Source: a bacterium (GTDB lineage: Bacteria > Cyanobacteriota > Vampirovibrionia > Gastranaerophilales > Gastranaerophilaceae). From it: 32,265 nt of DNA. The DNA lies in assembly GCA_017467605.1 (NCBI GenBank), contig JAFUSQ010000045.1, positions 1 through 32,265 on the forward strand. The letters are read 5' to 3'. A program made the position numbers and the translations under genes. Below the pieces are notes generated by a model. The model saw only the letters and a program-made list of their open reading frames with translations. It ran no database searches and had not been told where the DNA came from. This document shows positions 1-32,265 of the stretch, piece by piece. Each line of letters opens with the position of its first letter. The first letter of the stretch is position 1.

Positions 1-273
1 TCCGTCTCCGACGGGTCCTCCGGACAGGGAAACTTTTGACGTCAAAAGTTTCACAAAACCGGAGCACAGAACTCCGTTCGTAACCAACTGTAACGCTCAA
101 CTAAAGGCAAGCAAACTCGCTTCGCTCAAACAATGCTTGCCTTGATATTGTTTTGCGTACAGTTGTTAACTCACTGCGTTGAGTGCTCTTTTTATATTTT
201 ATGTATTTATGTAACTAGTTGTTTTACATGTTTAACAAAGAGTACGAAACCCAAAGAATCTCATAATATTATT
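1..273. repeat. Non-coding repeat-rich stretch with nested inverted repeats
   Basis: No convincing gene is seen here. The stretch is less AT-rich than its surroundings and dense in dyad symmetry. There is a perfect 24-bp palindrome at 29-52 centred on gac|gtc. Short arms cggag (60-64) and ctccg (72-76) follow. A 10-bp pair aaggcaagca (104-113) and tgcttgcctt (134-143) is nested inside caactgta (85-92) and tacagttg (158-165). The layout looks like a dispersed intergenic repeat or a non-autonomous element remnant lying downstream of the minus-strand gene that ends at 274. Short ORFs crossing it are low-complexity and are not credited. The window edge may cut the element. Confidence 0.5.
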
Positions 274-1419
274 TTATTGTGCAAATTTATATTGATTTTG
301 TTTTGTAAAAATATTGTTTGAATTATTAAATGTATATGTTGAATCTGCATACGGATTTAGTGTGCCGTTTGTAAACGTTCTATTGTAGAACATGTCGTTT
401 GAATACGAATTAGGCAGACTTTGCGAACCAAACATCATTGTATTATATGCTTGATTTATCGGTGTATTTAAGCTTGATAAATTCAAATTCTGTAAATTTG
501 CCATAGGATTTGTTACAGTCGTTGAAGTTTTTCCGTTTGCAATTTTTAATGTTTCCTCAATTTCTCTAACTGTAAAGCCGTTTTTCTGTGCTTGTGCAAT
601 TTGAGCATCATCTAGCCTGTATGATTTTAATTTTGTAATTTCTGCATCTGTATATTTCATTGGAATCGGGTGTCGGTATGATGAATTATCAACTCTGGTT
701 GATACAGGTTGTTCTGTTCCAAGAAGTTCCTGTTCGACTGCTTCATACGGATAACCTTTTTGTTGAAGCATAGTGATTAATTCATCAGGAGCACCGTATC
801 GTTTAAGTGCTGCAACTTGAGCATCTGTGTATTGAACCGGTTGTCCGTTGCCTTGAGCAATTTGTTTTGCTTCTTCCTGCTTATCTGTATAGGTTTTGCC
901 TCTGACAAACATTCCTACAATACCGCCTATTACGCCGCCTATAGCAGTTCCGATTCCCGGACATATAGCTGAACCTATCGCAGCACCTCCTGCCATGCAG
1001 CCAAGTTCAACACCTGCTCCGCCGATTTCTTTCATTCCTGCCATAAATCCGCCGTCTCTAAATGCTCTATATATGTTTGGAGCTTCACAAGCTATTGTTA
1101 TAAGTGAACCAATTAATGGCATACGCTTGCCGACTGCTTTTGCAAGTCCTTTAATGCCGCCGGATTTAAAGCCGTTAGCTAAAAATTTTGGCAAGCCTAC
1201 TGTATTTTTAAATAGTCTTGTGAAAAATCCGCCATTTTTTGCAGATTGCCTTGCTACATTTTTTTCAAGGGCAAGCCCGCCTGCTTTGACTTTTGTCCAA
1301 ATAGAGCCTTTTGTATGCCTTGCAGCTTTGCCAATGACTTCGCTGCCTGTCCCAAGCAAAAATTCAGGTGCGAGTTTGAGTGCTCTTAGGCCGTAGCCAA
1401 ATAATTTTCCAATTCCCAT
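274..1419 (-). CDS. Unknown protein with glycine-zipper core and duplicated helical repeat
   Basis: Function is unknown. The 381-aa product has a basic N-terminal region with TKGSIWTKVKAG (36-47) and NGGFFTR (62-68). A Gly/Ala-rich hydrophobic core follows at about 133-173, containing GSAICPG (149-155) and many GxxxG steps. A roughly 36-aa helical unit then occurs twice, at 197-233 and 256-292; both copies start YTDA. The Asn/Ser/Thr-rich tail carries NPYAD (355-359). The neighbouring minus-strand gene (1574-2350) is a paralogue sharing the first two blocks and NPYAD but not the duplicated unit. AGGAG lies five bases before the ATG. The glycine-zipper core resembles membrane-inserting segments of bacteriocins or effectors, but this is only inference. 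No classical signal peptide is seen. Confidence 0.8.
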   Translation of the reverse strand: MGIGKLFGYGLRALKLAPEFLLGTGSEVIGKAARHTKGSIWTKVKAGGLALEKNVARQSAKNGGFFTRLFKNTVGLPKFLANGFKSGGIKGLAKAVGKRMPLIGSLITIACEAPNIYRAFRDGGFMAGMKEIGGAGVELGCMAGGAAIGSAICPGIGTAIGGVIGGIVGMFVRGKTYTDKQEEAKQIAQGNGQPVQYTDAQVAALKRYGAPDELITMLQQKGYPYEAVEQELLGTEQPVSTRVDNSSYRHPIPMKYTDAEITKLKSYRLDDAQIAQAQKNGFTVREIEETLKIANGKTSTTVTNPMANLQNLNLSSLNTPINQAYNTMMFGSQSLPNSYSNDMFYNRTFTNGTLNPYADSTYTFNNSNNIFTKQNQYKFAQ

Positions 1420-1514
1420 GTTTTCTCCTATAATTTTTTTTCTTTATCCCCTATATTTCTATAAAGTTTATTTATTAAAAAGAATTGTCTTTTTGTAAAC
1501 AAATGTTAAATAAA

Positions 1515-1542
1515 AACAGAACTTTAGAAATAAAGTTCTGTT
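1515..1542 (-). terminator. Rho-independent terminator of the second glycine-zipper gene
   Basis: A perfect 12-bp stem (1515-1526 with 1531-1542) has a 4-base loop. Read on the minus strand it is followed by a T-rich run. It lies 31 bases past the stop of the minus-strand gene 1574-2350, so that gene and its downstream paralogue are probably separate transcripts. Confidence 0.8.
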
Positions 1543-1573
1543 CAATAAGGGAAATTATATGATTATGATTCTA

Positions 1574-2350
1574 TTATGCCATTATATTGAAATTCATTCC
1601 TTGCATCATAATATCATCAGCATAGGGGTTTACATATTCGTTATTAGAGAATGGATTTGACATTGCAGTGTTTTGGCTGAACGGATTTCCTTCAAATGAA
1701 GGTGTCTGAACTTGCGGTTGAGTTTGTGCTTGTGTTGCTTGAGCAATTTGCGCCTGTTCTTCTGCTTCAGCTTTTTTTTCAGAGTATGAGCTGCCGACAA
1801 TTTTCTTAGCAAGCCATTCACCCGCTAACCACCCGATTAAACTTCCTACACCCGGACATATTGCAGAACCGATTGCTCCGCCTATTGCGCCGCCGCCCAA
1901 TCTTGCTCCGGTTTTTACAACCTCTGTAACACCTTGACCAATTCCTTGTTCTGTTGTTGCTTTCCAAATGTTAGGTAATTCAAACAATACCATTGGAAGT
2001 GCTGTTAAAAACGGAACATTTTTACCTAAACCTTTGAAGAAACCTTTAGGCCCTGCAAAAAATGATGCAATAGGACCTTTCCCTGAAATTCTTGCGGCTC
2101 TTGCATATTTTTTTGTTAATTCAGGTACAAATTTTAAATTGCTTGTCACTCTTGTAAAGAATGAACCGTTTTTCTGTAAATCTTCAACTGCTTTAAATCC
2201 GGCTTTGGCTTTTGTCCAAACAGAACCTTTAGTTGAACGCATAGCTGCTCCTGCAATATCGGAACTTGCCCCAAAAATTGCATCAGGTGCAGCTTTTGCA
2301 ATTCTGGTTACATAACCCGTCACTTTTGGAATGAATGAAATAACACTCAT
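1574..2350 (-). CDS. Unknown glycine-zipper protein, paralogue of the gene at 274-1419
   Basis: Function is unknown. The 258-aa product shares with its neighbour the block TKGSVWTKAKAG (40-51), NGSFFTR (61-67), a Gly-rich hydrophobic core (about 148-185) with GSAICPG (161-167), and a C-terminal NPYAD (241-245). It lacks the duplicated YTDA helical unit. Instead it has a Gln/Ala-rich linker and two NPF motifs (222-224, 232-234). A second hydrophobic stretch is at about 112-127. AAGGTGG precedes the ATG by six bases. The gene has its own terminator. The tandem, diverged arrangement suggests duplication of a lineage-specific family with a constant core and variable tail. A membrane-active or host-directed role is conceivable but not shown. 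Confidence 0.8.
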   Translation of the reverse strand: MSVISFIPKVTGYVTRIAKAAPDAIFGASSDIAGAAMRSTKGSVWTKAKAGFKAVEDLQKNGSFFTRVTSNLKFVPELTKKYARAARISGKGPIASFFAGPKGFFKGLGKNVPFLTALPMVLFELPNIWKATTEQGIGQGVTEVVKTGARLGGGAIGGAIGSAICPGVGSLIGWLAGEWLAKKIVGSSYSEKKAEAEEQAQIAQATQAQTQPQVQTPSFEGNPFSQNTAMSNPFSNNEYVNPYADDIMMQGMNFNIMA

Positions 2351-2460
2351 AACTTACCACCTTAAAGATACACTTTTCCTAACCTACATATTTATAAAAA
2401 AATATGGTGGTACAAAATTGACAAGGTTTTAAATTTTGTTAACAAAATTTAATAAAGTAA

Positions 2461-2480
2461 AGGCGGTATTTCTACCGCCT
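2461..2480 (-). terminator. Probable terminator of the GGDEF gene
   Basis: An 8-bp stem aggcggta/taccgcct has a 4-base loop (2469-2472), 69 bases past the stop of the minus-strand GGDEF gene. On that strand it is followed by ttactttatt, a weak T-tract. Termination is plausible but not as clear as at 1515-1542. Confidence 0.6.
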
Positions 2481-2548
2481 AATTAACCAGATTTACACTA
2501 TGTAAGTGTTCAGAAAGGAACTTATCCGCGTCCGTTTGGACGTTATAT

Positions 2549-3424
2549 TTAACCTTCTCCCAAATTCAATTGAGAGAATTGTACAATCTTATTTTTACCG
2601 CGTTTTTTAGCGTTATATAAAGCATGTTCCGCGTATCTTATTATTGTATTTGCATCTTCTTCCGTGTCAGGAATACATGGGAATGTAGAAATTCCGCCTG
2701 AAATTGTTATAGGGTGGCGTTCTTCCTCTCCCGCAGGAATGAATTCCATTTTTTCAATATCTTTGCGGAATCTTTCCGCAAACAAAAATGCATTATCTTC
2801 TGAAGTGTTTGGAAGAACTACGATAAATTCTTCATCACCGTAACGAGTCAAAATATCTTCTTTTCTTATAAGTTGTTTTAATTTATCAGCAATTGAACGC
2901 AGAAGAACATCTCCCCATTCATAGCCGTAAATATCATTTACAACTTTAAAGAAATCTAAATCGAACAACAATACAGAAAGTGCATTTCCGTAACGTTTTG
3001 AACGTGAAATCTCTTGTTCCATACGTTCAAGCAAATATTTTCTGTTATGCAAGCCTGTTAATTCATCAGTTGTTGAAAGAGTTTTTAATTTATCTCTCAA
3101 TTCTTTAATTTTTAACATGTTTTTAACACGTACAACCAATTCCTGATTATCAACAGGTGTTTTTATATAATCAAAAGCTACCGCACGAACTGTTGCACCT
3201 TTAAAGGTTTCGCCGATAAACAAAATAGGAAACTTAAATTTAGTTACCATTAAAACATCTTTTATATCCGGAACACTTTCTATAATAATTACTCCGGGAT
3301 TTAAAGTTTCGTAATCCTTCAAATTAGAAGCATTTTCCAATCTTACATTAGAATCTTCAATATTTGAAATAACATCTGCAATAGATGAAGATTTTTTATC
3401 TGTATATATAACAATATTCTTCAT
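2549..3424 (-). CDS. Receiver-like plus GGDEF protein with degenerate signature
   Basis: This is a cytoplasmic protein of the diguanylate cyclase family (c-di-GMP from two GTP). Residues 1-105 resemble a response-regulator receiver. D9 and the K88-T-P switch region are present, but the expected phospho-acceptor position holds Glu49 (VIIIES), so it is probably a pseudo-receiver. Residues 115-285 are a GGDEF domain: DELTGLHNRKYL (120-131), DLDFFKVVND (155-164), then RYGDEEF (194-200). The signature reads GDEEF where GGDEF or GGEEF is usual. The inhibitory I-site RxxD is intact (RKED, 187-190). Cyclase activity is therefore uncertain, and c-di-GMP binding may be the main role. It is transcribed divergently from the alpha/alpha-toroid gene at 3534. 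GAGGG precedes the ATG. Confidence 0.88.
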   Translation of the reverse strand: MKNIVIYTDKKSSSIADVISNIEDSNVRLENASNLKDYETLNPGVIIIESVPDIKDVLMVTKFKFPILFIGETFKGATVRAVAFDYIKTPVDNQELVVRVKNMLKIKELRDKLKTLSTTDELTGLHNRKYLLERMEQEISRSKRYGNALSVLLFDLDFFKVVNDIYGYEWGDVLLRSIADKLKQLIRKEDILTRYGDEEFIVVLPNTSEDNAFLFAERFRKDIEKMEFIPAGEEERHPITISGGISTFPCIPDTEEDANTIIRYAEHALYNAKKRGKNKIVQFSQLNLGEG

Positions 3425-3457
3425 GAACTACCCTCTTTGTTACAGATTACCATATCA

Positions 3458-3473
3458 TTTGCCCCTCGGCAAA
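3458..3473. promoter_or_regulatory. Small inverted repeat in the divergent promoter region
   Basis: A 6-bp dyad tttgcc/ggcaaa with a 4-base spacer lies between the divergent GGDEF and alpha/alpha-toroid genes, upstream of the plus-strand -35. It could be an operator or a hairpin in the minus-strand leader. No regulator can be named. Confidence 0.3.
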
Positions 3474-3483
3474 AATGTAAAGT

Positions 3484-3512
3484 TTGTTAATATTACTTGA
3501 GTATGGTATACT
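3484..3512 (+). promoter_or_regulatory. Sigma-70-type promoter of the alpha/alpha-toroid gene
   Basis: TTGTTA (3484-3489), a 17-base spacer, then TATACT (3507-3512). The start of transcription would be near 3519, and the ATG is at 3534 behind GAGGT. The spacing and -10 match the consensus well. Confidence 0.65.
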
Positions 3513-3533
3513 GATTAAAGCTTGTGAGGTTAT

Positions 3534-5405
3534 ATGGATTATTCGGTTGAAAATAATAAAGAGAGAGATTATTTTAAAAAAGATTTTTCGTCAATAAATA
3601 TTTTATTAAAAAAAATACGTACGGCGTTAGTAGAGGGAGAGAAGGTTTCGACAAGTAATCTTGATTTATCTGGAATTATTGATTATGAAAAAAATCTGAC
3701 ATTCGTTTATATAACATTATTTCAAGAAGGTTTAAAACCTATTCGGTGGGGTTCTAATCGGTCAAATCTTGACGAAACAATTAATCGAGATATCGAAAAA
3801 ATAAGATTATATAAAACTTATTCTGACTTTCAAGTCTCAAATCCTGATAAATGTCGAATTATGATAGAATATGTAACCGAGCAAATTCCGGCTGAAATTG
3901 ACAAGATTAAATATGCTACTTTTGTTCCGGCAAGATTTGAACCCGGTGTAACAGGAATAAAGATTGTTTTGCAAAATACTTCATATTTATATATGCCGAC
4001 TGATGCTTGGGTTAACAGTCAAATGGATTATAAAACCGCTCTTAATTCTCTCTTGCGTAAAACTTATATTAAAAATCTTACAAATAAAATTTCGGAACGT
4101 TTTGCTATTTTAAAAAAGACACCGCATCAGTGTTATATTATTAAAAGTCGAACTTTTATTACTTATAAAGATGATATTTTACCTCTTTATAGAGGAAATT
4201 TATTGTATGAGTATTCTCCTGAAGCAATACGCGATATTGCAATGGACGGTGCGGATTGGACGCTGAAATATCAGCAGGAGAACGGGAAATATTTATATTA
4301 TTATGATGCAAAGGAAGATAATTATGTCGATCATGAGCACCCTACAAGACCTTTAGATAATCTTTATTACAATGATTTACGTCATTGCGGCGGAATTGTT
4401 ACCTTAATTCGTGCTTATCAGCTGACCAAGGACAGAAAATATCTTGAAGCTGCCAAAAAAGGACTTGATTATAGTGTAACACTTACAAAAGAACACGATT
4501 ATAACGGGCAAAAGGCAGGTTACATTTTTTGCAACAGAAAAGCAAAACTTGGCGGAACTGGCATGATTCTTGTTGCAATGATGAAATATCGCGTTGAAAC
4601 GGGTGATAAATCTTATGATGAATATATAAAAATGTATGCAAGACATATTCTTTCAAGAATTTATAAAACCGGAGAAATTATGGGATATTATATTCACCCT
4701 GATTTCCAGAACGGTCAGCCTTTAATAAATATGTCAGATGAAGAAAGACGTGCGACATTTTCATTCTATTATCCGGGCGAAGCTTTGTTGGGTCTGGCAT
4801 TGTTTGCAAATTATTTTAAAGATGATGAACAATTACGTTCAGAAGTTATTGAAAAATCCGAAATTGCACTTGATTGGATTGTAGATGAACGCCCTAAAAT
4901 TTATGCTGATTTGTTCACAGCATTGCCTTCTGATGCCTGGTTAATGCAGGCAATTGAAGAATGGGCGACTATTCCTGAATTTAGAAAAGAAAATTATATA
5001 AATTTTGTATTCGGTGATGCCGAAACAATGATGAAAAATATGTATAAAAAAGATGACTCTCCTTTTATCGATTATGAAGGAAGTTACTATTATAATCATG
5101 GAGATCATTTTTATCCTGACGGATCGCGTTCTGAAGGGTTAGTCGGAGCATATTATTTGGCGAAAAAATTGGGTAGAGAAGAAATAGCGGATAAAATCTT
5201 AAAGGCTTGTCGTTTGGCTGCAAAATCTCAAATGCTTCTTTATAATAATGAATATAATAATTATGCTCATAAAAATCCGCAAAAATCTAAAGGTGCTATA
5301 AGATTTAAAGCTACAAGACAGTGGATTAGAGTGGACTCAATTCAACATGTTGCATGTTTCTATTTTAGACTATATTTTGCGGAAATCGGATTAGAAGCGA
5401 AATAA
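3534..5405 (+). CDS. Putative alpha/alpha-toroid (six-hairpin glycosidase-like) protein
   Basis: A 623-aa protein with no signal peptide or membrane segment. Residues 1 to about 215 form a mixed alpha/beta domain I do not recognise. From about 225 to the end the pattern of paired helices with aromatic and acidic loops resembles an alpha/alpha toroid as in six-hairpin glycosidases and lyases: DGADWTLKYQ (238-247), then NDLRHCGGI (280-288), and later TALPSDAWLMQAIEEW and DGSRSEGLVGAYYLAKK. Substrate and catalytic residues cannot be assigned. Divergent pairing with a GGDEF protein suggests a link to c-di-GMP-controlled polysaccharide metabolism, which is inference. The start is set by GAGGT three bases upstream of the ATG and by the promoter at 3484-3512. 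Confidence 0.8.
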   Translation: MDYSVENNKERDYFKKDFSSINILLKKIRTALVEGEKVSTSNLDLSGIIDYEKNLTFVYITLFQEGLKPIRWGSNRSNLDETINRDIEKIRLYKTYSDFQVSNPDKCRIMIEYVTEQIPAEIDKIKYATFVPARFEPGVTGIKIVLQNTSYLYMPTDAWVNSQMDYKTALNSLLRKTYIKNLTNKISERFAILKKTPHQCYIIKSRTFITYKDDILPLYRGNLLYEYSPEAIRDIAMDGADWTLKYQQENGKYLYYYDAKEDNYVDHEHPTRPLDNLYYNDLRHCGGIVTLIRAYQLTKDRKYLEAAKKGLDYSVTLTKEHDYNGQKAGYIFCNRKAKLGGTGMILVAMMKYRVETGDKSYDEYIKMYARHILSRIYKTGEIMGYYIHPDFQNGQPLINMSDEERRATFSFYYPGEALLGLALFANYFKDDEQLRSEVIEKSEIALDWIVDERPKIYADLFTALPSDAWLMQAIEEWATIPEFRKENYINFVFGDAETMMKNMYKKDDSPFIDYEGSYYYNHGDHFYPDGSRSEGLVGAYYLAKKLGREEIADKILKACRLAAKSQMLLYNNEYNNYAHKNPQKSKGAIRFKATRQWIRVDSIQHVACFYFRLYFAEIGLEAK

Positions 5406-5417
5406 GAGCACGACCGA

Positions 5418-5452
5418 TAAGACCGTTGAGTCCGTTAAGACCGTTAGGTCGG
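5418..5452 (+). repeat. 9-bp tandem repeats, forward cluster
   Basis: Four consecutive 9-bp units start 13 bases past the preceding stop codon: TAAGACCGT, TGAGTCCGT, TAAGACCGT and a partial TAGGTCGG. A degenerate copy precedes them. The same unit occurs inverted at 5521-5553 and forward again at 32207-32240. Confidence 0.75.
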
Positions 5453-5520
5453 AAACGTAAATTATCAAAATGATAAATGTACAACATTAACAAAATTAAT
5501 AACCCCATAAATGACTTTCA

Positions 5521-5553
5521 AGCTTAGCGGACTTAGCAGACTTAACGGTCTAA
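5521..5553 (-). repeat. 9-bp tandem repeats, inverted cluster
   Basis: Read on the minus strand this gives TTAGACCGT, TAAGTCTGC, TAAGTCCGC, TAAGCT, the same 9-bp family as at 5418-5452 but inverted. The two clusters can pair imperfectly over about 32 bases, making a large stem with a roughly 70-base loop. It may act as a terminator or RNA-stability element for the upstream gene, or it may be a mobile repeat. Confidence 0.7.
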
Positions 5554-5574
5554 TTTATAATATGTAACAATTCC

Positions 5575-5602
5575 TTAACATTATCTCTTAATTTTCTAAA
5601 GT
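5575..5602 (+). promoter_or_regulatory. Possible promoter of the MGMAASQ-type protein gene
   Basis: TTAACA (5575-5580), a 16-base spacer and TAAAGT (5597-5602) lie about 67 bases upstream of the ATG at 5669. A small hairpin ccgta/tacgg (5618-5622, 5631-5635) lies in the predicted leader. The assignment is tentative because the region is AT-rich. Confidence 0.35.
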
Positions 5603-5668
5603 TAATCAATGCATGTGCCGTAAACAATAATACGGAACGAAAATTATTGAAAGGAATTGTTCAGAACT

Positions 5669-7177
5669 ATGGGAATGGCAGCATCACAAGCCAGATTACT
5701 AAGTATCACAGCTCGATTGTCTAACAATGAGATGGAACAACAATCTCTTGCTTATTCAAAACAGCGTTTGTCTGATAATTCAGAACAAATTAATGATGCT
5801 TATCTTGAAGCTTTGAACAAAACTAAATATCAAGTTTTAACAGGTTATAATAATTCTCAGGCAAATTATGCCGATTTGACATATTCTCAAATTACCGGAA
5901 GTAACACTGTTGCAACAGGAAAACAATATCTTGTTAAATCTAAAGACGGACAAGTTTTGGTTTCTTCAAAAATTGCAAGTGCTTATAAAAAGAATAACGG
6001 TGATTTTAACAGATTTTTAAGAGATTTGGGATATACTCAATCTGATATTGATGTTTCTAAATATTCTGATTCTGAAGAAGCAGTCCATAATGCTTGGGAC
6101 AGATATTTGGCAGCTGTTGGTAAAAGTATTGATAATATCGACAGTCAACATATTTTGAATTTCGGCTACAATTCTTTCAGTACAGAATCTTATGATGGTT
6201 ATCCTACATACGATACTGCATATATTTCTGATTCTTCAGGTGAGCCTGAATATATTTACAGAGATGATACAGGTTACTATAAAGAAAGATATACATTAGG
6301 TGCAAGAACAGTTGAAGATGCTTATGGTAATATTTCTACAATAATTTGCTATCAAACTGCAGATCAACAAGGTACTGAACAGTATACAGAAGTTACTGGT
6401 GCCGGTATCAATTACAATACCGAAACTAAAAAATTCTCTTACATAAATGAATACGGAGAAACAGTTGACGCTGATGCTTTATATATTGATCCGAATGAAA
6501 ATTTTGTAAGTGAAAGCTATAAAAATTATTTAACATTTGATGGTGAAGAATTCGTATCAGAAGGCGGATTGGTTTATGACATTTATAAAGAATCAAGAGC
6601 TTTAAATTATGAAGGAACCACTCAAGCTCAAAGAGAATTGTATGATTATGCTACTGCCATAACTGAAGCATTGTACTGTAAAGAACTTACAAATACTGCA
6701 AATAATTTAACATATGATGCTCAAATGGTTACTTATTACAAAAATATTTTCAACGAAATGACCAAAAACGGTTATACAACTTTAGCTGAATCATATGGAC
6801 AAAAGTTAGCAACAACAGTTGCGAGTGATACGATGTCAAGTGAAAGTAAAGTTTTCCAAGATCCGGATTGGTTTGTAAAACAATTAAAAGCAGGTAATTT
6901 AACGTTATCATACTTCTCAACAGTTGAAAAAAGCTTTATTAATACAACACTTGATGATGACGAATCAATAACAGAACGTGAAGATACTACTGCAATGGCT
7001 ATTGCAGAGCAAGTCTATCAAAATCAGATGGATAAAATTGAAAGTCAAGACAAACAAATTGATCTTCAATTAAACAAGTTAGAATCTGAACATAATGCAT
7101 TACAAACAGAATATGAGGCTGTTAAAAAAGTAATTAGCACAAACGTAGATAAATCTTTCAATATATTTAACGCATAA
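5669..7177 (+). CDS. Flagellin/filament-like surface protein with terminal coiled coils
   Basis: The function is unknown. The 502-aa product begins MGMAASQARLLSITARLSNN, an N-terminal amphipathic helix. Its last 65 residues are strongly heptad-like, rich in Gln, Glu and Leu, and end DKSFNIFNA. The middle is rich in Tyr, Asp, Ser and Thr, like an exposed variable domain. Helical ends around a variable middle is the plan of flagellins and related self-assembling proteins, but no specific flagellin residues are claimed. I recall similar MGLAASQARFL-type proteins as a recurrent family in Gastranaerophilales. There is no Sec signal peptide. ATG 5669 is chosen because it starts the conserved segment. 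GAAAGGA lies about 13 bases upstream; an in-frame TTG at 5657 is too close to it. A terminator follows at 7228-7254. Confidence 0.75.
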   Translation: MGMAASQARLLSITARLSNNEMEQQSLAYSKQRLSDNSEQINDAYLEALNKTKYQVLTGYNNSQANYADLTYSQITGSNTVATGKQYLVKSKDGQVLVSSKIASAYKKNNGDFNRFLRDLGYTQSDIDVSKYSDSEEAVHNAWDRYLAAVGKSIDNIDSQHILNFGYNSFSTESYDGYPTYDTAYISDSSGEPEYIYRDDTGYYKERYTLGARTVEDAYGNISTIICYQTADQQGTEQYTEVTGAGINYNTETKKFSYINEYGETVDADALYIDPNENFVSESYKNYLTFDGEEFVSEGGLVYDIYKESRALNYEGTTQAQRELYDYATAITEALYCKELTNTANNLTYDAQMVTYYKNIFNEMTKNGYTTLAESYGQKLATTVASDTMSSESKVFQDPDWFVKQLKAGNLTLSYFSTVEKSFINTTLDDDESITEREDTTAMAIAEQVYQNQMDKIESQDKQIDLQLNKLESEHNALQTEYEAVKKVISTNVDKSFNIFNA

Positions 7178-7227
7178 TAATTTATATTTTATATTTTTCC
7201 CTACAATTAATTTTCGTAACTTTTCCC

Positions 7228-7254
7228 TGCCGCTTGTCAAAGCGGTATTTTTTT
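7228..7254 (+). terminator. Rho-independent terminator
   Basis: An 8-bp stem with one G-T pair (7228-7235 with 7240-7247, loop gtca) is followed by seven T. It lies 50 bases after the stop of the coiled-coil protein gene. Confidence 0.85.
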
Positions 7255-7300
7255 AGGTAATTATATAGAAGCCTACTTGAATAATGTTTCAAAACTAATA

Positions 7301-7376
7301 CCCACCCTAACCCTCCCTAATCAGGGAGGGAAAATTTTCAAATTGAACGAATGCGAAATTTAGAAATTTGGGTGGG
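7301..7376. repeat. Hairpin-forming intergenic repeat element
   Basis: The element is bounded by cccaccc (7301-7307) and gggtggg (7370-7376). Inside is a perfect 8-bp stem ccctccct/agggaggg (7311-7318, 7323-7330), and then two AT-rich near-complementary arms around 7332-7344 and 7358-7369. The sequence has the look of a dispersed repeat (a CCCACCCTAACCCTCCCTAA-type motif) unrelated to the flanking genes. It lies between a terminator and a small minus-strand ORF. Confidence 0.6.
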
Positions 7377-7407
7377 TTATTTTCATAATAGAGTACAAAG
7401 TTAAAAT

Positions 7408-7575
7408 TTATATATCCCAAATACTATTATCAGGATTTTCTACCCAAATTACCGTAACCTCCGGTTGTTTATAGAATGGGTTAAACCAGTGGGTGTCATC
7501 TGCAAAATCTATTATTGCATCATAATATGAAATTCTATCTGCAATTTTTTTTGTGTAACTTAATAAATCTGCCAT
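7408..7575 (-). CDS. Small hypothetical protein, 55 aa
   Basis: A short minus-strand ORF runs from MADLLSYTKK to DNSIWDI. It is rich in aromatic residues (ADDTHWFNPFYKQPEV) and has no homologue I can name. TTAGGA lies about five bases before the ATG at 7575; an upstream in-frame ATG at 7593 lacks such a site. It is isolated between a hairpin repeat and the divergent AsmA-like gene. It could be a real small gene, or the remnant of a larger gene. The composition looks protein-like, but nothing else supports it. Confidence 0.4.
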   Translation of the reverse strand: MADLLSYTKKIADRISYYDAIIDFADDTHWFNPFYKQPEVTVIWVENPDNSIWDI

Positions 7576-7709
7576 AAAATTCCTAACTATCATAACAATT
7601 CTATTATTTATAATTCACCAACGGAAATTATTACCAAAAAGTTTTGAGTTTAATAAATTTTTATAGCCGATAGGGTTAATCTTTAGTTTGTACTCAACTA
7701 ATTTAACGA

Positions 7710-7738
7710 TTGTATTTATTTTTCATCTTTTATATAAT
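7710..7738 (+). promoter_or_regulatory. Promoter of the AsmA/TamB-like gene
   Basis: TTGTAT (7710-7715), a 17-base spacer, then a perfect TATAAT (7733-7738). The expected start of transcription is about 7745-7748, at the ATG itself (7748), with no Shine-Dalgarno sequence. This implies a leaderless or nearly leaderless mRNA. Confidence 0.65.
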
Positions 7739-7747
7739 ACTTGTAAT

Positions 7748-10700
7748 ATGAAAAGAGAATGGAAAATTGCGACAGTATTGGGTAGTTTTGCGATGGCCTG
7801 CGGTTTATATGCGTGGGGAATACCTGCTGTTGTAAATCTTCCTGCTCATAAAAATTTTATAGAAAATAAAATATATGAAACTTCAGGCTACAAGGTTGAT
7901 ATTGGTAATCCAAAATTGTCTATGGGGTGGTTCCCGTCTGTTTGGATACAAAGTGATAATATTTCACTCTTTAATTATGATAATACCAAGGTTTTATCTG
8001 TGGATAATCCCAAGTTAAAATTAAGACTTTTGCCTTTATTGAGTAAAAAAATAGAAATAACTAATCTTTCTGCAACAAGAGAGTATGTAAATTTTGTATT
8101 TAAAGATTCTGATTTTTATATCGGGCAATATAAGCTTGAACCTCCGAAATCTCCGTCAGAGTTTAAATTGGCGAAGATGAATTTGAATATCGGTGAATAT
8201 AATATTTTACTTGACGATAAAAATAATAATCAAAAAGTAAGTTTGAACGGACTTTATTTCAGGCATGGAAAGTATATCCAAAATAAGCAGATGCAATTTG
8301 CAACTGAGGCAGTTTTTAATTCAGGAAAGAAAAGTGCAAATATTTTTGCAGATGTTGATATTAATCTCCCTATAGATAGGTTATCTGAGGATAAATTAAG
8401 AATTGATGCTCAAATAAATAATTTTGATTTGGCATCAATATCAGATTATGTAAGTTCTTTATCCGGAGGGAAAATTAAATCTTTAAGCGGATTTGTAAGT
8501 TTTAATGCCGATACGGTTAATGACAATTTTGGTCATAAAAAAGTTACTACTCGTCTTGAAACTGATAATTTAAAAATTATTGGTGCCGATAGAGCATCAT
8601 CAATAATTTATGACGATAAATTGACGGCAGATGTTAATTTCTTAACCGTTGATAACGGAATAATGTTTGAAAATACAGAGTTAAATGCCGATAAATTACA
8701 TGCAAAGGTTAACGGTAAAATTTTTGATTTAGGTCATAAAGAACCTAAATATGATGTTGAAGCGGAAGTTTATGATACGAGAATAGAAAATGCCGTTGCA
8801 ATACTTCCGGGTAGTGAGAAATTATTGCCTGATTTTAATTTATATAAACTTAAAAAATATGTGTTTTACGGCGATGGTCAAGGTAAATTAAAATTTAAGG
8901 GAAAGGGTATAAAACCGAATGTAACAGGAGAAGTTAAGCTCAGAGATGCATATCTTATTAAACCGATTAAGGGTGCAAATGCTAATGCAAGTATTGATTT
9001 GAAATTTATAGGGCAGAAAATGTTGTTAAATGTTTTTGTCCCAACTACAAATAATCAAAGTGTTACGGTTAAAGGTAATGTATTGCTTGATGGTTCAAAA
9101 TATTCCGAATTAAATATTAAAAGTACGGATAGCGTATTATTAGAACCAGCAAGAGAAGTTTTAGTTCCTTTACATGAGATTTTAAAATTTCAATTGGGAC
9201 CTGTCCCTTTGATGAATATTGCAGGTATCGGAAATATAGATTTGCGTTCTTCAGGTACTAAATTAGATCCGCATATTTGGGGAAATTTTAATTTTAGAGA
9301 TGTAATTTTATCTTTTATTGACATCAATAATTTAGAGCTTCACAAAGGGGCAGGGGAAGTTCTTTTTGATGATAAAAAAATTACTTTTAAAAGTACGCAA
9401 GCATTTATTGACGGAAAACCGGTTGAAGTTAATGGTGATTGCGTTATTTTGGGAAAATTGAATGTTTATGTAACTTCAAAATCTCAGGATATTAAAAAGT
9501 TAATAAAAGCAGTTAATTCTTCTCCATTGCTTGTTGATATTCAAAAAGTTGTGAAGCCATTTACAAAACCTGATGGTACGGCTGATTTATTTATTCACGT
9601 GTACGGGTTAGTTAAAGATGCTGAAGAAATGGTGTTTAATCAAGATTTATTTGCAAAAGGTACAATAAAACTGCATAATGCTAAAACTGTTATGCAGGAT
9701 ACATATTTACCTTTTACTGGTGTAAACGGTATTGTCAATTTTGATCAATATAATTCAGATTATGATGTTACCGGTAATGTACGCCAATCAAATGTTCATG
9801 TTTGGGGGACAGGCACAAATTCTCAAATAAATTTGAAGGCTCATTCTGATAAACTAAAATTAGCTGATGTATTTGAACTTTTGCACCCTGATATGGTTCT
9901 GCCTTATAAAAAAGAAATAGGTGAAATTTATACTTCATTTAATGCTTCATATAACGGAAAAGCTGAAGCGGGAAAGATTGATTATAATAAAATATCAGTT
10001 GACGGTAAAATAATTTCTAATATGACTGCTAACAATCCGATAAAAACAGAAGGCGGGACTTTTACAATTAAAAATGGTTTGTTGAGTACGTCAAATTTAA
10101 AAGGTTTATTTAATAATAATCCGTTTGCCCTTTCATTTGTTATGAACAATATTGATAAAGGTCAGATGAGTATAGCTCAAGCAAAATATAATTTTAAAAA
10201 TTTTGATTTGAGTTCAATTAGTACAATTAAAAATCAAATTAAACTTCCGAAAGAATTGGCCTCACAAATTGATAATATAGCTAATGTGAAAGGTAATATA
10301 GATATTTCCGGAAGTATTTCAAATAATAATATAAATGCTGATACAAATTTGAAATCAGTTTCGTTTGTTTATAAACCATTTGATGCGGTAGTGAAAATTA
10401 TAAACGGGAATGCCAATATTCGAGGAAATGTTTTATATTTGGATAAAATTAATTCTACAGTAAGCTCTATGCCCGTCTTTTTGAATGGTAAAATCTCTAA
10501 TATTTATCAAAATCCGAATTTGAATTTATTTATAAGTTCTAAATTAACACAAAACTTTTTTGACAGATTCTATAACTCAAAAGCTGTTTATCCTGTAAAA
10601 ATTAAAGGTGATATAAACTTTTATACAAGGTTAAATGGTGTTTTAAATTCTTTGAATGCAAAATCTAACCTTAATCTTGCCGAAAACGCTTCGATTTATT

Positions 10701-12247
10701 ACATGGGTGCAACAATTGCAGGAGCACCGACCGGAACTTTAAATTCAGACGGAATGACAACAAACCCTGTTTCTGTTATTTCGGATATAATACTTTATCC
10801 TAACAGATTGAGAGTGAATTCGCTGAATTATAACCAAACAATTACTTCTCAAAATAAGAAAAAATCTGAACAAAATCAGGTTTCTATGTCCGGAGATTTG
10901 TATTTATTAAAAGATAAAATTGTTGGCTTTAAAAACTTTAAAATTAAAACTGCAAATCCTACGAATGCGAGAATTTTCAATGTCTTATTCAAAAAACCTA
11001 CTATAAAACAAGGAGTATTTACTACGGATTTATTAATTAACGGTACTTCAGAAATTCCTTATATATTAGGTTTTCTAAATATAAAAAGTGTGGATATTCC
11101 GCTTTTTAATTCTACAGTCAGAGATATTAACTTAGATTTTCAAAAAGATTATATTAATCTTGATTCTAAGTCTATTGTCTTGACCAATGATATATTAATG
11201 CAGGCAAAAATAGTTAATAATTTAGTTAAACCTATAAGAATTGAAGATATAAATATACAAATGGACGAATTAGATTTGAATGTTGTAGCATCTTCAATAA
11301 GTGATTTGGAGGCTGACAGTACAAGAAAAAATCGTAACAAATCTGATGAAAACACTCAATTATTTGCTCCTGATACCGTTATAATTAAAAATGCTCAAAT
11401 TAATGCGGATAATGTTCTTATTAAAAAGGCCCAAGCTAAAAATTTTAAGTCTCATATTACATTAGGTAGTGAGCAAAAATTAAGGATTGATAATTACAGT
11501 TTCGATATTGCTAATGGGACGGTAGACGGAAATATTGTTTATGACTTAAAAAATCTCAAAGGTGATGCTGATATGAACATCAATAATGCTGATGCTCAGA
11601 TTATTGCTGAAAACTTCTTTGATATGACAGGTCAGGTTTACGGTATTGTAACAGGGAAATTGAATGCTTCTTGCTCCGGTATTACAAGTGTTGATTGTGT
11701 AAATACTTTATCAGGAAGCGGAGATTTTGAAGTAATTGATGGCAGAATGCCTAAACTCGGTTCTCTTGAATACCTGTTAAAAGCAGGAAATTTAATTACT
11801 GGCGGAGTTACAGGAGTTTCAATTAATGGTATTATTGATCTTATTACTCCTTTAAAAACCGGTAATTTTAACAGTATTAGCGGGAATGTTCATGTAGAAA
11901 ACGGTGTTGCTGACGATATAAATGTGTATTCAAACGGTAATGATTTGAATATGTATATGACAGGCAGTTACAATTTATCTACTCTTGTTGCCGATATGGA
12001 AGTATATGGAAGTTTATCAAAAAACATTTCAACACTTTTGGGCAGAATTGGTAATACCTCTTTGAATACTTTATTTAATACTATTCCCGGAGTAAAAATA
12101 AATGAAATTAATCCAAAATCCACAAGTAATATAAATAAAATTCCTAATTTTGATAAGTCTAATATTTTGAGAGTTTTTAAAGCCGAAATTTATGGTGATA
12201 TTAACGGGAATAATTATGTTAAAAGTTTCCGATGGATAAAGGATTAG
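7748..12247 (+). CDS. AsmA/TamB-like envelope protein
   Basis: A 1499-aa protein with one N-terminal membrane anchor (about residues 5-28, basic MKREWK before it). It is followed by a very long, Asn/Asp/Lys-rich beta-repeat body without Cys clusters. The C-terminal third has the AsmA-family pattern: LSGSGDFEVIDGRMPKLGSL, then a TPLKTGNFNSISGNVHVENG region. The family (AsmA, YhdP, TamB) forms periplasm-spanning grooved beta rods that move phospholipid or aid outer-membrane assembly. This implies a diderm envelope. The 4.5-kb length is typical of the larger members. ATG 7748 is preferred over an ORF extension at 7688, because the promoter's TATAAT ends nine bases before it and the basic-plus-hydrophobic start follows. 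It converges on gyrA. Confidence 0.85.
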   Translation: MKREWKIATVLGSFAMACGLYAWGIPAVVNLPAHKNFIENKIYETSGYKVDIGNPKLSMGWFPSVWIQSDNISLFNYDNTKVLSVDNPKLKLRLLPLLSKKIEITNLSATREYVNFVFKDSDFYIGQYKLEPPKSPSEFKLAKMNLNIGEYNILLDDKNNNQKVSLNGLYFRHGKYIQNKQMQFATEAVFNSGKKSANIFADVDINLPIDRLSEDKLRIDAQINNFDLASISDYVSSLSGGKIKSLSGFVSFNADTVNDNFGHKKVTTRLETDNLKIIGADRASSIIYDDKLTADVNFLTVDNGIMFENTELNADKLHAKVNGKIFDLGHKEPKYDVEAEVYDTRIENAVAILPGSEKLLPDFNLYKLKKYVFYGDGQGKLKFKGKGIKPNVTGEVKLRDAYLIKPIKGANANASIDLKFIGQKMLLNVFVPTTNNQSVTVKGNVLLDGSKYSELNIKSTDSVLLEPAREVLVPLHEILKFQLGPVPLMNIAGIGNIDLRSSGTKLDPHIWGNFNFRDVILSFIDINNLELHKGAGEVLFDDKKITFKSTQAFIDGKPVEVNGDCVILGKLNVYVTSKSQDIKKLIKAVNSSPLLVDIQKVVKPFTKPDGTADLFIHVYGLVKDAEEMVFNQDLFAKGTIKLHNAKTVMQDTYLPFTGVNGIVNFDQYNSDYDVTGNVRQSNVHVWGTGTNSQINLKAHSDKLKLADVFELLHPDMVLPYKKEIGEIYTSFNASYNGKAEAGKIDYNKISVDGKIISNMTANNPIKTEGGTFTIKNGLLSTSNLKGLFNNNPFALSFVMNNIDKGQMSIAQAKYNFKNFDLSSISTIKNQIKLPKELASQIDNIANVKGNIDISGSISNNNINADTNLKSVSFVYKPFDAVVKIINGNANIRGNVLYLDKINSTVSSMPVFLNGKISNIYQNPNLNLFISSKLTQNFFDRFYNSKAVYPVKIKGDINFYTRLNGVLNSLNAKSNLNLAENASIYYMGATIAGAPTGTLNSDGMTTNPVSVISDIILYPNRLRVNSLNYNQTITSQNKKKSEQNQVSMSGDLYLLKDKIVGFKNFKIKTANPTNARIFNVLFKKPTIKQGVFTTDLLINGTSEIPYILGFLNIKSVDIPLFNSTVRDINLDFQKDYINLDSKSIVLTNDILMQAKIVNNLVKPIRIEDINIQMDELDLNVVASSISDLEADSTRKNRNKSDENTQLFAPDTVIIKNAQINADNVLIKKAQAKNFKSHITLGSEQKLRIDNYSFDIANGTVDGNIVYDLKNLKGDADMNINNADAQIIAENFFDMTGQVYGIVTGKLNASCSGITSVDCVNTLSGSGDFEVIDGRMPKLGSLEYLLKAGNLITGGVTGVSINGIIDLITPLKTGNFNSISGNVHVENGVADDINVYSNGNDLNMYMTGSYNLSTLVADMEVYGSLSKNISTLLGRIGNTSLNTLFNTIPGVKINEINPKSTSNINKIPNFDKSNILRVFKAEIYGDINGNNYVKSFRWIKD

Positions 12248-12255
12248 TATAGTAT

Positions 12256-12295
12256 AAAAAAGTGGCGAGGCTAAAAGCCTCGCCACTTTTTTTTA
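12256..12295. terminator. Strong bidirectional terminator between the AsmA-like gene and gyrA
   Basis: A perfect 12-bp GC-rich stem (12261-12272 with 12276-12287) has a 3-base loop. It is flanked by an A-run on the left and a T-run on the right, so it serves both converging genes. Confidence 0.92.
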
Positions 12296-12301
12296 TTTGA
12301 A

Positions 12302-14863
12302 TTAGTTTTGGTTATTTTCATCATCAAGCAAACTTGTTTGCTGAACTTCTTCTGTCGGTGTTTCAACTTCTGTTGATGAAGAAGATTTTATTGTTACGTC
12401 GTTTTCATCAGGATTAATAATCTTATTAACTGATACGACATAATCATTATCATTCAAGTTTTGAGCTCTAACACCTGTTGCAGGACGTCCTTGTTGAGAA
12501 ATTGAACCTGCATTCAATCTGGTAACAACTCCGTTTGCAGTAACAAGCATTATATCATCAGAATCTCTCACAATGGTTAATGCGACAAGTCTTGATGCAC
12601 TTGTTTTGAATTTAGTTGCAATAAGACCGATACCACCTCTGTTTTGTGTTCTGAATTCTGATAATTTTGTACGTTTTCCAAAGCCGTCAGAAGTTACAAC
12701 AAGTAAATCTGCATCATAGTCTTGCGGAACAATATCGCAGCCTACAATTTCATCACCTGAACGTAATTTCATTGAAATTACCCCTCTTGCACTTCTGCCT
12801 AACGGTCTTAAATCTTGGATTGGGAATCTGATTGCCATACCGCAAGATGTACCGATAATGATTTCGTCACGAGCGGTTGCAAGTTTAACCCAATTCAAAC
12901 TGTCTCCTTCATCAAGTCCGATTGCGATAATACCGTTACGTCTGATATTTGAGAAATTATCAAGCTCGATACGTTTGATGTTACCTTTTTTAGTAAGCAT
13001 AATTAAGTTCAATTCTTTAGAGAAACTGCTTACAGGTACAACTGCCGTAATCTTTTCATCTTGATCTATAGGAAGAACATTTACGATAGGTAAACCTTTA
13101 GCCTGACGTCCGCCTTCAGGGAAATCATATACATTTAAGCTATAAACTGTACCTTTAGATGAGAAGAACAATACTTTATCGTGCATCATTGCGGTAAAGA
13201 AATGTTGAATATCATCATCTTCTTTTGTTTTAATGCCGGATTTACCTCTTGTTGCACGGTTTTGACGTTCAAACGTATCAAGAGAAATTCGTTTTAAATA
13301 TCCTTGATGAGTTATAAATACTGCCATTGGAGTATTTGGAGTTAAGTCTTCGATTGTAACTTCTCCTTGTTCCGGCAGAATTTGAGTTTTTCTGTCATCG
13401 CCGTACTTTTCTTTGTCTTCAAGTAATTCAGTTTTAATAATTTCAAGAATTTTTTGGCGGCTTGCCAATATTGATTCATACTCAGAAATTTTCTTTAATA
13501 AGTCATCATATTCAGCTTTAACTTTATCTTGCTCCAATCCTGTCAAACGTCTTAATTGCATTTCAAGGATTGCATTTGCTTGATCTGTATCCAGTCCGAA
13601 CCTGCTCATCAAGCCATCTCTTGCATCATCAGTTGTTTTTGATTTTTTAATAAGTTCGATAACTTCGTCAATTGAGCCTAAAGCAATGATTAATCCTGCC
13701 AAAATATGAGCTCTGATTTTTGCTTTTTTCAGGAAGAAAATTGTTCTTCTTGTAACAATTTCAATTCGGTGTTCAACAAATTCGTTTAATACTTCGTACA
13801 AATTCATTAAACGCGGCTGTTTCCCGCAAAGAGCAACCATATTAACACCAAAGGTTGTTGCTAGTTGAGTGTATTTATACAAATTGTTACGAACAACATC
13901 AGGTTTTGCATCACGCTTAAGTTCAATAACAATTCTCATTCCTTCTCTGTCGGATTCATCACGAATATCTGAAATCCCTTTAATTCTTTCATCTTTTACA
14001 AGTTCTGCAATTTTTTCAATCAATTGAGCTTTGTTAACTTGGTAAGGAATTTCAGTAACGACAATAGCAGTTCTGGCTTGTCGTCCACCGCCGCCTGCAA
14101 TTTCTTCAAATCCAGATACGGCAGACATTTTAATTGAACCTCTGCCTGTTTCGTAAGCTTGTTTGATATCATTTAATCCGATAATTGTTGCGGCAGTCGG
14201 GAAATCCGGACCTTTTATGTATTCCATAAGCTCAGGAATAGTAATTTTCGGATTATCAATCAATGCAATTGTACCGTCAACAATTTCGCAAAGGTTATGT
14301 GGAGGAATATTTGTTGCCATACCTACTGCAATTCCTGAAACACCGTTTAATAAGAGCATTGGAAGTCTTACAGGAAGAACTGAAGGTTCTTGTAATGAAC
14401 CGTCAAAGTTTGGTTCAAATTCAACAGTTTCGCAATCAATATCGGCAAGCATTGATTGTGTAATTTTGTGCATACGAGCTTCTGTATAACGCATAGCGGC
14501 TGCCCCGTCTCCGTCAACAGAACCGAAGTTTCCATGCCCGTCAACCATCAAATACCTTGTAGAAAAATCTTGAGCCATACGAACCAGTGCTTCGTAAACC
14601 GAACTGTCACCATGCGGGTGATACTTACCAAGAACTTCCCCTACGATTCTTGCACATTTTTTAAATGGCTTATCAGGATACATGCCAAGCTCGTTCATAG
14701 CATATAAAATACGTCTGTGAACAGGCTTTAATCCATCTCTAACGTCCGGCAATGCGCGTCCTACAATTACACTCATTGCATAGTCAATATATGAACGTTT
14801 CATTTCTTCTCTAATATTAACGGGAACAATTTTCCCATGTTCAAACATGTTTTGTTGAGTCAC
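12302..14863 (-). CDS. gyrA: DNA gyrase subunit A
   Basis: This is the breakage-reunion subunit of the ATP-dependent supercoiling type II topoisomerase (A2B2 with GyrB). It has [20 protein letters not shown] near the start, the quinolone-determining region [11 protein letters not shown], and the catalytic tyrosine in [13 protein letters not shown]-terminal six-blade beta-pinwheel follows, with repeats such as [11 protein letters not shown] and GRSARGVIS. The GyrA box at about residue 533 reads QNRATRG rather than QRRGGRG, as I recall for cyanobacterial GyrA. The acidic tail ends LLDDENNQN. Start: GTG 14863 has GGAGGG eight bases upstream. ATG 14848 has poor spacing, and ATG 14896 lies inside the promoter's expected untranscribed part. 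The resistance-determining Ser is unmutated. Intrinsic supercoiling ability cannot be judged from the box alone. Confidence 0.97.
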
Positions 14864-14897
14864 TCCTCTTTCCCTCCAGTCCTTAACTATTAACATG

Positions 14898-14906
14898 ATT
14901 ATAGCA
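14898..14906 (-). promoter_or_regulatory. Extended -10 promoter of gyrA
   Basis: On the minus strand this is TG-C-TATAAT, a perfect -10 with the TGn extension. No clear -35 is seen. The start of transcription would be about 14891, giving a short leader with GGAGGG before the GTG at 14863. Confidence 0.65.
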
Positions 14907-14978
14907 CAAACATCATTGTTGTGGCGAATATCTTTACAAGGGGTAAAGTTTTTTTACAATAAAATAGCTCAAAAAAGC

Positions 14979-16571
14979 CTATAACGATTGTATTAATTCT
15001 TGATAGCCTTTGTGGTTGGAGTTTTTGTCGTATCTCATAAGCCGGCGTTTAGCTATTGTTTTAAGGATTTCTAATTTTTCAGGATTTCCGTTTTCTATAA
15101 AAAACATCATGGCTTGTTTTCGGTGTTCAAACAAATCATTTTCGGGCATTTTTGCCAGAAAATCTCCAAAAGTTTCAGGACGGCTTTTTCTATCCCACTC
15201 ATAGAACGGGGTATTTAAAAAGCAGAAATTTTTTGCATAAGACAGTATGCATGGTGTCCAAGAAACATCTTCATATTTTAAAATTCCGAGCGGGTGGGCT
15301 TTGACGATAGATGCTTTATACAATTTATTCCAAATTGCACAGTTGTAATACCCGGGAGTATATAAAATTTCAAAATATTTATCTATGTCAATCGGAGTAT
15401 CCGTTTCAAACGGAAGCTTGCAATGCAGGGTGTAGCCTTTGTCAACAAGTCTGTATAGAGGAGCAATTGCAATGTCACAGTCGTTTTTTGTTATTGAGTT
15501 ATACATACAGCTCATCATATTCGGACGAATAACGTCATCATTGTCCATAAATGCTATGTATTTCCCTTGTGCTTTTTCTATGCCGACGTTTCTGGCGTGA
15601 GCAACTCCGCCGTTTTCCTTTTGAATGGATACAATATTTTTGTAATTTTTTGCGTACCAGTCTATGACTTCTTGGGTTGTATCCGTACTTCCGTCATTTA
15701 TTATAAGTATTTCTAAGTTTTCAAAATCAGAGGCTAAAGCACTATCTATACTTCTTGCGATATAATCTTTCGCATTATATGCAGGTATTATCAATGAAAT
15801 TTCCGGTGTTGTATAATTTCTTGAACTTAATTTTACCAAAGCGGATTCAGATATAACAAATTGCCCGTTTGGAGTATTTAAGAATGCTTTTATCTTAAAT
15901 TCGGTATCTTCTTTGTAATTGTCAATATAAGCGTAATGACATTTTCCGTCATTGGTTTCAAAAATCGGATAATCAGAATTTTTAGCAAATACTGCAAATC
16001 CGTCAGCATAGCCTTTAAAGTTCCACGAAATAAACATTTTATTTTCAAAAGATTTATGGATTGTAACTTTTTCAAATTTATTTACATCAGGATTTAATAT
16101 TGCTGATGAATTTAGAATAATTCTTTCATTGTTATTAACAGAATAAGGTTTTATTTTATATGAAATTCCTTTTTCATAAGGTGTTTGAGCATAATTTTTT
16201 GCAAAATTTTGCACCCCTTTAAAATTTATACCATCTTCGCTTTTATATAATCTATAACCGTAAGAATTATGATATTCGCTGCATAAGATTTCTGTAATAT
16301 TAGAATTACTACAAGTGATTGCATCTATATTTTCAATTCCAAAAAATATTGTAGGAGATTGATCAACAATTTGACCGTTTTTTATTGCTCTGATAAATGC
16401 TTCGTTTTCTCCATACGGCATAAGAGATAATGTCGTGAAGTTTTCATTTTTTATTTGTGCACATTCTGTATAATTATTATCTCTACGTATAAAAATTTTG
16501 TAGAAATCAACATTTAACTTATCCCAAAAAAGGTGCAATTTTGAATTTTTAATTTCCAATCCGAATTTCAT
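14979..16571 (-). CDS. Family 2 glycosyltransferase with N-terminal beta domains
   Basis: A 530-aa protein. Residues 257 to about 480 are a GT2 GT-A domain: ISLIIPAYNAKDYIARSIDS, then the nucleotide-binding INDGSTD (291-297), RNVGIEKAQGKYIAFMDNDD with the metal-binding DNDD (343-346). It would transfer a sugar from a nucleotide donor in the cytoplasm, perhaps for surface glycan. Residues 1-250 look like about three short beta-sandwich (Fn3-like) repeats with conserved W/Y positions. N-terminal Fn3-like modules on a GT2 are uncommon. No transmembrane segment is seen. Acceptor and sugar are unknown. It sits alone between gyrA and a small unknown gene; TCCT on the plus strand marks AGGA six bases before the ATG. 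Confidence 0.88.
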   Translation of the reverse strand: MKFGLEIKNSKLHLFWDKLNVDFYKIFIRRDNNYTECAQIKNENFTTLSLMPYGENEAFIRAIKNGQIVDQSPTIFFGIENIDAITCSNSNITEILCSEYHNSYGYRLYKSEDGINFKGVQNFAKNYAQTPYEKGISYKIKPYSVNNNERIILNSSAILNPDVNKFEKVTIHKSFENKMFISWNFKGYADGFAVFAKNSDYPIFETNDGKCHYAYIDNYKEDTEFKIKAFLNTPNGQFVISESALVKLSSRNYTTPEISLIIPAYNAKDYIARSIDSALASDFENLEILIINDGSTDTTQEVIDWYAKNYKNIVSIQKENGGVAHARNVGIEKAQGKYIAFMDNDDVIRPNMMSCMYNSITKNDCDIAIAPLYRLVDKGYTLHCKLPFETDTPIDIDKYFEILYTPGYYNCAIWNKLYKASIVKAHPLGILKYEDVSWTPCILSYAKNFCFLNTPFYEWDRKSRPETFGDFLAKMPENDLFEHRKQAMMFFIENGNPEKLEILKTIAKRRLMRYDKNSNHKGYQELIQSL

Positions 16572-16592
16572 ATTCAGTCCTTTTATATTGTT

Positions 16593-16621
16593 ATTATAAC
16601 AAAAATTATTTTTTATGGAAA
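16593..16621 (-). promoter_or_regulatory. Promoter of the glycosyltransferase gene
   Basis: Minus strand: TTTCCA (16621-16616), a 17-base spacer, then TATAAT (16598-16593). It overlaps the 3' end of the upstream gene and gives a leader of about 15 bases with AGGA. Confidence 0.55.
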
Positions 16622-16920
16622 GATTTTTCAGTCATTTCAATCCATTTTGAGTGGTTGTAATTGTCGTAACTTTTGGCAAATTTTATTAGTGCACTAACCA
16701 GAATTCTGCCGCTATCTGATTTTCCTATGATAACGTAATCTCCTTGAGGATTTTCGCAGTACATTATTTCTTTGTGAACTATTTTATCGGTATGATTTTT
16801 CGGATTTTTATTTATCACCTCTCGAAGCCATTTGTGTAACAATTCCAGCGGTGTAGTTTTTCTTGTTAATATTTCATCATTATGTGCTTGTAAATATTTT
16901 GCAAATTCGGCTAATATCAT
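16606..16920 (-). CDS. Unknown small protein downstream of comF
   Basis: A 104-aa protein (MILAEFAKYLQ..., ending KSFHKK) that I do not recognise. It is charged and soluble-looking, with helices at the N-terminus and an apparent central beta hairpin around GDYVIIGKSDSGRILVSALI. It follows comF by two bases when ATG 16920 is used, with GGGGA five bases upstream. ATG 16932 would overlap the comF stop by ten bases and add MGIK. Tight coupling implies cotranscription with comF. No function can be assigned. Confidence 0.65.
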   Translation of the reverse strand: MILAEFAKYLQAHNDEILTRKTTPLELLHKWLREVINKNPKNHTDKIVHKEIMYCENPQGDYVIIGKSDSGRILVSALIKFAKSYDNYNHSKWIEMTEKSFHKK

Positions 16921-16922
16921 TT

Positions 16923-17570
16923 TTATCCCCATGGAGTAGTTGTTGCAAAGCAAATTATATCATAAATTCCGGCCTTATTAAAGGCTTTTATCATTTCTTC
17001 AAAAGTTGAACCTGTTGTGCATATATCATCTATTATTAGAATTTTTTTCTTCAAGTCTTTGCTTTTGTCAATTTCAAACGCCTCTGAAAGATTAATCATT
17101 CTTTGTGCTTTATTTAATTTATATTGCGGCTTTGTATCTTTTATCCTTTTTATCAGTTCAAAATTAATGTCGTATCCTGACAGTTTCGAAAATTCTTCTG
17201 CGACAAGCTCCATATGATTGTATTTTCTTTGTTTTTTTCTTTTTGGGAAAATTGGGACAGGAACAATTTGAAAATCATCTTCCAAAAAATCCATTTTTTG
17301 CCAATATTGCCACATAAATTTTGCCTGATAGTAAGCTAAGTCTTTTTGATTGTGGTATTTTAATCCCCTAATTAATTTTTGCAAATTTTTCTCATAAACT
17401 CCGGCACAATATATTTCTGTGTTAAAAACTTTCCGGTTAATTCCGACAGGCAAAAATTCGAGCTCATCAAAACATTTTGAGCACATTTTTACTGATTCTT
17501 TAGAACTTTTGCAGAAATAACATTTCTTTTTATAAATCCAATCCAGCAGCCCGATTAAAAAATTTTTCAT
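16923..17570 (-). CDS. comF: ComF family phosphoribosyltransferase-like protein
   Basis: A 215-aa ComF/GntX family protein, cytoplasmic, linked to DNA uptake in competent bacteria. It has an N-terminal four-cysteine zinc site (C17, C20, C30, C33). A phosphoribosyltransferase fold follows with PVPIFPKRKKQRKYNH (104-119) and the PRPP-type loop ILIIDDICTTGST (177-189). The length fits the family. An extended -10 ends six bases before the ATG and there is no Shine-Dalgarno sequence, so the mRNA may be leaderless. A small unknown gene follows directly. No other competence genes are in the window, so a role in uptake is only by family. Confidence 0.92.
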   Translation of the reverse strand: MKNFLIGLLDWIYKKKCYFCKSSKESVKMCSKCFDELEFLPVGINRKVFNTEIYCAGVYEKNLQKLIRGLKYHNQKDLAYYQAKFMWQYWQKMDFLEDDFQIVPVPIFPKRKKQRKYNHMELVAEEFSKLSGYDINFELIKRIKDTKPQYKLNKAQRMINLSEAFEIDKSKDLKKKILIIDDICTTGSTFEEMIKAFNKAGIYDIICFATTTPWG

Positions 17571-17576
17571 AGTTTG

Positions 17577-17585
17577 ATTTTAGCA
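17577..17585 (-). promoter_or_regulatory. Extended -10 promoter directly at the comF start
   Basis: Minus strand TG-C-TAAAAT, with six bases between it and the ATG at 17570. The expected transcription start falls on or beside the A of the start codon, so this is a leaderless-type promoter. Confidence 0.6.
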
Positions 17586-17710
17586 TAATATTGTTAAATC
17601 CGAAAAATTTTTATTTCCAATATACTTTAAATTTTTATAAACCAATAAATACCCTTTTTTTGTCCGTGTGACGGTTTGTAGTTTTTGTCATTGTGGCGGA
17701 CAATTATCGA

Positions 17711-17923
17711 ATGGACAAGCAATTATTAAGAAAGTTAGCGAAAAGAGTGAAAGAATTGCGAAAGTTAAACGGATATACTCAAGATGATTTATCTGCTTGT
17801 TCAAATATTGCTCGCTCAACATTAGGAAATATTGAAACTGCATCAAATGATATTACATTTTCAAAAGTAAATCAACTTGCTAAGGCTTTTAATATGTCTT
17901 TAGCTGAATTTTTAAACTTTTGA
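17711..17923 (+). CDS. XRE-family helix-turn-helix regulator
   Basis: A 70-aa single-domain DNA-binding protein of the Cro/C1 type. It shows the five-helix pattern: LAKRVKELRKLNGYTQDDLS, recognition helix around NIARSTLGNIETA, then FSKVNQLAKAFNMSLAEFLNF. No effector domain is present. Targets are unknown; it could act on the adjacent genes or on itself. The start is uncertain. ATG 17711 has TTGTAG (17676-17681), 17 bases, GACAAT (17699-17704) ending six bases before it, as in a leaderless mRNA. GTG 17693 would add six residues. Neither has a Shine-Dalgarno sequence. Confidence 0.88.
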   Translation: MDKQLLRKLAKRVKELRKLNGYTQDDLSACSNIARSTLGNIETASNDITFSKVNQLAKAFNMSLAEFLNF

Positions 17924-17975
17924 TTATTATAGTTTAAGTTTTTGCGAACACTAAATACAAATTTGCCGGATTTTG

Positions 17976-17984
17976 TGCTAAACT
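17976..17984 (+). promoter_or_regulatory. Extended -10 promoter directly at the serine hydrolase start
   Basis: TG-C-TAAACT ends seven bases before ATG 17992, with no Shine-Dalgarno sequence between. The predicted transcription start coincides with the start codon. Confidence 0.55.
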
Positions 17985-17991
17985 TTTTGTT

Positions 17992-19185
17992 ATGAAAAGG
18001 ATTTTATTATTTATTTTTGCATTGTTGATTTTTCAGGTTTCAACACCGGCGCAGGATACTAATCTGACTTTTTTATATATAAACGGCTCAAATAATAATG
18101 ATAAAAAAATGAAGGATTGGTACATAAATGGGGTTAATAAACTTCACCCTGTAATGAAACGAAAGTTTGAAAAAAATTGGGCTATAAAAAAATGGACTAA
18201 AGATAATAAACTCGTTATTGATGAAACTCCTCAGATTTTTTTCTGGGGTTATGATAGCAAAACAGATTTGGATTTTGTAAAAGACAGATTGAATATCTCA
18301 AAAGCAATAAGTTCAACTCTTGCTTATGAAATTAGGAGTTTGTTAACTCAATTTATGCATGATGCTATTTGGGTGCAAAAAACTCACAATATGCTTCCTA
18401 TTCTTGATGATTTGAATGAAGAAGTTAAAAAACAAGCACAAAGCGGGCAGAATGTTATAATGTTCGGATATTCTGCAGGAACATTTGTAAATTATCAGTA
18501 TATGATATACAAATTTCCCTATATTGATACTTCCGAACTTTTCAAAGCTTTGAAAGCAGATAGTGAAATTTTAGAATTCGTAGAGAATAATCCGCGCAAA
18601 AGTACCTGTTTATCTGCATTAACCTATGAAAAAGGTAATTTAGGAGTAATGTCTGAAACGGGACATTTTGTTATGAATCAGAATAAAGATTTGTTAATGA
18701 AAAACTACCTGAAACTTGATGAATATACTGAAAAATATTGCGCACCAAAGGGATATGTTAAAGGAATAGTAAACTTTGCAAGTCCTATACCTTTGTTTTA
18801 TTCGGATATGGCTGATGAAAATTATGAATTCACCTATTATACAGGATATATGGTTAAATATTTGTTGGAAAACGGAATTTACTTTTTAACAGTTAATTTC
18901 AGAGAGGATCCTTTGGGTTTTCCTACAAGCAGGAATTTTACAATTGCTCAAATAGAGGATATGGCAGAGTTAAAAATTGAAAATCCTACAGGAGTTATGT
19001 ATGATAATTCAAGTATATGGTCCAGAAGATCTGCGTTTTTAGCACATACTTCTTATTGGTCAGCGAGAGGAACTTTTGCTAACGGAGTTGTTAAAAGTTT
19101 TGTAAACGGAACAAAGTTTTTATATGATGAAAAATATCAAAATAAAGTTTTAAAACGTAAAAGCAAAAAATCAGAGGTGTTATAA
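17992..19185 (+). CDS. Secreted alpha/beta-hydrolase-like protein
   Basis: A 397-aa protein with an N-terminal Sec-type signal (MKRILLFIFALLIFQVSTPA, cleavage likely after A20 or nearby). The nucleophile elbow is GYSAG (159-163, Ser161) after a beta strand, VIMF, as in lipases and esterases. Asp306 (REDPLGF) and His352 (FLAHTSYW) are candidates for the rest of a catalytic triad. LTFLYINGSNN (25-35) could form the oxyanion side. Substrate is unknown; periplasmic or surface location is inferred. It is the first gene of a compact cluster with an unknown gene and nagZ, so a role at the cell wall is possible but not shown. Confidence 0.8.
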   Translation: MKRILLFIFALLIFQVSTPAQDTNLTFLYINGSNNNDKKMKDWYINGVNKLHPVMKRKFEKNWAIKKWTKDNKLVIDETPQIFFWGYDSKTDLDFVKDRLNISKAISSTLAYEIRSLLTQFMHDAIWVQKTHNMLPILDDLNEEVKKQAQSGQNVIMFGYSAGTFVNYQYMIYKFPYIDTSELFKALKADSEILEFVENNPRKSTCLSALTYEKGNLGVMSETGHFVMNQNKDLLMKNYLKLDEYTEKYCAPKGYVKGIVNFASPIPLFYSDMADENYEFTYYTGYMVKYLLENGIYFLTVNFREDPLGFPTSRNFTIAQIEDMAELKIENPTGVMYDNSSIWSRRSAFLAHTSYWSARGTFANGVVKSFVNGTKFLYDEKYQNKVLKRKSKKSEVL

Positions 19186-19186
19186 A

Positions 19187-19783
19187 ATGACAAAAACAGA
19201 AGAAAAAACAGTATTATTTGATCCGGGATATGCTCAGCATACAACGATTTTGTCAATTAGTGCAGAATATATTTATGCAAATCTTGAACAATTTAAAAAT
19301 TTCGGACAGAAAAAGTTTCAATTTAAAATGGCTTATCCAAAATTGACTCACATGGCTGATAATAATGTCGGATTTTGTTTGGGAAGTTTACTTTGGGCAG
19401 TTTATATAAAATCTTTGGGGAATGTTCAAATAGAAGGAAACCCTTGTCTTGGCGGCGAATATGACGAAAAAGAAACTGTAGAAGAAGCAGATTATTCAAT
19501 CGAATTTTTTAATAAATTGAAAAAAGATGCAAAGTATTACATTGGTGCGGATTATAAAATCGACTCAAGATGTGTAAAAGTTCTTGAACTTTATAAGGAA
19601 TTTTTGATATTAAATAAAGGTTTTGTTGATACAAAAACAACAAATGATGTGCTTCTCCCGCAAGGTTTTGTTATTCCTTCGGAGGAAAATTTAGAAAAAA
19701 TACATTCAAAAATTCAAGAAGTTATAAAATCAGGTAAATTGCTTGATTTGTTTGAAGTTTTTGATTTAGCTTATATTGGTTAA
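19187..19783 (+). CDS. Unknown protein in the hydrolase-nagZ cluster
   Basis: A 198-aa soluble protein I do not recognise. It has no signal peptide or membrane segment, so it is presumably cytoplasmic. C64 and C82 lie near a Gly-rich turn (NPCLGGEYDEKE). The C-terminal half is helical. It begins one base after the hydrolase stop, with GAGGTG just upstream overlapping that gene's end. Its stop is followed one base later by the nagZ ATG. Cotranscription with its neighbours is clear, but the function is not. Confidence 0.7.
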   Translation: MTKTEEKTVLFDPGYAQHTTILSISAEYIYANLEQFKNFGQKKFQFKMAYPKLTHMADNNVGFCLGSLLWAVYIKSLGNVQIEGNPCLGGEYDEKETVEEADYSIEFFNKLKKDAKYYIGADYKIDSRCVKVLELYKEFLILNKGFVDTKTTNDVLLPQGFVIPSEENLEKIHSKIQEVIKSGKLLDLFEVFDLAYIG

Positions 19784-19784
19784 A

Positions 19785-20777
19785 ATGGCAGAATTAAAAG
19801 AAAAACTTTACCAAATGTTTATACTAGGGCTTGAAGGCGGGAATTATGAAACTGCGCTTCAAAAAGGTCTTGGCGGTGTGATATTTTTCAGCAAAGATAT
19901 TTTATCCGCAGAACAGTTTAAAAATTTAATTAAACATATTAAGCAATTATCAAAAAGTATCCCTCCTTTTTTGTCAATAGATCAGGAAGGCGGTCGTGTT
20001 GAAAGAACCGAAAATATTCATAACGGTAAAAAATATTTAAGTGCAAAGTATGCGTTTGAAAGGGGTAAATGTTTTCTATCCGAACAAACTAATGAAATTG
20101 CTCGGGAGTTAAAATCTTACGGTATAAATTTAAATTTTGCTCCTTGTATTGATGTAAATACTAATCCAAATAATCCTATAATAGGCGAAAGAGCATTTTC
20201 CTCAAACCCGAATGAAGTTGTTGACGGAGAAAAAGTTGTATCAAATGTGTATAGAAATAACGGAATTATTCCATGTGTGAAGCATTTCCCGGGGCATGGT
20301 GATGCAAACGCAGATAGCCATTTAACCCTGCCTGAAATAAATTTATCTGTTGAAGAAATGGAAAAAACTCATATCTTACCTTTTAAATCAGCAATTGAAA
20401 ATGGGGCTGATATGATTATGGCTGCTCATCTTCATTGTAGTTGTTTTGAAAAAGATAAAATCCCGACATCACTAAGTAAAAATGCAATTTCTTATCTTAG
20501 AAACAAATTAAATTTTGGCGGGGTAATTATTTCTGATGATATGGTTATGAAGGGTGTGGCTGAATTTGGGCCTGTTCAGGCATGTGAAATGGCAATTCGT
20601 GCAGGCTTAAATATGTTCATATATCGTTTTAGTGATAAAGAAACAATTGATGTCATTGAAAAAATATACAAAAAAGCTTTGTCTGATATTGAATTGAGAA
20701 ACAATATAGAAAATTCTTATGATAAAATAGTGGCATTAAAAAAGAAATATTTTGGAGAGTTTTTAAATGAAAATTAG
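19785..20777 (+). CDS. nagZ: Beta-N-acetylhexosaminidase, GH3 (NagZ-like)
   Basis: Removes terminal N-acetylglucosamine from GlcNAc-anhydroMurNAc muropeptides during peptidoglycan recycling; NagZ acts in the cytoplasm. The 330-aa length is typical of single-domain NagZ. Motifs: DQEGGR (66-71), KHFPGHGDANADSH (166-179) with the Asp177-His179 dyad that serves as acid/base in GH3 NagZ, and IISDDM (248-253) with the nucleophile Asp251. No signal peptide is seen. ATG 19785 lies one base after the preceding stop; an ORF extension to TTG 19776 would overlap it. The last bases overlap the next gene by 11. Other recycling genes (AmpG, AmpD) are not in the window. Confidence 0.93.
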   Translation: MAELKEKLYQMFILGLEGGNYETALQKGLGGVIFFSKDILSAEQFKNLIKHIKQLSKSIPPFLSIDQEGGRVERTENIHNGKKYLSAKYAFERGKCFLSEQTNEIARELKSYGINLNFAPCIDVNTNPNNPIIGERAFSSNPNEVVDGEKVVSNVYRNNGIIPCVKHFPGHGDANADSHLTLPEINLSVEEMEKTHILPFKSAIENGADMIMAAHLHCSCFEKDKIPTSLSKNAISYLRNKLNFGGVIISDDMVMKGVAEFGPVQACEMAIRAGLNMFIYRFSDKETIDVIEKIYKKALSDIELRNNIENSYDKIVALKKKYFGEFLNEN

Positions 20778-21360
20778 TACTTTTGATAAAATCATAATCA
20801 GTATTGTTTGTTTGTTGGTTATTTGTGCAGGAATAGCAATTTATAAGACTTATTTTAATAAAAACAGTTATTATATCCAGATGCGTAATATGATGGAATT
20901 GGCTCCTGCTACGGCAACTCATAAAGAATTTCCTGCCGATATAAAAAAGTTTTCTAAAAAGTATCATGCATTAGAAGAACTTTTCTTGTCTGATAAAAAA
21001 GTATTTACATATGGTTATAAGCCTTTGTCAATTGAAAAAAATATGGACGAAAGATTTTCTCAACACCTGCTTGCAAGAATTTCAGAGAATAATCTTGATA
21101 ATTATGAAGTTATTCCTTATGAAAATTGGGAGAAACTTAGGGATAAAATAAAAATAGAAAATTTTCCGGGATTAGAGTCTGAGGCTTGTACTATGGTTTT
21201 GCCTGAAGAAAAGGATTTAGACAGTGTTTTGCAAGTGGCTGATGAATGTGTTATGAATTCTTGCATAATTGATGCTCCAAATAATGAATATTTTGTTCTT
21301 ACAAGAAATATTGATTTTATTGTGCAGACACTTAAAGAACAGGATAATTTTCGAAAATAG
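20767..21360 (+). CDS. Membrane-anchored unknown protein after nagZ
   Basis: A 197-aa protein with one N-terminal membrane segment (about residues 8-27) and a soluble remainder, probably extracytoplasmic. The soluble part is alpha/beta, with C142, C157 and C162. It overlaps the end of nagZ by 11 bases, so translation is coupled. I do not recognise the family. Context suggests an envelope role. Confidence 0.72.
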   Translation: MKISTFDKIIISIVCLLVICAGIAIYKTYFNKNSYYIQMRNMMELAPATATHKEFPADIKKFSKKYHALEELFLSDKKVFTYGYKPLSIEKNMDERFSQHLLARISENNLDNYEVIPYENWEKLRDKIKIENFPGLESEACTMVLPEEKDLDSVLQVADECVMNSCIIDAPNNEYFVLTRNIDFIVQTLKEQDNFRK

Positions 21361-21370
21361 ATTAACAAAC

Positions 21371-21398
21371 TTGCGTAAATTTCATTAAAAAGTATAAT
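21371..21398 (+). promoter_or_regulatory. Possible glyA promoter
   Basis: A perfect TATAAT (21393-21398) stands 24 bases upstream of the glyA ATG. The -35 TTGCGT (21371-21376, 16-base spacer) is weak. The promoter makes glyA at least partly independent of the genes upstream. Confidence 0.5.
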
Positions 21399-21421
21399 CA
21401 TAAAAAAGGGAGAGTATGTGT

Positions 21422-22660
21422 ATGAATTTAGAAAATATAAGAAAAACAGATCCGCAAGTGGCTCAGCAGATAGAGTTAGAGCTTGAAAGACAACAAAATA
21501 CCATAGAATTAATTGCCAGTGAAAATTGTACATCACTTGCAGTCATGGAAGCATGCGGAAGTGTTTTAACTAATAAATATGCTGAGGGAAAACCTCATAA
21601 ACGTTACTATAACGGCTGCGAACACATAGATGTTATAGAAGAATTAGCTCAAAAAAGAGCATGTGAACTTTTTGGTATGGATCATGCTAATGTTCAGCCT
21701 CATAGCGGAGCACAAGCAAATATGGCAGTCTTTATGGCTACAATGAAGCCGGGTGACAGAGTTCTGAGTATGGATTTGTCAAACGGAGGACACCTTTCTC
21801 ATGGTTCGCCTGTTAATTTCTCAGGGCTTTACTATGATGTAAAAAGCTATGGAATAAATGAAAACGGAGAAATAGATTACGAAGATGTGCGTCAAAAAGC
21901 AATTGAGCACAAACCTCATTTGATAATTTGCGGAGCAAGTAATTATTCAAAGATAATTGATTTTAAAAAGTTCAGAGAAATTGCTGATGAAGTAGGAGCT
22001 CTATTGCTGGCTGATATTGCCCATATTGCAGGTCTTGTAGCAGCAGGAATTCACCCGTCACCGGCTCCTTATTGTGATTTTGTTACTACAACTACTCACA
22101 AATCTTTAAGAGGTCCCAGAGGCGGTATTATTATGTGTAAAGAACAATATGCTGCCGCAATTGATAAAGCGGTATTCCCGGGACTTCAAGGCGGGCCGTT
22201 AGAACATATTATCGCAGGAAAAGCAGTTGCATTATTAGAAGCTTCAAAACCTGAATTTAAGGAATATGCAAAGCAAATTGTAAAAAATGCAAAAGCTCTT
22301 GCTCAAGGTTTGATGGACGAAGGTTTGGATATTGTTGGCGGAATGACTGAAAACCATCTTATGACTCTTGATTTGAGAAGAACTGGTAAGACCGGTAAAG
22401 ATATAGCAAATGTATTGGAACGTGTTGGTATTACTGCTAATAAAAATACTGTTCCTAATGACCCTCAAAGTCCTTTTGTAACTTCAGGAATAAGGCTTGG
22501 GACACCTGCAGTTACTACAAGAGGGTTTAAAGAAGATGATATGATTGAAGTTGCAAAAATTATTGCATCTGCGGTATTTTCATCAGATAATGAAATCGCA
22601 CTTAACAATTTGAAAGAACGTTCTTTGAAATTGTGTGCAAAATACCCGTTATACAATTAA
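21422..22660 (+). CDS. glyA: Serine hydroxymethyltransferase
   Basis: A pyridoxal-phosphate enzyme that interconverts serine plus tetrahydrofolate and glycine plus 5,10-methylene-tetrahydrofolate; cytoplasmic, the main one-carbon source. It is 412 aa, as usual for bacteria. Visible motifs: [11 protein letters not shown] near the start, [25 protein letters not shown] (Asp and His near the cofactor), and the Schiff-base lysine in [14 protein letters not shown] (Lys227). ATG 21422 is chosen because AAGGGAG lies nine bases upstream; ATG 21416 would be only three bases from it. The WecA-like gene follows closely. Confidence 0.98.
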
Positions 22661-22692
22661 AATTCCTAAGGAGAATAACAATAATAATCAAG

Positions 22693-23718
22693 TTGGCACA
22701 TTCGCAAATAATCGGAACAATAATAGCCTATATATTCGGGGTATTTCTTGTTCCTATGGTTATTAATTTTTCAAAACGCGAAGGTCTTGTAGATATCCCG
22801 AATGAAAGGAAGATTCATACAAAGCCAATATCAAGAATTGGTGGAGTTGCAATTTGGGCAAGCACAATGCTGACTTTTTTGTGTTTGGTTTTGATGAGTT
22901 ACTATCCTTATGGGAAACTAATGTCAGGAATATTGCTTGGAAGTTCATTAATGTTTTTGCTCGGATTAATTGATGATGTGTATGGACTTGGTGCAAAATT
23001 TAAACTTCTCATTCAGGTATCAATTGCTACAATTGTTTATCTTTTGGGAGTTCAAATTGACAGCGTTCCGTTTTTTGGCGGAATTGATTTAGGTTGGTTC
23101 TCATATCCGATTACGTTGTTGTGGATTGTAGGTATTTCAAATGCTCTAAATTTCATTGACGGGGTTGACGGACTTGCAGGTTCAGTTGTTACAGTTAATG
23201 CTATAACTTTGGCAATTCTTGCTATAACCCTAAGTCCTCCAAATCCGATAAGTGCATTGATTGGTTTTATTTTGGCAGGTTCTATGCTTGCATTTTTAAC
23301 TTTTAATTTCAATCCTGCCAAAATATTTATGGGGGATAGCGGGGCATTATTTTCAGGATTTTTGCTTGCAACAATTTCAATAACAGGGGTTATGAAGGTT
23401 GCAACCCTTGCAATTTTGTTACCGTTTGTTGTTTTGGCGGTTCCGATTATTGATATTACATATTCAAGTATTAGAAGAATTTGTAAGGGGCAGTCACCGT
23501 TTGTGGCTGATGCTGAGCATATTCATCACAAATTATTACATGCCGGCTTTTCTCAAAAGAAAACTGTTGTAATTCTTACTTCTGTCGCTATTTTAGCAGG
23601 CGGATTGGCTTGTTTATTTGCAAGCCATAATGCTATTAAGTATGATTTCTTTCTTACTTTGGCCCTTGTTGGAGTAATGCTTTTGTTAAATTTGGTAAGG
23701 GTATTGACAAAAAAGTAA
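22693..23718 (+). CDS. WecA/TagO-type undecaprenyl-phosphate sugar-1-phosphate transferase
   Basis: A polytopic membrane enzyme of the MraY/WecA superfamily. It links GlcNAc-1-phosphate (or a similar sugar) from a UDP-sugar to undecaprenyl phosphate and so starts lipid-linked glycan synthesis. Motifs: GLVDIPNERKIHTKPISRIGG-like loop, LGLIDDVYGLG (Asp pair), ALNFIDGVDGLAG (Asp pair), FMGDSGAL, and the WecA-type HIHH (AEHIHHKLL). About ten hydrophobic segments are apparent. MraY is unlikely because of HIHH. The start is uncertain: AAGGAG (22668-22673) is followed by no ATG or GTG. The nearest usual codon is TTG 22693; ATA 22681 has the ideal spacing. A consensus promoter overlaps its 3' end. 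Confidence 0.9.
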   Translation: MAHSQIIGTIIAYIFGVFLVPMVINFSKREGLVDIPNERKIHTKPISRIGGVAIWASTMLTFLCLVLMSYYPYGKLMSGILLGSSLMFLLGLIDDVYGLGAKFKLLIQVSIATIVYLLGVQIDSVPFFGGIDLGWFSYPITLLWIVGISNALNFIDGVDGLAGSVVTVNAITLAILAITLSPPNPISALIGFILAGSMLAFLTFNFNPAKIFMGDSGALFSGFLLATISITGVMKVATLAILLPFVVLAVPIIDITYSSIRRICKGQSPFVADAEHIHHKLLHAGFSQKKTVVILTSVAILAGGLACLFASHNAIKYDFFLTLALVGVMLLLNLVRVLTKK

Positions 23719-23732
23719 GTTTGGGTTATAAT
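23704..23732 (+). promoter_or_regulatory. Perfect consensus sigma-70 promoter
   Basis: TTGACA (23704-23709), exactly 17 bases, TATAAT (23727-23732). It overlaps the end of the WecA-like gene. Transcription would start near 23739. It is the strongest promoter in the window by sequence. Confidence 0.85.
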
Positions 23733-23738
23733 ACCTTT

Positions 23739-23896
23739 TGAAAGTTAGGATATGATTACTCAGTTTTAGGAAGGTAATTTCTGCAGCCTGAATAAAATAT
23801 TTAAGTGCATCTCCTTGTATATAGTAGTAGTGTTAAGCATTATAGCTTGACGTGAGTCAGGTGAGTACGGGTGCTAACAAGTAGAGGATTATATTT
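23739..23896 (+). promoter_or_regulatory. Long leader (about 157 nt), possible structured RNA
   Basis: This lies between the consensus promoter and ATG 23897. It has a 7-bp hairpin with one G-T pair (GTTAAGC 23832-23838, GCTTGAC 23845-23851) and further short pairings. No known riboswitch, 6S, SRP or tmRNA consensus was recognised. No intrinsic terminator precedes the gene. AGAGGA (23883-23888) is the ribosome binding site. It may be an ordinary long 5' UTR or a cis-regulatory RNA. Confidence 0.4.
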
Positions 23897-24448
23897 ATGA
23901 GAACAGAAGCAGTACAAGGAAACAACCAAAGACATAGTGTATTCTTCCCGATGGCAAAAGGCGCAATAGTTGGTGCCGCAGCAGGATATGCTTTAAAGTA
24001 TGCAACTCCGTTAACTAAAGAAGAAAAACTTACAGATGAATATATTAAATTCAGCAGTGATGTGAAATCGCAAAAAAGTCAATTTACCAAACATACCGAA
24101 AAAATGGTTGGCTTTTTGAAAGCGAAACTTGAAAAGAGTTTTGCGGAAAGTGAGTTTATAAGACTGTTTGAAGGTTTAAAACATGGTGATCAAGTTGACA
24201 AAAATGCAATCAGAACTGCTACTGCAGAAATTGAAAAATCACACCCGAAAGAATTGTTTGAATTTAAGAGATTATGTGCAAAAGCTGCCGGACATGCTCA
24301 AGTCGCAGCAGAACGTAATATGAAGGCATACAATTTGGTTACAAAAATGATAAGACCTACCGGATTTTTCTTAACTGCCGGTGCTATTGTAGGTGCTTTC
24401 TTTGCGGGTTTAGATGATATATTAAAAACTGAGATTAAAGATGTGTAA
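23897..24448 (+). CDS. Unknown protein with two hydrophobic Gly/Ala segments
   Basis: A 183-aa protein of unknown function. A hydrophobic Gly/Ala-rich segment at about 19-35 (MAKGAIVGAAAGYALKYA) and another at about 153-171 (FFLTAGAIVGAFFAG) bracket a charged, helical middle rich in Lys and Glu. The two segments share GAIVGA. Membrane association as a hairpin or at both ends is likely. It is driven by a consensus promoter with a long leader and ended by a clear terminator, so it is probably highly expressed and monocistronic. The function cannot be named. Confidence 0.75.
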   Translation: MRTEAVQGNNQRHSVFFPMAKGAIVGAAAGYALKYATPLTKEEKLTDEYIKFSSDVKSQKSQFTKHTEKMVGFLKAKLEKSFAESEFIRLFEGLKHGDQVDKNAIRTATAEIEKSHPKELFEFKRLCAKAAGHAQVAAERNMKAYNLVTKMIRPTGFFLTAGAIVGAFFAGLDDILKTEIKDV

Positions 24449-24479
24449 TATAAAATTTATTAATTGAGTCTAATAAATT

Positions 24480-24511
24480 AAGACAGGATTCACACCCTGT
24501 CTTTTCTTTTT
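24480..24511 (+). terminator. Rho-independent terminator
   Basis: Stem agacagg/cctgtct (24481-24487, 24496-24502), extended by an A-T pair, followed by a T-rich tract ttttcttttt. It ends the gene 23897-24448. The stop of the small minus-strand ORF (24510) abuts it. Confidence 0.85.
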
Positions 24512-24662
24512 ATAAATTAAATAATTTGCAGCGATTTTCAGCCATATTTTCTTGAATTTCCAGTTCGTATTGTTGAATTTTGTGGTTTAATTTCCTGTCA
24601 GTTTTAGGAAAAAGTTTAAATAATTGGCTTAAATCAAAAAAACAAATAGCAATTTCGGGCAT
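24510..24662 (-). CDS. Small hypothetical protein, 50 aa
   Basis: A short minus-strand ORF reading MPEIAICFFDLSQLFKLFPK and on to RCKLFNL. AAGGAG (plus-strand ctcctt, 24671-24676) lies eight bases before its ATG, a near-ideal ribosome binding site. A 10-bp inverted repeat (24675-24684, 24690-24699) overlaps the edge of that site. The product is charged at its C-terminal half, with no family I know. It lies 77 bases downstream of lgt in the same direction. The good ribosome site and the regulatory-looking repeat are the main support. Confidence 0.5.
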   Translation of the reverse strand: MPEIAICFFDLSQLFKLFPKTDRKLNHKIQQYELEIQENMAENRCKLFNL

Positions 24663-24674
24663 ACACGCATCTCC

Positions 24675-24699
24675 TTATATAAACTTCACGTTTATATAA
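24675..24699 (-). promoter_or_regulatory. Inverted repeat overlapping the ribosome binding site of the 50-aa ORF
   Basis: Perfect 10-bp arms ttatataaac / gtttatataa around a 5-base centre. On the minus strand the second arm's end joins the AAGGAG. It could be an operator for a dimeric regulator or an RNA hairpin next to the ribosome site. Confidence 0.45.
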
Positions 24700-24739
24700 A
24701 AACATTAGAAAATGTAAGATTTCACAAAACGAAAAATTT

Positions 24740-25549
24740 TTAATGTTTCTTAACAGAATTCTTATTTAATATTATTGTTATTATTCCAATAAATCCAATT
24801 ATAAATAAAATAATTGATACGATTTGGGCAATCGGGAATGAGCCGATATTAAGGGCACTATCAACTCTAATTTGTTCAATAAAAAATCTAATTACTGCAT
24901 AAATTGTAAAATATGAAAATAAAGTTATTCCTCTGTATTTCCTTCCAAATTTTTTATAAATATAGAGCAAAATAATGAAGGCAATAATATTTGCTATACT
25001 TTCGTATAAAAAAGTAGGGTGAAAAAGATTAAATTCAGTATAGTTTGCGATTCGATATTTTTCGGGGATAAATAATCCCCAATTTTGGTTTTCTGTGGGA
25101 ATTCCATATGCTTCCGAATTGAAATAATTTCCCCATCTCCCGATTGCTTGTCCAAGAATTGTTGCACATGCTAACGAATCAGCAATTGATAGAATTGGGA
25201 TTTTTGATTTTTTGGCTACAAAGATTATGCTTAAAATTCCGCCTATTACTGCTCCATGGATAGATAATCCGCCTTGTCTTATATCAAGAATTTCTATTGG
25301 GTGGGTTATGTAGTAATGAGGATTGAGTGCACAAAAATATAATCTCGCTCCGATTATTCCCGCAAAAATCAACCAAGGTGCATATTCTATTATAATATCT
25401 TTTCTTATATCAGTATTGATTTTATTGAATAAATGATTCGCACAAATCATTGCAACAAAAATTCCAAAAGCCATGATTATTCCATACCAATAAATCGGCA
25501 ATCCGAATAAATGAAAAGCAACAGGCTCTATACTTGGAATTATAAACAT
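24740..25549 (-). CDS. lgt: Prolipoprotein diacylglyceryl transferase
   Basis: An integral membrane enzyme that moves the diacylglyceryl group of phosphatidylglycerol onto the lipobox cysteine of prelipoproteins, the first step of lipoprotein maturation. It is 269 aa with about seven hydrophobic segments. It carries the Lgt signature GQAIGRWGNYFNSEAYG (133-149) and GGLSIHGAVIGG (93-104) with the conserved His. It begins by overlapping the stop of the upstream lipoprotein gene by one base (TAATG), so the two are translationally coupled. Confidence 0.97.
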   Translation of the reverse strand: MFIIPSIEPVAFHLFGLPIYWYGIIMAFGIFVAMICANHLFNKINTDIRKDIIIEYAPWLIFAGIIGARLYFCALNPHYYITHPIEILDIRQGGLSIHGAVIGGILSIIFVAKKSKIPILSIADSLACATILGQAIGRWGNYFNSEAYGIPTENQNWGLFIPEKYRIANYTEFNLFHPTFLYESIANIIAFIILLYIYKKFGRKYRGITLFSYFTIYAVIRFFIEQIRVDSALNIGSFPIAQIVSIILFIIGFIGIITIILNKNSVKKH

Positions 25550-26124
25550 TATTCCTCTATTTTGTCATTTCTGCCGGATATTTTTTCTATTTGAGCTTCA
25601 ACATCGGCTTTATCTTTTGCATTTGGATTTAATTCCAAATATTTTTGATAATTTTCAATTGCAGAATTGTAAAGTTCTTCAATGAGATGATTTTCTTTAT
25701 CAGATAATTTTAATTTTTCATCAAAATTTATATCTTCCGGTTTTGGCGAATATAAAGAGTCATCTTCATTCATTCGGACTCTGCCTTGTTCCATATCAAC
25801 GGCTAAATTGTTTTCTGCAGTTGCTAGCGAATAATATGAATCTGCGTTATTCGGTTTCATTTCAATAACTTTTTTATATTCTTCAACTGCATTTATATAA
25901 TCTTCTGCCTGAGTATAGACTATCGCAAGATTATAATGAGTTTCAAAAACAGACGGATCTAAGTCTATACTTGATTTCAAACGTTCTATTGCTTGAGTGT
26001 AATCTCTCTTATCAGCGTAAGCCTTTGCTTTATTGTTTAAATCTTGTACTGCTAAATTATTTATACAAGCGGTTGAAAATACAGCAACAACCAGAATGCT
26101 TACAAGTGAAATAACTTTCTTCAT
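25549..26124 (-). CDS. TPR-repeat lipoprotein
   Basis: A 191-aa exported protein. The signal MKKVISLVSILVVAVFSTAC puts Cys20 at a lipobox-like site (STAC; residue -3 is Ser, which is weaker than the usual Leu/Val). Residues 27-100 hold two tetratricopeptide units (YADKRDYTQAIERLKSSIDLDPS and the next with NLAIVYTQAEDYINAVEEYKKVIEMKPN) and a third near YNSAIENYQKYLELNPN. TPRs bind partner proteins. A TAATG overlap couples it to lgt, its own likely modifying enzyme. The partner is unknown. Confidence 0.85.
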   Translation of the reverse strand: MKKVISLVSILVVAVFSTACINNLAVQDLNNKAKAYADKRDYTQAIERLKSSIDLDPSVFETHYNLAIVYTQAEDYINAVEEYKKVIEMKPNNADSYYSLATAENNLAVDMEQGRVRMNEDDSLYSPKPEDINFDEKLKLSDKENHLIEELYNSAIENYQKYLELNPNAKDKADVEAQIEKISGRNDKIEE

Positions 26125-26239
26125 TTATATCCCTCTTTACAATGTTAAGATGATGTTAAACTAATTATAAAATATAAATAAAAATATGGCAAATAAAATT
26201 AATTTAAGTTACAATAGGGGAGTAAAAAGGAGAATTTAT

Positions 26240-26515
26240 ATGTCAGAGGATAAAGTAGTCAGTTTAGGTGCAAAGAAAAAAGCAATTGCTGATGAAAAAC
26301 AACAAGAGGAAAATTCCTCAAATATTCAAGAACCTGTATATTGCAGTTTTTGCGGCAGACCAAATACTCAGGTAATAAAAATGGTAAAGGGTCCGGGGGT
26401 TAATATTTGCTCAGAATGTGCGATGATAGCCGTTCAATATTTGATTTTACAAGATAGAATGCCGAGTGCTGAAGCTCAGCATATTTTAGATGCTTTCTGG
26501 GGAAAGGCAAGATAA
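26240..26515 (+). CDS. Free-standing ClpX-type zinc-finger protein
   Basis: A 91-aa protein with a C4 zinc-binding domain of the ClpX N-terminal type: C35-x2-C38 and C57-x2-C60, with CSFCGRP and NICSECAMIAVQY. In ClpX this domain dimerises and binds substrates and adaptors for the ClpXP protease. There is no AAA ATPase attached. The N-terminal 30 residues are polar. ATG 26240 is chosen because AAAGGAG lies eight bases before it. TACAAT (26210-26215) is a likely -10, so a shorter in-frame start region upstream is untranscribed. It begins the gene cluster running to hpt. Confidence 0.85.
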   Translation: MSEDKVVSLGAKKKAIADEKQQEENSSNIQEPVYCSFCGRPNTQVIKMVKGPGVNICSECAMIAVQYLILQDRMPSAEAQHILDAFWGKAR

Positions 26516-26520
26516 TATAA

Positions 26521-28122
26521 ATGGCAGATACTCAATTTAGACAACTGAATCCTTTTGAATTAAAATCTGCAGTTACTAATTTGTTAAATAAAATAAATTC
26601 AGTAGAAGATTTGCAGGGGTGTTTGGCTGATTTTGATTTGCTTGATGCGCAAGATGATAAAAAAATAATTTCAAAAATTTTGTTTAAAGAGCTTGTAAAT
26701 TCTTCTGCTGACAAAATACCTGTTATATGCTTTATGTTAGAGCATTTTTTGCCTAAAGAAGAACTTATAAATAAACTTTGGGAAACTTTAAAAAATCAAA
26801 ATCTTCAAACCGAGGTAAAAATAACTGTTTTAAATCTTTTGCGTGATTTAGATTCAGATTGGTCATATGAAAGTTGTGAGGAGTATCTTGATGATGCGGA
26901 AAGTTTGCTTGACGAAAATACAAAACATCTTTTAAATACCGCAGTTATAAATCCTGAAGTTCAGATTGATTTTATGGATTTTATGGCATCATTGAGAGTT
27001 CAGGATAAGATTACTCTATTAAATTCTTTTGGGGAAGATTTTTCATCTGATGCTTTAGCAAACATTTTAATTCCCGTTTTTGTATCGGAACCGGATAGTC
27101 CGCAAGGTCGTGAAGCTCTCAGACTTTTGGGTGATACCAAATCTCAGCTTGCCTTGCATGCATTAGAGGAAATGAAACCTCTTGCCACGGGAGAATTACT
27201 TTCTTTAATTAAAAAAAGTCTTTCTACCATAAAAATTTCAGGTATGAGAGAAGATAATACAAAAGCTTTTTATAAAGAAGTTTTATCAAACAGTAAACCT
27301 CATAAATTTTATATTACATACCCTGATGGCCGAGGGGATCAAGCATTAATTTTTACAAGAATTACTGATAATAAAAAAATAAGATTTGTTTCTGTTGTTA
27401 TAAATGTTGAATCTGGAATTAGAGATTGTTTTGGTTTTTTTGAAATCTCAGAGTTTGAATGCAGTAAAATTCTTGAACGTTTCCTACGTGATGAAAAAAC
27501 CGTTGATATTGATCCCGAATCTTTTAAAACCATTCTTTATAATGCAGAAGTACAAACGATTAAAGCAAATCAAAATAAGTGGAAGCTTCCTTATGAATAT
27601 GTCTGCTGGAAAAATTTGCTTATTGATGTAGATTTTGATGCCCAATCTGTAGAAGAAATTATAAATGAACAGGTTATTCCTTCAAATGTTGACGATTCGG
27701 TTTTTGAAAAATTAGCACAAATGAAGGTTTCTGCTCATTGGTTTATGGATTGTCAATACAGCAGTGAATTTGAAGAAGTTTTGGCGAAGTTGAAATCTTC
27801 CAATAATTTAGATGAACTCGTAGAAAATAATTTGAATAAAGTATTTGATGAAAAAGAGCAAGCCGAGTGGATAAAAAAAATATATGTTTCATCATATATC
27901 AAATACGTAATTGGAAAAGAAGATGAAGCCGGTTTGATCTTGGGGATAACTAAAGATGAAAAAGTCTTGAAAAACTTCTTTGCAGAAATTTTGAAACGGA
28001 GTATTTATGAATATTTGATGCTTATAAAATACAATACGAGCGTTGATAATCATAACTTGACTCATGATGAAATAAACGATAAAATCAACTATATTGAAAG
28101 CAGGTGGGTGCATAATGTATAA
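26521..28122 (+). CDS. Unknown large helical protein
   Basis: A 533-aa soluble protein. The N-terminal 240 residues are helical and repeat-like, with HEAT-like character around REALRLLGDTKSQLALHALEEM. The middle has an alpha/beta part (YITYPDGRGDQALIFTRI), and the C-terminal part is helical. No catalytic motif or known family is recognised. It starts five bases after the zinc-finger gene and overlaps ruvX by eight, so it belongs to the same operon. A scaffold or protein-binding role is inferred from the fold pattern only. Confidence 0.78.
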   Translation: MADTQFRQLNPFELKSAVTNLLNKINSVEDLQGCLADFDLLDAQDDKKIISKILFKELVNSSADKIPVICFMLEHFLPKEELINKLWETLKNQNLQTEVKITVLNLLRDLDSDWSYESCEEYLDDAESLLDENTKHLLNTAVINPEVQIDFMDFMASLRVQDKITLLNSFGEDFSSDALANILIPVFVSEPDSPQGREALRLLGDTKSQLALHALEEMKPLATGELLSLIKKSLSTIKISGMREDNTKAFYKEVLSNSKPHKFYITYPDGRGDQALIFTRITDNKKIRFVSVVINVESGIRDCFGFFEISEFECSKILERFLRDEKTVDIDPESFKTILYNAEVQTIKANQNKWKLPYEYVCWKNLLIDVDFDAQSVEEIINEQVIPSNVDDSVFEKLAQMKVSAHWFMDCQYSSEFEEVLAKLKSSNNLDELVENNLNKVFDEKEQAEWIKKIYVSSYIKYVIGKEDEAGLILGITKDEKVLKNFFAEILKRSIYEYLMLIKYNTSVDNHNLTHDEINDKINYIESRWVHNV

Positions 28123-28519
28123 GGTTATGGCACTTGATATAGGAACAAAGCGTATTGGTATTGCGCTAAGTGATTACTTGCTAATGCTTGCAAACGGTCA
28201 TTCTTATATTGCCAGAAACCCTGAGAAAAATGCACTTGATGCCATCAATAAGATTGCTAAAGAAAACAATGTCAAAAAAATTGTTGTAGGAATTCCATAT
28301 AATATGGACGGAACAAAAGGTTTTCAGGCAGAAAATTGCGAAGAATTTGCTTCAAAAATTAAAGGTTATGAGATAATCTATGAAGATGAAAGGTTAACCT
28401 CTGATGCGGCAGAAGAAAATCTTCGTAATAAAAAAATAGATTTTAGAAAAGATAAAGGTTTGGTAGATGTGGAAAGTGCTTGTATAATACTTGAACAGTA
28501 CCTTTCACGAACAAGATAA
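28115..28519 (+). CDS. ruvX: RuvX/YqgF putative Holliday junction resolvase
   Basis: A 134-aa RNase H-fold nuclease family protein implicated in Holliday junction resolution and pre-16S rRNA 5' processing. Motifs: MALDIGTKRIGIALSD (N-terminal catalytic Asp), IVVGIPYNMDG, YEDERLTS (acidic residues), and DVESACIILEQYL with a C-terminal Asp. It overlaps the upstream gene by eight bases with GGTGGG as ribosome site. DUF1292 follows 12 bases later, a pairing I recall from Firmicutes (yrrK-yrzB). Confidence 0.93.
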   Translation: MYKVMALDIGTKRIGIALSDYLLMLANGHSYIARNPEKNALDAINKIAKENNVKKIVVGIPYNMDGTKGFQAENCEEFASKIKGYEIIYEDERLTSDAAEENLRNKKIDFRKDKGLVDVESACIILEQYLSRTR

Positions 28520-28531
28520 GGAGACATAATT

Positions 28532-28822
28532 ATGGCAGTAAATGAAGATAGTATTATAGAAATTACAGATGATGACGGTTCTGTAATCAGATGTGAATTG
28601 TTTGATATCATTGAATTTGAAGGTAAAAATTATGCATTGCTTGCAGAAGTTGATAGTACTGAAGAAGGCGAAGAACCTGAAATTGTATTGATGAGATTTA
28701 CTGAAGAAGGTGAAGAAGAAGTATATTTTGAAACTATTGATGATGATGAAGAATTTGAAAGAGTCCAAGCATATATTGAATCTTTGCCGGTAGCTGAAGA
28801 AGACGAGGAAGACGAGGAATAA
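28532..28822 (+). CDS. DUF1292 (YrzB-like) protein
   Basis: A 96-aa, very acidic protein. The domain DDDGSVIRCELFDIIEFEGKNY, LMRFTEEGEEEVYFETI and DDDEEFERVQAYIES is the DUF1292/YrzB pattern, and the C-terminal tail is acidic (EEDEEDEE). No function is established for the family. A strong AAGGAG precedes the ATG. It lies directly after ruvX, as in Firmicutes, and before the Clp N-domain gene. Confidence 0.92.
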   Translation: MAVNEDSIIEITDDDGSVIRCELFDIIEFEGKNYALLAEVDSTEEGEEPEIVLMRFTEEGEEEVYFETIDDDEEFERVQAYIESLPVAEEDEEDEE

Positions 28823-28826
28823 AAAT

Positions 28827-30182
28827 TTGTTTGAAAAATTTACTGAAAAGGCAGTTAATGTAATTGTAGAAGCTCAAAATATCGCAATTTATGATCATTC
28901 GGACAAAGTTTTAGCCGAACATTTGTTGTTGGCTTTAGTTAAAGAGACTAAGGGATTTTGCGCTAAAATTTTCAAAAATTATAATATTACTTATGAAAGA
29001 TTAGCACAGGAAATTTATTTTAGTCTGAATATAAGTGACTCTGATATGACTTCTTCAGTGCCGTTCGGTGAAGATTTCAAACGTATTTTATCCAAAACAT
29101 TGACTTTAATTGAGCAATCAGGAAATCCGACAGTTCACTATGAACATCTTGTTTTGGCTGCTATTACCGATAAACAATCAAAACTTCCTCAATATTTAGA
29201 AAATTTAGGTTTTGATATTGAAAAATCTAAGCCACTAATTGAAAAATTAGTTCAGCGTAAGGTTAAAAAGGATTTTCACCCTGAATTGGACGAAAATAAG
29301 GAACCTGAAATTAATTTAACTCAAGAAACAGATTCCCTTTTTGATAATGAAAAATCCTCAAAAGTTTTTGAAAGAGCAGTGTCTAAATTATCAACATCTA
29401 ATTACGAAATTTTGGGAACTGAACAAATAATATCTTCAATTTTGGAAGATAAAGAATCTGATTTAGCTAAAATTTTAGCAGATTTTGGTATAACTAATGA
29501 AATTTTTGAAGAAAAGTTATCTCATGTGAATTCTCGTAAAGCAGAATATGAGGGACGGCAAATTGTCTTTACTCCGAATGCTTTTATTGCTATGAGTTTA
29601 GCTTTGCAAACCGCTAAAGAATTAGGTTCATCAGAGGTTTTGCCTGAACATATGATTTTAGGCTTGTTAAAGACTAAAAAGGGTGTGGCTTATAATATTT
29701 TCAAAGAACTGAATATTAATGATGATGACTTGGCTCATGGCATTATAAAACCTATTGAAAAGCAAATGCCGGAAACACTTACGATTTTGCGTTTGGCAAA
29801 ACAGGAAGCAAGGCGTATGGGACGTGGTGTTGTCGGAACTGAAATGTTTTTACTCGGAATTATCGGAGAAGCTACAGGAATTGGTGCTATTGTCCTAAAT
29901 GAATTAGAAATAAATATTAAAGATGCCCGAATAATTGTTGAAAGAATTATCGGTCCAAGTAATGAATATTTTGATAACGAAGTAGTATTTACAAAGCGTG
30001 CAAAACGAGTTTTAGAAACTGCTTGGGAGCATGCAAAAAAATCCAGCAAAACTAAAATTGAGTCTTCCGATCTTTTATGGGCAATAACAACTGAGCCGAC
30101 TTCTCTTGCAATGCAGGCTTTAGAGCAATTGGGTACTGATGTTGTTGAAATTCGTGAAGGTATTAAAAAACATTTAAAATAG
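28827..30182 (+). CDS. ATPase-less protein of three ClpC-type N-domains
   Basis: A 451-aa protein made of six half-repeats of the ClpA/ClpC N-terminal domain, at about 1-65, 79-145, 176-232, 246-310, 313-375 and 386-450. Each carries the EHLLLALV-type motif (AEHLLLALV, YEHLVLAAI, GTEQIISSIL, PEHMILGLL, GTEMFLLGII, SSDLLWAIT). The last pair is very close to ClpC (KEARRMGRGVVGTE-like, then NIKDARIIVERIIG). No Walker motifs or AAA module follow. Such N-domains bind substrates and adaptors, so it may act as an adaptor or decoy. Start is TTG 28827 with GAGGA eight bases upstream. tilS overlaps its end. Confidence 0.88.
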   Translation: MFEKFTEKAVNVIVEAQNIAIYDHSDKVLAEHLLLALVKETKGFCAKIFKNYNITYERLAQEIYFSLNISDSDMTSSVPFGEDFKRILSKTLTLIEQSGNPTVHYEHLVLAAITDKQSKLPQYLENLGFDIEKSKPLIEKLVQRKVKKDFHPELDENKEPEINLTQETDSLFDNEKSSKVFERAVSKLSTSNYEILGTEQIISSILEDKESDLAKILADFGITNEIFEEKLSHVNSRKAEYEGRQIVFTPNAFIAMSLALQTAKELGSSEVLPEHMILGLLKTKKGVAYNIFKELNINDDDLAHGIIKPIEKQMPETLTILRLAKQEARRMGRGVVGTEMFLLGIIGEATGIGAIVLNELEINIKDARIIVERIIGPSNEYFDNEVVFTKRAKRVLETAWEHAKKSSKTKIESSDLLWAITTEPTSLAMQALEQLGTDVVEIREGIKKHLK

Positions 30183-31519
30183 TGATTAAATTAAAAAATA
30201 CAATCAAATCTTTTCTAAAAAAATATAGTATTGATAATCCAAATTTGACATATTTGGTTGGGTTTTCCGGCGGATATGATTCAATGTGTTTGTTAGATAT
30301 TTTAAGAAAAACAGCCCCAAAAAATAAAATTGTCGCTTTGCATTTAAATCATAAATGGCGCGGAAAAGAAAGTGATAATGAAGCTATAAATTGTGAAAAT
30401 TTCTGCAAATCTTTGGGTATAGAATTTTACAAAGAAAATTTGTCTTTTGATGTCCCTCACAATGAAACTGCTGCTCGTAATGCAAGATATGAATTTTTTG
30501 AAAAGTGCAGTAAAAAGTTTGATTCAAAAATTGTTTTTACTGCTCACAATGCAAATGATAATGCTGAAACTTTAATTTATCGTATAGCTAAAGGTACGGG
30601 TATTTCAGGATTACAGGGAATTAGTGAAAAAAGAGATATCTTTTACAGACCTCTATTGGCGATTTCAAGAACAGAAATTGAGGAGTATTGCAGAAAAAAC
30701 AAACTAAACCCTAATTTTGACAGTTCAAATTCTGATACTAAGTATAAAAGAAATTTAATCAGAGCAAAAGTAATGCCTTTATTAAATGAAGTTAGTTGTA
30801 ATTCTCTTGAGGCTATAAATTCTCTTAGTGAGATTGCAAAAGAGGATAATGAGATTGTTGAAGAATATATTTCAATGCTTTGTGATAAAATTTCCGAAAA
30901 TGATGGCTTTTTGACAAAGAAATTTTTAAACTTGTCAAATGCGGTTCAAAATAGAATTATTTATAATCTGTTTATAAAATACGATTTGGATTATGACAGA
31001 AAGAAAATTTCATATATATTGGATTTTATAAAAGAGAATTCAAATTCAAAATCCGGAAAAACTTGTTCTTTGACAGATAATTTGTGGATTTTTGCCAGTG
31101 AAAAAATTATAAAAGTTATTACAGATGAAAAGATAGAGCTTCCATATTTTCATATATTAAAAGAAGGTAAATATGAAAGTAAGGGTTATATTTTTGAAGT
31201 TGAAAAATTTAGCAAGGAAGTCAAAAAATTTCCAAAAGAAAATGAAAATATTGCGTATGTTGATTTACGAAGTTTTGAGATGAATTTTGAAGTTCGTACA
31301 AGACAAAACGGTGATGTGATTCAACCATACGGTATGAATGGTTCTCAAAAATTAAAAAAATACCTTAATTCCAAAAAAATTCCAAATCACGAAAAAGATA
31401 AATTGTTATTTTTGACTTATGAAAATGAAATTTTGTGGGCAATAAATTTAGGTATTAGTGATAAAATAAAAGTAGTTAAAAATCCTACGCACCGTTTAAA
31501 ATTTTTAAAGAAAGGCTAA
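30182..31519 (+). CDS. tilS: tRNA(Ile)-lysidine synthetase
   Basis: Converts C34 of the CAU-anticodon tRNA(Ile) to lysidine using ATP and lysine, changing its decoding to AUA; essential and cytoplasmic. It is 445 aa. The PP-loop SGGYDS (29-34) is followed by FTAHNANDNAETL (family HHxxDQxET) and YKRNLIRAKVMPLL. The C-terminal domain has VRTRQNGDVIQPYGMNGSQK. GTG 30182 overlaps the upstream stop by one base without an evident ribosome site, so translation is coupled. hpt follows, the order known from many bacteria. Confidence 0.96.
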   Translation: MIKLKNTIKSFLKKYSIDNPNLTYLVGFSGGYDSMCLLDILRKTAPKNKIVALHLNHKWRGKESDNEAINCENFCKSLGIEFYKENLSFDVPHNETAARNARYEFFEKCSKKFDSKIVFTAHNANDNAETLIYRIAKGTGISGLQGISEKRDIFYRPLLAISRTEIEEYCRKNKLNPNFDSSNSDTKYKRNLIRAKVMPLLNEVSCNSLEAINSLSEIAKEDNEIVEEYISMLCDKISENDGFLTKKFLNLSNAVQNRIIYNLFIKYDLDYDRKKISYILDFIKENSNSKSGKTCSLTDNLWIFASEKIIKVITDEKIELPYFHILKEGKYESKGYIFEVEKFSKEVKKFPKENENIAYVDLRSFEMNFEVRTRQNGDVIQPYGMNGSQKLKKYLNSKKIPNHEKDKLLFLTYENEILWAINLGISDKIKVVKNPTHRLKFLKKG

Positions 31520-31521
31520 TG

Positions 31522-32052
31522 ATGGAGATAAAAATTGAAGATTTAAAGGTCCTTTTTAGTGAAGAACAGATAAAAGCAAAAATAAAAGAACTTGCAAAAG
31601 AAATGAATGATTTCTATAAAGGTGAAGAAGTTATTGCAATATGTGTTTTAAAAGGTTCTGTACTATTTATGTCTGATTTAACAAGAGAGCTTAATATGCC
31701 GTTAAAGATGGAATTTATAAGGCTTTCCAGTTATGGTTCATCAATGACAACTTCGGGTAAAGTTAATGCTGTTGATATAAAATTGCCTGATTTAAACGGT
31801 AAAAATGTTTTAATTGTTGAAGATATTGTAGATACAGGTTTAACTGCAAAATTTCTGATAGATTTTATACATATGAATTTTCAGGTAAAAACTTTTAAAT
31901 TTTGTTCTCTTTTGGACAAAAAAATTACCAGAAAAACAGATGTAGAACCTGATTATTATTGTTTTGATGTTGATGACAAGTTTGTTGTGGGTTATGGATT
32001 AGATTACGACGGATATTTCAGAAATCTGAAATATATAGGGTATAAGGAGTGA
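31522..32052 (+). CDS. hpt: Hypoxanthine phosphoribosyltransferase
   Basis: Salvages hypoxanthine and guanine to IMP and GMP with PRPP; cytoplasmic. It is 176 aa. The PRPP motif is VLIVEDIVDTGLTA. The flexible-loop region is SSYGSSMTTSGKV and the purine-binding side is FVVGYGLDYDGYFR. ATG 31522 has GAAAGG six bases upstream; ATG 31519, which overlaps the tilS stop, is the alternative. It is the last gene of the cluster. The stop is at 32052 with no clear intrinsic terminator; repeats begin at about 32061. Confidence 0.97.
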   Translation: MEIKIEDLKVLFSEEQIKAKIKELAKEMNDFYKGEEVIAICVLKGSVLFMSDLTRELNMPLKMEFIRLSSYGSSMTTSGKVNAVDIKLPDLNGKNVLIVEDIVDTGLTAKFLIDFIHMNFQVKTFKFCSLLDKKITRKTDVEPDYYCFDVDDKFVVGYGLDYDGYFRNLKYIGYKE

Positions 32053-32060
32053 ATTGTTAA

Positions 32061-32110
32061 CACTCCCTCGCCCCTTGTGGGAGAAGGTGCCTGTAAGGCG
32101 GGGGAGGGGG
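32061..32110. repeat. GC-rich dispersed repeat downstream of hpt
   Basis: A GC-rich stretch (ctccctcgccccttgtggg at 32063-32081, then gggggaggggg at 32100-32110) whose ends are roughly complementary, with an inner cccttgtggg hairpin. It is unlike the AT-rich surroundings. Similar CCCTCGCCCCTTGTGGGAG motifs recur in many bacterial genomes as intergenic repeats. Confidence 0.55.
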
Positions 32111-32125
32111 CAAGACCCGCGGACT

Positions 32126-32197
32126 CGTCATTGCGAGGGAGGAACGACCGAAGCAATCCAGTCTGCTTCGTCATTGCGAGCGAAGCGAAGAATCTCA
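32126..32197. repeat. Two copies of the CGTCATTGCGAG-type intergenic repeat
   Basis: cgtcattgcgag occurs at 32126-32137 and 32169-32180. Each is followed by a gaagc-rich tail (gaggaacgaccgaagcaatcc and gcgaagcgaagaatctc). This is a broadly distributed intergenic repeat type. An ORF reading through it is spurious. Confidence 0.6.
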
Positions 32198-32206
32198 ATA
32201 TTGTTC

Positions 32207-32240
32207 AAAGACTGTTAAGACCGCTAAGACCGTTAAGTCC
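32207..32240 (+). repeat. 9-bp tandem repeats, third cluster
   Basis: AAAGACTGT, TAAGACCGC, TAAGACCGT and a partial TAAGTCC. This is the same 9-bp unit as at 5418-5452 and 5521-5553, more than 26 kb away. Confidence 0.65.
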
Positions 32241-32265
32241 AATACGGTGCTGAAGCACAGATTAA

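What the first reader, a model, noticed from the sequence alone, without database searches (positions are those of the whole stretch)
274..2350. Tandem paralogues with a glycine-zipper core and a shared NPYAD tail motif
Both share TKGS[IV]WTKxKAG, NG[GS]FFTR, a GSAICPG-containing Gly-rich core, and NPYAD near the C-terminus, while linkers differ. Constant core plus variable middle resembles secreted or membrane-active families. I know of no description.
Basis: partly seen in the sequence, partly recalled or inferred. Interest (0 to 1): 0.6.

Follow-up and report, generated by a model that had tools for sequence, protein, structure and literature searches.

The report
Paired glycine-zipper proteins of gut bacteria
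Two neighbouring genes of an uncultured gut relative of cyanobacteria encode duplicated proteins built around a helical hairpin that probably sits in a membrane; the family is widespread in that bacterial lineage, has no known function, and is not part of a virus.

Summary
Both ORFs exist as described and are true paralogues (38% identity over 199 aa). The window is from a Ca. Gastranaerophilales MAG. P2 (1574-2350, -) is the local copy of a chromosomal gene, 'A', found in 40 of 60 genomes of its family with one query, in all 38 genomes of 12 genera with a profile, weakly in other families of the order, and in none of 32 genomes of other orders. P1 (274-1419, -) is an A-duplicate (one clade, support 100/100) sitting where other genera have a divergent partner, 'B', that shares only the core. 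The glycine zipper is real: glycines four residues apart are conserved across A, P1 and B around a CPG-type turn, and AF2 gives a moderate-confidence helical hairpin. NPYAD half survives: in P2 it belongs to a conserved tail, but P1's copy is probably not its counterpart. No Pfam or NCBIfam family fits; PHROG tape-measure hits read as analogy. Best reading: a lineage-specific membrane-inserting hairpin protein; secretion is unproven. By-product: a second flagellar-type export machine conserved across the order.

The parts
1574..2350 (-). P2, gene 'A': 258-aa glycine-zipper protein, orthologue of an order-specific chromosomal gene
274..1419 (-). P1: 381-aa duplicate of A occupying the slot that holds the divergent partner B in other genera
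1739..2065 (-). P2 core (residues 96-204): helix, then two zipper helices joined by a CPG turn, then a SYSEK helix
   Evidence: alignment A4, AF2 core model pLDDT 66, 71-77 in the hairpin, Gly columns
832..1161 (-). P1 core, homologous to the P2 core (residues 87-196)
1586..1630 (-). P2 conserved C-terminal tail NPYADDIMMQGMNFN (residues 241-255)
385..411 (-). P1 segment NSYSNDMFY (337-345), the likely counterpart of P2's tail
   Evidence: the single-profile score does not favour it
343..357 (-). P1 literal NPYAD (355-359); only NP[YF] is conserved here in orthologues
724..831 (-). P1 36-aa helical repeat, copy 1 (197-232), conserved in five P1 orthologues
547..654 (-). P1 36-aa helical repeat, copy 2 (256-291), seen only in the window's P1
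1514..1543 (-). terminator-like 13-bp hairpin between P2 and P1, so the pair may be two transcription units
   Evidence: consensus match only

Best explanation
P2 belongs to a protein family found here only in the order Gastranaerophilales, and P1 is its duplicate. The working part is a helical hairpin: two helices packed through conserved glycines four residues apart, joined by a CPG-type turn, with lysine/arginine-bearing ends. The hairpin inserts into a membrane with both ends on the same side. The Asn/Gln-rich tail, ending in a short conserved peptide, stays outside the membrane and probably docks a partner. A usually stands next to a second zipper protein (B, or P1 in this clade), so the two probably act together. 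Shown: homology, duplication, chromosomal context, taxonomic range, conserved zipper glycines. Supported by a moderate-confidence model: helical hairpin. Inferred: membrane insertion, sidedness, partner docking. Which membrane (the cell's own inner membrane, which I favour, or a target's) is not decided.
For: Gly columns four apart conserved over 35 A/P1/B cores: P2 G136/G140, G157/G161, G169/G173/G177; three are invariant. Helices 42-69 and 73-90 of the core with a break at the CPG turn. One charged residue in P2 and none in P1 in the 27 residues around the turn, with K/R on both sides. Hydrophobic segments at the same place in nearly all members. Adjacency of A and its neighbour kept in distant genera. 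P1 monophyletic 100/100. Tail conserved in the window's clade. PHROG hits to zipper regions of tape-measure and tail-lysin proteins, none with reversed P2.
Against: Hydropathy is only moderate (best 19-residue windows mostly 1.4-2.0), so the hairpin could be a soluble or peripheral bundle. The full-length model is poor (pLDDT 55). No meaningful fold match in the PDB. G007 has A with no second zipper gene beside it, and G094/G100 have A and P1 at separate loci, so joint action is not obligatory. A terminator-like hairpin separates P2 and P1.
Confidence: 0.62

Rival explanations
1. Exported membrane-permeabilising protein: A and B leave the cell and insert their zipper hairpin into a target membrane, as proposed for the T6SS effector Tde1 and for phage tape-measure proteins.
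For: Same kind of GxxxG hairpin; PHROG tape-measure hits over the core; published role of a glycine zipper in Tde1 translocation, with similarity to tape-measure proteins (PMC10240207); no obvious signal peptide; an order-wide export machine is present.
Against: No contractile sheath gene (PF04984) in the window's genome. A or B lies near the FlhA-type locus in 1 of 18 relatives, and in the FliP-type regions only in two sister genomes, some 13 genes away. Vertically inherited, in a housekeeping neighbourhood, with no toxin or immunity gene seen.
Confidence: 0.2
2. Cytoplasmic or peripheral structural protein whose Ala/Gly-rich helices form a bundle with no membrane role.
For: Moderate hydropathy; Ala/Gly-rich helices also occur in soluble bundles; the low-confidence full model is simply all-helical.
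Against: Invariant glycines four apart on both hairpin arms and a nearly charge-free stretch around the turn are the usual mark of membrane helix packing.
Confidence: 0.15
3. Prophage or tape-measure remnant.
For: PHROG hits.
Against: Flanked by pyruvate kinase, uridine-kinase family, SLH protein, isopropylmalate/isocitrate dehydrogenase family or seryl-tRNA synthetase genes in many genomes; only one weak relative in the viral contigs (31% identity); conserved locus across genera.
Confidence: 0.02

Closest known systems
Glycine-zipper families of Pfam (PF13488 Gly-zipper_Omp; PF20721 C19orf12-like)
   Same: Short GxxxG-rich hairpin segment; weak matches over the zipper only (P1 to PF13488 17.4 bits)
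   Different: Every match is below the curated cut-off; no flanking homology
Phage tape-measure / tail-lysin zipper regions (phrog_1047, 167, 794, 10341)
   Same: Best detectable sequence similarity: 17 of 18 A proteins match phrog_1047, best E 9e-13; reversed P2 gives no hit
   Different: A is a 260-330 aa chromosomal protein with no phage genes around it
T6SS effector Tde1, N-terminal glycine zipper (PMC10240207)
   Same: Works-like model: a zipper segment that permeabilises a membrane
   Different: No nuclease domain, adaptor or T6SS seen here; no direct sequence comparison was made
Type III translocator pairs (major and minor hydrophobic translocators; from general knowledge)
   Same: Two adjacent hydrophobic helical proteins without a Sec signal
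   Different: No sequence match in any library searched; not linked to the export genes

Membership tests
PF13488 Gly-zipper_Omp | score at or above the curated cut-off (25 bits) | tested here: not met
   P1 17.4 bits; P2 no hit; best B-type protein 21.8
PF20721 C19orf12-like | score at or above the curated cut-off (30 bits) | tested here: not met
   12.3 and 13.4 bits for P1 and P2; 28.4 for one B
Phage tape-measure protein | full-length similarity to a tape-measure family | tested here: not met
   only a stretch of at most about 210 residues of much longer families matches
Phage tape-measure protein | encoded among phage tail genes | tested here: not met
Glycine-zipper membrane protein (broad kind) | conserved GxxxG packing on hydrophobic helices | tested here: met
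   hairpin model
Glycine-zipper membrane protein (broad kind) | membrane insertion | not testable with these tools
   needs fractionation or a topology reporter
Type III secretion translocator | secretion by a type III apparatus | not testable with these tools
   apparatus genes present, secretion untested
Type III secretion translocator | gene linkage to the apparatus | tested here: not met
   near the FlhA-type locus in 1 of 18 relatives; near the FliP-type locus only in two sister genomes, some 13 genes away

The most novel reading that the evidence does not exclude
A and B are the membrane-inserting pair of the non-flagellar, flagellar-type export machine that appears to be conserved across Gastranaerophilales, giving these gut commensals a contact-dependent delivery device.
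Probability: 0.08. Interest if true: 0.85.

Novelty: new variant of a known kind. Interest (0 to 1): 0.36.

Why it matters
It defines an uncharacterised glycine-zipper family carried by most sampled genomes of a common, uncultured gut lineage, with a clear duplication and partner-replacement history. It gives a compact test object for how zipper hairpins are used outside phages and toxins. The export-machine observation made on the way may recast the 'incomplete flagellar gene sets' reported for non-motile members (PMC4040986).

Tried and rejected
Phage origin: rejected from gene context and from a viral-contig scan that gave one weak locus. Contractile injection system: no sheath gene in the window's genome. 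Tail motif as a genome-wide sorting signal: an exact DNA pattern for the tail found only P2 in the whole genome; divergent copies would be missed. Linkage of A/B to the export machine: mostly not seen. Adjacency of A to the MGMAAS-type gene (window 5657-7177): present in the window's clade, but in G094/G100 a breakpoint between A and P1 explains why it persists, so it is ancestral linkage and weak evidence. A link between A and loss of flagella: in the same 60 family genomes, strong A matches (E <= 1e-9) are in 24 of 35 genomes without the ~860-bit FlhA and in 3 of 25 with it (my count), but the query comes from a clade without that FlhA and similarity decays with distance, so relatedness may explain it. 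PDB by sequence and by fold of the core: nothing meaningful. The profile test of the P1 tail register was inconclusive.

Full report
What was checked. Both ORFs are present at the coordinates given, on the minus strand, and are paralogues: 38% identity over 199 aa, E 5e-30. The named N-terminal and core motifs are all there. The window has the length of contig JAFUEV010000056.1 of MAG RGIG4430 (roe deer omasum) and matches it, and its relatives are labelled Ca. Gastranaerophilales / Melainabacteria.

Range and context. P2 alone matched 40 of 60 genomes (25 of 41 genera) of the same family. A profile of 18 A proteins matched all 38 genomes of the window's family in the order sample (12 genera, all of which had also matched the single query), 14 of 22 genomes of other families of the order, mostly weakly, and none of 32 genomes of other orders of the class. 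The genera without a match were not retested with the profile, so 'most of the family' is the safe statement. In the window's own genome only P2 and P1 were found. In most loci A is followed after about 120-160 bp by a second gene, then after about 400 bp by a 278-aa uridine-kinase/PRK-family gene, with an SLH-domain protein and pyruvate kinase beyond. This is an ordinary chromosomal neighbourhood, not a phage.

Partner slot and duplication. In the window's clade the second gene is P1, an A-duplicate; in other genera it is B, 400-500 aa, sharing only the core with A. P1 proteins form a single clade (100/100) that groups with the A proteins of the same clade (98/90), which fits one duplication. 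In G094 and G100, A and P1 lie at separate loci and P1 stays beside the kinase gene; in G007 A alone stands there. A terminator-like hairpin lies between P2 and P1, so co-transcription should not be assumed.

The core. In an alignment of 35 A, P1 and B cores, three glycines are invariant and further ones are at 74-94%, at spacings of four: P2 residues 136/140, 157/161, 169/173/177, and also 186. AF2 on this alignment gives helices 42-69 and 73-90 with a break at the CPG turn, pLDDT 71-77 there and 66 overall; the full-length model is poor (pLDDT 55). The stretch around the turn is nearly free of charge, with K/R on both sides. I read this as a membrane-inserted hairpin with both ends on one side; that is inference.

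The tail. In the window's clade most A proteins end in (N)P(Y/F)(A/S)(D/N)DIMMQ..FN..A. In other genera the end reads MDQDFMAM.SG.N.LN or differs more. P1 orthologues carry NSYANDMLYQQLF or similar, matching P1's NSYSNDMFY, while P1's literal NPYAD corresponds to a bare NP[YF]. The shared five letters are therefore probably a coincidence of register; a profile score on the window's P1 alone points the other way, so this stays an argument from orthologues. P1's middle holds a conserved 36-aa helical motif, doubled in the window.

Families. No Pfam or NCBIfam model fits P1 or P2 (Pfam matches all below cut-off; NCBIfam none for P2). PHROG tape-measure and tail-lysin models match A, P1 and B over the zipper-containing region, and reversed P2 gives none. 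A published case, Tde1, links such zippers, in an effector and in tape-measure proteins, to membrane permeabilisation (PMC10240207). That is a works-like comparison, not membership.

Export machine seen on the way. Besides a FHIPEP of about 850-890 bits that only some genomes have (taken as flagellar FlhA), 54 of 60 family genomes and 56 of 60 genomes in the order sample have a full-length FHIPEP of about 670-735 bits (my counts). The window's genome has only this second one at full length. It lies in the order FliE-FliF-(FliG position)-FliH-FlhA; the FliF-to-FlhA order is kept in all 19 regions examined, with FliE undetected in two. A FliM/N-FliO-FliP-FliQ-FliR set lies on another contig. FlhB, FliI and flagellin were not searched for, so 'non-flagellar' is a proposal. 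A/B genes are not generally linked to these loci.

Verdict. A real, lineage-specific glycine-zipper family with a clear duplication; probable membrane hairpin; function and location open. Literature searches in the open library found no description of it, which is a limited test.

Noticed in passing
L083:12160-18063 (G000:C18) and L107:7871-11650 (G000:C76): FliE-FliF-(FliG position)-FliH-FlhA and FliM/N-FliO-FliP-FliQ-FliR gene sets; this FlhA class is full length in 54 of 60 family and 56 of 60 order genomes sampled, including many without the higher-scoring flagellar FlhA. Candidate non-flagellar type III export system of the whole order.
   Followed up: partly
L085:14352-15833 (G000:C53): A further FHIPEP-like protein of about 493 aa matching only the C-terminal half of the family, present in nearly all sampled genomes.
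   Followed up: no
window 5657-7177: MGMAASQARLL... protein with several paralogous loci in the genome; matches are confined to its N-terminal ~125 and C-terminal ~50-180 residues, an architecture like flagellar axial proteins. One relative, L084:3757-4809, lies about 5.7 kb from the FliE end of the FlhA operon.
   Followed up: partly
L032 and L033: Two contigs of the same MAG (32252 and 32265 bases) are identical over the 8298 bases compared: a redundant contig in the assembly.
   Followed up: partly
window 2549-3424: The GGDEF protein beside P2 is 92-98% identical between species whose A proteins are only about 37-61% identical: strikingly slow-evolving.
   Followed up: no
window 7688-12247: 1519-aa protein with no Pfam hit and an AsmA-like look by eye.
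   Followed up: no
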